A stretch of DNA of 50,776 nt, taken from NCBI GenBank assembly GCA_903829015.1, contig CAIKOJ010000032.1, positions 1 through 50,776 of the forward strand, given 5' to 3'. Position numbers and translations under genes: made by a program. Source of the stretch: an uncultured Bacteroidota bacterium. Its GTDB lineage: Bacteria; Bacteroidota; Bacteroidia; Chitinophagales; Chitinophagaceae. Positions within the stretch are counted from its first letter, which is position 1, and the number at the start of each line of letters is the position of its first letter. Positions 1-50,776 of this stretch are shown one piece after another. The notes under the pieces are model-generated. The model saw nothing but the letters and a program-made list of their open reading frames with translations. It ran no database searches and was not told the DNA's origin.

Positions 1-183
1 CATTCACGTGCGAAGAAGACATTTAATATAACAGGAACCGGTAAAATCCGTAGGTATAAAGCTTTTAAAAGCCACCTGTTAACAAAGAAATCAAAGACCC
101 GCAAGCGCCATTTGCGCCAGCATGGTTTAGTTCACCCAAGCAATATGAGCCTGGTGAAACGCATGTTGTGCCTGAAAGGATAG
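1..183 (+). CDS. rpmI: 50S ribosomal protein L35 (5' end missing)
   Basis: An open frame runs from base 1 to a TAG at 181-183 and gives the last 60 residues of a small, very basic protein. It carries the L35 pattern: RAKKTFNITGTGKIRR, then a Lys/Arg/His-rich core and a C-terminal LVKRML. L35 is usually about 64 residues, so only a few N-terminal residues lie outside the window. It is followed 34 bases later by rplT, the usual rpmI-rplT pair, which normally sits behind infC. It belongs to the large ribosomal subunit. Confidence 0.93.
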   Translation, partial: HSRAKKTFNITGTGKIRRYKAFKSHLLTKKSKTRKRHLRQHGLVHPSNMSLVKRMLCLKG

Positions 184-217
184 TTTTTTTATTTTTAATT
201 TTTAATTTCCAGAAGAT

Positions 218-562
218 ATGCCACGTTCCGTAAATGCTGTTGCATCACGCGCGAGAAGAAAGAAAATACTGAAAGAAGCCAAAGGTTTCTACGGCAAACG
301 TAAAAACGTATATACCGTTGCCAAAAACGTACTTGAAAAAGGACAGGGTTATAAATTTGTAGGCCGTAAACTTAAAAAGCGCGAATACCGCTCTTTATGG
401 ATCGTGCGTATCAATGCTGCTGTTCGTGAAGAAGGTATGAGCTATTCTGAGTTTATTGGCAAACTCGCTGCTAAGAACATCGACCTTAACCGCAAGGTAC
501 TGGCTGACTTAGCTATGAACGAACCGGAATCTTTCAAAAAGCTGGTCGCTCAGGTAAAATAA
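218..562 (+). CDS. rplT: 50S ribosomal protein L20
   Basis: The 114-residue product is the normal length for L20 and starts [19 protein letters not shown], the family N-terminus, with a globular C-terminal half ([19 protein letters not shown]). L20 binds 23S rRNA early in assembly of the large subunit and in many bacteria represses its own operon. The start ATG has an AGAAG stretch a few bases upstream. It follows rpmI closely and is closed by a strong hairpin at 586-613, so this is the end of the operon. Confidence 0.98.
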
Positions 563-585
563 TTACTCGCTTGTGCGATAATATA

Positions 586-613
586 AAATAGCCGGTATCA
601 CTACCGGCTATTT
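586..613 (+). terminator. terminator after rplT
   Basis: A perfect 12-bp stem (586-597 with 602-613) closes a TCAC loop and starts AAATAGCCGGTA. It lies 24 bases after the rplT stop and is followed by a short T-rich stretch. The A-rich left side means it could also stop minus-strand transcripts from the gene at 651-1223. Confidence 0.88.
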
Positions 614-650
614 CTATTGATTCTTATTCACTAGAATTTCAGAGGTGCTA

Positions 651-1223
651 CTATTCACTCATTGCATAGCCTGCTGGTAACGGATACCCCAGATCTGTCA
701 TAATTAACTCCAGATAATCTTCATCTTCAGGATGGTATTTTTTATCCAGGTTCATACCATGTAGTCTGGCCCACGCTTGCCATTTTACAGCCACAAACGG
801 GTTCTTGAATTCAGATAGCATTTTGTAAATATTGAGTTCTGTCTGGCGGGCAATCAGCTTTACCAGTAGCACGCCTTGTGTAGTATTTAGCGCATCGATC
901 TTATCTTCAAATTGCTTTTTCACTTCAGCTTCCTTGCTGTTTATGAATTGCCTCCGCTCTCTCCTGCTCACGTGTTCGTCGTCACTTTTTGCTTTTATCT
1001 CTTTGAAAAGTGCTGTTGCCGCATTTACATATGGCATTACAGTAGTAACGTAATAGCGCATCTGGTTGTATTGATAACGTGCGGTATCATTCTTCCATTT
1101 AGCCCTTACATACACGTCCTTCATGTTCACTGAATAGGATGTGTCGGCATCGGTTTTAGCTGTCTGTGCATACCCTGTAAAAACGTAAAAAATGGTGGCT
1201 AATAGTAGCGTCAATCTTTTCAT
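651..1223 (-). CDS. DUF4294 family exported protein
   Basis: This 190-residue protein of unknown function starts with a signal peptide (MKRLTLLLATIFYVFTGYAQ). The body matches my memory of the Bacteroidota DUF4294 family: a helical region with YQYNQMRYYVTTVMPYVNAA, then GVLLVKLIARQT, and a C-terminal WARLHGMNLDKKYHPEDEDY segment. The frame is open for 23 more codons upstream, but the start at 1223 was chosen because it puts the signal peptide at the N-terminus. It probably acts in the periplasm or at the outer membrane. No partner is evident nearby. Confidence 0.8.
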   Translation of the reverse strand: MKRLTLLLATIFYVFTGYAQTAKTDADTSYSVNMKDVYVRAKWKNDTARYQYNQMRYYVTTVMPYVNAATALFKEIKAKSDDEHVSRRERRQFINSKEAEVKKQFEDKIDALNTTQGVLLVKLIARQTELNIYKMLSEFKNPFVAVKWQAWARLHGMNLDKKYHPEDEDYLELIMTDLGYPLPAGYAMSE

Positions 1224-1388
1224 AACTATACCATTACAAGTTACGTACCAAAATAAGGAGTTAACGACGGTATCTTGAGCCAAACCATCCATTTTAACTT
1301 TTGTTTGATAAAATGTAGAATTACCATTTTGTAAAAAATTGCAGGTGCAAAATTCACTTTAGATCAATTGGCAGTAGAATTGTAGCTC

Positions 1389-1416
1389 AAAAAAAAGACC
1401 GGGAAATAATCCCGGC
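1389..1416 (-). terminator. terminator after the PorG-like gene
   Basis: On the minus strand a GGCCGGG/CCCGGTC stem (1397-1416) closes an ATTATTT-type loop and is followed by a run of T (A-run 1389-1396 on the plus strand). It lies 32 bases past the stop of the gene at 1448-2296. Confidence 0.85.
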
Positions 1417-1447
1417 CTTCAAAAAAAATATGTTCTTAATAATGTGA

Positions 1448-2296
1448 TTATTGACGGAAGAATGCCGGACACTTGGTCTTCAAATAAACTCTTGGATTAC
1501 CGAATGCACGGAAGTAAACCGTACAGGTTATGTTAGCAAACCAATACCAGTCGTTAGACTTACTATCTCCACGCTGATAACCATAGTTCGGGTTGATGTT
1601 ATCCTTGCCTCTGTAAGACATATCCTTAGATACATGACCCTTGTAAGCCTGCAGGGTATCCATGTTCACATAAGACTTACTTACGTCATCCAGATAGTCT
1701 GTATTGGTATACCGGAAACCAAGCTCTCCGGTCAGCATCAGCTTCTGGCCTATAAAGAACTTCATACCACCACCAAACGGAAATGCCATATTAACAAGGC
1801 TGTATTGCTTACGGTCAGGGTACATCGGTAACCCCTGCCCTTCCGTACTCAGTGGCCTTAAGAAGATCTTATTACCACTATTATCTTCTGCAAATGGGTT
1901 GAAATAGAATACAGAAATACCACCAAACAAGAAGGGAGATGCCTTCCTTTTAAGTATCTCTACCGGGAAGAAATTGAACTCTAAAGCACCGTGAAACTCA
2001 AATAAATGCGTTGCAAAACTAAGGTTGCGCTGCTTGCTTACAGGAATATTGCTCAGGCTGTCTGCTGCCGAAAGGCTGGTGTAAGAAGCACCCAATCTCA
2101 CGCCCACATGCGGCCCCATGAAGTACTTATATACAATGCCGCCCATTGGGTGGTAGCCATAATTGGCGAAAAACTTAGGCTGTAAATCTCCCCAGTAATT
2201 GGATGCACCAACCGTAATACCAATCTCGTGGTGCGTTTGCTGTGCTTGAATACAATGTGGGAGAATGAGTGCTAATAATAGTAATATTCTTTTCAA
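1448..2296 (-). CDS. DUF6089 / PorG-like outer-membrane beta-barrel protein
   Basis: The 282-residue protein has a signal peptide (MKRILLLLALILPHCIQAQ) followed by alternating amphipathic strands. These include the early HEIGITVGASNYWGDLQPKF segment typical of the DUF6089 family, which contains PorG of the type IX secretion system. Further barrel features are SPFLFGGISVFYFNPF and FPFGGGMKFFIGQKLMLTGELGFRYT. Bacteroidota genomes often have several DUF6089 paralogues, so this could be the T9SS component itself or a relative. The many T9SS substrates in the window fit but do not decide this. It is monocistronic, with a terminator right after it. Confidence 0.75.
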   Translation of the reverse strand: MKRILLLLALILPHCIQAQQTHHEIGITVGASNYWGDLQPKFFANYGYHPMGGIVYKYFMGPHVGVRLGASYTSLSAADSLSNIPVSKQRNLSFATHLFEFHGALEFNFFPVEILKRKASPFLFGGISVFYFNPFAEDNSGNKIFLRPLSTEGQGLPMYPDRKQYSLVNMAFPFGGGMKFFIGQKLMLTGELGFRYTNTDYLDDVSKSYVNMDTLQAYKGHVSKDMSYRGKDNINPNYGYQRGDSKSNDWYWFANITCTVYFRAFGNPRVYLKTKCPAFFRQ

Positions 2297-2450
2297 CGCC
2301 AGATATTTTAAAGAAACCGTACCGAAAGGTAGAAAGAATTTTCGTAAAAATGAAACAATTGATACTGCTTTTAATCATCATAACGAAATCAGCCTCTTCA
2401 AATTGCGTATAATTATATGTTAATATACGCTTTAACGCAATCTTTAGCAT

Positions 2451-2458
2451 TATTTTTG
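2451..2458 (+). promoter_or_regulatory. -7 element for tyrS
   Basis: TATTTTTG matches the Bacteroidota -7 consensus TANNTTTG exactly and sits 20 bases before the tyrS ATG, implying a very short leader. No good -33 TTG is present at the expected spacing. Confidence 0.5.
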
Positions 2459-2478
2459 CCCCGCTACAACACGATACA

Positions 2479-3756
2479 ATGGATTTGATCACAGAATTAC
2501 AGGAAAGGAACCTGCTGCAGGATATTATACCCGGAACCCAGGAACAATTAAATAAAGAAATGACCTCAGGTTATGTTGGCTTCGACCCTACTGCAGATAG
2601 TCTGCATGTGGGTAACCTGGTGCCTATTACACTGCTCATGAGGCTGCAACGTGCAGGCCACAAGCCTTATGCATTGCTTGGCGGCGCAACTGGCATGATC
2701 GGCGATCCATCAGGCAAATCATCAGAGCGTAACCTACTCTCTCTTGAAGCCATACAGCACAACATAGACTGTCAGAAAAAACAGCTGGAAAAGTTTATCG
2801 ACTTTACAGACTCGGTACCAAATGCCGCTGTTATGGTCAATAACTACGACTGGTTTAAAAACTTTTCTTTTCTCGAATTTATACGAGATACCGGCAAGCA
2901 CATTTCGGTGAACTATATGCTGGCAAAAGACTCTGTGAAAAACCGCCTGGAAACAGGGATGTCGTTCACTGAATTTACTTATCAGTTGATACAGGGTTTT
3001 GATTTCTATCATCTGAATACTACTAAGAATGTGCTACTGCAAATGGGCGGAGCAGACCAATGGGGCAATATTGTCACAGGCACCGAACTGATTCGCCGTA
3101 AAGGTGGTGGCGATGCTTTCGCATTTACATGCAAACTCATCACCAAGAGCGATGGTAGTAAATTTGGTAAGTCTGAAAGTGGCAATGTTTGGCTTGACCG
3201 TGATAAAACTTCTCCATACCAATTCTACCAGTTCTGGATGAAGATGCCTGATGCCGATGCCGCAAAGATGGCTCTGGTATTCTCTTTCAAGCCGGTGGCT
3301 GAGCTGAAGGCTTTGATCACTGAACACGAAACTGCTCCGCACCTGCGTAAGCTACAAAAAGCATTGGCCGATGAAATGACCATCATGGTGCACAGCGAAG
3401 AGGATCTGGCATTTGCAAAGCAGGCATCAGATATTCTATTCGGTCAGTCTTCGGTTGAAGTGCTACGCTCACTTAACGAGCAGCAACTGCTGGAAGTAAT
3501 GGAAGGTGTACCGCAGGTTACAGGCGCTAAAGCTGCACTGGGTGAGGGTCTTGACCTCATTACCTTTCTTGCTGAAAGTGGTGTATTCGCATCAAAAGGA
3601 GAGGCAAAGAAAATGCTACAGAACGGCGGAGTAAGCATCAATAAAGAAAAAGTAACGGCACTGGATTTTAAGATAACAAATGATCATCTGCTAAACGGTC
3701 AGTATATGCTGGTTCAGAAAGGAAAGTCAAATTATACGCTGGCCAGGTTTAGTTAG
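2479..3756 (+). CDS. tyrS: tyrosine--tRNA ligase
   Basis: The 425-residue product is full length for bacterial TyrRS. It attaches tyrosine to tRNA-Tyr with ATP in the cytoplasm. The class I signatures are visible: the HIGH equivalent HVGN at residues 43-46 after GYVGFDPTADSL, and the KMSKS equivalent KFGKS at 228-232. Between them are LLGGATGMIGDPSGKSSER, and QMGGADQWGNIVTG of the tyrosine pocket. The last ~65 residues (GVFASKGEAKKMLQNGGVSI and onward) form an S4 RNA-binding domain. Its own -7 element is at 2451-2458. The next gene is on the same strand but unrelated. Confidence 0.98.
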   Translation: MDLITELQERNLLQDIIPGTQEQLNKEMTSGYVGFDPTADSLHVGNLVPITLLMRLQRAGHKPYALLGGATGMIGDPSGKSSERNLLSLEAIQHNIDCQKKQLEKFIDFTDSVPNAAVMVNNYDWFKNFSFLEFIRDTGKHISVNYMLAKDSVKNRLETGMSFTEFTYQLIQGFDFYHLNTTKNVLLQMGGADQWGNIVTGTELIRRKGGGDAFAFTCKLITKSDGSKFGKSESGNVWLDRDKTSPYQFYQFWMKMPDADAAKMALVFSFKPVAELKALITEHETAPHLRKLQKALADEMTIMVHSEEDLAFAKQASDILFGQSSVEVLRSLNEQQLLEVMEGVPQVTGAKAALGEGLDLITFLAESGVFASKGEAKKMLQNGGVSINKEKVTALDFKITNDHLLNGQYMLVQKGKSNYTLARFS

Positions 3757-3848
3757 ATGAAAATATAGCTCAGGGGAGAGATTCATCATTGCCACGCATT
3801 GCGTGATATGATTGCGGTAATACACGAAATATCAGTACCATTTAGAAA

Positions 3849-5795
3849 GTGCGCAATACCATTCGAAATACACTCCTTATCCTTGCCTTGTTCGCTGTAA
3901 CAATGCCAACTTTCTTTTGCAGTACACCGGCAAAGATGGCGGATGATGAGCCACATGAAACATCCCTATGGAAGAATGTGTATGATACATCGGCGCATTA
4001 TGTGGGTATGCAAACTTGCCGTACCTGCCATGAACCCATCTATCAAACGTTCATTCAAACCGGCATGGGGCAGTCGTTCGGGCTGGCAACGAAAGAAAAA
4101 TCTGCAGCAGATTTTAGTCCGACTCATGCGCTGGTGTACGACTCGGCGCTTGATTATTACTACAAGCCTTACTGGGACAGGGATACATTTTACATCATGG
4201 AGTTCCGGCTGGATGGCAGCGATACCACACACAAACGGATACAGAAAGTGAACTATGTTGTAGGCTCCGGACAGCATACCAACTCTCATATCTTCAATAA
4301 TAACGGTTACTTCTTTCAGGCGCCTATTACATTCTATACACAAAAGCACAGGTGGGACCTTGCCCCGGGTTTTGAAAAGGGCGGCAGCAGCCGTTTCCAG
4401 CGGCTGATACAAATAGAATGTATGAGCTGCCACAACGGCTACCCCGATTTTGTGAGCAACAGCGAGAACAAATTCGTATCGGTAAAAACGGGCATTGATT
4501 GCGAACGGTGCCACGGGCCGGGCAGCCTGCACGTATTCGACCGGCAGAACAATAGACCTGTAGATACCTCTAAAACTCCCGACTACACCATTGTAAACCC
4601 AAGGAGGCTAAGTACCGAACTGCAGAACAATGTATGCCAGCGCTGCCACCTGCAGGGCATTGCGGTACTGAACGACAATAAGACATTTTTTGATTTCCAT
4701 CCCGGCATGAAGCTGTCTGAGGTCATGAATGTATTTATGCCTGAGTATGAAGGGGCGCAGGATAAAATGATCATGGCATCGCATGTGGAACGGATGAAGA
4801 AAAGCCAATGTTATCTTCAGTCGGGTAAAATGAGTTGTATCAACTGCCACGACCCGCACATAAGCGTTAAGGCAACGCCAAGGATCAAATACCTGAACGC
4901 TTGCCAAAGCTGCCACGGTGGCGGGCAAAAGCAATGCACTGAAACCATGCAGGCACGGGCTGCAAAGAACAATGATTGTGTTACCTGCCATATGCCCCAA
5001 AACGGCAGCATAGATATACCACATGTGGCGGTAACAGACCATTACATACGCAGAAGACCAATTGCGGATACAGCAGCCAAAAAGATCACTGCTTTTTTTG
5101 GGTTGAAATGCTTCAACAACGACCACCCCGATGCTATTACTATAGCACGTGGATATATGGAGTTTTATGAGCGTTATGCCCAGTCTAAAGGGCTGCTGGA
5201 CTCAGCCATTTTGTATCTCAGCAAACAAAGTGACATTGAAGCCAGCAAGAAACAAAACAAGGATTTTATACGTGCTTACTACCTGCTGCACGATTATCAG
5301 AAGGCTGTTGCTTATGCAAGGGTACTCAATGCCGCTTCGGTAACCGATGCGTGGACCGCCTACCGCGTAGGTGAATGTTATTACCAGCTGGAGCAACCTG
5401 ATAGTGCATTAACATGGTACAAGAGAGCCACCGAGATATGGAAGTATTCAATGGACTTCCAGAATAAATACGGCACGTGCCTGCTGGCACTGAATAAGCT
5501 TGCGGATGCTCTCACTGTGTTCAATTTCGTGGTAGCCGAAAACCCCGATCATATCAGCGCGAACACCAACCTTGGCTTTATCTATATGCAACAAGGGAAC
5601 AACACAATGGCCTATGACTATATGCAGCGCGCCAACCGCCTGGACCCTGATTATGAACAGAACCTGATCAATCTGGCAGTATGGTACCACAACAACCAGC
5701 AGCCCGATAAGGCAAGAAAGAGCTTAGAACATCTGCTGAAAAGGCATCCCGGCAACGAGCGGGCAAAGGCTATGCTCCAGGACCTGGCGAGATGA
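3849..5795 (+). CDS. seven-heme c-type cytochrome with C-terminal TPRs
   Basis: The 648-residue exported protein has seven CXXCH heme sites: CRTCH, CMSCH, CERCH, CQRCH, CINCH, CQSCH and CVTCH, all in the first ~380 residues. The arrangement resembles the cytochrome c554/multiheme families. From about residue 455 to the end it turns into tetratricopeptide repeats (for example AYRVGECYYQLEQPDSALTW and NTNLGFIYMQQGNNTMAYDY). The GTG at 3849 was chosen because a stop lies two codons upstream and it gives a signal-like N-terminus (LLILALFAVTMPTFFCS) that might be a lipoprotein. It probably carries electrons in the periplasm, with the TPRs as a docking surface. Substrate and partner are unknown, and no other respiratory gene is adjacent. 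Confidence 0.85.
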   Translation: MRNTIRNTLLILALFAVTMPTFFCSTPAKMADDEPHETSLWKNVYDTSAHYVGMQTCRTCHEPIYQTFIQTGMGQSFGLATKEKSAADFSPTHALVYDSALDYYYKPYWDRDTFYIMEFRLDGSDTTHKRIQKVNYVVGSGQHTNSHIFNNNGYFFQAPITFYTQKHRWDLAPGFEKGGSSRFQRLIQIECMSCHNGYPDFVSNSENKFVSVKTGIDCERCHGPGSLHVFDRQNNRPVDTSKTPDYTIVNPRRLSTELQNNVCQRCHLQGIAVLNDNKTFFDFHPGMKLSEVMNVFMPEYEGAQDKMIMASHVERMKKSQCYLQSGKMSCINCHDPHISVKATPRIKYLNACQSCHGGGQKQCTETMQARAAKNNDCVTCHMPQNGSIDIPHVAVTDHYIRRRPIADTAAKKITAFFGLKCFNNDHPDAITIARGYMEFYERYAQSKGLLDSAILYLSKQSDIEASKKQNKDFIRAYYLLHDYQKAVAYARVLNAASVTDAWTAYRVGECYYQLEQPDSALTWYKRATEIWKYSMDFQNKYGTCLLALNKLADALTVFNFVVAENPDHISANTNLGFIYMQQGNNTMAYDYMQRANRLDPDYEQNLINLAVWYHNNQQPDKARKSLEHLLKRHPGNERAKAMLQDLAR

Positions 5796-5805
5796 AATTA
5801 CTAAA

Positions 5806-5838
5806 ACAAAGAAGCCTCGCAACAATGTGCAAGGCTTC
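5806..5838 (-). terminator. terminator after sodA
   Basis: Two arms (GAAGCCT at 5811-5817 and AGGCTTC at 5832-5838, with an inner GCA/TGC pair) form a hairpin. On the minus strand it is followed by a T-rich run, 25 bases after the dismutase stop. The cytochrome gene ends just before it on the other strand. Confidence 0.75.
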
Positions 5839-5862
5839 CTGTAAAAAATCACAAAAAAGTTA

Positions 5863-6468
5863 CTAGAGTGCCGCTTTATATCTTGCGCTTACTGCGTCCC
5901 AGTTGATCACGTTCCAGATCGCTTTCAGATAGTCGGGACGCCTGTTTTGATAGTTCAGGTAATATGCATGTTCCCAAACGTCAATTCCAAGTATCGGAGT
6001 GCCTTTTACTTCAGCAATATCCATCAGTGGATTATCCTGATTTGGCGTAGAGGAAACTTCCAGTTTGCCGTCTTTTACTAATAACCAAGACCAGCCGCTG
6101 CCAAAACGGGTAACGCCTGCAGTACTCATTTTTTCAACCAATGCATCGTAAGAACCAAAAGTGCTGTTGATAGCATCAGCCAGTTCGCCGGTTGGCGTTC
6201 CGCCTGCATTAGGTCCCAGAATCGACCAGAATAAAGAGTGGTTGTAATGTCCGCCACCGTTATTCCTTACCGCCATTGGGTAAGTAGAAATGTTGGCCAT
6301 GATCTCCTCGATAGATTTGTTTTCTCCTTCGGTACCAGCTAGCGCTTTGTTCAGGTTGTCTACATAGGCCTGATGGTGCTTGCCATGGTGAATCTGCATG
6401 GTCAGGGTATCAATATGTGGCTCCAATGCGTCGTGTGCATAAGGGAGTGCGGGAAGTGTAAATGCCAT
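5863..6468 (-). CDS. sodA: superoxide dismutase, Mn/Fe family
   Basis: The 201-residue enzyme turns superoxide into oxygen and peroxide. The four metal ligands are visible: His27 (IHHGKHH), His77 (HYNHSLFW), Asp163 and His167 (DVWEHAYY). Gly73 before HYNH and Gln144 in TPNQD are the residues usually seen in manganese enzymes rather than iron enzymes, although cambialistic use cannot be excluded. No signal peptide is present, so it is cytoplasmic. A -7 element lies at 6500-6507 and a hairpin terminator follows the gene. Confidence 0.97.
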
Positions 6469-6499
6469 AACTGTAATTTTATTTGTTTTTAATTTCCTG

Positions 6500-6507
6500 C
6501 AAAGTTA
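6500..6507 (-). promoter_or_regulatory. -7 element for sodA
   Basis: On the minus strand TAACTTTG matches TANNTTTG exactly, 31 bases upstream of the sodA start. No clear -33 TTG is seen. Confidence 0.5.
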
Positions 6508-6550
6508 AAACAATCGAAAATGAAACAGCAATAAGAAATTGCCATAGTAC

Positions 6551-6589
6551 TATAAATAAAAATGCGAATACCCATCGGATATTCGCATT
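6551..6589 (-). terminator. terminator after the NHL-repeat gene
   Basis: A perfect 10-bp stem (6561-6570 with 6580-6589, AATGCGAATA/TATTCGCATT) and a 9-base loop is followed on the minus strand by a T-rich run. It lies 20 bases past the stop at 6609. Confidence 0.82.
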
Positions 6590-6608
6590 AAATGACTTTA
6601 AGGAGCTA

Positions 6609-7976
6609 TTAATAAACTTCCAGCTTCTCTCTGAATGTATTACAGCCAGATACCAATTTCACGACATAACTGCCCGCTGGGAGGCCGGTCGTGTTATAAC
6701 TAAACTTAGCAGATGCATTTGCAGGAATCGATTTTGTATCTACTACTCTTCCGGTAACATCAGTTACGGTGAGTTCTGAAGCTACACCTGCAACAGGCAG
6801 TTGTATAGTTACGGTACCAAAAGATGGATTTGGATAAATGGTCAGTCCATTGTCTTTTTTGCTGAGTTCATTAACTCCTGTGTTAGACCTTACCACCCTT
6901 ATCACATTGTTATCGTAATCTGCAATAAACAATCTATTCAAAGCATCAACAGCAATACCTTTAGGCGAACTGATCTCAGCCACAACCGCCATACCTCCGT
7001 CGCCTGTATAACCGTTGGTATGTGTACCTGCAACTGTAGAGATAACGCCAGATGAACTTACCGAACGCACCGCATTGTTACCCTGATCTGATATATACAC
7101 CGGACCAAAACCAAAAACAGCAACACCGGAAGGATAGTAGAGACGGGCCGAATTAGCCTGGCCGCCATCGCCGCTGTAGCCTGTAATACCTGTGCCTGCA
7201 AAGGTGCTGATATCGCCGGAAGCGTCAATTTTACGAACAACACTATTGTAATAATCTGCTACGTAAACGGTGCCCAGAGGATCAACAGCTACTGCAGCAG
7301 GTCCGTGTAACCGAGCCAAACGTGCAGGACCACCATCGCCTGAAAAGCCCATAGTGCCGGTGCCTGCATATGTCTGTATAGAACCACCTACCCACACTAC
7401 GCGTACGGCATGGTTATTAAAATCAGCAATGTAGAGATTACCTGTACTGTCGGTTGCAATACCTTCTGGCGTATTTAATTCGGCAGCTGTAGCAGGACCC
7501 AAATCGCCTGAATAACCAACAGAACCGCCAATACCTGCGTAGGTAGTGATAGTACCGGAAACGCTTACTTTACGAATTACATGATTATCGCGGTCTGAAA
7601 TGTACACATTACCTGTGTGGTCTGAAGCAACGCCATAGGGCTTATTCAGCTTTGCGGCTGTAGCAGGACCCAGATCGCCACTGTAGCCCGCGGTATCGCA
7701 GCCGGCGAAGGTGGAAATGTAGCCATTTGTAGCGACCTTTCTTACCACGTTGTTTGCCATATCAGCGATGTACAGGTTGCCGGCACCGTCGTAGCAAACA
7801 CCGGTGCATGCGTTCATTCGGGCGTATTTAGCTGGTCCGCCATCACCGGTATGACCGCCAATGCCCAAGCCTGCACCATAGCCTGTGCCGGCAAAAGTAT
7901 AGATATACTGCGCCTGCAGAGAACCGGCTGCGCATGCAAAAAACAATAAAAATAAAAATGTACGCTTTGATACCAT
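6609..7976 (-). CDS. secreted NHL-repeat beta-propeller with T9SS type A sorting domain
   Basis: The 455-residue protein begins with a signal peptide (MVSKRTFLFLLFFACAAGSLQAQ). It then has six NHL repeats of about 50 residues. Each repeat has a GDGGPA- or GDLGPA-type turn, a GVAxDxxGNLYIAD core and an xxNNVVRKV end, enough for one complete six-bladed propeller. The last ~80 residues start IYPNPSFGTVTIQLP and are a type A T9SS sorting domain, so the protein should be secreted or anchored at the surface. The start at 7976 was preferred to an in-frame ATG 18 codons upstream because it restores the signal peptide. NHL propellers usually bind proteins, RNA or sugars; the ligand is unknown. Confidence 0.88.
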   Translation of the reverse strand: MVSKRTFLFLLFFACAAGSLQAQYIYTFAGTGYGAGLGIGGHTGDGGPAKYARMNACTGVCYDGAGNLYIADMANNVVRKVATNGYISTFAGCDTAGYSGDLGPATAAKLNKPYGVASDHTGNVYISDRDNHVIRKVSVSGTITTYAGIGGSVGYSGDLGPATAAELNTPEGIATDSTGNLYIADFNNHAVRVVWVGGSIQTYAGTGTMGFSGDGGPARLARLHGPAAVAVDPLGTVYVADYYNSVVRKIDASGDISTFAGTGITGYSGDGGQANSARLYYPSGVAVFGFGPVYISDQGNNAVRSVSSSGVISTVAGTHTNGYTGDGGMAVVAEISSPKGIAVDALNRLFIADYDNNVIRVVRSNTGVNELSKKDNGLTIYPNPSFGTVTIQLPVAGVASELTVTDVTGRVVDTKSIPANASAKFSYNTTGLPAGSYVVKLVSGCNTFREKLEVY

Positions 7977-8034
7977 AAAATCCAGTGTTTGTAATCGTTT
8001 CCGTTGGAAAAGATATATACAATTATTCAAAAAA

Positions 8035-8042
8035 CAAATTTA
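8035..8042 (-). promoter_or_regulatory. -7 element for the NHL-repeat gene
   Basis: TAAATTTG on the minus strand matches TANNTTTG exactly, 58 bases upstream of the start chosen at 7976. It lies upstream of the alternative start at 8030 by only four bases, which supports the downstream start. Confidence 0.5.
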
Positions 8043-8130
8043 GGCAAAATTCGTAAGAATGTACGCGTTTTGCAGGCAGGGAATACTCTTACTACCCCGG
8101 ATACATAATACTCAAAACTGGCGTAGGGTA

Positions 8131-8166
8131 TAAAAAAAGTTCCGGAATCAATTTGACTCCGGAACT
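8131..8166 (-). terminator. terminator after the giant Ig-repeat gene
   Basis: A perfect 9-bp stem, AGTTCCGGA (8138-8146) with TCCGGAACT (8158-8166), is followed on the minus strand by seven T residues. It begins 29 bases past the stop at 8196. Confidence 0.87.
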
Positions 8167-8195
8167 GATGATTTAATCTTATGACTTGGTAGCTA

Positions 8196-11100
8196 TTACC
8201 AGATCACTATTTTTTGCCTGAATGAACCGCCTCCCATATTTACTTTTACCAAATAAGTACCGATTGCTGCGTTTCTTAATTCCAGCACTGTTTTGCCTGC
8301 TGTCTTTACAATGCGCTGCTCAACTACTTTGCCCAGTACATCAGAAACCACAATAGCTGCCTCACCACGGAGCTCAGGGATCTCTACAGTAAATGTGCCA
8401 TTAGATGGATTTGGATAAACACTGATACCAGCAACTGATGCAGGCACCGGGTCAACACCTACATTGCAAACAGAATGCAGCCTTATATGCATTATTAACG
8501 TAGCCGTACCCGAGCCGCAGGAATTTGTAACTGTATACTTGATGGTATCTATGCCGCCGGTAACACCTGTTACAAGACCTGTAGCATCTACAGTAGCATT
8601 GCCCAACGCAGATGACCAGGTACCACCGGTAACCAAATCATGCAGGCGAACAGTATCGCCCTGACAAACACTGTCGGTACCTGTGATGGTACCTGCAGAT
8701 GGCGGACCAGCAACTGTAACGTTGTATGTAGCTGCAATCGTTCCGCAAATATTTGTAACGGTATAAGAAATTGTAGCTGTGCCTACTGCTACACCTGTAA
8801 CGGTACCAGATGCCGAACCAACAGTAGCCACTGACGGAGTAGCACTAGACCAAGTACCGCCTGATGCAGCATCTGCGAGTGTGATGCCGGAACCTACACA
8901 AACTGAGGTAGACCCTGATATACTACCTGCATCCGGTGCCGGATTAATTGTAACCGCATAAGTAGCCGAAACTGGACCACATGAATTGGTAACAGTGTAG
9001 CTTATAGTTGCAGTACCAGCGGTAACACCGGTAACAACACCAGTAGACCCTACGGTAGCGTTTGCGCTGCTGCTGCTCCATACACCTCCCGGCGCACCAT
9101 CAGTCAATGTGATCGTGGATCCGGCACAAACACTTGTAGGTCCGGAAATTGTGCCGGCATTGGCCAGTGGATTAACTGTAACAGTTGTTACTGCAGCACA
9201 ACCGGTAGGCAACGTATAGGTAATTGAAACGGTACCTGCCGCCACACCGGTAACAACACCGGAGGTAGTGCCTATGATAGCCAGCGATAGGTCGCTGCTA
9301 GCCCAAGTGCCGCCGCCCGCATCGGTTAATGTAATCGTAGCGCCTACACAAACAGTAGACGGGCCGGCAATAGCCGTTGGTAAAGGATTTACTGTAACAA
9401 CTGCAGTTGCTGTACAACCATTGCCAATGGTATATGTAACAGCAGATGTACCAGCCGCTACACCGTTAACAACACCTGATACAGAACCGATTGTGGCAAC
9501 ACCGGTAACAGCACTTGTCCATGTGCCACCGCCAGTTGCATCAGAAAGTGTGGTTGAAGAACCAACACATACGGTAAGCGTACCGGTAACAGGAGATGGA
9601 GACCCATTAACCGTTACCGGGAATGTTACAAATGTAGCGCAGCCGCCAGTGCCTGTAACAGTATACGTAATATTAGCTGTACCCGGTGCAATACCAGATA
9701 ACACACCAGAAGTAGATATTGTGGCAATACCAGTAGCGCTGCTGTTCCATACCCCACCAGGCGTAGCGTCAGTGAGTGCAGTGGTTACACCTGTACATAC
9801 AGTCGACGAACCAGCAATTGGCGCCACTACAGGCAATGCATTTACTGTAACCGATGTTGTTTTTGAACAGCCCGTAGGCAAAGTATAAACTACCGAAGCA
9901 ACACCTGTAGCAACACCTGTAACTATACCTGAAGTTGAACCGATCGTTGCCGTGGTAGTAGGTGTGCAGCTCCATGTGCCGCCACCAGTGGCATCACTGA
10001 GTGTTGTTGTATTACCCACACAAACATTGGTCACACCTGTTATAGATGCAGGCAGCGGATTTACAGTAACTACGGTAGTTCTTGTGCAACCACCTGCTGC
10101 ATAAGAGATAGTAGTTGTACCCGCAGTAAGGGCATTGAATATGCCAGCGGTTGATATTGTACCTACGGCAGTATTACTACTGCTCCACGTACCACCCGTT
10201 GTGGCATCAGTTAAGGTTGATGTACTGCCCTGGCATAATGAAGTAGTACCGCCAATAACAGCCGGCAAAGGACTTACTGTAATTCCTCTCACTGCAAAAC
10301 AACCTGTTGACAATGTATAGGAGATCACTGAAGGTCCGCCGGCAACACCGGTAACCACACCGGTAGAACCTACCGAGGCATTGGCGTTGCTGCTGCTCCA
10401 TGTGCCACCAGATGTAGCATCGGTGAGTGCAATAGTAGATGCCTCACAAACAACTGAGGCACCAACAATAGCTACAGGATTAGGACTTACAGTTATCGGC
10501 ATTGTTGCAATACAGCTTGTGCCGAGTGAATAAGTTATGGTGGCTACTCCGAGCGATACGCCGGTTACCACACCTGATGCCGAACCAACTGAGGCAATAG
10601 ATGGAGTGCTACTTGACCACGCGCCACCGCCCGGGTCAGATAGTGTTGTTGTGAATCCGAGACAAACACGGTTTGAACCGGAGATAGGGGCAGGGGCTGA
10701 AATAACTGTGACAGTCAGAGTGGCTGTACAGCCTGTTGGTAAGCTATAAGAAATTGTTGTGTTACCCGGTGCCAGAGCACTGAATACACCACCCGTAGAA
10801 ATCGTGCCAACAGCGGTGTTGCTGCTACTCCACGTTCCACCTGAAGTGGCATTTGATAATGTTGTAGAAGAACCAGCACAAAGCGAGCTAAGCCCGGTGA
10901 TAGGAGAAAGTGGGTTTACGGTAAGTGTTGTTGTAACAAAGCAGCCACCGGCTACAGTGTAGGTAATATTAACTGAGCCAGCGCCTACCCCGGTTACTAC
11001 GCCGGTAGAAGAGCCTACTGTAGCACGAGCCGTATTACTGCTGGTCCATGTACCGCCGCTTACACCATCTGTAAGGGTAGTTGTTAAGCCTACGCAAACA

Positions 11101-14100
11101 GACGACGCACCAGATATAGCAGTTGGTGCAGCGTTTACGCTTACGTTTTTGGTAACAAGGCAACCAGTGCCCAATGCATAAGTAATAGTGGCAACACCCG
11201 CAGCAACACCTGTAACTGTACCTGTTGTACCGGACGATACAACGGTAGCTGTACCTGTAGCACCACTGCTCCAGGTACCACCAGCTGTAGCATCGGTAAG
11301 GTTAATGCTCGCGCCCTCACACACAGCAGACAAACCAGCGATAGCGGCAGGAAGCGGATTAACTGAAACTGTTACCGATGATTTTGCCAAACAACCTGTA
11401 GGCAAAGTAACAGTAACGGTATAAGTAGTAGTTGTGACCGGCGTAGCAACAGGGCTCGCACATGTAGAGCAGGACAAGCCAGTGCCCGGTGTCCAAGAGT
11501 ATGTTCCTCCGCCAGATGCACCCAAAGTGGTTGAGCCACCCGTACAAATAGCAACACTTGAGCCTGCACTTGCAGCAGGGAGCGGATTAACTGTAATTGG
11601 TTTGGTATTGAAACAACCCGTTGAAGGTAATGTATAGGTGATAACAGGGATACCTGCCGAAACACCCGTAACCACACCACCTGCGTTGATTGATCCGATA
11701 GCAGGAGCGCTGCTGCTCCATGTACCGCCGGTTGTAACATCAGTTTGAGTAATGGTTGAATTTACACAAACCTGTGAAGGGCCGGAGATGGCCGCAGGAA
11801 TAGCGTTTATAGTTTGCTGCCTAACAGTTTTACAGCCGGTAGAGAGTGCGTAGGTGATATTAGTAACCCCTGCTGCAATACCTGTAACAGATCCAAGTGA
11901 ATTGATCGTACCTGCTGCGGGCGTACCACTTGTCCAGGTGCCACCAGAAGGTGTAGATGCTAATGTAGTTGATGCGCCTACACATACGGTTGCACTACCG
12001 GTAATACTTGTTGGGTTAGGATTGATTGTAACCGGGAATGAAACAGAATTCGTACATCCGGGGCCCGTGGTTATTGTGTAAATGATAGTATCAGTGCCGG
12101 CGGCAACCCCGGTCATTGTTCCTGAGGTTGAACCAATGGTTGCAATGGATGTATTTGTACTGCTCCATCGTCCGCCGGTAGTAGCGTTTGACAATGTGGT
12201 GTTAGTACCTACACAAATTGAAGATGCACCTGTAACGGTACCCGCAGACGGCAATGTATTTACAGATACTGTTGCTGTAGCAGCACATCCCGATGAAGCC
12301 AGGGTATAGCTGATCAGGCTGGTGCCTATGGTCAGCGCATTCACAAAGCCAGATGCGGAACCGATGGTAGCAACTGAAGTAGTGGTGCTGGACCATGTCC
12401 CACCGGTTGTGGTATTACTGAGTGTTGAAGTGCTGCCAATACATAAATTAAGACTACCGGTTATTGCTGCCGGCGACGTATTCACAGTGATCTGCTTTGT
12501 AGCCTGACAACCTGTGCTTAGTGCGTAGTTGATAGTAATTGTGCCTGCGCTTACACCGGTAACGTTACCTACTACATCAACCGAACCAATACTGGAAAGA
12601 CTGCTGGTCCAGGTACCACCTGCGGGCGTGCTGGACTCCGCAACCACTGCGCCTACACACACTGTTGATGGGCCTGTAATAGCTGTTGGTAAGGGATCGA
12701 CAGCAACGGCTTGTGTTATGAAACAACCGGTACCTGTGAGCGTATAAGAAATAGTTGCAGTGCCTACTGCCACACCGTTGACGTTGCCTGTAAGGGAGCC
12801 AACGGACGCAATAGATGAGTTACTGCTGGACCAGACGCCACCAGAGGTGGATTCAGATAAAGTTGTGGAGGCTCCCACGCAAACGTTTGTAGGGCCGGTG
12901 ATTGCAGCAGGCAACGGATTGACCGTTACTACAATGGATGCAGCACAACCTGTAGCTAATGTATAATTTACAGTTGCAGTACCGGCAGATACGCCAGTAA
13001 CAGTAACCGTGGTGCCCGAGGCGGCCAGCGATACCGATCCGGTGCCGGCGACTGTACTCCATGTTCCTCCGGCTGACGCATCGGTAAGAATGGTAGTAGT
13101 ACCCTGGCACATTGTTGGTGTACCAGATATGCTTGCTGCCGCCGCATTAACAGTTACTATTCTGGTGCCAAAACTGGTACAACCGGAACTTGTTATTCCG
13201 TACGATATAGATACAAGCCCAACTGATGTGCCGCTTACAATACCCGTAGTGGCGCCAATTGTTGCAAAACCACCGGCAGTATTTGCCACCCAGGTACCAC
13301 CCGAAGGTGAGCCCGTGAGTGTGCCCGGAGTACCAATACAGAAAGAAGACGGACCTGAGATAATGCCAGGTGTGGGTGTAGCATTAACTGTAACAGTAGC
13401 TGCTACAGAACAACCCGTGGTACTTGCTGTATAACTTACCTGGGCGGTACCGGCAGTAACACCCGTAACTGTAACTGTTGAACCTGAAGGAGAAAGAGTT
13501 ACTGAACCTGTGCCTGCTGTAGTGCTCCACGTACCGCCGGTAGTAGCATCGCTGAGTGCGGTAGTGCTGCCTGTGCAAACTGTGAATGTACCTGTAATGG
13601 GTGACGGTGCTGCAATAACTGTAACAGTAGTTGAAGCTGTGCCGGAGCTACCAGCATTATAATTGATGGTTGCTGTACCTGCAGCCACACCGGTAACTGT
13701 AACTGTGGTGCCTGAAGCAGCCAGCGATACCGATCCGGTACCGGCGGTGGTGCTCCATGTTCCACCAGAAGTAAGATCTGATAATATAGTAGTGCCGCCA
13801 AGACAAACAGAAGTTGTACCGGTTATTGGCGCAACCTGCTCAAAAATGGTTACTGGGGATGCAGCATTATATAAATCACCACCACTGCCGCCATCATGGT
13901 TTACAGCATTCAGAATACCGTATAATACTACGTTTCCGGTACCTGCAACAGGTGCCGTCCAGTTAATAGAATCTACATAAACAGTTCCTGAACCTCCGCC
14001 AGCTCCTGAATTTATAGCGCCGTCACCGAAGGTCGAACTAAAGTGTTCAAATACCTGTATTCCACTCCCAGAGCCGGCAGTGAAAACATGCGTATTGGTA

Positions 14101-14459
14101 GAAGGTGGTGTTCCCAGTGTTCCTACCCCAACCGCACTTGACGAGCCTGCACCGGAGGCTTTTACAATACATGCCTGAAATCCGAAATAGGGCAATGTGG
14201 AACTACTCCCATTTGTTCCGGTAATTTTCAGCTTATACGTTGCGCCGGGCACGTAGGTCGTTACCGGTGTTGTTCCATTAAGTAGCTGTACACTTACGGA
14301 AATGCTTGTAGATGAAGAATGGCAACTGCATCCGCCACTGCCAACTGCGCCATTGACAAGAGGTGCGCCAGAAGTTGCTCCATACCCATACTTATTACTT
14401 GAAAAACAGACATACAGTAACAGTCCAAGCAAAGGAATCAGAATAATGTTTTTTTTCAT
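8196..14459 (-). CDS. giant secreted protein with 24 Ig-like repeats and T9SS type A sorting domain
   Basis: This 2087-residue surface protein has three parts. After a short hydrophobic N-terminus, residues ~25-210 resemble the choice-of-anchor V/Reeler-like domain seen in Bacteroidota, with a Cys-Ser-Cys-His (residues 44-47) where such domains usually have CXXCH. Residues ~210-2000 hold 24 tandem units of ~72-78 residues. A typical unit reads ITGxxxVCVGxxTTL, then GGTWSSS, a TGVVTGV turn, GTATITYT and a final TGC; 23 are BIG2-like. The eleventh differs (GGGTYSWTPG with a Cys-rich turn) and looks like a SprB/PKD-type unit. The end, from ISVYPNPSNGTFTVEIPE, is a type A sorting domain. Most units keep two cysteines at similar places, suggesting one disulphide each. 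It is likely an adhesin or stalk-like surface filament; the ligand is unknown. Confidence 0.88.
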   Translation of the reverse strand: MKKNIILIPLLGLLLYVCFSSNKYGYGATSGAPLVNGAVGSGGCSCHSSSTSISVSVQLLNGTTPVTTYVPGATYKLKITGTNGSSSTLPYFGFQACIVKASGAGSSSAVGVGTLGTPPSTNTHVFTAGSGSGIQVFEHFSSTFGDGAINSGAGGGSGTVYVDSINWTAPVAGTGNVVLYGILNAVNHDGGSGGDLYNAASPVTIFEQVAPITGTTSVCLGGTTILSDLTSGGTWSTTAGTGSVSLAASGTTVTVTGVAAGTATINYNAGSSGTASTTVTVIAAPSPITGTFTVCTGSTTALSDATTGGTWSTTAGTGSVTLSPSGSTVTVTGVTAGTAQVSYTASTTGCSVAATVTVNATPTPGIISGPSSFCIGTPGTLTGSPSGGTWVANTAGGFATIGATTGIVSGTSVGLVSISYGITSSGCTSFGTRIVTVNAAAASISGTPTMCQGTTTILTDASAGGTWSTVAGTGSVSLAASGTTVTVTGVSAGTATVNYTLATGCAASIVVTVNPLPAAITGPTNVCVGASTTLSESTSGGVWSSSNSSIASVGSLTGNVNGVAVGTATISYTLTGTGCFITQAVAVDPLPTAITGPSTVCVGAVVAESSTPAGGTWTSSLSSIGSVDVVGNVTGVSAGTITINYALSTGCQATKQITVNTSPAAITGSLNLCIGSTSTLSNTTTGGTWSSTTTSVATIGSASGFVNALTIGTSLISYTLASSGCAATATVSVNTLPSAGTVTGASSICVGTNTTLSNATTGGRWSSTNTSIATIGSTSGTMTGVAAGTDTIIYTITTGPGCTNSVSFPVTINPNPTSITGSATVCVGASTTLASTPSGGTWTSGTPAAGTINSLGSVTGIAAGVTNITYALSTGCKTVRQQTINAIPAAISGPSQVCVNSTITQTDVTTGGTWSSSAPAIGSINAGGVVTGVSAGIPVITYTLPSTGCFNTKPITVNPLPAASAGSSVAICTGGSTTLGASGGGTYSWTPGTGLSCSTCASPVATPVTTTTYTVTVTLPTGCLAKSSVTVSVNPLPAAIAGLSAVCEGASINLTDATAGGTWSSGATGTATVVSSGTTGTVTGVAAGVATITYALGTGCLVTKNVSVNAAPTAISGASSVCVGLTTTLTDGVSGGTWTSSNTARATVGSSTGVVTGVGAGSVNITYTVAGGCFVTTTLTVNPLSPITGLSSLCAGSSTTLSNATSGGTWSSSNTAVGTISTGGVFSALAPGNTTISYSLPTGCTATLTVTVISAPAPISGSNRVCLGFTTTLSDPGGGAWSSSTPSIASVGSASGVVTGVSLGVATITYSLGTSCIATMPITVSPNPVAIVGASVVCEASTIALTDATSGGTWSSSNANASVGSTGVVTGVAGGPSVISYTLSTGCFAVRGITVSPLPAVIGGTTSLCQGSTSTLTDATTGGTWSSSNTAVGTISTAGIFNALTAGTTTISYAAGGCTRTTVVTVNPLPASITGVTNVCVGNTTTLSDATGGGTWSCTPTTTATIGSTSGIVTGVATGVASVVYTLPTGCSKTTSVTVNALPVVAPIAGSSTVCTGVTTALTDATPGGVWNSSATGIATISTSGVLSGIAPGTANITYTVTGTGGCATFVTFPVTVNGSPSPVTGTLTVCVGSSTTLSDATGGGTWTSAVTGVATIGSVSGVVNGVAAGTSAVTYTIGNGCTATAVVTVNPLPTAIAGPSTVCVGATITLTDAGGGTWASSDLSLAIIGTTSGVVTGVAAGTVSITYTLPTGCAAVTTVTVNPLANAGTISGPTSVCAGSTITLTDGAPGGVWSSSSANATVGSTGVVTGVTAGTATISYTVTNSCGPVSATYAVTINPAPDAGSISGSTSVCVGSGITLADAASGGTWSSATPSVATVGSASGTVTGVAVGTATISYTVTNICGTIAATYNVTVAGPPSAGTITGTDSVCQGDTVRLHDLVTGGTWSSALGNATVDATGLVTGVTGGIDTIKYTVTNSCGSGTATLIMHIRLHSVCNVGVDPVPASVAGISVYPNPSNGTFTVEIPELRGEAAIVVSDVLGKVVEQRIVKTAGKTVLELRNAAIGTYLVKVNMGGGSFRQKIVIW

Positions 14460-14599
14460 GCGAAGTATTTTAAAATGTGTAGTATTCCAATTTCGTGTAT
14501 ATACATTGAATCTGTAAAAGCAATAGAAGTCATACTAATCGCTAATGACCAGTATGAGAAAAAAATAGGGAGTGTACCTTGTAGGCGTTTAAATTTGAT

Positions 14600-14607
14600 C
14601 AAAGTTA
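14600..14607 (-). promoter_or_regulatory. -7 element for the giant Ig-repeat gene
   Basis: TAACTTTG on the minus strand matches TANNTTTG exactly. It would give an unusually long leader of about 130 bases before the start at 14459; no -33 element was found at 19 bases. Confidence 0.4.
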
Positions 14608-14730
14608 GTATGAAACAAAAATAATTTTCGCTTTAATATTCCCAATCCGATATAAATGTATGTATATACTTTCATTTTTGCAATACCATGAGGCTAATTA
14701 TATTAAAAAAACGATGCCATTAACGGCACA

Positions 14731-14762
14731 CAAAAAAAAGGGCAGGGAAACCCGCCCTTTTC
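14731..14762 (-). terminator. terminator after T9SS paralogue A
   Basis: On the minus strand AAAAGGGCGGG pairs with CCCTGCCCTTTT (one bulged base, three-base loop) and runs into eight T residues. A near copy is found after paralogue C at 18039-18069. Confidence 0.9.
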
Positions 14763-14783
14763 AAAAAATTATTGTTGCAACAA

Positions 14784-16313
14784 TTAGTGTGCAATAACAA
14801 CACGCCCTGAAGACTTACCGTCTTTTGCATCGATAGTGTAGATGTACACACCATCAGCAAGGTTTGCAGTGTTGAAAGAAGCATTACCGGTAGCAACTAC
14901 CTGAGACGCAACCTGCTGTCCGAAAGCATTGGTTAGTGTAACTGTGGCTCCTGCATTTGCTGAAGAGAATGAAATATTGAGTAGGTTATTGGCAGGATTT
15001 GGGGTAACTACAACGTTAGAAATGGGGGGTATTTTTTCAACACCACCTGGTATCCAACAACCAAAGACATAAGAACAAGTATTACACTTTCCATGGTACC
15101 CAAATCGCGGATACTGCGCAATAGATGGCGTAGGAGCTGATGTAGTACCATTAAAGACGTTCCACTGCGGTGTGTACTTATTGCCGGGAGCGCCCCATGC
15201 ACCTGAGGCAAACAGGAAGTAACCACATGACTGATTGGTGTTTTCGCAAAAAGGCCATGTTACATCGGTTAGTGCTGTAGGAGCAACAGGAGTAGCAGCG
15301 AAAGCAACCTGCATTGCATAGTTATTAAATTTGTACCCGGTGATTGAAGTACCATCTGAATAACGAATAGTATCGGAACCATGATAACTGGTGTCACCGC
15401 TTTTGAAAGTAGCGGTCATAGCCATGATGTTGTTTGCCGGAACCGGTACGCTGATAACCGGATCTGTGGAGCGGCGCGGATAGAAGCAAACATCTGCATT
15501 AGAGTTAGAAGTTGAATCTGAACTAGTCAATGGGAACTTGTAAACATAAGCGGTTAAAGCAGCACCGGTGCTGTGCGCACCTCTGTTGTTGGTTATATCG
15601 TGGTACAACTCTTTGTAATTAATAGACAATACACCATACCCTGCAGGAGGAGAAGAGATCGTTGCCCCCGGCAAATCAAGTGTAGTACCGGTTCTTGGAG
15701 AGACCACAAAAGAAAGGATCAGTGTGTCTACTACAGCAGTTTTAGCGGGTGTAGCATAGTTACGTGTGTACCAGCCGGCAACATGAACCGAGTCAATGGA
15801 ATAGGCATCAGCATACGTGATGGCCATTTCACCACAGAAATCATATACTGCACCAGCGCCTGCGGTATTCCAACCATAGTTAGGAAGAGCACTACTTGAA
15901 TAAGTAGGATCAAAACCCATAGCCATACTTAAGTTCTCTGAACGCTTGTAATTACTTGTGCCACCGGTATAACCGAACCATGCAGTGGTATCGTTCCACA
16001 TCGAGTAACCATAGTAGTAGGTGCCTTTAGACATATAAGCCTGATAAGGTGCCAGCATATCGTCCGCGAAGTTGTACCATCTGCCTAATGTTATTGTTGT
16101 TTTTGCGCCGCTATGAGGAGTGAGCGGCACGGTGGCCGAGTAGTTGTTTACTACAGGTGCAATGATTGGCGCAGGTGCGTACGGACCAGCAACCATAGGT
16201 GCAGGCGCCTCGGTAGATGGATTGTGATTTTGGGCACCAGCTTTCATTGGTCTTTGGGCAAGAGCCAAACAGGTAACCAGACATGTACAAAGAAGTAAAA
16301 ATGATCTTTTCAT
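14784..16313 (-). CDS. T9SS type A cargo, tandem paralogue A (unrecognised family)
   Basis: I do not recognise the body of this 509-residue protein. It has a signal peptide (MKRSFLLLCTCLVTCLALAQ), then a Pro/Ala/Asn-rich linker to residue ~70. The conserved body follows, with RWYNFADDMLAPYQAYMSKG, GYSMWNDTTAW, MAMGFDPTYSS, YPRRSTDP, ALTDVTWPF and CGYFLFASGAWGAP. After it come CNTC and a type A sorting domain beginning VVTPNPANNLLNISF. Two paralogues follow upstream (16335-17852 and 18091-19614). Only 21 bases separate this gene from paralogue B, so the two probably share a transcript ending at 14731-14762. It should be a secreted or surface protein. The aromatic, Asn/Asp-rich body could bind carbohydrate or protein, but nothing seen decides this. 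Confidence 0.82.
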   Translation of the reverse strand: MKRSFLLLCTCLVTCLALAQRPMKAGAQNHNPSTEAPAPMVAGPYAPAPIIAPVVNNYSATVPLTPHSGAKTTITLGRWYNFADDMLAPYQAYMSKGTYYYGYSMWNDTTAWFGYTGGTSNYKRSENLSMAMGFDPTYSSSALPNYGWNTAGAGAVYDFCGEMAITYADAYSIDSVHVAGWYTRNYATPAKTAVVDTLILSFVVSPRTGTTLDLPGATISSPPAGYGVLSINYKELYHDITNNRGAHSTGAALTAYVYKFPLTSSDSTSNSNADVCFYPRRSTDPVISVPVPANNIMAMTATFKSGDTSYHGSDTIRYSDGTSITGYKFNNYAMQVAFAATPVAPTALTDVTWPFCENTNQSCGYFLFASGAWGAPGNKYTPQWNVFNGTTSAPTPSIAQYPRFGYHGKCNTCSYVFGCWIPGGVEKIPPISNVVVTPNPANNLLNISFSSANAGATVTLTNAFGQQVASQVVATGNASFNTANLADGVYIYTIDAKDGKSSGRVVIAH

Positions 16314-16334
16314 AAGGACTGTTTGGGGGATCAG

Positions 16335-17852
16335 CTAATGTGCAATAACAACACGCCCTGAAGACTTACCGTCTTTTGCATCGATTGTGTAGATGTACAC
16401 ACCGTCAGCAAGGTTAGCAGTGTTGAAAGAAGCATTACCGGTAGCAACTACCTGAGACGCAACCTGCTGGCCAATAGAATTAGTCAGAGTAACAGTAGCA
16501 CCAGTGTTAGCTGAATTAAAAGAAATATTCACAACGTTGTTAGCTGGGTTTGGCGCAACTACCACATTGGAAATAGCGCGTGCTTTTTCGGTACCAAGAG
16601 TGATAGGCAGGAAATCGACTATCGAACAAGTATTGCAAATTACATGGTAGCCAAAGCGCGGATATTGCGCAATAGAAGGCGTAGGGGCGGTTGTAGTACC
16701 ATTGAAGATGTTCCATTGAGGCGTATAATTACTACCGGGTGCACCCCACGCACCGGAGGCAAACAGGAAGTAACCACATGACTGATTACCGTTGTCGCAG
16801 AAGGGCCAGGTTACATCGGTAAGCGCTGTTGGTGCCGTTGGTGTTGTGGCAAAAGCAACGTCGATAGCATAGTGGTTGAATTTATAACCCGTAATAGAAG
16901 TACCATTTGAATAGCGAACAGTATCGCCACCTGGGAGGAATGTGTTATCACCGCTCTTGAAAGTAGCTGTCATAGCCATGATGTGATTGGCCGGAACCGG
17001 AACCCCGATAGAAGGATCAGCTGTTCGGCGAGGATATTTGCATAAAGCAACATCAGTATTCGTATTAGTGTCAGCGTTGGTCAACAAGTATTTGTAGACA
17101 TAAGAAGCAAGCGTACCGCCCCCGTTGTGAGCCCCACGGTTGTTCGCAATATCGTGATACAAATCTCTGTAAGATACAGGAGTAACACTATATGAAGACG
17201 GTGGAGAAGTAATAGACATTGCGGGCAAATCAATAGCAGTACCTGTTCTTGGCGAAACTACAAAGGAGAGTATCAGCGTGTCTACTACAGCACTCTTAGC
17301 GGGCGTAGCATGGTTACGTGTGTACACAGCCGGAACAAAAGCAGTATCGATGGTATAGGCATCGGCTGCAGTGATGCCCATGGCGCCGGAGAAACTATAT
17401 ACAACCCCAGTGCCGAAAGTATTCCAGCCATAGCCGGGAAGAACGGTGCTGGAATAAGTAGGGTCAAAACCCATTGCCATGCTTAAGTTTTCGGAACGGG
17501 TGTAATTGCTGGTGCTACCTGTACGACCAATCCATGCCGTGGTATCATTCCACATGGAGTAACCATAGTGGTAAGTGCCTTTGGACATATACGCCTGGTA
17601 AGGAGCCAGCATATCGTCGGCGAAGTTGTACCACCTATATAAATGTATCGTGGTTTTTGCGCCACTATGCGGTGAGGTAGCCGATTGGTTGTTTACAGCC
17701 GGAGCCGTTAACGGGGCCGACGCATTTAGATCAGCAACTGCCGGTGCGTGTGCCGATCCAATGCGTTTATTCGCACTAGTATTCGCAGCCTGCTGCGCAT
17801 GAGCCAAATATGAAAACAAACAAGTACAAAGAATTAAAAATGATCTGTTCAT
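16335..17852 (-). CDS. T9SS type A cargo, tandem paralogue B
   Basis: This 505-residue paralogue of the genes on both sides keeps the same layout. It has a signal peptide (MNRSFLILCTCLFSYLAHAQ), a low-complexity linker, the conserved body (RWYNFADDMLAPYQAYMSKG and CGYFLFASGAWGAP) and the type A sorting domain. The start at 17852 was chosen over an in-frame ATG 20 codons upstream because it places the signal peptide at the N-terminus. It is the first gene of a probable two-gene transcript with paralogue A, and has no terminator of its own. Its last ~130 bases are almost identical to paralogue A, whereas the stretch just before matches paralogue C, so the gene is a mosaic. Confidence 0.82.
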   Translation of the reverse strand: MNRSFLILCTCLFSYLAHAQQAANTSANKRIGSAHAPAVADLNASAPLTAPAVNNQSATSPHSGAKTTIHLYRWYNFADDMLAPYQAYMSKGTYHYGYSMWNDTTAWIGRTGSTSNYTRSENLSMAMGFDPTYSSTVLPGYGWNTFGTGVVYSFSGAMGITAADAYTIDTAFVPAVYTRNHATPAKSAVVDTLILSFVVSPRTGTAIDLPAMSITSPPSSYSVTPVSYRDLYHDIANNRGAHNGGGTLASYVYKYLLTNADTNTNTDVALCKYPRRTADPSIGVPVPANHIMAMTATFKSGDNTFLPGGDTVRYSNGTSITGYKFNHYAIDVAFATTPTAPTALTDVTWPFCDNGNQSCGYFLFASGAWGAPGSNYTPQWNIFNGTTTAPTPSIAQYPRFGYHVICNTCSIVDFLPITLGTEKARAISNVVVAPNPANNVVNISFNSANTGATVTLTNSIGQQVASQVVATGNASFNTANLADGVYIYTIDAKDGKSSGRVVIAH

Positions 17853-17960
17853 AAGGACTTTTATTTTTGAAATTGTGATTGATCTTGTGCAGCAGGTATA
17901 GATAGTGTTCACTTGCCCGATATGAGCCGGTTTCTATTTCCATAACAATTGCCCGCCATA

Positions 17961-17991
17961 TAAAGGTATGGAGATATTTTGGATTTATCAA
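17961..17991 (-). promoter_or_regulatory. probable promoter of the B-A gene pair
   Basis: On the minus strand TTG (17989-17991) lies 20 bases before TACCTTTA (17961-17968), one base off the TANNTTTG consensus. The leader to the start at 17852 would be about 100 bases. Confidence 0.4.
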
Positions 17992-18038
17992 TACCAAATC
18001 ACTTTTTATTTTCATGCAATAGTACCCATTACAGGGCA

Positions 18039-18069
18039 TAAAAAAAGGGCAGGAAAACCTGCCCTTTTT
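18039..18069 (-). terminator. terminator after T9SS paralogue C
   Basis: A perfect 12-bp stem (18042-18053 with 18058-18069) with a four-base loop is followed on the minus strand by T residues. It isolates gene C from the B-A pair and is nearly identical to the terminator at 14731-14762. Confidence 0.92.
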
Positions 18070-18090
18070 CAAAAATTATTGTTGTAACAA

Positions 18091-19614
18091 TTAGTGAGCT
18101 ATAACAACACGTCCTGTAGACTTACCGTCTTTTGCATCAATACCGTAGATGTATACACCTTCAGCAAGATTAGCAGTGTTGAAAGAAGCATTACCGTTAG
18201 CAACTACCTGAGAAGCAACCTGCTGTCCGATAGAATTAGTCAGAGTAACAGTAGCACCAGTGTTAGCAGAATTGAAAGAAATATTCAGAACGTTGTTAGC
18301 TGGGTTTGGAGCAACTACTACGTTAGAAATAGTGTTTACGTTTTTAGTATCAAGACCGATACCGATTACGTTACAAGTGTTACATACTGCATGGTATCCG
18401 AAACGTGGGTACTGAGCAACTGCAGGACCAGGAACTGTAGAAGAACCAGAAATAATGTCCCACTGAGGATAGTACTTAGGATCTGGAGCACCCCAACCGC
18501 CTGAAGCGAACATGAAATAACCGCAAGACTGGTTTGTGTTTTCAACAAAAGGCCAAGTTACGTCTGTAAGTGCTGTAGGAGCTGTAGGAGTTGCAGCGAA
18601 AGCAACCTGCATAGCGTAGTTGTTGAATTTGTATCCAGTGATAGCAGTACCGTTAGAATAACGGATAGTATCGCCACCTGGAAGGAAAGTGTTATCACCG
18701 CTCTTGAAAGTAGCTGTCATAGCCATAACGTTGTTAGCTGGAACAGGAACACTGATAGCTGGATCTGTAGAACGACGTGGGTACCAACAAACATCTGCAT
18801 TAGAGTTAGATGTAGAATCTGCACCAGTTAATGGGAATTTGTAAACATAAGAAGCTAACACACCACCACCTGCGTGAGCACCTCTGTTGTTAGCAATATC
18901 ATGATACAGATCTTTGTAGCTGATAGACAGAACACCGTATCCTGCTGGCGGAGAAGTGAAAGACATGTTAGGCATGTCGATTCCTGAACCAGTTCTTGGA
19001 GAAATCACAAAGGAAATAATCAGGGTATCAACAACTGCAGTTTTAGCAGGAGTACCATAATTACGTGTGTACCAACCAGCAACATGAACTGAGTCGATGG
19101 TATAAGCATCAGCATAAGTGATAGCCATCAAACCAGAGAAATCATTTACAGCACCAGAACCCATAGTATTCCAACCGTAGTTAGGAAGAGCAGTACTTGA
19201 GTAAGTAGGATCAAAACCCATAGCCATACTTAAGTTCATAGAACGTGAGTATGGGCTAGTACCGCCAGTGTAACCAATCCATCCAGTAGTATCGTTCCAC
19301 ATAGAGTAGCCATAGTAGTAAGTACCTTTAGACATATAAGCCTGATAAGGTGCTAACATATCGTCGGCGAAGTTGTACCACCTTTGCAGGGCAACTGTAG
19401 TTTTTGCGCCGCTGTGAGGAGCAACTGGTCCAACAACTGGCTGATTGTTTACAGCTGGTGCAGTTACTGGTGCAGGTGCAACAGGATTGATAACAACAGG
19501 CAACGGTGCCTCTGTAGAGGTGTTGAGGCTTTGGGCTTTTGAGCTCACACGGCTTTGCGCCTGAGCGAAACCCGCAACTAAGCAAGCAGAAAAGAGTAAA
19601 AAAGATTTTTTCAT
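18091..19614 (-). CDS. T9SS type A cargo, tandem paralogue C, probably highly expressed
   Basis: The 507-residue protein has the same plan as paralogues A and B: signal peptide (MKKSFLLFSACLVAGFAQAQ), Ala/Pro/Val-rich linker, conserved body and a type A sorting domain ending GRVVIAH. The start at 19614 was preferred to one two codons upstream. By eye its codons lean strongly to GCT, GTT, ACT, TCT, GGT and CGT, unlike the mixed use in A and B, which points to high expression. It has its own strong terminator and upstream region, so it is monocistronic. In sequence it shares some segments with B (such as KSGDNTFLPGGDT) and others with A (such as NNYAMQVAFAATP). Function is unknown. Confidence 0.83.
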   Translation of the reverse strand: MKKSFLLFSACLVAGFAQAQSRVSSKAQSLNTSTEAPLPVVINPVAPAPVTAPAVNNQPVVGPVAPHSGAKTTVALQRWYNFADDMLAPYQAYMSKGTYYYGYSMWNDTTGWIGYTGGTSPYSRSMNLSMAMGFDPTYSSTALPNYGWNTMGSGAVNDFSGLMAITYADAYTIDSVHVAGWYTRNYGTPAKTAVVDTLIISFVISPRTGSGIDMPNMSFTSPPAGYGVLSISYKDLYHDIANNRGAHAGGGVLASYVYKFPLTGADSTSNSNADVCWYPRRSTDPAISVPVPANNVMAMTATFKSGDNTFLPGGDTIRYSNGTAITGYKFNNYAMQVAFAATPTAPTALTDVTWPFVENTNQSCGYFMFASGGWGAPDPKYYPQWDIISGSSTVPGPAVAQYPRFGYHAVCNTCNVIGIGLDTKNVNTISNVVVAPNPANNVLNISFNSANTGATVTLTNSIGQQVASQVVANGNASFNTANLAEGVYIYGIDAKDGKSTGRVVIAH

Positions 19615-19670
19615 AATCACTATTTTTTTTTGGAATTGATAATTAAGTATGATTTTTTTGTTTAAGGCAT

Positions 19671-19678
19671 TAAAGGTA
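19671..19678 (-). promoter_or_regulatory. possible -7 element for paralogue C
   Basis: TACCTTTA on the minus strand is one base off TANNTTTG and equals the element before paralogue B. It lies 57 bases upstream of the start; no -33 TTG at normal spacing was found. Confidence 0.3.
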
Positions 19679-19905
19679 CATTCAAATTGCGGATTTCAGA
19701 TAAAACGATACAGATATTTATATTTATAATTAAATCCTAATCCCGTTTTTTTTGAACGAATAGTAACAATTCAACCCGAGTCAAAATATATCTGCATGAT
19801 AAGTAAACAGCAAATAGTATGCCACAAATCGACTATTTAAATTTTAGGACATTAAAATAACCCGAAATAGAAAATCAACTCCGTTTCACAGAGAAAAAGA
19901 CCGCA

Positions 19906-21333
19906 TTAATGAATAATGTCGATTTTTCCTGTGGTCCGGCTGTTGTTTGAAACCAACTGCCATGAATAAACCCCACCCGGAAACGAACGGGTATCTATTG
20001 TATAAATATCCTTTACAGCCCCGGTAATGTTTCTGGTTGCCACTTCCTGCCCTATCATATTGAACAAAGAAAGCGTACCATCTGACCCACCGGTATTATC
20101 CACCAAAAAGTTTAGTCTGCCTGAGGCCGGGTTAGGATATGCGGTAACAGATGGAGCAGCAACAGAAGGCTGAGCAACTGCAAGTGACGGGGTCTCTGAC
20201 CAGGTAATGTGGAAAGACATTTGTGGTACGGTGAAACCCGGTGGTAAATTGGCACCGGTATTGGCGTAGGCAGATGCTGGTATGAGTACATTGTGGCTGT
20301 TGAACACAAAACCGGTATTGTTGTACCTGATCTGGTTAGTAGCAATGAGGCCATTTTGGTGAGAGCCGGGAAATCCTATACCAATATTGCGCGCACTTTG
20401 TGGAAACCAGTTGGAAGTGCCATTAGGCTCACCTGCAAAAAGCCAGTAGTAGTTGGATGCATAACTTGACGTACCAACAGGATAGGTGACCTGGCTTTTA
20501 AAATAAATGTAGGCTACAAGGTATTTGCCGGGTGGCACAGTAATAGGTGTAGGCAAGTTGAATTTTACATGCCGCAGCGTAAACGGATCGAAAGCTGTGA
20601 GGGGGAAAGCAAAGCGCTGGTGCGCGGTTTTTGTGAGCAGTGGATCAATGCAATTGTCGGTAGCATTAAAATATCTGGCCGTGGCAAAACGTGGTGTGGA
20701 ATCGTGCGTAAAAGGCCGGTACATAGCAGCCGGACTGGATGCGATGAGTGCATAAGCACCGGAGTCAGGCAGACCTCCGTTTTGAGTAACAAGGAATTCA
20801 ACGATAATGCTATCTACGTTTGCGAATGTTGTGTCATATCGATAGTATTCACCCGGAAACCAGAAACTATCGAGCTGATAAGGCAACCTGAAATCAAATG
20901 GTGCCGACACGCGGTAAGACGTATCGAACGCGTGGTAGTAATAAGCGCTGTCTGACGGATCGAAAGACATGCCCATGCCATGAGTAAACATATAGTATGG
21001 TGCATAGTACCCCGAAAGATCATGAATGTTGCTATCGGGAGATATAGCCCAAATATAGGAGTAGCTGTGCGGCAGCGTAGTAGAGGTTGTATCGAACATC
21101 TCATCCCAGAGGTCGTACCAATCGGCATGAGTAGTAGTGCCCGATGTCTGTTTAGCAGCAGTATTGCCGGCACGGTGGTTATTCTTCGGCCCCAGTCCTA
21201 CCATAGGATGGTCTACCTTGATCTTCATTGGCAACGGATCAACTGACTGCTGCACAATGACGTTGTCTTTGAACTGGGCTTTGATTACGGCAGCGGAAAA
21301 AAGGAAACAACACAACAAGAATAGATGCTTCAT
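19906..21333 (-). CDS. T9SS type A cargo, distant relative of the tandem paralogues
   Basis: The 475-residue protein has a signal peptide (MKHLFLLCCFLFSAAVIKAQ), an unrecognised body and a type A sorting domain from VTAYPNPASGRLNFLVDN. The body has features like those of the three paralogues downstream (DWYDLWDEMFD near its start; GMGMSFDPSDSAYYYHAFDT; PFTLRHVKFNLPTPI). This suggests distant common origin, but identity is low. It should be secreted and surface-attached. The gene stands alone, with a promoter-like element upstream, and no clear terminator was found downstream. Confidence 0.75.
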   Translation of the reverse strand: MKHLFLLCCFLFSAAVIKAQFKDNVIVQQSVDPLPMKIKVDHPMVGLGPKNNHRAGNTAAKQTSGTTTHADWYDLWDEMFDTTSTTLPHSYSYIWAISPDSNIHDLSGYYAPYYMFTHGMGMSFDPSDSAYYYHAFDTSYRVSAPFDFRLPYQLDSFWFPGEYYRYDTTFANVDSIIVEFLVTQNGGLPDSGAYALIASSPAAMYRPFTHDSTPRFATARYFNATDNCIDPLLTKTAHQRFAFPLTAFDPFTLRHVKFNLPTPITVPPGKYLVAYIYFKSQVTYPVGTSSYASNYYWLFAGEPNGTSNWFPQSARNIGIGFPGSHQNGLIATNQIRYNNTGFVFNSHNVLIPASAYANTGANLPPGFTVPQMSFHITWSETPSLAVAQPSVAAPSVTAYPNPASGRLNFLVDNTGGSDGTLSLFNMIGQEVATRNITGAVKDIYTIDTRSFPGGVYSWQLVSNNSRTTGKIDIIH

Positions 21334-21378
21334 AACAATTTATTTAAGGGTTTAGGAACACATTAAGTATTGTTCCTT

Positions 21379-21408
21379 TAAAAGTAGTTATATCTAAAAT
21401 TACAGCAA
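21379..21408 (-). promoter_or_regulatory. probable promoter of the 19906-21333 gene
   Basis: On the minus strand TTG (21406-21408) is 19 bases from TACTTTTA (21379-21386), one base off TANNTTTG. A 7-bp inverted repeat (21354-21360 with 21371-21377) would sit at the very 5' end of the transcript. Confidence 0.4.
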
Positions 21409-21432
21409 TTATCTACTCCGGCAAAAAAAACA

Positions 21433-21843
21433 TTAGGGGATAAACCAGGTGGTTGGTACATAGACATTCACAGTACCATTGGATTGAACGGTCTTTTGAG
21501 CACCCCCTTTAACATCGGGCGGATGCCCGCCTTCCATATGATACCCAACTGCCAGGAAATAGTACAGACCGATCTTGAGGTTTGAGAACGTGGCGATGGA
21601 AATACCGCCTATCAGGGTGCAAACTGCTGAATCATCGTAAACATTGCCTGCAGGCGCATCGAGTGTACCATATTTAATATATACAGTGCAGGTATCTACA
21701 TAAGCGCCGTAATACTCAGGAGTAACAAGGATAGTAACATTTCCACCCTTTCCTCCACCGGTAACTTTGGTACTTTCTGAAGATTTGCATTGAAGTGCAA
21801 AACAGCCAATTGCGAACAGTATAAAACAATGCCAGCTTTTCAT
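21433..21843 (-). CDS. small lipoprotein of unknown function
   Basis: The 136-residue protein has a lipoprotein signal (MKSWHCFILFAIGCFALQC, lipid-modified Cys at residue 19) and a Gly/Lys-rich linker. The rest is a compact beta-rich domain (VTILVTPEYYGAYVDTCTVY, then TFSNLKIGLYYFLAVGY) that resembles small Ig- or transthyretin-like folds. The start of its reading is divergent from the metal operon at 21952, with ~110 bases between them. No functional motif or partner was recognised. Confidence 0.7.
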   Translation of the reverse strand: MKSWHCFILFAIGCFALQCKSSESTKVTGGGKGGNVTILVTPEYYGAYVDTCTVYIKYGTLDAPAGNVYDDSAVCTLIGGISIATFSNLKIGLYYFLAVGYHMEGGHPPDVKGGAQKTVQSNGTVNVYVPTTWFIP

Positions 21844-21951
21844 TCATCCGAAATTACAAAATTTCCCTCAACCTGCTTTGACGAAAGTTAAGCATGACCA
21901 AAATCAGTGAAAAAAAGAAGCGTATTGAATAAACAGAGGAAAATTATCAAT

Positions 21952-21959
21952 TATCTTTG
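21952..21959 (+). promoter_or_regulatory. -7 element of the MbnP/MbnH-like operon
   Basis: TATCTTTG matches TANNTTTG exactly. A TTG at 21925-21927 is somewhat far (24 bases). A transcript starting about seven bases downstream would reach the CTG at 21982 with a short leader. Confidence 0.5.
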
Positions 21960-21981
21960 TAACACTTAATTTACAGGCTAT

Positions 21982-22353
21982 CTGAAAAAATATATTGCCA
22001 TACTAGCTTTCGTGTGCTTTCTGCTACAAACCTTTAGTCAGGTTATTATAGTAGCCGAATACTATGCGCAGAAGGATTATATAGCAAAGAAACTTTGTGA
22101 GAACAAAAACAAACCTGAGCTGCATTGCGAAGGTAAATGTTGCCTGAAAAAGAAGCTGGCTAAAGAAGCAAAAGAACAATCGCCCAGCCCAACTAACCAA
22201 AAAAGCGAACAGGTAGTGAACCTGATTGGCCCCGAAGCAAAGTTTGAGATAGTGTACCACACTACGGAATCACCTGCCAAAAAATACTTCAGTTTCAATG
22301 AACTGAAAACCTTTTCTTACCATCATTCGGTGTTCCACCCACCCACAGTATAG
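21982..22353 (+). CDS. small Cys/Lys/His-rich exported protein, probable CTG start
   Basis: The product is 123 residues if read from CTG at 21982, which gives a normal signal peptide (MKKYIAILAFVCFLLQTFSQ). There is no ATG in the open frame, and the only other standard start, GTG at 22012, would cut the signal in half. The mature part holds a cysteine motif, Cys39, Cys49, Cys53 and Cys54 in LCENKNKPELHCEGKCCLKK, then Lys-rich helix and a His-rich tail (FSYHHSVFHPPTV). Similar short proteins with a CxGKC core are familiar from Bacteroidota. It is the first gene of the operon that includes MbnP- and MbnH-like proteins, so soft-metal binding is a reasonable guess, not a shown function. Confidence 0.72.
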   Translation: MKKYIAILAFVCFLLQTFSQVIIVAEYYAQKDYIAKKLCENKNKPELHCEGKCCLKKKLAKEAKEQSPSPTNQKSEQVVNLIGPEAKFEIVYHTTESPAKKYFSFNELKTFSYHHSVFHPPTV

Positions 22354-22460
22354 TGATTTACATTGCTAAGTAACCGCCTGTAACTACGGGGGTATTTCTT
22401 ATTATTCATACAGTGTATTAAGTGCAAATGCACTTACGGCATTGTTGTAAATCATTACAA

Positions 22461-23558
22461 ATGAACTTATACCGTAAAATAATTTTACTAAGTTCCATTT
22501 GCCTTTCTGTACAATGTTACGGGCAAGTGGTTCCAGACACACAGTTACCAAAAATACCAGCTACAGCAGCGGCTTGCTGCAACAATGGCTCCTGCTGCAC
22601 CGGCACAGAAACACCCGCCGGGATCATGACGGATCACATTCACAGCAAAGGCGAATGGATGGTATCGTACACCTATATGAATATGCTGATGAATGGCAAC
22701 CAAACAGGTACCAGCAAAACCAGCGACGCAGAAATATACAATACTTACATGATGGCACCTCAAACCATGACCATGCAAATGCATATGCTGATGCTGATGT
22801 ATGGCATAACAGACAGGCTGACCATTATGGTTATGGGAGGCTATAACTATTGCAGCATGGATATGGATATGCCTGCAATGATAATGAATGGTGCGCCTAT
22901 GCCGGCTTCAACAATGTATTGTACCACATCAGCCTTGGCAGATACGAGGATATACGGTTTATACAATTTCTCTCGGAGGGCGCGGTACAAATTAATAGGG
23001 AGTCTGGCTGTAAGTCTGCCAACCGGATCAGTTACCTGCAAGGGTACTACTATGCTAGGTACAAATGAGCGGATGGCTTACTGCATGCAGTCGGGCACAG
23101 GGTCGGTAAGCGTTATGCCGGGTGTAACCTATGTACGGCGGTACGAAAAGCTGGCGCTGGGTACGGAAGCCTTAGCCGATATAAAACTTAACGACAACAA
23201 AGCCGGGTACAGATTCGGAAATGAATACCGCGAAAATGTGTGGGCAGAATACAGGTTCCTTAATTTTCTGGGAGGAACTCTGCGGGCAGAAGGTGTGCAA
23301 ACAGACAAAATTTCGGGCACTGATAAGGAAATAAGTACGCCCATTAATGAGATGTCTGACCCAACAATGGTCAGCAGCCACTACGGCGCAGCGAGATGCA
23401 ATATTTACGCAGGACTTTCCTTCCACCTGAAAAAGAAATTCACTGAAAGGCTCAGAGTTCAGCTTGAATTTGGGATGCCTGTATATCAAAACCTGAACGG
23501 CCCGCAAATGTCGCAACAGGCGAATATACTTGCTGGCATAATGTATGGATTTAAATAG
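22461..23558 (+). CDS. Met-rich outer-membrane beta-barrel protein
   Basis: The 365-residue protein has a signal peptide (MNLYRKIILLSSICLSVQCYGQ), then a Cys-rich segment (AAACCNNGSCCTG) and a very Met-rich stretch (QTMTMQMHMLMLMYG, SMDMDMPAMIMNGAPMPAS). The rest is a strand-rich barrel (YKLIGSLAVSLPTGSVTCKG, GLSFHLKKKFTERLRVQLEF) resembling transporter-type outer-membrane proteins. The start at 22461 was chosen for the signal peptide; an in-frame ATG lies 13 codons upstream. Met- and Cys-rich segments commonly bind Cu(I) in exported proteins. Its place between the Cys-rich peptide and the MbnP-like lipoprotein suggests a role in metal passage across the outer membrane, by inference. Confidence 0.75.
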   Translation: MNLYRKIILLSSICLSVQCYGQVVPDTQLPKIPATAAACCNNGSCCTGTETPAGIMTDHIHSKGEWMVSYTYMNMLMNGNQTGTSKTSDAEIYNTYMMAPQTMTMQMHMLMLMYGITDRLTIMVMGGYNYCSMDMDMPAMIMNGAPMPASTMYCTTSALADTRIYGLYNFSRRARYKLIGSLAVSLPTGSVTCKGTTMLGTNERMAYCMQSGTGSVSVMPGVTYVRRYEKLALGTEALADIKLNDNKAGYRFGNEYRENVWAEYRFLNFLGGTLRAEGVQTDKISGTDKEISTPINEMSDPTMVSSHYGAARCNIYAGLSFHLKKKFTERLRVQLEFGMPVYQNLNGPQMSQQANILAGIMYGFK

Positions 23559-23632
23559 CGGATATTATTCGCATTTTCTCCAAAGGGCGCATAGCCAAAA
23601 CTATCTCTAACAATTTCAAAAACTTTATAGTC

Positions 23633-24418
23633 ATGACCTCGATCAAATTAAATCAAAGACTGAAAACAACGGCATTTATTGCACTGGTGTCAAGCCTGAT
23701 AATTTTTGTAAGCTCCTGTAAAACTAAAAGCACCAGCTCAACAGGCACGATATACATACATATGCACACCGACATAGACACGAATGAAGTAGCCGACGAC
23801 ACTACATTGTACGATGACGGAACGGGCAGGCACTTCAGCCTATCTACCGGTCAATTCTACATAACCGATATTTCATTGCATAACCTAACCGGAACAACGT
23901 ACAAATTTTCTGGCGTTTATGTTCTGAAAACAATAGGCACCGAACAGTATCTTGTAGGACAGGCGCCAGTAGGCACCTATGATAATGTTTCGTTCACAGT
24001 AGGAGTATCGGCGGCAGACAACAGCATAGCACCATCCAGCTTCGCATCAACGCATGCGCTGAATAATACGGACATGTGGTTTGGCAATACAACAGAAGGG
24101 TATATGTTCGTAAAGGTGGAAGGTAAAGCAGACACTACAGCTGCGCAGACCGGCGCGAATCTAAAGCCATTTGTATACGAGATAGGCGGTGCCACCAATC
24201 TAAGAACCGTAACCATGCCAACTCGATCCGGCAGCATGGTTCCATACATACTAACTTCTGGCGGCACACAATACGTACATATGACTTGCGATTTCAGTAA
24301 GCTTTTGAGTGGAGTAAATTTCAAAACAGACAACAATCTTACCTCGCCAACAGCCAACCCTACCCTGGCGACCACTATCGCCAATAACATTGGCAGCATG
24401 TTTGAGTATGAAGAATAA
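23633..24418 (+). CDS. MbnP-like lipoprotein
   Basis: The 261-residue protein has a lipoprotein signal with the modified Cys at residue 29 (LIIFVSSC). The mature part resembles the MbnP family: IYIHMHTDID near the start, then RHFSLSTGQFYITDISLHN and the NNTDMWFGNTTEGYMFVKVEG core. MbnP is a periplasmic copper protein whose site depends on oxidation of a tryptophan by its partner MbnH. Here Trp149 is the only tryptophan in the protein, which makes it the natural candidate for such a change. The gene overlaps the next one by 11 bases, and an MbnH/MauG-like gene follows after that, supporting the pairing. Family assignment is by memory of its pattern, and copper binding is inferred. Confidence 0.78.
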   Translation: MTSIKLNQRLKTTAFIALVSSLIIFVSSCKTKSTSSTGTIYIHMHTDIDTNEVADDTTLYDDGTGRHFSLSTGQFYITDISLHNLTGTTYKFSGVYVLKTIGTEQYLVGQAPVGTYDNVSFTVGVSAADNSIAPSSFASTHALNNTDMWFGNTTEGYMFVKVEGKADTTAAQTGANLKPFVYEIGGATNLRTVTMPTRSGSMVPYILTSGGTQYVHMTCDFSKLLSGVNFKTDNNLTSPTANPTLATTIANNIGSMFEYEE

Positions 24419-24800
24419 CAAAGATAAAATGAAGCTTGCCGCTGCAATGATATTATTGGTTGCAGCGGCAAGCTCGTGTACCCACGAACCTTTTGTGGCT
24501 GTAGAACCAACAGTGAGTTTCAGAACAGATATTATACCTGTATTTACCACGCGGTGCGCCCTAAACAGTGCCTGCCACTCGGGTGCTGCAAATGCAGGTA
24601 ACAATATTGATCTGGACAGTGCCGCAGCCTACGCCAGCATACAAAGCAAGCACCTGGTGATAACGGATCACCCAACTGCAAGCCTGCTGTATGTTGAAGT
24701 GTCGTCGGGTACAATGCCCAAAGCACCAGCCAGTGCACTGACTGCAGTACAAACAAAGTTGATACTTAACTGGATTGATCAGGGTGCGAAGAATAATTAA
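24408..24800 (+). CDS. small cytochrome-c-like lipoprotein with an unusual heme motif
   Basis: The 130-residue lipoprotein (LLVAAASSC lipobox) starts inside the end of the MbnP-like gene, so translation is probably coupled; an ATG at 24429 would also give a good signal. The body follows the short cytochrome-like domain often seen in Bacteroidota: FRTDIIPVFTTRC, a Cys-His, an xNIDL turn, IQSKH and a final LILNWIDQGAKNN. Where that domain normally has CxxCH or Cx4CH, this gene reads Cys-Ala-Leu-Asn-Ser-Ala-Cys-His, a Cx5CH spacing. It may carry electrons between the diheme enzyme and the MbnP-like protein, or it may not bind heme. Confidence 0.72.
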   Translation: MKNNKDKMKLAAAMILLVAAASSCTHEPFVAVEPTVSFRTDIIPVFTTRCALNSACHSGAANAGNNIDLDSAAAYASIQSKHLVITDHPTASLLYVEVSSGTMPKAPASALTAVQTKLILNWIDQGAKNN

Positions 24801-24863
24801 TTTGCAGCATCATATTTGTTGCATCGTAAATGGCAGATTGAAAATAAAAGTAGTGTTTAATTT

Positions 24864-25841
24864 ATGAAGAAATTATCGGCAATCATTGTATTAATACTTG
24901 CCATCTCCGTGTGTTATTCTTTTGCGCGGCTCAAAAAGCCGGTAAGAGTGTATTCGTTTAAAGGTCAGCCAAAAACAAAGGAGCAGCTGGGAGAGATCTT
25001 GTTTTTTGAAACCAACCTATCTTCTGATGGTACTATAAGTTGTGCTTCCTGCCACATACCGGAATTCGGGTTTGCAGATACAGTTGCTTTTAGCAAGGGT
25101 GTTGACCACAAGGTCGGTAACCGCAACACTCCTTCGTGCGCTAACATGGCAGATCGCCCATACTTTTTCTATGATGGTAGGGCAGCTACTCTTGAAGAAC
25201 AAGTGGGTTTCCCGATCGAGAATAAAGTTGAAATGAATCTACCTCTTGCAGTTGCTGTGAAAAGATTAAAAAGCGACAGCAACTACAATGCCTGGTTCAA
25301 GCGTATTTTCAAAGAAGCACCCAATGAAAAAAATCTTAAGATTGCCATAGCCTCATACGAGCGGACACTTGAAACCTCTTCAACTCCATATGACAGCTAC
25401 ATGGAAAAGGATGATTCAACACTAATAAGCGCTTCAGCAATTAGAGGACGAACGTTATTTCTTGAAAAAGCCAGATGTTTTGATTGTCATTTTTCTCCTG
25501 ATTTTACAGGCGACGAATTCAGAAATATTGGCTTGTTCAACGGTAAAGATATGAACGACTCCGGACGGTACGTTGTGTCTAAAAAAAAATCAGACATCGG
25601 TAAATTCAAAGTACCTGGTCTGAGAAATGTTGCCATAACAGCGCCCTATATGCACAACGGAATGTTTAAAACACTACGTGAAGTAATTGAGTTTTACGAT
25701 AATCCGTACAAAGTAGTTCCAAACCCGATCAATATTGATACATTGCTCGAAAAACCATTGAATCTGTCGGTGCATGAAAAAGACGATCTGGAGGCATTTC
25801 TGCACACACTTACAGACGACCATTTCAGGAAAAAACAATAG
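24864..25841 (+). CDS. diheme cytochrome c peroxidase family enzyme, MbnH/MauG-like
   Basis: The 325-residue exported protein has an N-terminal signal segment and two CXXCH heme sites, CASCH (60-64) and CFDCH (205-209). It has other landmarks of the CcpA/MauG family: LGEILFFETNLSSDGTISC, GNRNTPSCANMADRPYFFYD, then KFKVPGLRNVAITAPYMHNG and a final LEAFLHTL. Members either reduce peroxide (CcpA) or use high-valent hemes to modify a partner protein (MauG on methylamine dehydrogenase, MbnH on MbnP). The MbnP-like gene in the same operon favours the MbnH role. Which one holds cannot be settled from motifs seen here. Confidence 0.85.
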   Translation: MKKLSAIIVLILAISVCYSFARLKKPVRVYSFKGQPKTKEQLGEILFFETNLSSDGTISCASCHIPEFGFADTVAFSKGVDHKVGNRNTPSCANMADRPYFFYDGRAATLEEQVGFPIENKVEMNLPLAVAVKRLKSDSNYNAWFKRIFKEAPNEKNLKIAIASYERTLETSSTPYDSYMEKDDSTLISASAIRGRTLFLEKARCFDCHFSPDFTGDEFRNIGLFNGKDMNDSGRYVVSKKKSDIGKFKVPGLRNVAITAPYMHNGMFKTLREVIEFYDNPYKVVPNPINIDTLLEKPLNLSVHEKDDLEAFLHTLTDDHFRKKQ

Positions 25842-26036
25842 CCAAGCACCTCGTTATTCAAAACGAATATTGAGCATCAGTTGACACACAAATTCCTGAC
25901 TATTTCCCCAGCCTGCGTGAAAAAACCTGCAGGCCTGAAGAAATAAGCAATAACCATTCCGGAATTTTTGCCTTTTTACAATGCAATGTCATTGCACTGC
26001 AAACAAGCAAAACTATCCATCAACAATAGTAAAGCA

Positions 26037-26867
26037 TTAGTTAGCCGATGTTTCCATGCACTTATACAGTTGCACCACCTCTACCGCTTCTTTTACATCG
26101 TGCACCCTCAGTATTTTGGCACCGGCCTGCAGTGCTGCCATATTGAGTGCGGTAGTTCCGTTCAGGGCGTGTTCGGGATCTATGTGCAGTGGTTTACAGA
26201 TCACCGACTTCCTCGATAGGCCCGCCATTACTGGTTTTCCGAGCACAGAAAGAGCTCCTGCCAGTTGCAACAATGAGTAATTGTGTTCAACAGTTTTACC
26301 AAAACCAAAACCGGGATCCACTATAATCTCGTTAATTCCTGCGGACTTGCAGCGGGCTATTGTTTTCTGTAAAAAAACTTTCACCTCTGCAAACACATCG
26401 GTATATGCGGGGGCCACCTGCATAGTTTTAGGGGTTCCCTGCATGTGCATGATTATATAAGGCACACCAAGTGTAGCCACAGTTGGAATCATTTCTTTAT
26501 CATAACTACCGGAAGTCACATCGTTAACGATAGATACGCCTGCATCTACTGCTGCTTTTGCCACAGGAGCGTTGTAAGTATCTACAGATATCCACGTGTC
26601 AGGGAATTGTTTGACTATGGCTTCGATCACCGGCATAATGCGCTTCAATTCTTCATCGGAGGAAACCCAGTCCTGTCCGGGCTTGGTGCTGGCACCACCA
26701 ATATCAAGGATTGAGGCTCCATCTTTTAACATTTTTTCTGCTACACGCAGTAGGGATGATGGGTCACTTGATTGTCCTTTATTGAAAAAGCTATCTGGTG
26801 TTGCATTCAGAATACCCATGACAACTGGCTGTGTAATATCGAGGGACTTATTTTTACTTTGTAGCAT
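26037..26867 (-). CDS. folP: dihydropteroate synthase
   Basis: The 276-residue enzyme joins p-aminobenzoate to dihydropterin pyrophosphate in folate synthesis and is the sulfonamide target. All signatures are visible: VVMGILNATPDSFF near the start, DIGGASTKPG, WISVDTYNAPVAKAA, IVNDVTSG, IIMHMQGTP, DPGFGFGKT, GLSRKS and the terminal RVHDVKEAVE. It is cytoplasmic and of normal length. It is transcribed away from the BT_3928 gene at 27039, a neighbourhood I recall as common in Bacteroidota. No exact -7 element was found for it. Confidence 0.97.
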   Translation of the reverse strand: MLQSKNKSLDITQPVVMGILNATPDSFFNKGQSSDPSSLLRVAEKMLKDGASILDIGGASTKPGQDWVSSDEELKRIMPVIEAIVKQFPDTWISVDTYNAPVAKAAVDAGVSIVNDVTSGSYDKEMIPTVATLGVPYIIMHMQGTPKTMQVAPAYTDVFAEVKVFLQKTIARCKSAGINEIIVDPGFGFGKTVEHNYSLLQLAGALSVLGKPVMAGLSRKSVICKPLHIDPEHALNGTTALNMAALQAGAKILRVHDVKEAVEVVQLYKCMETSAN

Positions 26868-26919
26868 GGTTGGTGATTTTTTCTTATTTGTGAATGAACC
26901 TTTATAATTATCAGGAAAC

Positions 26920-26950
26920 TTTGCGATGTCTTAATGTTCTTGTAAGTTTG
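26920..26950 (+). promoter_or_regulatory. full Bacteroidota promoter for the BT_3928 family gene
   Basis: TTTG (26920-26923) is 19 bases from TAAGTTTG (26943-26950), which matches both the -33 and -7 elements with ideal spacing. The leader would be about 80 bases. It is the best promoter in the window. Confidence 0.65.
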
Positions 26951-27038
26951 AAGTGCAATGTTAGCTTTTGTATTATTTTCAACCAACAGTTAATCATTAT
27001 TTAATTTGATTACAAAATAATAGTTATTTTTTTTAGTT

Positions 27039-28211
27039 ATGAAATACTTTCTTTGGCTACTCAGAATAGTAATTGGCGTATTATTCATTTTCTCCGGTAT
27101 TGTGAAGGCCAACGACCCGTTGGGACTCGTTTACAAAATGAATGAATTTTATGAAGTACTACAGGCAAGCTGCACCGAGCACCATTGGACCATGCTGGCC
27201 AGTTTTATGGGTTTTATGGACCATTACGCGCTTATCTCGTCAATCATTATGATTGCCCTTGAGATCGTTTGTGGCGTGGCCATTCTTGTGGGCTTTTCCT
27301 CACGTTTTTTTACAGCCCTGCTTTTGTTGCTCAATGTATTTTTCCTTTACCTTACGTGGTATGCGCTCTATTCCGGTAAAATAAAAGAATGCGGCTGCTT
27401 TGGTGCTTGTATCAAAATTTCACCGGAGGCTACCTTTTATAAGGATATAGTATTGACGGTGCTGTCTTTAATACTATTTATTTACCGCAAGCGCATTACC
27501 AGCCTTTTTAGCAAACCTATGAGTATGGCAATTTTCATCCTTTCGGTGGTATTCTCGGTGGGCATACAATGGTGGGCACTGGAGCATTTGCCATTCAATG
27601 ATTGTATGCCATACAAGCCGGGCAATAACATACTGGAGAAAATGCAGCCCGGCCCCGATTACCAACCTGCAGTAATAGAGTCTATTTTTATTTATGAAAA
27701 GAACGGTGAGAAGAAAGAGTTTACTATACAGAATTATCCATGGCAGGACAGCACATGGAAATTTGTGGACCGCAAAGACAAAACAGTAAAAGAAGCCACA
27801 GGCGAGCCGGAGATCCATGACTTTATACTTACAGACTCAAACAACGTGGATCAAACCAGAGCGATACTCACTGCAAAAGGGTATACCTTGTTTTGGATGG
27901 TACGCGAGCCTGATAAAGCGCATATGGACAATGTAGAAAAACTGAAAAGCTTGATAGACAAAGCTACACAACTGCATTTGCCTTTTTACGCACTAAGCTC
28001 ATCTAATTATGAAGATGCGAATAAGTTCCTCTTCAAATGGGGTATTAAGCTGCCACCTTACTCGCTTGATGGCACAGCCAGTAAAACTGCTATGCGCAGC
28101 AATCCGGGACTTATGCTTATAAAAGAAGGCACAGTGGTACAAAAATGGAGTTATAAGGATTACCCGTCTGATATAAATATTGTAAACGACAAGGTTGAGT
28201 TTAAAAAATAA
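27039..28211 (+). CDS. BT_3928 family (DoxX-like) membrane protein with C-terminal thioredoxin-like domain
   Basis: The 390-residue protein has a membrane half of about five helices with the DoxX-like start LRIVIGVLFIFSGIVKANDP and a Cys-containing KECGCFGACIKIS loop. A soluble C-terminal half (residues ~205-390: FILTDSNNVDQTRAILTAK, then PYSLDGTASKTAMRSNPGLM) looks like a degenerate thioredoxin fold without a CxxC. Families of this type are linked to quinone or redox chemistry in the inner membrane, but the function is not established. A good promoter precedes it and a strong hairpin follows it. Confidence 0.87.
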   Translation: MKYFLWLLRIVIGVLFIFSGIVKANDPLGLVYKMNEFYEVLQASCTEHHWTMLASFMGFMDHYALISSIIMIALEIVCGVAILVGFSSRFFTALLLLLNVFFLYLTWYALYSGKIKECGCFGACIKISPEATFYKDIVLTVLSLILFIYRKRITSLFSKPMSMAIFILSVVFSVGIQWWALEHLPFNDCMPYKPGNNILEKMQPGPDYQPAVIESIFIYEKNGEKKEFTIQNYPWQDSTWKFVDRKDKTVKEATGEPEIHDFILTDSNNVDQTRAILTAKGYTLFWMVREPDKAHMDNVEKLKSLIDKATQLHLPFYALSSSNYEDANKFLFKWGIKLPPYSLDGTASKTAMRSNPGLMLIKEGTVVQKWSYKDYPSDINIVNDKVEFKK

Positions 28212-28231
28212 TTTTTGCTACCAACATAAAA

Positions 28232-28265
28232 AAGAAAGGAACCGCCACCGTGGTTCCTTTCTTTT
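28232..28265 (+). terminator. terminator after the BT_3928 family gene
   Basis: A perfect 13-bp stem, AAAGAAAGGAACC (28232-28244) with GGTTCCTTTCTTT (28253-28265), has an 8-base loop and runs into more T residues. It lies 20 bases past the stop. Confidence 0.93.
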
Positions 28266-28323
28266 TTTGATCGAACGCAAACACCGCATCTACAACCAAA
28301 CAAATTTTAAACCACTCATTCAT

Positions 28324-28331
28324 TATTTTTG
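28324..28331 (+). promoter_or_regulatory. -7 element for the VOC-GNAT gene
   Basis: TATTTTTG matches TANNTTTG exactly, 20 bases before the start at 28352. No -33 TTG at the usual spacing. Confidence 0.45.
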
Positions 28332-28351
28332 TTTTAAAGAACACTAACTCT

Positions 28352-29695
28352 ATGCAAAATTTGCCCACTCCTTTTCTTGGTGAAATAACCGCACTGACAA
28401 TCACTACACCTGATCTGGAAATATCGTTAGCCTACTACCAGCAACTTGGATTTAAACTGGTGATGAGAGCTGAGTGGCCGTTCCCGTGGATTCAGGTAAG
28501 CGACGGTGTATTGCTGATCATGCTGAGAAAAGACCCCAAACCATATCTGGCACTCACCTACTATGTAAAGAACATAGATAAGGTTGCTAAGGGTCTTGAG
28601 AAAAAGGGGGTCAGTTTTGTTCAGAAACCGAAGAAAACGGATGCTGTGCAGCGCTACCTGATTACTTCGCCGGATGGACTAAATATCAGTCTGGTAGGCA
28701 TGATTGATGGTTTCAAACAACCACCCGGACCCGGCATGCTGCAAATGAACCAACAGGATTATTTCAATCCGGAAAAGTATATCAATAAGACTAGTGGATT
28801 GTTCGGTGAACTGGCGCATCCGGTGCAGGATCTGGAGGACTCAATTGAGTACTGGCAACTGTTGGGTTTTCAGGCTGTTTCGAAATTTACTACCCCCTAT
28901 CCATGGGCTATTCTATCTGATGGTTTGGCTGTGGTTGGGTTGCACCAAACCAACAAATTTAGCTATCCTGCGATTACCTATTTTGCTGCAGACATGCAAA
29001 AGAAAATAGACGATTTGATCAAGGCTGGACTGAAGGGCTACGAGCTGGAGAACTCATCAAATGCAGTGCTAACCACACCAGAGCAGCAGCATATATTTCT
29101 GTATAAACTGGGCGGGATGGGCGAAGGAGACGACTCTGCTAAAAAGGAGATACAGACTAACCTGATAGAAACTGAACGACTGCTGCTGAAGGAACTGAAC
29201 CCCGATGTATTGAAGGAACTATACACTTCCTTTCCGGATGACTATATCATGAAATTCCTTGGGCTTACAAGCGAAGAAGAACTGGAGAAAGAAAAAAATA
29301 AATGGAGGGGCGGACTAGGCACCTACCGCAGCACTTATAAACGCTTTTTACTGGTGGAGAAAACAACTGGTAAGGTGATAGGCTCAGGAGGTTTCCACAA
29401 CTGGTACCCAGATCATATGAGAGCAGAACTGGGCTACGCCATGACCGATGAAACCGCCAAACAGAAAGGCTATATGAAAGAGGCAATGGCAGAGGCTGTG
29501 AAGTTCGGTTTTGAGCAAATGGGACTCAACAGGATAGAAGCGTTTGTTGGACCTGGCAACGAGGCATCGCAGCGAATTGTTGGTGGGCTGGGCTTTACCA
29601 AAGAAGGCACTTTGCGTGAGCACTTCTATCACAACGGAACCCTGGACGATTCAATTTGCTTTGCTCTGCTAAAAAGTGAATACCAGAAAAGATAG
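28352..29695 (+). CDS. fusion of two VOC (glyoxalase-like) domains and a GNAT acetyltransferase
   Basis: The 447-residue cytoplasmic protein joins three modules. Residues ~5-118 are a first VOC module (LTITTPDLEISLAYYQQLGF; DGLNISLVG). Residues ~150-255 are a second (LAHPVQDLEDSIEYWQLLGF; HIFLYKLGG). Residues ~270-445 are a RimJ/RimL-type N-acetyltransferase (IETERLLLKEL; AELGYAMTDETAKQKGYMKE; GLNRIEAFVGPGNEASQRIV; EGTLREHFYHNG). The VOC metal ligands are not all obvious, so these domains may bind a small ligand or toxin rather than act as lyases. A resistance or detoxification role is possible, but this is inference. The reading frame is continuous, so this is one protein, not two genes. Confidence 0.88.
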   Translation: MQNLPTPFLGEITALTITTPDLEISLAYYQQLGFKLVMRAEWPFPWIQVSDGVLLIMLRKDPKPYLALTYYVKNIDKVAKGLEKKGVSFVQKPKKTDAVQRYLITSPDGLNISLVGMIDGFKQPPGPGMLQMNQQDYFNPEKYINKTSGLFGELAHPVQDLEDSIEYWQLLGFQAVSKFTTPYPWAILSDGLAVVGLHQTNKFSYPAITYFAADMQKKIDDLIKAGLKGYELENSSNAVLTTPEQQHIFLYKLGGMGEGDDSAKKEIQTNLIETERLLLKELNPDVLKELYTSFPDDYIMKFLGLTSEEELEKEKNKWRGGLGTYRSTYKRFLLVEKTTGKVIGSGGFHNWYPDHMRAELGYAMTDETAKQKGYMKEAMAEAVKFGFEQMGLNRIEAFVGPGNEASQRIVGGLGFTKEGTLREHFYHNGTLDDSICFALLKSEYQKR

Positions 29696-29730
29696 GCGGA
29701 ATCGTTAAATAGAAATGAGATTGAATTGCT

Positions 29731-29738
29731 TATTTTTG
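29731..29738 (+). promoter_or_regulatory. -7 element for the metalloprotease lipoprotein gene
   Basis: TATTTTTG matches TANNTTTG exactly, 23 bases before the start at 29762. It lies inside the frame extending from the upstream start at 29726, which argues for the start at 29762. Confidence 0.45.
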
Positions 29739-29761
29739 AAAGCGATGTTATACCCGTTCTT

Positions 29762-30499
29762 ATGAAACAGCTGCTGGCGATACTGATGATCTCTGTTTTC
29801 TTTTTTTCCTGTAAAAAAGAAAATACAGACCCATATGCCCTACCCGACAGCTACAGCAACCAGACATTGGGTAAATCGGCAAACGATCTTTTAAGTGCTT
29901 CAAAGTTTACTGCGCTGAACATACAGATACAGTACATGCCGGGATACGCTCTTGATACACAAGTAATCACAAAAATTTTCACCTTTCTAAACAGTATATG
30001 TAACAAACCGGGAGGGATCATGATCAATCAGGTAGAGATACCCGGAAGTGGCGATAGCATAACCCCGATAAAAGCGGCTTTGCTTGAGAAAACATACCGT
30101 ACCGCCTACACAAGCGGCAGCACCATATCGGTTTACGTACTCATAACCGATGGATATGACACCTCTGTTACCACATTGGGATTCGCATTCAGAAATACGT
30201 CGGTCTGTCTGATGGGGAAAAACATATTTGATCATTCCGGTAAGCCTGGCGGTATCACGAGAGTGGCACTTGAGACAAGTGTAATTGAACACGAGATCTG
30301 CCATTTGCTGGGCTTGGTAGATCTGGGATCGCCTATACAAACTGCCCACAGAGATGTGGCTCACGGTTTTCATTGTACCAACAACAACTGCCTGATGCAT
30401 TTTGCGATAGAATTGCATCAGGGATTGGGTGCCTTTTCTACCGTCCCTGTGCTTGACAGCAACTGCCTGCATGATCTGCGTGCCAATGGGGGCAAATAA
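29762..30499 (+). CDS. metzincin-like zinc metalloprotease lipoprotein
   Basis: The 245-residue protein has a lipoprotein signal (LAILMISVFFFSC) and a C-terminal catalytic segment. The zinc motif HEICHLLGLVD (HExxHxxGxxD) is followed by a Cys-rich loop (HRDVAHGFHCTNNNC) and LMHF as a Met-turn. The lone zinc motif with a Gly after the second His and a Met-turn is the metzincin pattern, close to the archaemetzincin/membrane metalloprotease annotations in Bacteroidota. The middle region is strand-rich (GSTISVYVLITDGYD). It should act on the periplasmic or outer surface; the substrate is unknown. The ATG at 29762 was chosen to place the signal first. Confidence 0.82.
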   Translation: MKQLLAILMISVFFFSCKKENTDPYALPDSYSNQTLGKSANDLLSASKFTALNIQIQYMPGYALDTQVITKIFTFLNSICNKPGGIMINQVEIPGSGDSITPIKAALLEKTYRTAYTSGSTISVYVLITDGYDTSVTTLGFAFRNTSVCLMGKNIFDHSGKPGGITRVALETSVIEHEICHLLGLVDLGSPIQTAHRDVAHGFHCTNNNCLMHFAIELHQGLGAFSTVPVLDSNCLHDLRANGGK

Positions 30500-30596
30500 G
30501 GGAGTGTACCATTCAGCTATATACTTATCAGTCCAGATTGCTGTTTTCAGCGCGAAATGAAGGGGATAACATATAGCCTATCTGCAGATTTTACTT

Positions 30597-30604
30597 TAAA
30601 TTTG
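30597..30604 (+). promoter_or_regulatory. -7 element for fbp
   Basis: TAAATTTG matches TANNTTTG exactly and lies 21 bases before the ATG at 30626, which supports this start over the upstream ATG at 30557. Confidence 0.5.
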
Positions 30605-30625
30605 CAAAAAATTAAACATACCATA

Positions 30626-31645
30626 ATGTCACAGAATATGTTAGTAACCATGGATGAGTTTACCATCCAGGAAACCAGAAAATTCCCACAAGCTACCGGC
30701 GAACTGTCATCATTGCTAAGAGATATAGGTCTGGCTGGTAAGATCATCAATAAAAACGTGCGTAAAGCCGGTCTTTCGGATATTCTGGGGCAACATGGCG
30801 CTACCAATGTGCAGGGAGAAGAACAAATGAAACTCGATGTGTTTGCAAATGACACGCTGATCAATATACTTAAGAACAGTACAGATTGTGCGGGTATCGC
30901 ATCTGAAGAAAACGAAGACCATCTTTGCTATGAAGATACCTACTCAGCCAATTCTAAATACGTAGTATTGTTTGATCCGCTGGACGGATCATCGAATATT
31001 GATGTGAATGCATCTATTGGTACCATATTTTCTATTTACCGGCGCGTGAGCCCATTGGGGCAGCCCTGTACTCAGGAAGATTTCCTACAGCCCGGCAACA
31101 AACTGATGGCTGCCGGCTACATCATTTACGGCTCAAGCACAATGATGGTGTATGCTACAAGACTGAGCGTTAACGGCTTTACCCTTGAACCTTCTATTGG
31201 TGAGTTCTGCCTATCTCACCCCAACATCAAAGTTCCACAGAATGGTAAGATATATTCTCTGAACCAAGGCAATACCAACAAGTACTCGGAAGGGATGCAG
31301 AACTTCCTTACTTATTGTATGGAAAGTAAAAAAGAAGAAGGAAGACCTTATACACATCGTTACATTGGCTCCATGGTAGCAGATCTGCACCGTACGCTGA
31401 TCAAAGGTGGTATTTTCATTTATCCGGCTGATAAAAGCAACCCTAAAGGAAAACTGCGCCTGCAGTATGAGTGCAACCCAATGACATTTATTGTTGAGGC
31501 GGCAGGTGGTGTTGGCAGCGATGGACAAGGCAATATATTGGACATTGTACCAACCGAGCTGCATCAGCGCACGCCCATATTTATCGGTTCAAAAAATATG
31601 GTTGCCAAAGCCCTGGAGTTTGTGCAGGAGAAGGCAAATGTTTAG
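30626..31645 (+). CDS. fbp: fructose-1,6-bisphosphatase class I
   Basis: The 339-residue enzyme removes the 1-phosphate from fructose-1,6-bisphosphate in gluconeogenesis. It shows the class I landmarks: GEEQMKLDVFAND, IASEENED, the metal-binding FDPLDGSSNID, then GSMVADLHRTLIKGGIFIYP and KLRLQYECNPMTFIVEAAGG. Length and start (MSQNMLVTMDEFTIQETR) are normal for the family, and the -7 element just upstream supports the ATG at 30626 rather than 30557. It is cytoplasmic. The membrane-protein gene downstream begins nine bases later and is probably co-transcribed. Confidence 0.96.
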   Translation: MSQNMLVTMDEFTIQETRKFPQATGELSSLLRDIGLAGKIINKNVRKAGLSDILGQHGATNVQGEEQMKLDVFANDTLINILKNSTDCAGIASEENEDHLCYEDTYSANSKYVVLFDPLDGSSNIDVNASIGTIFSIYRRVSPLGQPCTQEDFLQPGNKLMAAGYIIYGSSTMMVYATRLSVNGFTLEPSIGEFCLSHPNIKVPQNGKIYSLNQGNTNKYSEGMQNFLTYCMESKKEEGRPYTHRYIGSMVADLHRTLIKGGIFIYPADKSNPKGKLRLQYECNPMTFIVEAAGGVGSDGQGNILDIVPTELHQRTPIFIGSKNMVAKALEFVQEKANV

Positions 31646-31653
31646 TAATAACG

Positions 31654-32481
31654 ATGAGCGGGACCATTACAGTTGAGCAAGCCCTGAAGAAAGGGTTGTG
31701 GCATGTGAAGGTCCCGCTTGTGTTAATTTTTGGTGGCTTTTTAGCAGCCTGCACCATCGTTGCTTACTTTACTGGTATTGAGTTATACTATGGCACACTT
31801 ACAGGTTTTGTGCTGGGCGGCCTGGCTGCGTTTCTGCTGTCTTCCTATTTAACAGCGAGATGGAGAATATGGGCATTTACAAATGTAGATGATGTACATG
31901 AACTAAGACAGGCAGCAATTACAGAACAGCTGATGCCGGCAGACGGTTCCTGGTTTGGAAAAAACGAGCTTATTTCTGTAACTATTAAGGCGCAGCTTTT
32001 AGAACTCGGTAGCAGGTTTTCTGAACCATATGCTTTCAACGATGACTATACATTACCGGATGAAGTAGTATTGTATAAATATCCGTATACGCTGATCATC
32101 ATTGGCGGGATAACTATTTTATTCGGCTGTGTTACTTTTATGATATCCGCTGCAGCAGGTTCAGCACTGATACTTACGGGAGCAGGAATATTAATGCTGA
32201 ATCAGAAATTTGTAAAAGCAACACCGGGCAAAAATCCCTTCATTACAATAGGCAATAAAGGCATTAAAATCGAACAAGGTGAACTCCAGGGGTGGAAGGA
32301 CGTCAGAAATGAGCGAATCGTATGGGAAAGGACAGGAAAAAACAGATACTACTATCTCATTTTTGATCATCACGGCGGAAGCGAAAGAATTAACCTCACC
32401 AATGCCGGCATCAAAACGAGCTATTTAAACCACCTGCTGTATGTGTACCGGCATAGAAATATGCAGCATAAGACACACTGA
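31654..32481 (+). CDS. multi-pass membrane protein of unknown function
   Basis: The 275-residue protein has four likely membrane segments, at ~20-43, 45-68, 145-164 and 167-185. Between them is a charged loop (residues ~70-140) and after them a soluble C-terminal domain. That domain (FITIGNKGIKIEQGELQGWK; ERTGKNRYYYLIFDHHGGSE) has the strand pattern of PH-like domains found in YcxB- or YdbT-type proteins. It follows fbp by nine bases on the same strand. I do not recognise a named family. Confidence 0.7.
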   Translation: MSGTITVEQALKKGLWHVKVPLVLIFGGFLAACTIVAYFTGIELYYGTLTGFVLGGLAAFLLSSYLTARWRIWAFTNVDDVHELRQAAITEQLMPADGSWFGKNELISVTIKAQLLELGSRFSEPYAFNDDYTLPDEVVLYKYPYTLIIIGGITILFGCVTFMISAAAGSALILTGAGILMLNQKFVKATPGKNPFITIGNKGIKIEQGELQGWKDVRNERIVWERTGKNRYYYLIFDHHGGSERINLTNAGIKTSYLNHLLYVYRHRNMQHKTH

Positions 32482-32505
32482 TAACTCTTGCCTTTACAAC
32501 ACCAG

Positions 32506-35500
32506 TTAACTAAACAGGAAAGCAATATCGTCCTTCGTCAGGCGCTTCATCATTGCAGTATCATCAGAAACCAGATCTGCTGCCAGTGCACGTTTATGTT
32601 CTTGCAGTTGCAGCATTTTCTCCTCCAGCGTGTCTTTACAGATCAGGCGGTATGCAAAGATATTTTTGGTTTGCCCAATACGGTGCGTACGGTCAATGGC
32701 CTGCTGCTCTACCGCCGGATTCCACCACGGATCAACGATGTACACATAGTCGGCAGCGGTAAGGTTCAAACCAATACCACCCGCCTTCAGTGAAATGAGG
32801 AACACCCTGCACTCATGATTGTTCTGGAATTCCTGAATAGCTTCTTCGCGCTCTTTCGACGAACTACTGCCGTCAAAATAAACATGCGAAATACCATCTT
32901 CTTCCAGCTTCTTACGTATCAAAGCAAGCATACCCAAAAACTGCGAGAAAACCAGCACCTTGTGGTCTCCAACGTTTTCAGTTATTTCGCGACTGAGTTC
33001 ATCCAGCTTTACAGAGTAGTTATGGAATCTTTCCTCTTCATTCATAATAGCCGGCGAATCGCATATCTGCCTGAGTTTGGTAAGCCCCTGCAAAATATGC
33101 AGTTGCGAACGCTCAATGCCACGCTCTTCGATCATCCCCAATATCTGCGAACGGTAGATGTTGCGGTAAGAATCATAGATCTTGCGCTGTTCCGGCCCCA
33201 TCTCACAATACAAAATTGTCTCTGTTTTTTCAGGCAGGTCTTTTGCCACCTGCTCCTTTGTGCGCCTGAGTAGGAAAGGGTGGGTCAGTTTACGCAACTG
33301 TAATTTCACTTCATCCTCTCTGAACTTATCTATTGGTGTTGCAAACTCACTCATAAAGAACTCACGGCTGCCCAGCATACCGGGGTTCAGGAAGTTCATT
33401 TGCGCATACAGATCAAACGTATTGTTCTGAACGGGCGTACCACTCAGAGCAAGCCTATTTTTGCTCTTTAACAGCAGCGAAGATTTAGCCACCTGCGACT
33501 GCGGGTTTTTGATAGACTGCGACTCATCGAGTACTACATAATCGAAATCGATCTCTTTAAATGCTTTGATATCACTACGCATGGTACCATAGGTAGTAAT
33601 AATTATTTCCTCCGGATAGGTGCCGGGATCTGAACGTCGCTTCGGTCCGTGGTGTATTACATGCGTCAGTTCGGGAGTGAACTTTTTTATTTCGTTCTCC
33701 CAGTTATACATAAGTGTGGTAGGGCATACTACCATGAACTTCACTTCCGGGTTCAGGTTTTTGAAGTACTGAAAAAACGCCAGTGTCTGCACGGTCTTAC
33801 CCAAACCCATATCGTCAGCAAGTATACCACCCCACCCTGCTTCGTTCAAAAACAGCAGCCACTGAAATCCAGCGAGCTGATAAGGTCTGAGCGTTGCAGT
33901 TAAATGATCGGGAGCAGGTATTTTACTGTAATCATTCGAAAGAATATTCTCCAGCTTCTCCTTCTTGATCTCCAGTTCCTGCTGTATTGAGTCTTCGTCA
34001 ATGTCGGCAAGTAGTTCATCAAGAATACTGAAGTGATACTTCTTAAGCCTTACTTTGTTGCCCTTAGTTTCTCCCATTTTAAGCAACAGACTGTATTTCT
34101 GCAGCCATTCTTCAGGCAGCAAACCAATAGAACCATCGCCCAGCTTCACGAAGCTCTGACGTTGCGCCAGTGCCTTCTTCACTTCTATGATAGAAACTAC
34201 CTGTTCACCAAATTTCAACTCTATAGATGCATCAAACCAGTCGATGCCGCTGCTCACATGCACCAACGTTTCGGGCTTATGCACGTTCACACGCAGATTC
34301 TTCAGACCCTCAAAGCCCATCAGATCTACGTTCCATTCTTTCATCAGATCGGTAAACCTGTAAAACCAGTTATTGGCCAATACAGAGGTACCGGGTAAGT
34401 AAAAATATTTTTCCTTTTTATTGAGTTGAATATCAGTATGCAAAGTCTGCAGCAGCTCCATGAACTCCTCCTCCTGCGCCTCGCTGCGTTGAATGATCTT
34501 TACTATGCCATTATGTGGTTGTATCACATCACCAAAGAAATCGGGTCTGATCTCCACACTGCTGTAAACAAAAGCAGGCTGCATAACCAGCATTTGCTCC
34601 CTTTCATTCAGATAAAGACGGTAACCTGGTTTCTCTTTAGCTATATGCTCCGTCAATTCTTCAGAAAAATGAACATGCACTTTGGCACTCCAGTCCATTA
34701 CCTTCTGCTCCAAAAATGCCGGCCATTCACTTTTAACTATACTTATCTTACCATTTGGCTGAAACTGATCTGCTATCTGCAGTTCAGCAATTGAGCCCAG
34801 GCAAAGCACCTTGTTGTCGTAGCTTAACAGCGCGGAATTAATGATTTTAACATCAGAATAAGCAACGTTGGTGTTGTCTATGATCCATTCTAAAGTAACA
34901 GAAAAGCCTTTGCTTTCCTTCTTTACAATCAGCTGCGGATGCGCAGGTTGCTCAGAAAACTCTACTTCCTGTATTCCTGCCAGTGACAATAGTTTTCCTG
35001 ATTTCCGGATATAAGTAAACGGATAAGCCGAATACCTGTCCAGCAGCTTCAAATATTTTGGAAGCAAATACTCCCAAATCTGTTCCTTCACCTCTTCCGC
35101 AGGTACATCCTTGATGATAGACTCATAGTCATGCAGAAAATCACCAAAGGGCAAATTCTTTTTCAGGAATTTCAGCAACTCATCTTTATGAAACTTCCGT
35201 ACAAAGGGTAGCAGGTCTCTTTCGCCTTGCCTGTACCTGGTAGGGTTTATATATTGATTGAATTCCAGTTTCTCAATGCCGTCAATTAATTTCCTTTCAT
35301 CTTCACTAGCCTTTCCGGCAATCAGCAATACTTCTACGAAAGGAAACGCAGCGGCATTGGTATCCAATACTATACCCAGCCTTTTTTCCTCAACAACAGC
35401 AACAGCAACTTCAGCTTCCACAACTTTTGCCGGCTGCTTCGATTCCAGCTTTTTAATACTTGTATCCAGTACACGCAAGAAAGGTTTATTATTCTCGTAT

Positions 35501-36234
35501 GTAAATGTGAATTTATTAGTTAGGTCGTCATTTAGTGAGTAACCATACTGCTCCAGTAATTTATTCTTTTGCACGTCCCAGTTTTGCATGGAATTGAAAA
35601 ACTGCGCACCATGCGTCTTTAATACTTGTAGGAATAAGGCTGCTTTGTGCACGCAAAGTGGATGGCTCTTTTCGCTGCAGTTGCATGAGGTATCAAAATA
35701 CCTTTCGTCATTCTGCTTTACGGTTACTTTAAACACCCCATTGTCGTCGGGCACATCTGCTTCTATACGATCGTTCTTATTTGAAGTGATCTGCACCCTA
35801 CCGCCATTGGCAATGCGCTCTGCAATTTCAAGCGACTCGGGTGAGGTAAAGATCTGAAGCATCTGCTTGTTGATCTGCCGCATCCGCACTACGGTGTGCT
35901 TTTGATCGTACGTGATATTAGTATTCTCAAAAAAGCCGCTTTGTAAAATATCATTCAGCTGAAAAAGAGCGGCTACTTCGTGCCTGCATATCTCACCCAG
36001 ATTGTACGGACACTGACACCTTACCGCCAGTTCCTTGGGCTGCAGGTATTTATTAATAGTAACAGTATAGTAATTCTGATACAGATCATTTCTTACCCGG
36101 AAACGTACTTGTTCCAGCAGATGATCTACATCAAGCATCTGAACACCTGATGTGTAGAATATTTTTTTACCACGCTTGATAACCTCTTCGGTGCCATGGT
36201 TGTAAACATAACGCAATATTGGGGGTAATGACAT
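32506..36234 (-). CDS. SWIM-domain SNF2-family DNA helicase/ATPase
   Basis: The 1242-residue protein has two zinc-type motifs in its N-terminal part. A SWIM-like CQCPYNLGEICRH lies near residues 74-87 and a second CNCSEKSHPLCVH near 184-196. A long middle region (~210-770) has no motif I recognise. The SNF2 ATPase core follows: Walker A LADDMGLGKT (~805), Walker B-type VVLDESQSIKN (~900), LALSGTPVQNN, then the C-terminal helicase lobe with ISLKAGGIGLNLTAADYVYI and QQAIDRTHRIGQ (~1180). Such proteins remodel DNA-bound complexes, as RapA and other SNF2 relatives do; the target here is unknown. A -7 element lies upstream at 36266-36273. The middle part has no frameshift. Confidence 0.94.
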   Translation of the reverse strand: MSLPPILRYVYNHGTEEVIKRGKKIFYTSGVQMLDVDHLLEQVRFRVRNDLYQNYYTVTINKYLQPKELAVRCQCPYNLGEICRHEVAALFQLNDILQSGFFENTNITYDQKHTVVRMRQINKQMLQIFTSPESLEIAERIANGGRVQITSNKNDRIEADVPDDNGVFKVTVKQNDERYFDTSCNCSEKSHPLCVHKAALFLQVLKTHGAQFFNSMQNWDVQKNKLLEQYGYSLNDDLTNKFTFTYENNKPFLRVLDTSIKKLESKQPAKVVEAEVAVAVVEEKRLGIVLDTNAAAFPFVEVLLIAGKASEDERKLIDGIEKLEFNQYINPTRYRQGERDLLPFVRKFHKDELLKFLKKNLPFGDFLHDYESIIKDVPAEEVKEQIWEYLLPKYLKLLDRYSAYPFTYIRKSGKLLSLAGIQEVEFSEQPAHPQLIVKKESKGFSVTLEWIIDNTNVAYSDVKIINSALLSYDNKVLCLGSIAELQIADQFQPNGKISIVKSEWPAFLEQKVMDWSAKVHVHFSEELTEHIAKEKPGYRLYLNEREQMLVMQPAFVYSSVEIRPDFFGDVIQPHNGIVKIIQRSEAQEEEFMELLQTLHTDIQLNKKEKYFYLPGTSVLANNWFYRFTDLMKEWNVDLMGFEGLKNLRVNVHKPETLVHVSSGIDWFDASIELKFGEQVVSIIEVKKALAQRQSFVKLGDGSIGLLPEEWLQKYSLLLKMGETKGNKVRLKKYHFSILDELLADIDEDSIQQELEIKKEKLENILSNDYSKIPAPDHLTATLRPYQLAGFQWLLFLNEAGWGGILADDMGLGKTVQTLAFFQYFKNLNPEVKFMVVCPTTLMYNWENEIKKFTPELTHVIHHGPKRRSDPGTYPEEIIITTYGTMRSDIKAFKEIDFDYVVLDESQSIKNPQSQVAKSSLLLKSKNRLALSGTPVQNNTFDLYAQMNFLNPGMLGSREFFMSEFATPIDKFREDEVKLQLRKLTHPFLLRRTKEQVAKDLPEKTETILYCEMGPEQRKIYDSYRNIYRSQILGMIEERGIERSQLHILQGLTKLRQICDSPAIMNEEERFHNYSVKLDELSREITENVGDHKVLVFSQFLGMLALIRKKLEEDGISHVYFDGSSSSKEREEAIQEFQNNHECRVFLISLKAGGIGLNLTAADYVYIVDPWWNPAVEQQAIDRTHRIGQTKNIFAYRLICKDTLEEKMLQLQEHKRALAADLVSDDTAMMKRLTKDDIAFLFS

Positions 36235-36455
36235 TTATCAGCTGCAGTTCAAAAAAGACAATCGTCAAAGGTACCGAAAAAACAGACTTGTTTGAACCTA
36301 AAGAGTATAAAAATATATTAACTGAAAGCAAAAACTCCATACTGGAAAAATCATTTTCTATCTTTATAAGCCAGATCGAAAAGAAAAACAATCTTGTATT
36401 GAAGGGTGCTTTACCTGGCAAACACCAAATCAACATATTAGTTCGAATTACATGA
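36228..36455 (+). CDS. possible small lipoprotein-like ORF
   Basis: A 75-residue frame opens at 36228, overlapping the start of the helicase gene on the other strand by seven bases. It reads MTFISCSSKK, then a charged helical body and a strand-like end. The Cys at residue 6 follows a signal that is too short for a real lipoprotein, and the helicase promoter lies inside it on the other strand. It could be the remnant of a larger gene or a chance frame. Confidence 0.25.
   Translation: MTFISCSSKKTIVKGTEKTDLFEPKEYKNILTESKNSILEKSFSIFISQIEKKNNLVLKGALPGKHQINILVRIT
36266..36273 (-). promoter_or_regulatory. -7 element for the SNF2-family gene
   Basis: TACCTTTG on the minus strand matches TANNTTTG exactly, 31 bases upstream of the start at 36234. 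Confidence 0.5.
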
Positions 36456-36521
36456 TAATGATGCATGCTTGCCAATATCGATATACAACAATGCTAAAAC
36501 CAGGCTTTTAGTATGGCGCTC

Positions 36522-37781
36522 ATGAATCATCTCTTTTCGTCGCTGGTACGGTATATTAAAAACGGGATTCTGTTTTACTGGTCGTCTTTTTTCATTCTTA
36601 TTCTTATTGAATTTTTTATTGGCGGGCTTTTTTCAAAAATCCTGACGCCTGAAAACTACTCGCTTTATGTTAATGTGCTCAATACGCTTCCTTTTTACAG
36701 TATACTTGTAAACCTTGGCATCTCTTATAGTATCAGTTATATAATTGCCCACAACCCGGCAATACAATTCAGCTTTTTAAAGCAATCGTTCAGCATTCAA
36801 GGCAGATGGTACTTGCTGCTTATCGCCCTACATTTAGGCATCTGCATCATCTTTAGTCATGCCTATTTCGATATTTTGTTTACTACTACAATTATTTCTT
36901 TTACATACGCCTACAAGTTGAACCTCACCACCTATTTCATGGCCACAGGAGCATATGTTAGGGCCGCAATATCCAACACCTTGCAGAAAATCTCCATTGC
37001 GGTTGTCATTGCTATCATCTACTATTCACGTGATCTGCAGGTTGTCGTCAACGGGCATTTCAAACCGGTTTACATTCTGTTTGAGTTGGGTATGGTAATA
37101 TTTTACTTCACCTTGTTCCCGGGTATTAACAGGCAAATTATTTCTGCGGCAAAAGTCAACTACCGCAAAAGAATTTACAGCTTCGGAAAATATGCGATGC
37201 TAAATAACGGCCTAAATGTGCTGTATTACACGCTCATTACACTCATCTTACGCACATCACAGATCGAGACACATCTGCAGATCATCATTGGTTTGAGCAT
37301 TTTGTTTTTCAGGTACACAGCAGTATCCATAGCACCTGTTTTCGCCACCATGGGACCTCAACTCACCAAAATCAGGAATAATACAGCGCTGGTGCGTAAC
37401 ATGTACAAAAAGTACCTCGCACTATCTATTGCGTTTGCCATATTGATCATGCTCGGCTGCATGTTTTGCTTCAGTTTTATTATCAACCGGTTTTATGCCG
37501 CTGCCTATCACGATCTGCCGGGCTATTTTACATTCTTTACCTACCTCATACCCTTGCTGTTCCTCAACTCTTTCCATGGCACGTTTCTATCGGCAATTGG
37601 AAAAATAAAAACGACTACTATTGCCGAGATTGTGTGTACACTTATTCTGCTTTGCTTTTTGCTATGGAATTTTTTGTCACCCATCAGCAATTATCAGATT
37701 ATCAATTACATGGTATGCATCCACCTCGTTGTTAAGTTCATTATTTTAAGTGCCGGCACACTAAAAAACATCAGCAAATAA
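36522..37781 (+). CDS. polysaccharide flippase-like membrane protein
   Basis: The 419-residue protein is hydrophobic throughout with about 11-12 membrane segments. Its start (LFSSLVRYIKNGILFYWSSF) and internal pattern (GGLFSKILTPENYSLYVNVL, GISYSISYIIA, TAVSIAPVFATMGPQL) match polysaccharide transporters of the MOP/Wzx group. These move lipid-linked sugar units across the inner membrane. The ATG at 36522 was chosen; one three codons upstream is also possible. It precedes an acyltransferase and a glycosyltransferase, which fits a role in surface-polysaccharide export. Confidence 0.8.
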   Translation: MNHLFSSLVRYIKNGILFYWSSFFILILIEFFIGGLFSKILTPENYSLYVNVLNTLPFYSILVNLGISYSISYIIAHNPAIQFSFLKQSFSIQGRWYLLLIALHLGICIIFSHAYFDILFTTTIISFTYAYKLNLTTYFMATGAYVRAAISNTLQKISIAVVIAIIYYSRDLQVVVNGHFKPVYILFELGMVIFYFTLFPGINRQIISAAKVNYRKRIYSFGKYAMLNNGLNVLYYTLITLILRTSQIETHLQIIIGLSILFFRYTAVSIAPVFATMGPQLTKIRNNTALVRNMYKKYLALSIAFAILIMLGCMFCFSFIINRFYAAAYHDLPGYFTFFTYLIPLLFLNSFHGTFLSAIGKIKTTTIAEIVCTLILLCFLLWNFLSPISNYQIINYMVCIHLVVKFIILSAGTLKNISK

Positions 37782-37783
37782 CA

Positions 37784-38854
37784 TTGGCAACACCAACAAG
37801 AGATAACAACTTCGATCTGCTGCGTCTCATTGCTGCTATACAGATAGCTGTGTACCATTGTTATGAGCACCTCCATTTCAGTTCGCCGGTTGTAAACAGT
37901 GTTTTATATGCCACACGTTTTTTCATTGGAATTCCAGTGTTGTTTACGATAAGCGGCTTCCTGATATTCTTCTCGTACGAGCGTGCTCCCAATCTGAAGA
38001 CTTATTTCAGAAACAGATTTCTGCGTATATACCCCGGGTTGTGGGTTTGTCTGTTATTTACCATTCTCTTATTGATAATGTTTGGACACCTTAATTGGTC
38101 TGGAGCTAGCACCCTACCATTCTGGAGCTGGCTGATCACACAGCTCACTTTCTTACAATTTTATACTCCTGAGCTATTCAGACATTTTGGTACAGGCACC
38201 CCCAACGGCTCTTTGTGGACGATACCAGTTGAAATAGGTTTCTATATTTTCATACCGTTGATGTTGAGATTCACCGGTAAAAAAATGGGCAGCAGAAACC
38301 TGCACCTGATCGTTTGGACCATTTTCTCCATCGCCTTTAATATCTGGTACCAGCAGTACAAATTCTCTGATTCTCCATCCAACCTGAGCAAACTGCCGGG
38401 GGTTACAGTTGCACCTTATCTGTTCTATTTTCTATTTGGCGCATTGGCAGCAAATAACTGGGAGCGTATCAAAATGTGGTATGAAGGAAAAGGGCTTGTG
38501 TGGTTAACGGTTTATGTGCTCTACAGCATTTTATTTTGCGTGCTGCTTAAGAAGTATGAAATTGGCTACTGGACAAACGCTTACCATCTGCTATCAATTC
38601 TGTTGTTATCGCAAAGTGTCATCTCGCTGGCATATACCTATAAATCGGTTGGGCAGAAACTAACCGGCGGCAACGATTACTCTCTAGGTATTTACCTGTA
38701 TCATATGCCTGTAATCAATGTGATACTGGTGTTAGGGTTAGCTGGCTCAAACCTATCGCTGTTGTACGTGACTCTGATCGTGGGTATTCTGGCTTTTTTG
38801 TCGTGGAAGTATATTGAACAACCTCCTCTTGCAAGCAGGCAAAACAGGATGTAG
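37784..38854 (+). CDS. acyltransferase 3 family membrane protein
   Basis: The 356-residue protein has about ten membrane segments and the acyltransferase-3 landmarks: NNFDLLRLIAAIQIAVYH near the start, YATRFFIGIPVLFTISGFLI, FRNRFLRIYPGLW and GTPNGSLWTIPVEIGFYI. Members transfer acyl groups (often acetyl) to sugars of surface polysaccharides. The only start available is TTG at 37784, two bases after the flippase stop, so translation is probably coupled to that gene. It ends with LASRQNRM. Confidence 0.9.
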   Translation: MATPTRDNNFDLLRLIAAIQIAVYHCYEHLHFSSPVVNSVLYATRFFIGIPVLFTISGFLIFFSYERAPNLKTYFRNRFLRIYPGLWVCLLFTILLLIMFGHLNWSGASTLPFWSWLITQLTFLQFYTPELFRHFGTGTPNGSLWTIPVEIGFYIFIPLMLRFTGKKMGSRNLHLIVWTIFSIAFNIWYQQYKFSDSPSNLSKLPGVTVAPYLFYFLFGALAANNWERIKMWYEGKGLVWLTVYVLYSILFCVLLKKYEIGYWTNAYHLLSILLLSQSVISLAYTYKSVGQKLTGGNDYSLGIYLYHMPVINVILVLGLAGSNLSLLYVTLIVGILAFLSWKYIEQPPLASRQNRM

Positions 38855-38925
38855 AAGCCCTTTTTTAGCGGCGTGGTACGATATTATTGTGTTTAATTCC
38901 TTAATATTGCCCGCTTGTATTTGAA

Positions 38926-39897
38926 ATGATCGTCCGCAACAAAAAAATTATTATAATTGGCACTCTGCCTCCCCCAATCGGAGGTGTTTCGATATACAAC
39001 AAACGGCTGTACGACTTTCTAAACAATGCCGCTGATATAGAGGTTGACTTTATAGATTACAAGCGCAACAATATTTTTAAAGTTATTGGTTCTATATTAA
39101 ATCACGAAGTTACCTACCTTAACTGCTCTAACTCGGTGTTTAAGTTTCTGTTGGCCGTCATAGCTGCGCTGTTCAACAAAAAGTTCCTCTTCACATTTCA
39201 CGGCAATCTGGAACGACATTCCGGACTGACCAACATGCTGGATATTTTCATATTGCGCATTGCTTCACTCAGCATTGTCCTGAACAGGCAGAGCTTTGAA
39301 TACGCAAAAAAATATTCGAAAAATGTTTTCCTCGGCACATCGTTCATCGCCCCATTGACCTCAGAAACGCTGAGCCCTGAAATACAATCGCTCATTCAGA
39401 ATTGCCGGAAACAATTCAAAGTTTTATGCTCATCAAATGCGCACAACGTGTCGTTCGACAAAGACGGAAAGGAAATTTACCAGGTAACTTTTCTGATAGA
39501 TATTTTCAGGCAAATCAATGACTGCTGCATCATTCTGTCTGACCCGTCGGGCATGTATTCCAGCTACCTGCAAAAACACAAGATCAGCCTGCCACCTAAC
39601 GTTTTCATTATCAAAGTAACACACAGTTATTTCGAGCTGCTGAAAGAGATAGATATTATGCTGAGGATCACAACTACCGATGGCGATTCGATCTCAGTAA
39701 GAGAAGCGCTTTACCTCAACAAGATCGTGATAGCCTCTGATGTTGTTGATCGTCCCGAAGGTGTGATCACTGTACCTATTAACGGGCAAGAAATTTTAAA
39801 GAAACTTAAGGAGGTAATTGCAGGAAATAAAACGCAGCAAATCGGCACAAGTGAAAATGCCGGAAGCCAAATACTGAAGATACTACGTTCTTTGTAA
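38926..39897 (+). CDS. glycosyltransferase, GT4-like
   Basis: The 323-residue protein has the GT-B signs of family 4. At the N-terminus is IIIIGTLPPPIGGVSIYN, the acceptor-side glycine loop; later comes KFLFTFHGNLERH. At the C-terminus is GDSISVREALYLNKIVIASD with a Glu in the position that contacts the donor sugar. It is short for the family. It has no membrane segment and probably adds a sugar to a lipid-linked unit moved by the upstream flippase. It lies 71 bases after the acyltransferase gene on the same strand. Confidence 0.82.
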   Translation: MIVRNKKIIIIGTLPPPIGGVSIYNKRLYDFLNNAADIEVDFIDYKRNNIFKVIGSILNHEVTYLNCSNSVFKFLLAVIAALFNKKFLFTFHGNLERHSGLTNMLDIFILRIASLSIVLNRQSFEYAKKYSKNVFLGTSFIAPLTSETLSPEIQSLIQNCRKQFKVLCSSNAHNVSFDKDGKEIYQVTFLIDIFRQINDCCIILSDPSGMYSSYLQKHKISLPPNVFIIKVTHSYFELLKEIDIMLRITTTDGDSISVREALYLNKIVIASDVVDRPEGVITVPINGQEILKKLKEVIAGNKTQQIGTSENAGSQILKILRSL

Positions 39898-39930
39898 TGA
39901 TTATTACACTCGCCCCACGGGCACTCCACG

Positions 39931-41127
39931 CTACTTATAAAACATGTTTACAACGTAGAATACGCCACCGGCAATCAGGCCGCTTACGGGTATGGTTAGT
40001 ATCCACGCCCACAGCAGATTGATCGTTACCCCCCAGCGCACCGCAGACAGCCGTTTGGTAGCACCTACCCCGATGATCGATCCTGTTATGGTATGGGTGG
40101 TACTTACCGGTATTTTCAGATTCTCTGTAAGGAACAATGTAATAGCACCGGCCGTTTCAGCAGCTACGCCCTCAAAAGGAGTCACCTTTGTAATACGCGT
40201 GCCCATGGTTTTGATGATCCTCCAGCCTCCGCTCATGGTACCCAGTGCAATTGCAGAATAACAGGACAGCGGCACCCAAACCGGCATTTGCTTGAAATCG
40301 TGAATAGTACCGGAACAGATCAACGCAACTGTGATGATACCCATTACTTTCTGAGCGTCATTGCCACCGTGTCCTATACTGAAAGCCGCAGAAGAAACAA
40401 GCTGAAACCTTTTCAAATAAAGAGTAGAACGCGCAGCGTTCAACGACCCAAGGAACATGGTAAACACACTCATTGAAATCAGAATCGTTGCCAGAAGTAT
40501 CCACTTAAAATTTTTGTTGTCAAAAACAACATTCAAATAATAATTGTCCATCCCCCCCTTCAGCAATTTAGGATCAAACTGCAAAACATTATTCAACACT
40601 AGTCCCACCACAACGATCACTGCAAGCGAAATGAGCTTAGGAAGCATACCTTTCCTAAAAGAATAAATAAACCAGAGTGCAATGATGTAGGCCATTATCA
40701 TGCCCACCAGTGGAGCAAGTACAATAAAACTCACTGTCTTCAAAATGGGTTCAGAATTAACAGCAGCAAAACCCGCATTAGCAATTGCGGCACCTGCAAA
40801 TCCGCCAATCAAAGTATGCGACGAACTCGACGGGATACCATACCACCATGTAAACAGGTTCCAGGAAACTGCAGCGATGAGCCCCGATAATATCACCGGC
40901 AAAGTAATCGAGACTTCCTTTACTGTCTTGGCAATAGTGTTGGCAACGCCATGGTCCTTAAAAATAAAGAAGGCCACAAAGTTGAATAACGCGGCCCACA
41001 TAACTGCCTGAAACGGAGTTAGTACTTTTGTTGAAACAATAGTTGCAATAGAATTGGCGGCGTCGTGAAATCCGTTGATGTAATCAAAAACCAAAGCCAG
41101 AACAATCACCACCCAGAGAAGCGTCAT
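39931..41127 (-). CDS. inorganic phosphate transporter, PiT family
   Basis: The 398-residue membrane protein has about ten segments. It shows the two inverted PiT signatures: GFHDAANSIATIVSTKVLTP near the start and PVSTTHTITGSIIGVGATKR near the end, with SSSHTLIGGFAGAAIANAGF in the middle. PiT proteins take up phosphate (usually as metal phosphate) with protons or sodium. It lies nine bases downstream of a DUF47 gene, the usual partner, and the two form one transcript read from 41784. Confidence 0.95.
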   Translation of the reverse strand: MTLLWVVIVLALVFDYINGFHDAANSIATIVSTKVLTPFQAVMWAALFNFVAFFIFKDHGVANTIAKTVKEVSITLPVILSGLIAAVSWNLFTWWYGIPSSSSHTLIGGFAGAAIANAGFAAVNSEPILKTVSFIVLAPLVGMIMAYIIALWFIYSFRKGMLPKLISLAVIVVVGLVLNNVLQFDPKLLKGGMDNYYLNVVFDNKNFKWILLATILISMSVFTMFLGSLNAARSTLYLKRFQLVSSAAFSIGHGGNDAQKVMGIITVALICSGTIHDFKQMPVWVPLSCYSAIALGTMSGGWRIIKTMGTRITKVTPFEGVAAETAGAITLFLTENLKIPVSTTHTITGSIIGVGATKRLSAVRWGVTINLLWAWILTIPVSGLIAGGVFYVVNMFYK

Positions 41128-41136
41128 AAAGGATAA

Positions 41137-41784
41137 TTATGAGTATTTAATAATGATGGATTCAATTACATTGGCCGCATCCTCACACTTGTCTGTTACG
41201 GTCTCCAGCATTTGGTAGATGTCCTTTTGCTTGATCAGTTCCACCGCAGTTATCTTCGATGAAAAAAGTTTCAACATAGTATGGTCAAGAAGGTCATCCG
41301 CAGCATTTTCAAGACTGTTTACCTGCATACATGCAGCGGTGATCGCTCTTAGGTCCTTCATATTCCGCAGGGCAAATACTCCTGTGTTTATGGCATCTAT
41401 CGACTTGGCGATTATCTCAGCAAAGGCGGGTAGTGTATTGTACTCATCATTGATCTGATAATTGACAACACGCTTTGCAGCACCCCATATATAGTCCGCA
41501 ATATCATCCAGAGAGGTTGCCAGATAGTGAATATCTTCCCTGTCGAGCGGGGTGATGAAATTGTGCCCCAACTCAATGAAGATCCGGTGTGTTGTTTCAT
41601 CATTCTTGTGTTCCAGGTCTTCAAGAGTCCTCAGCATCTGATCTCTTTTCGACAAATCCTGCTCTTGCAGCGCGCTTTTAAATGTATTGCCCATAAGCAC
41701 CAGCGTGGCTGACACTTCTTCAAATAAACCATAAAATACACGGTCTTTAGGCAAAAAGAATTTCAGTACAGAATCGAATGACAT
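41137..41784 (-). CDS. DUF47 family (PhoU-like) protein, PiT partner
   Basis: The 215-residue cytoplasmic protein is all helix (LRTLEDLEHKNDETTHRIFI, PLDREDIHYLATSLDDIADY, ITAVELIKQKDIYQMLETVT) and fits the DUF47/PhoU-related family. Members are encoded next to PiT phosphate transporters and are thought to tune their activity. The gene is first in the pair, and an exact -7 element lies at 41815-41822. Confidence 0.93.
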   Translation of the reverse strand: MSFDSVLKFFLPKDRVFYGLFEEVSATLVLMGNTFKSALQEQDLSKRDQMLRTLEDLEHKNDETTHRIFIELGHNFITPLDREDIHYLATSLDDIADYIWGAAKRVVNYQINDEYNTLPAFAEIIAKSIDAINTGVFALRNMKDLRAITAACMQVNSLENAADDLLDHTMLKLFSSKITAVELIKQKDIYQMLETVTDKCEDAANVIESIIIKYS

Positions 41785-41814
41785 AACAATTTATTAATGT
41801 AAAATTAACAGACG

Positions 41815-41822
41815 CAAAACTA
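41815..41822 (-). promoter_or_regulatory. -7 element for the DUF47-PiT operon
   Basis: TAGTTTTG on the minus strand matches TANNTTTG exactly, 30 bases upstream of the start at 41784. Confidence 0.5.
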
Positions 41823-42020
41823 TCCGCTAAACTTCGGCTTTAAAAACGATAACACAAACTTAATGATTTCTTAACATTGGGATTTGCTGGCACGAATATC
41901 AAATTCAAATAGACGAAATGTCGTATTTGATCGTCCTATGAGCTGAAACGAACACACGACACTTCATTATTCCTGCTAGATCTGGAGCCGGGAAGGTTGA
42001 AACTATAGAGCTGTTTCGGT

Positions 42021-42060
42021 AAAAAAATTAGGCTACCTCAGTATTTTGAGACAGCCTAAA
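42021..42060 (-). terminator. terminator after the type B T9SS gene
   Basis: TTAGGCT (42028-42034) pairs with AGCCTAA (42053-42059), with an inner CTCA/TGAG pair. On the minus strand it runs into seven T residues. It lies about 50 bases past the stop at 42110. Confidence 0.8.
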
Positions 42061-42109
42061 TATTAGGAGTAATTTAATGAATATTGCTGCGTACAGTTGG
42101 TACTAACGC

Positions 42110-45100
42110 TTAGCGGATCAGTGTCACATTACCATGGCGTGTAAATACTTTGCCTTTATCGGTTTTCGCTTCAAACTCATACACATATACACCAAACGGC
42201 TGTGGCTTGGCCTTATAATTACCATCCCAACCCTCATCTATGTTAGTTGTTTCAAAAACCTTTACACCCCATCTGTCAAAAATCCTGAAGTAGTTCAATG
42301 ATACTATTCCTCTCTTTATAACCGAAAACTTATTGTTGTAACCACTTCCGGGCGAGAACGCATTAGGTATCGCTATCAGAGAGTTTGGATCAACGTGTAT
42401 GCTTATCGAGTCATCGGTAACGCAACCCATTTCCGTCATAGCATGCACGTAATATTTTGTACTCACATCCGGATTAGCTATAGGGTCTGAAACACTTACC
42501 GTATTTAATCCCAGATTAGGGAACCACGTAAAATAAGAGCAGTTTGTTTGCGGCTGCAGGTGTACAGACTCACCGGGATATAGAATCACAGAATCGCCAA
42601 CTTCTATCATAGCCGCAGGGTGTACCTTGAAATCTACATGCAATGTATCCTTACAACCAAACTGGCTGTATGCCACCAAAGTATAGGTTTCATTCGTTAT
42701 TGCCCGAACCCATGGCGTGGCCGAATTCGCATCATCAAGATAGATACTAGGCGTCCAATGATAGGCCACACCAACAGCTCCCTGGGTGGATGTATCAACG
42801 GGAATTAATTGAATGGAATCCCCGGGACATACTTGTTCAATTGAATCCAGCCGATTGAATTTTCTCGGGTGACTGTAAACGATCATAGAATCAACACCAA
42901 TACATCCTATTAGACCACCAGTTCTCCAGGCTGGAGTAGTAACTGTCAGTATGTACTTGGTCGTGTCACCGGCAGTAAATACTACAGTACCCCTTGTTGA
43001 ATAGTCCAGCCCAATTGATGGTGCCCAGTTATAAATATAGCCACTGTACCAATCGGGTGTCACGGTGGCGCTTAGGTGCACAGTATCACCATCACAAACG
43101 TCTCTGTTGCCCGTAAAGCGGACTTGTGGATTTGGTTGTACGTCTATATGAAATGAATCGAAAAAGTCTGGGCAACCGGGATACGATACTCTCACAATGT
43201 ATTCCGCAGATGTGTCAGCGATGATATCAGGATAGGCTATGTTTGGATTTGATATACCCGCTGTAGGTGTCCACTGGTAAGTACATATAGGATTCAATGT
43301 TACGTCAAGACCGGTAACTTGCTTATGTCCACCACGACAAACTGCGGTGTCCTGAGCGAAGAAAGAAACCGTATCAAACACGATCAATACAATCGAAGTA
43401 TCGTAACGTAAACAACCGGAATCACTCACACGTACCCAGTAGGTTCCTGAAGTAGCTACCGGAAGGCTATCCGTAGTAACTCCCGTACTCCAAAAGAATG
43501 TATAAGCGGGATCCTGATGCGGAACCAGAGTAAATGGCGCACCGTTACAATTACGCACGGTTGCCGGCAAGCCAATAATAGGCACTGCATGAAAATTAAT
43601 GTCAATAGTATCTCGCCCTACGCAGGTACTTCCATTATAAATACTATCTACCGTGACATAGTAGGTACCTGTTGTAGTTACACCAATACTGTGTGCTGTA
43701 TCTCCTGTACTCCATAGGAAACTCGCACTCGGAAAGAACTGACTCAACTGAATTGTATCCCCAATACACACATTCTGGTCCGGACCCAGATTTACAGGAA
43801 TAGGAGACTTATAAATCGTAATCGTATCTGAGAAAGAACATCCGTATGGCTTTGAAATAGTAAGCGCATATGTATTGCCAAATGGCCCGGCTACCGGATA
43901 AACAGTGACCAACGTATCCGTTGTATCGATCGTTACAAAACTCAGTCCTACAAAATTACTCCAGGTATACAATCCACCCAAAGTCTGAGGATCGGGAGCA
44001 AGATTAATGATGTCCGTACATATCGTGGTGTCATTGCCCAAAGAAAATTTCTTTGCGTCCGGATTGAAATTAAACAGAGATAACCGCTCCGCACTTGTCA
44101 GCTGCCTATTGATGACAGCAATGTCATCAATAGATCCGTCAAACGCATCGGTCAAAGGTCCAAAACCGGGCAATGTAGAATGATAGTTCAAACCGAGCGC
44201 AAACACATCTGAAAACAAAGGTGCGGTTGTCTCAATGAAGAATAAACCAGATCCGTTATCAATGTAAAAGTGATAGACACCTCCGTTCTTCACCAGCACG
44301 AGATTATGCCATGCACCTAACGTAATTGGCTGGCTCGCATACAACAATCCGCTACCGCCAAACAACACTCCTACCTGATTACCCGGTGTACCCAGAGTAC
44401 CATTATTGATCACAAAACCAAAACCATCAGCCTGCGGATTACCGTTGTATAGAATGATTGCCGACTGGTTAGCTGGCACAAAAACCCAACATGAATAAGT
44501 GAAGTCCGGCGGAGTTCCGCTATTCGGAAAAAACACTGTATAATTCATCATGCTGTTCACACCATTAAACTGGTAGGCACTGTTAGCATTACCAAATCTG
44601 TCGGCTGTAAGAGTAGCGGGTGCAGTTATAATTCCGTGATCGATCAGATCACGTCCATTACCGCTATGGTCGGTAGTATCGCCGCAAAAAGGATACCAGG
44701 CAACAAGATTAGCTCTGGCAGGTAAAGGGTCTATTTCAACTCTTGAAAATGCCGAACAACCTGTTGGCAAAGTATAAGAGATCAACAGTAATCCTGCACC
44801 GGCACCGGTAACAATGCCGGTAGTAGCTCCTACTGTTGCAAGAGCCGGGTTACTACTGCTCCAGTTACCACCTGGTGTTGCATCAGAAAGTGTTGTAGTT
44901 GTGCCTGTATATGCATAGGTTGTACCTGTAATAGGCGTAGGTACCGGGTTAATGGTTACAGGAGCAATTGCAGTGCAACCGCCTGCCTCGGTATAAGAAA
45001 TATTAACCACACCGGCAGATATTCCGGACACTACTCCTAAAAAGTTAGCTGTTGCTATCAGGCTGTTACTGCTGCCCCATGAGCCACCTGAAGGTATTCC

Positions 45101-45436
45101 AGTAAACTGCTTTTGAGTATTCACACATCCGCTATAAGTAGCAGGATTTATGACGGGCAATCCCTTAATTGTGATTAAAGTAGTTACAAAACTTGAACCT
45201 ACCGAATAGGTGATCACTACAGCCCCCAGAGAGTTTCCGGTAACGACACCACTGAGCGGCCCCACACTGGCTAAGGTAACGTTGCTGCTGCTCCAGGTTC
45301 CGCCAGGAGTTAAGTCACTTAATACAGTAGTGGAACCCAAACAAACAAACGAACTACCGGTTATCGGTGCTGGCGTCTGTGCATAAACAGATACCGCACT
45401 GATCAGGACCGCCAAAATCAGTAATATTTTTTTCAT
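42110..45436 (-). CDS. secreted multidomain protein with T9SS type B (gliding-type) sorting domain
   Basis: The 1108-residue protein has a signal peptide (MKKILLILAVLISAVSVYAQ). Three BIG2-like repeats follow (residues ~22-240), close in pattern to those of the 2087-residue protein at 8196 (GGTWSSSN, TGVVTG). A LamG-like domain (~245-450: LVAWYPFCGDTTDHSGNGRD; WHNLVLVKNGGVYHFYIDNG) comes next. Then come SprB/PKD-type repeats with CxGD and GxYxVxV patterns. The end, from AIPNAFSPGSGYNNKF to YVYEFEAKT, is a type B sorting domain, whereas the other secreted proteins here have type A. The start at 45436 was chosen over an ATG six codons upstream to set the signal first. It is likely a surface adhesin. 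Confidence 0.88.
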   Translation of the reverse strand: MKKILLILAVLISAVSVYAQTPAPITGSSFVCLGSTTVLSDLTPGGTWSSSNVTLASVGPLSGVVTGNSLGAVVITYSVGSSFVTTLITIKGLPVINPATYSGCVNTQKQFTGIPSGGSWGSSNSLIATANFLGVVSGISAGVVNISYTEAGGCTAIAPVTINPVPTPITGTTYAYTGTTTTLSDATPGGNWSSSNPALATVGATTGIVTGAGAGLLLISYTLPTGCSAFSRVEIDPLPARANLVAWYPFCGDTTDHSGNGRDLIDHGIITAPATLTADRFGNANSAYQFNGVNSMMNYTVFFPNSGTPPDFTYSCWVFVPANQSAIILYNGNPQADGFGFVINNGTLGTPGNQVGVLFGGSGLLYASQPITLGAWHNLVLVKNGGVYHFYIDNGSGLFFIETTAPLFSDVFALGLNYHSTLPGFGPLTDAFDGSIDDIAVINRQLTSAERLSLFNFNPDAKKFSLGNDTTICTDIINLAPDPQTLGGLYTWSNFVGLSFVTIDTTDTLVTVYPVAGPFGNTYALTISKPYGCSFSDTITIYKSPIPVNLGPDQNVCIGDTIQLSQFFPSASFLWSTGDTAHSIGVTTTGTYYVTVDSIYNGSTCVGRDTIDINFHAVPIIGLPATVRNCNGAPFTLVPHQDPAYTFFWSTGVTTDSLPVATSGTYWVRVSDSGCLRYDTSIVLIVFDTVSFFAQDTAVCRGGHKQVTGLDVTLNPICTYQWTPTAGISNPNIAYPDIIADTSAEYIVRVSYPGCPDFFDSFHIDVQPNPQVRFTGNRDVCDGDTVHLSATVTPDWYSGYIYNWAPSIGLDYSTRGTVVFTAGDTTKYILTVTTPAWRTGGLIGCIGVDSMIVYSHPRKFNRLDSIEQVCPGDSIQLIPVDTSTQGAVGVAYHWTPSIYLDDANSATPWVRAITNETYTLVAYSQFGCKDTLHVDFKVHPAAMIEVGDSVILYPGESVHLQPQTNCSYFTWFPNLGLNTVSVSDPIANPDVSTKYYVHAMTEMGCVTDDSISIHVDPNSLIAIPNAFSPGSGYNNKFSVIKRGIVSLNYFRIFDRWGVKVFETTNIDEGWDGNYKAKPQPFGVYVYEFEAKTDKGKVFTRHGNVTLIR

Positions 45437-45853
45437 AAACACTTTATCAGACAAATATAAAATTTCAATACAAATATATAAAAGTTAGCCAAAAATATTC
45501 ATTCAGTTCGGTATTTCCACACAATTAAGATGGATATAAATAATGTTATTGAACAAAAAGCTGAACCAAATGCGTTAGCATGAATATAGACACCATTTTT
45601 CGGGTTCTGGTTGGGCATCACTCAGTGCAAACAAAGGTATCTCATCTACTGCCTCGATTGTACTGAAAAATATACACATTCATATATAACGAATGCTTCA
45701 CACGCCTACCACTTGTATTTATATAGTTTAAATACCATGAGTCCTGCCGCATAAAGTTTATGCACAAACACACTATTATTTAAATGTATATTTAAAGTGA
45801 GCGCCAGATTTTAGTATTGAAGTTGTAATTTGCCGCTCAATTCTCACATTTCG
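45437..45853. other. AT-rich divergent intergenic region
   Basis: No gene was found here. Minus-strand elements TATATTTG at 45471-45478 and 45452-45459, and TACCTTTG at 45632-45639, match TANNTTTG and may serve the type B T9SS gene. On the plus strand TATATTTA (45787-45794) is one base off and could serve the glycosyltransferase. No RNA gene was recognised. Confidence 0.5.
45471..45478 (-). promoter_or_regulatory. -7 candidate for the type B T9SS gene
   Basis: TATATTTG on the minus strand matches TANNTTTG exactly, 34 bases upstream of the start at 45436. A second copy at 45452-45459 is too near the start to leave a normal leader. Confidence 0.4.
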
Positions 45854-46570
45854 ATGACGTTATTATCCATAGTAATTCCAGCTTATAACGAGGGGCCTAC
45901 CATTCACAGGATACTTGATAAGGTAAAATCCGTGCAACTCATCGCAGATATAAAAAAGGAAATAATAATTGTCAACGACTGCTCAAAAGACGATACTGAA
46001 GCAGCAATCAGGAAATACCAGACTGAAAACCCTGACATTAAGATAACTTACTATGCACATGAGGTAAATATGGGAAAAGGTGCCGCGCTGCATACAGGGA
46101 TAAAAAATGCCACTGGTGATTACGTAATTATACAAGATGCCGACCTGGAGTATGACCCTGAGGAATACAACATTCTGCTCAAACCAATGATCGATGGCTT
46201 TGCTGATGTGGTTTACGGATCCAGATTCATGGGTGGCAACCCGCACCGCATATTATTTTTCTGGCATTCCATTGGCAACAGGTGGCTCACAACAGCCTCG
46301 AATATGCTCACTAACCTGAATCTCACAGACATGGAAACATGTTACAAATTGTTTAAGCGTGAAATCATACAGGGCATCAAGCTGGAAGAAAAGAGATTTG
46401 GTTTTGAGCCTGAAGTGACGGCAAAGATTTCAAGGGTACCCAAGATAAGGATTTATGAGGTAGGCATATCTTATTACGGGCGCACATACGAAGAAGGTAA
46501 AAAAATAGGCTGGAAAGACGCTTTCAGAGCGCTGTACTGCATCATAAAATACAACGTGTTTAATAAATAA
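45854..46570 (+). CDS. family 2 glycosyltransferase, dolichyl-phosphate mannosyltransferase-like
   Basis: The 238-residue protein has the GT-A signs of family 2: [50 protein letters not shown] with the metal-binding [18 protein letters not shown] and CYKLFKREI. It lacks the C-terminal membrane helices of many relatives, as in the soluble DPM1-type enzymes, so it probably puts a sugar on a polyprenyl phosphate at the inner face of the membrane. The start at 45854 was chosen over a TTG eight codons upstream. It precedes the ATP synthase operon but is unlikely to be functionally tied to it. Confidence 0.88.
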
Positions 46571-46682
46571 AACATATAATGTGTTCTTTACCCAAATATT
46601 AATACAGCCGGCAAATCGTTGTACCAAGGCAAAAGATCAATTTGTTATAGAAAAAAGTGCTTTTTTTTGAAAATAATTCCCC

Positions 46683-46690
46683 TACCTTTG
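46683..46690 (+). promoter_or_regulatory. -7 element of the ATP synthase operon
   Basis: TACCTTTG matches TANNTTTG exactly, 21 bases before the atpB start. A T-rich stretch at 46661-46669 lies in the -33 area. Confidence 0.55.
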
Positions 46691-46711
46691 CACAAAATTT
46701 GAAATCAGGTA

Positions 46712-47866
46712 ATGGGTATTAAACGGCTGTATTCCTTATTCGTATTGACTTTCGCACTGTTTGGAGCGTCTATTAACGCTGCTGCACAGGCCGAGGAAAA
46801 TCACGAAGCCGCCGCCACAGAGGCAGCTGCTCCGCATGAAGAAAAAAAAGGTATCAATATTACCGAACTGGTTTTTGGCCACGTTTCCGATTCTCACGAA
46901 TGGCATCTGTTTTCCCTTAAAAAGGAAAACGGCGAAGAAAAGCCTGTTGCTTTTCCTTTGCCTATGATCATTTATCAGCCGGGCAAGGGAGTTACAGTAA
47001 TGTCTTCAGGTCATTTTGAAGAATGGCACAAAACAGCCGATGGCAAAGCAATCAGCAACGAGCATGAAGGGCTTTACATCGAAAAGCACATGAAAGAAAA
47101 AGTGCTGGCTGTTGATGGTTCAAAAGTGTACGATTTTTCTATTACTAAGAATGTACTTTCCATGCTCATCGGTGTTGTTCTTTTACTTTGGGCAATGACC
47201 AGTGCTGCTAAGAAATACAAAACGGGTGCACAGGTTGCGCCAAAAGGATTCCAGAATTTTATTGAGGTAGTTATTGTTTTCATCCGCGACGAAGTAGCGA
47301 AGCCAAACCTTGGTGCTAAATACCTCCGCTTCCTCCCATTGTTACTTACAATATTCTTCTTTATCTGGATCAATAACCTTTTGGGCTTGCTTCCGGGTGG
47401 TGCTAACTTCACCGGTAACATAGCAGTTACCGCATGCCTTGCCCTTGTAGCGTTTGTGGTAATGATGGCCAACAGTAATAAACATTTCTGGGGTCACTTG
47501 CTCAATCCACCAAACGTACCATTTCTGGTTAAGTGCCTGCTGGTGCTTATCGAGGTAATGTCTCTGTGTATTAAACCAGTGGCATTGATGATACGTCTTT
47601 TCGCAAACATGCTGGCTGGTCACATTGTGATACTCAGTGTAATCTGCCTGATATTTATTTTTGCACTGCTCAATGTTTATGTAGGTAGTGGTTTCGTATT
47701 GGTTTCTCTTGCGTTCTCTATATTCATGTTCATGCTCGAATTGCTGGTTGCAGTTATTCAGGCGTTTATCTTCGCCAATCTTACTGCCGTGTTTATCGGT
47801 CAGGCTATAGAAGGCGATCATAGCCACGATCACGAACATGGTCATGACGCAGCAGCAGCACATTAA
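46712..47866 (+). CDS. atpB: F1Fo ATP synthase subunit a
   Basis: The 384-residue protein is longer than the E. coli subunit because of an N-terminal extension. This starts with a signal-like segment (YSLFVLTFALFGASINAAAQ) and a Glu/Ala/His-rich stretch, a pattern known for Bacteroidota. The membrane part has the essential arginine in VALMIRLFANMLAGHIVI (about residue 295) and the last helix VIQAFIFANLTAVFIGQAIEG, followed by a His-rich tail. It forms the proton path beside the c-ring. It is the first gene of the operon and is followed by atpE after 55 bases. Confidence 0.96.
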   Translation: MGIKRLYSLFVLTFALFGASINAAAQAEENHEAAATEAAAPHEEKKGINITELVFGHVSDSHEWHLFSLKKENGEEKPVAFPLPMIIYQPGKGVTVMSSGHFEEWHKTADGKAISNEHEGLYIEKHMKEKVLAVDGSKVYDFSITKNVLSMLIGVVLLLWAMTSAAKKYKTGAQVAPKGFQNFIEVVIVFIRDEVAKPNLGAKYLRFLPLLLTIFFFIWINNLLGLLPGGANFTGNIAVTACLALVAFVVMMANSNKHFWGHLLNPPNVPFLVKCLLVLIEVMSLCIKPVALMIRLFANMLAGHIVILSVICLIFIFALLNVYVGSGFVLVSLAFSIFMFMLELLVAVIQAFIFANLTAVFIGQAIEGDHSHDHEHGHDAAAAH

Positions 47867-47876
47867 TTGAGCGTAA

Positions 47877-48173
<297 letters not shown>

Positions 48174-48190
48174 TAGTCTGCAAGAAACTT

Positions 48191-48225
48191 AACTGCATCC
48201 AAAGCAAAGGGCGATGGATGCAGTT
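48191..48225 (+). promoter_or_regulatory. strong hairpin between atpE and atpF
   Basis: A perfect 10-bp stem, AACTGCATCC (48191-48200) with GGATGCAGTT (48216-48225), closes a 15-base loop and is followed by an A/T-rich run. It begins 17 bases after the atpE stop. It could be a partial terminator or a 3' stabiliser of an atpB-atpE message; the T-run is imperfect, so full termination is unlikely. Confidence 0.65.
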
Positions 48226-48404
48226 ATTTAAATTTCATTCTCCCTGACGATCGTTTAAGAGTACAGAAGTTGTACACCAGGTCGTTAGGTTAATTTAAAA
48301 TATTTTTAGTTCTTTATAATGCTCCTAAACTGTAATTGGTCTGGAGCTCAATGTTAAACTTCTCCTGTCGCCCTTCTAGGGGCAGGGGGTAAATGTTTTT
48401 AATT

Positions 48405-48899
48405 ATGGATTTGTTAACCCCGGAACTCGGTTTATTCTTTTGGACGCTTATTGCGTTCCTTGCTGTATTTTTCATCCTGCGCAAATTTGCATGGGGACCA
48501 ATCATCAGCTCACTCGGCGACCGCGAAAAAGGAATAGCTGATTCTATTGCTACAGCAGAACGCGTCCGCAACGAAATGAGCCAGCTGAAAGCAGAGAACG
48601 AGAAACTGCTGGCACAGGCACGTGAAGAGCGCACCGCTATGCTCAGGGAAGCTAAAGAAACAAGAGACAAGATCGTTGGCGAGGCTAAGGATATGGCTAA
48701 AATTGAAGCTAACAAGATCATTGTAGATGCACAGCACCAGATCCAGCAGCAGAAAATGGCTGCCATCACAGAGGTGAAAAATGAAATCGGTACTCTGGCA
48801 ATTTCAGTTGCCGAGCAGATCCTGCGCAAGCAGTTGAACGCGGCCGACGGTCAGGATACCTATATGAAGATGCTTGCTGGAGATATTAAACTTAACTAG
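48405..48899 (+). CDS. atpF: F1Fo ATP synthase subunit b
   Basis: The 164-residue protein has one N-terminal membrane helix (LFFWTLIAFLAVFFILRKFAW) and then a long charged coiled coil that forms the peripheral stalk. The start at 48405 gives MDLLTPELGLFFW, the N-terminus I recall for this family in Bacteroidota; an ATG four codons upstream (48393) is closer to a GGGGG stretch and is possible. The gap to atpE is unusually long, over 200 bases. Confidence 0.94.
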   Translation: MDLLTPELGLFFWTLIAFLAVFFILRKFAWGPIISSLGDREKGIADSIATAERVRNEMSQLKAENEKLLAQAREERTAMLREAKETRDKIVGEAKDMAKIEANKIIVDAQHQIQQQKMAAITEVKNEIGTLAISVAEQILRKQLNAADGQDTYMKMLAGDIKLN

Positions 48900-48938
48900 C
48901 CAATTCGACAATTCGATAATGTGCCTAAGCATTGACGA

Positions 48939-48973
48939 ATTGCCAAATTGCCAAATTGCCAAATTGTCAAATT
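48939..48973 (+). repeat. octanucleotide tandem repeat between atpF and atpH
   Basis: Four copies of the 8-base unit ATTGCCAA stand in a row (the last reads ATTGTCAA), ending 9 bases before the atpH start. A looser repeat of AATTCGACA-type units precedes them. Confidence 0.85.
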
Positions 48974-48981
48974 AAAAGAAA

Positions 48982-49548
48982 ATGCAAAATCCGCGCCTCG
49001 CGACTAGATATGCGAAATCACTCCTCGATCTGGCTGTAGAAAGAAACAGCCTGGAGGATACGCTTAAGGATATGCAGCTGCTGACAAGTATCTGCGAGCA
49101 AAGCCATGATTTTGTAGTTATGCTGCGCAGTCCTGTTATTCCGTCTGATAAGAAAAAGAAAATTGTAGAATTGTTGCTGGAAGGTCGCAATGTGAGTAAG
49201 CTTACTCAGATATTTGTTGATCTGCTAGTGGCTAAAGGCCGTGAGGCTAATCTTCCAGAAGTAGCTATCGCTTACCAGACTCAGTACAACGAGTTGAAGA
49301 ATATTAAGCTGGTAAATGTAACTACTGCAACGGCAATGACCGAGGCTACACTCGCCAGCATTAAAGAAAAAATTGCAGGCTTCCTGCCCGGTGATTCAGT
49401 TCAGTTAAAGACGTCTGTAAATGAAAACCTCATTGGCGGATTTGTGATAGAAATGGATAATAAACTGTATGATGCCAGCGTGAAGAAAAAATTAAACGAC
49501 TTCAAATCTAAGGTGATCGATAAGAGCTACGAAAGCAAGATCGGTTAA
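48982..49548 (+). CDS. atpH: F1Fo ATP synthase subunit delta
   Basis: The 188-residue protein matches the delta subunit: the start LATRYAKSLLDLAVERNSLE, then FVVMLRSPVIPSDKKKKIVE and the C-terminal SVNENLIGGFVIEMDNKLYD followed by VKKKLNDF. It ties the peripheral stalk to the alpha subunits of F1. It follows atpF after an 82-base spacer containing an 8-base tandem repeat. Confidence 0.95.
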   Translation: MQNPRLATRYAKSLLDLAVERNSLEDTLKDMQLLTSICEQSHDFVVMLRSPVIPSDKKKKIVELLLEGRNVSKLTQIFVDLLVAKGREANLPEVAIAYQTQYNELKNIKLVNVTTATAMTEATLASIKEKIAGFLPGDSVQLKTSVNENLIGGFVIEMDNKLYDASVKKKLNDFKSKVIDKSYESKIG

Positions 49549-49703
49549 TCAAAGAGCAGGAGCCACAAAAAGAAAACAAGGAATAAATAATAAAAGGTAG
49601 CCCAGGTAAATAAGATAAAAGGATAAACAACAACTCCCGACTATCTACCATCTACTAAAGACTATCTACTAAATTTTCAAAAAAAAGAATAAAATCACAA
49701 TAT

Positions 49704-50776
49704 ATGGTTGATATTAAACCGGATGAGATATCGGCGATATTGCGCCAACAGTTGGCCAACGTCGACAATGCAGCTACGCTTGAAGAAGTAGGTACTGTAT
49801 TACAGATTGGTGACGGTATTGCCCGCGTGTACGGGCTGAACGGTGTTCGCCAGGGCGAACTTGTTGAATTCGCAAATGGTGTAAAAGCCATCGCGTTGAA
49901 CCTGGAAGAAGACAACGTAGGTGTGGTACTCATGGGTGACTATATGGAGATCCGTGAGGGCGACAAAGTAAAACGTACTAACAAGATCGCATCTATCATG
50001 GTAGGTGACGGTATGGCAGGACGTGTTGTAAACACACTGGGTGAGCCTATCGATGGTAAAGGACCTATCAAGGGTGAACTGTACGAAATGCCACTGGAGC
50101 GTAAAGCACCGGGCGTTATCTTCAGAGAGCCGGTAAAGGAACCACTGCAGACCGGTATCAAAGCGATCGATGCGATGATCCCGGTAGGCCGCGGACAGCG
50201 TGAGCTGGTGATCGGTGACCGCCAGACTGGTAAGACCGCAATCTGTATTGATACCATTATCAATCAAAAAGAATTTTACGCTGCAGGCAAGCCTGTATAT
50301 TGTATTTACGTTGCTATCGGACAGAAAGCATCTACCGTTGCTGGTGTGATGAAAGTGCTCGAAGACAATGGAGCTATGGCTTATACAACCATCGTTGCAT
50401 CGTCTGCATCTGAGCCTGCACCACTTCAGTTCTATGCGCCATTCGCAGGTGCTGCTATCGGAGAGTTCTTCCGCGATACAGGACGTGCTGCATTGGTGAT
50501 CTATGACGATCTTTCAAAACAGGCTGTGGCTTACCGTGAGGTGTCTCTGCTGCTTCGCCGCCCTCCGGGACGTGAAGCTTACCCTGGTGACGTATTCTAC
50601 CTGCATAGCCGCTTGCTGGAACGTGCTGCGAAAGTTATCGGTAACGATGATGTAGCTAAGAAAATGAATGACCTTCCTGATAGCATCAGGCACATGGTGA
50701 AAGGTGGAGGTTCGCTTACGGCGTTACCGATCATCGAAACACAGGCCGGTGACGTATCTGCATACATTCCAACCAA
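49704..50776 (+). CDS. atpA: F1Fo ATP synthase subunit alpha (3' end missing)
   Basis: The frame from ATG at 49704 stays open to the window edge and gives the first 357 residues of about 525. It has the alpha-subunit N-terminus ([20 protein letters not shown]), the beta-barrel region ([20 protein letters not shown]), the Walker A GDRQTGKT and the later [20 protein letters not shown] of the alpha subunit. It carries the non-catalytic nucleotide site of F1. It lies 155 bases after atpH, a spacer with A-rich sequence and a repeated GACTATCTAC motif. Confidence 0.98.

Follow-up and report, generated by a model that had tools for sequence, protein, structure and literature searches.

The window, that is, the whole stretch of 50,776 nucleotides that was analysed (contig C32 of an assembly of 3.99 Mb), carries a row of four genes built around a lipoprotein of the MbnP family and followed by a gene for a diheme protein. 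We consider it reasonably probable that genes 1-4 represent a conserved set, likely a single operon, whose products would likely move copper(I) across and along the envelope without MbnH, and that gene 5, the diheme gene, is probably a late insertion outside the set. The basis for this reading is the co-conservation of the four genes, the loss of a sequence motif in the MbnP, the absence of a diheme gene beside nearly all the sampled relatives and an insertion-like difference between the locus and that of a close relative.

Five open reading frames lie on the plus strand between 21982 and 25841, as the original prediction had listed them. Gene 1 (21982..22353 from a CTG codon, with an alternative start at 22012; 123 aa) encodes a small protein that starts with a signal-like segment, gene 2 (22461..23558; 365 aa) a predicted Met-rich outer-membrane barrel channel and gene 3 (23633..24418; 261 aa) an MbnP-family lipoprotein assigned by profile and tree to what is here called the HxH clade. 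Gene 4 (24408..24800; 130 aa), which shares its first 11 nt with the end of gene 3, encodes a small lipoprotein, and gene 5 (24864..25841; 325 aa), 63 nt after gene 4, a MauG/MbnH-like diheme protein. On the minus strand, a divergent small lipoprotein gene (21433..21843) is found near genes 1-4 in much of the genus; a homolog of it sits within the MbnP-diheme operon of locus L161.

A candidate Bacteroidota -7 promoter element, TATCTTTG, is found as an octamer match at 21952..21959 of the plus strand, where a single element had been proposed for all five genes. The match itself stands, but taken alone it is at chance level, because the window contains 50 matches to TANNTTTG against 49.3 expected. 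The same octamer also occurs 22 nt before the gene-1 start in L142, a syntenic locus of a relative. Scans of the window for promoters (12 against 11.2) and for terminators (7 against 5.3) likewise gave counts at chance level. The start of gene 1 is most likely the CTG at 21982, judging from the comparison of 15 readable same-genus orthologs (a sixteenth, L148, could not be parsed): at this place 13 of them have TTG and two (L142 and L154) have CTG.

Gene 3 matches the MbnP profile PF20243 with 94 bits against a cut-off of 27, and both the profile and the MbnP fold place it in this family, as predicted. It begins with a lipobox-like VSSC. The match to TIGR04052 (MbnP_like_WxW), at 32.4 bits, stays under the cut-off of 140 and gene 3 falls outside that subfamily. 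The single tryptophan that had been foreseen is present, W149 (24077..24079, plus strand), the first Trp of a former WxW motif, and the position of the second Trp is occupied by G151; gene 3 shows W149-x-G151 together with Glu183 and has neither the second Trp nor the histidine of the HxG motif that are kept by most of the MbnPs adjacent to a diheme gene. The proposed oxidation of Trp149 is not supported. W149 is nevertheless kept in 26 of the 29 rows of the protein search, which would be unexpected if it were useless. A candidate metal site is represented by H43-x-H45 (23759..23767, plus strand), both histidines being conserved in all 29 rows (the query among them) that the protein search gave. 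Among 19 genus rows H43 is found in 18 and H45 in 17, and the nearby acidic residues are kept in fewer (D49 in only 14, E52 in only 12). In a sequence search against solved structures gene 3 alone gave no match; a profile of HxH proteins gave six, with E values from 0.65 to 2.1, of which the last was 7l6g, the solved MbnP of Methylosinus trichosporium, the structure that a profile of other MbnPs reached with an E value of 7.1e-05.

The relation between the MbnP motif and a neighbouring diheme gene was surveyed on 197 distinct MbnP open reading frames flanked on either side by 900 nt or more; 16 of 213 with less than 900 nt on one side were dropped, five of them of the HxH type, including L243 and L244. 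Since the loci are best hits and chosen places, sampled non-randomly, the proportions that follow are not frequencies of the class. A diheme gene adjoins 127 of the 197 sampled MbnPs. The HxG histidine is present in 122 of these 127 and the strict WxW in 104, a lower bound because the strict pattern misses the W-T-W of L283 and L284; of the other 21, the majority keep the histidine and have a single Trp within another motif. WxW is also retained in 24 of the 70 MbnPs that have no adjacent diheme gene, nine of which are flanked by at least 2 kb on both sides, and the diheme enzyme may in such cases act from elsewhere.

Gene 3 and 43 other proteins form one clade (support 99) covering 11 family codes of the class. 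WxW is found in none of these 44 proteins, and an H-x-H near the N-terminus in 40. Among the 44 rows, the window alone shows a diheme gene at a distance of up to 2 kb, and no diheme match came from 19 longer regions about operons of this kind (L358-L375 and L377; 3.9 to 18 kb). The HxH clade has no conserved neighbouring MbnH gene, the feature that characterizes an MbnP-MbnH pair. Its own partners recur instead in most of the 44 rows: genes 1 and 2 in 41 each and gene 4 in 34.

When all 48 sampled rows with an H-x-H are considered, WxW is present in eight, seven of which have a diheme neighbour, and among the 40 rows devoid of WxW a diheme neighbour occurs once. L159 and L161, in which H-x-H and WxW coexist, are intermediates, and this suggests, from sequence comparison, that the H-x-H arose first and that the loss of the Trp/His motif and of MbnH followed. 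A test on independent pairs for diheme gene and motif (12 pairs, about one informative) is without power and cannot show a coupling, because the loss of WxW and the histidine and the loss of MbnH come close to a single event. Two HxH MbnPs (L243/L382 and L244/L383, in genomes G415 and G385) do have a diheme gene within 2 kb, and the diheme gene is therefore not shut out from the neighbourhood of an HxH protein. In both genomes the row consists of gene 1, a Met-rich gene 2 (7.2% Met), the HxH-MbnP and gene 4, then a WxW-MbnP with the diheme gene directly behind it, then a second relative of gene 1 and another WxW-MbnP. This order fits two complementary modules, but it also means that the two kinds can share one cluster, and the two cases slightly lower the weight of the main reading and slightly raise that of a new pairing with gene 5.

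Gene 5 encodes two CXXCH motifs (C60-C63-H64 and C205-C208-H209) and matches PF03150 with 165.7 bits. Its Tyr278 is aligned to Met275 of the Pseudomonas peroxidase of PDB 1eb7 and is found in all 91 clade rows and in 29 of 30 MbnP-adjacent rows (the remaining one has a gap, and the 30 include two copies of the window gene). In BthA and related enzymes, a Tyr is the predicted or observed ligand of the six-coordinate heme (PMC6405878). Two CXXCH motifs with a Tyr in the place of the peroxidase Met ligand make gene 5 a diheme protein of the MauG/MbnH type, and in this one respect it is not a plain CcpA-like peroxidase. This part of the original grouping holds, but in a FastTree tree of 126 diheme proteins gene 5 belongs to a clade of 92 rows (SH 99) with no other MbnP-adjacent member, and the 28 MbnP-adjacent dihemes fall outside it; the two groups had been collected by different searches, which favours their clustering. 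The best NCBIfam match of gene 5 is TIGR04039, MbnH, with 209.9 bits against a cut-off of 362.85, so that it remains outside that family.

The locus of the relative L142 (genome G032), the closest of 60 relatives searched, with a gene 3 of 76% identity, lacks gene 5. Its DNA aligns to window positions 19551-24787 and again to 26049-28267, and in the place of the segment between them (24788..26048, plus strand, 1.26 kb), which holds gene 5, it has 18 bp. Genes 1-4 are found together in 14 of 17 same-genus loci carrying the gene-3 clade; of the remaining three, L146 and L150 are cut by contig ends and L154 has genes 1 and 3 only, as far as that search goes. No diheme gene was found in any of the 17, two of them (L150 and L152) stopping short of the relevant position. 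The five genes do not stay together, which is one of the outcomes that the original prediction had named as refuting it. Conversely, the gene-5 search of named genomes gave 80 loci, none of which contains an MbnP as far as it extends. The best named records for gene 5 belong to Flavipsychrobacter and to other Chitinophagaceae, its protein cluster is listed on four contigs, and two additional relatives of gene 5 occur in the window genome. Taken together, the comparisons of loci indicate that gene 5 is probably a late insertion outside the conserved unit of genes 1-4, with an assembly join in 24788..26048 as a possible alternative.

It could still be argued that gene 5 is the MbnH of gene 3 and oxidises Trp149 so that gene 3 can bind copper. 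It is adjacent and on the same strand at a distance of 63 nt, TIGR04039 is its best NCBIfam match, Tyr278 stands at the position of the Met of bacterial peroxidases, and W149 is widely kept. However, its score is far below the MbnH cut-off, it groups with dihemes that do not adjoin an MbnP, it is missing from the syntenic L142, none of the other 43 rows of the clade has a diheme gene as close as 2 kb, and gene 3 has lost the second Trp and the HxG histidine. This makes such a role quite unlikely, and the MbnP-MbnH pair that had been predicted here was rejected on the 17 same-genus loci, the diheme tree and the L142 comparison. A related idea, to which we give slightly more but still little weight, is that a new pairing is under way in the window species only, the inserted gene 5 acting on W149 or on gene 4. 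The gene is intact (325 aa, two CXXCH) and directly downstream on the same strand, its cluster occurs on more than one contig, and a diheme gene also follows the HxH cassette in L382 and L383, though behind its own WxW-MbnP; on the other hand, no second lineage has a diheme of the gene-5 clade after gene 4, and a chance insertion downstream of the operon is simpler. That a diheme gene was ancestral at the locus and lost in the sampled relatives is formally possible from presence and absence, and a diheme does adjoin the majority of the sampled MbnPs, but gene 5 is unlikely to be that ancestral partner because it lies outside the MbnP-adjacent diheme groups, and we regard this history as highly improbable.

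Within the conserved set, the earlier statement that genes 1 and 2 are rich in possible metal ligands is borne out (the 365 aa of gene 2 include 32 Met and 11 Cys). A first Met strand of gene 2, M103-M113, has a Met at every second residue (22767..22799, plus strand), and a second one comprises M123, M125, M133, M135 and M137 (22827..22871, plus strand). In an alignment of 44 rows (the query and 43 picked among 120 matches listed of 470 homologs), M103, M105, M109, M111, M113, M123, M133 and M135 are invariant, M125 is present in 43 rows, M107 in 42 and M137 in 41. Residue parity suggests that the Met strands face the barrel lumen, but the even positions beside the Met row (104, 106 and 108) are polar, which is odd for a lipid-facing side. 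Among 41 clade barrels, seven have less than 5% Met (six of family f8 and that of L154), and Met-poor barrels are found less well because the gene-2 profile was built on Met-rich rows. By modelling, gene 2 has the fold of the COG4313/PF13557 channels, with a sequence match to PF13557 of 12.6 bits, below the cut-off of 22. The same predicted fold is that of the COG4313 channel of Pseudomonas putida (4rl8) and of FapF (5o65), from which gene 2 differs by its two Met strands. No CopB family appeared among the Pfam matches of gene 2 (E up to 1) or of the 44 rows (E up to 0.1). The account of PcoB (7pge) describes an acidic pore, read as suited to Cu(II), and names Met as a ligand of Cu(I) (PMC9210255). 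Where PcoB has its acidic pore, the gene-2 barrel offers Met. PcoB and copper efflux are also the subject of a more recent paper (PMC12509749).

Genes 1 and 4 are predicted to encode small exported proteins. Gene 1 carries LCENKNKPELHCEGKC (pattern LCENxxKPxxHCxGKC) and ends with HPPTV; none of 10 gene-1 relatives scored above an NCBIfam cut-off (nine had no match and one had three weak ones), and gene-1 relatives are also found near diheme-linked MbnPs. Gene 4 has a lipobox-like SSC and a CX5CH motif, CALNSACH (24555..24578, plus strand), and all 16 aligned genus rows, that of the window among them, have CX5CH. Over 37 distinct gene-4 open reading frames, 21 have CX4CH and 16 CX5CH, and none has CXXCH, the heme attachment motif that defines a c-type cytochrome. 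The idea of a small cytochrome-like lipoprotein is thereby corrected as to the motif. Gene 4 has weak matches to PF07635 (18.2 bits, cut-off 22) and to NF047812 (29.7 bits, cut-off 100), and a relative in L208, of family f8, exceeds the PF07635 cut-off with 23.0. By these weak matches gene 4 resembles the small lipoproteins PSCyt1 and LIC11213, from which it differs by having CX4CH or CX5CH where CXXCH stands.

From these features a route for the metal can be proposed. The two Met strands of the modelled gene-2 channel would line the lumen and pass Cu(I), which would then reach the gene-3 lipoprotein, where H43-x-H45 and H216 are candidate ligands in the place of the oxidised Trp and the histidine. 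The Cys/His protein of gene 1 may be a carrier or chaperone, and gene 4, as a small cytochrome-c-like lipoprotein, may supply the redox chemistry that replaces MbnH. In its full form, a second, kynurenine-free Cu(I) system of MbnP type in Bacteroidota, with a Met-lined channel leading to a His-x-His MbnP and a CX4-5CH mini-cytochrome lipoprotein replacing MbnH, this proposal is a tentative one. With respect to the MbnP-MbnH pairs (PF20243/TIGR04052 with TIGR04039), the HxH clade lacks the second Trp, the HxG histidine and a regular MbnH partner. The CorA-CorB and MopE-SACCP systems of methanotrophs, with a copper site made up of two histidines and a kynurenine (PMC3912023), are analogous by function, in that a copper protein stands beside a diheme enzyme, but the kynurenine route is not supported at the window locus, and no CorA or MopE homolog was found among the structure matches of the HxH profile or among the fold-search matches listed. 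In CorA, two histidines coordinate a single Cu(I) and a kynurenine acts as second-sphere ligand; its gene shares a transcript with that of a diheme-type protein (PMC3912023). In the open-access literature on MbnP/MbnH, copper, Bacteroidetes, kynurenine and PF20243, no report of such an operon was found.

The nature of the metal deserves a separate comment. Ligands such as Met, Cys and His are suitable for soft metals in general, and HMA domains are not specific to copper, so that genes 1-4 could handle another soft metal or export metal for resistance (silver, mercury or surplus copper) instead of taking up copper. Of 35 clade loci given, 34 have an MbnP (L376 has none). In 11 of the 34, five from the window genus, a neighbour protein that starts with a signal-like segment and carries a GLxCSxC motif is encoded no more than 6 kb away; the one member scanned is an HMA protein by Pfam (30.2 bits, cut-off 24.8). 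No HMA-type gene stands beside the window operon; its genome carries HMA matches at four places, spread over three other contigs. In L367, L368, L370 and L372 the recurrent neighbours, which include an LMWPc-type protein (21.2 bits, cut-off 23.2), a DUF6428 protein and a universal stress protein, were read as a context of stress or resistance. Against this, CorA, the functional analogue, binds copper (PMC3912023), and a pump family was found in none of seven neighbour proteins scanned. A different metal or a resistance function is considered a minor prospect, though one to be kept in mind, and the copper role of the original prediction is retained as likely.

The conserved set of genes 1-4 would represent an MbnP separated from its usual partner MbnH. 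Should copper binding in the His-x-His clade need no oxidised Trp, what MbnH does in the standard pair would become testable by comparing both kinds of MbnP, which are both present in genome G032 and stand side by side in G415 and G385. Moreover, the CX4-5CH lipoprotein is a ready test case for non-standard heme attachment, and the Met-array barrel would be a defined route for Cu(I) across the outer membrane, where PcoB has an acidic pore instead.

An HxH cassette is found joined to a WxW-MbnP/diheme row in two loci, L382 (3315-9187, minus strand) and L383 (3353-9224, minus strand). In both of them the cassette runs in the order gene 1, Met-rich barrel, HxH-MbnP and gene 4, and is followed directly, on the same strand, by a WxW-MbnP, a diheme gene, a relative of gene 1 and a third MbnP.

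At the 5' end of the operon in the window, gene 1 apparently starts with a CTG codon (21982-21984, plus strand), a position occupied by TTG in 13 of the 15 readable orthologs. Divergent from it lies a small lipoprotein gene (21433-21843, minus strand), which is found near the operon across much of the genus; a homolog of this lipoprotein sits between the barrel and MbnP genes of the MbnP-diheme operon of locus L161. Further upstream, a tandem gene pair (18091-21333, minus strand) has relatives at the same place in the syntenic relative L142 and in locus L149; its operon-proximal protein, the only one of the two scanned, carries a type IX secretion sorting tail according to a profile match. On the other side, the plus-strand gene at 27039-28211, adjoined by a folP-like gene, encodes a BT_3928-family protein (391.7 bits to NF045576, with MauE and DoxX domain matches) and belongs to the syntenic flank, outside the operon. 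Among the operon neighbours, LMWPc-type (under the cut-off), DUF6428 and universal-stress genes recur in loci L367, L368, L370 and L372.

Diheme genes are also present elsewhere in the window genome (L167, contig C120, 2848-3903, minus strand) and in G032, the genome of L142 (L178, 7434-8534, plus strand). Both group among the MbnP-adjacent dihemes, and no MbnP was found near either gene within the stretch fetched.

Two MbnP-type genes lie close together, on the minus strand, in L153 (8869-11452) and in L360 (7777-9522). Of the L153 pair, the copy at 8869 no longer carries the first Trp or the second His of its H-x-H motif. A further MbnP kind, found in L313, L315, L318, L321, L323, L325 and other loci, adjoins diheme genes and keeps the HxG histidine. 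Since this kind has a single Trp, within the motif MxWPxxMGGGYHF, W-x-W is unnecessary for a diheme neighbourhood.
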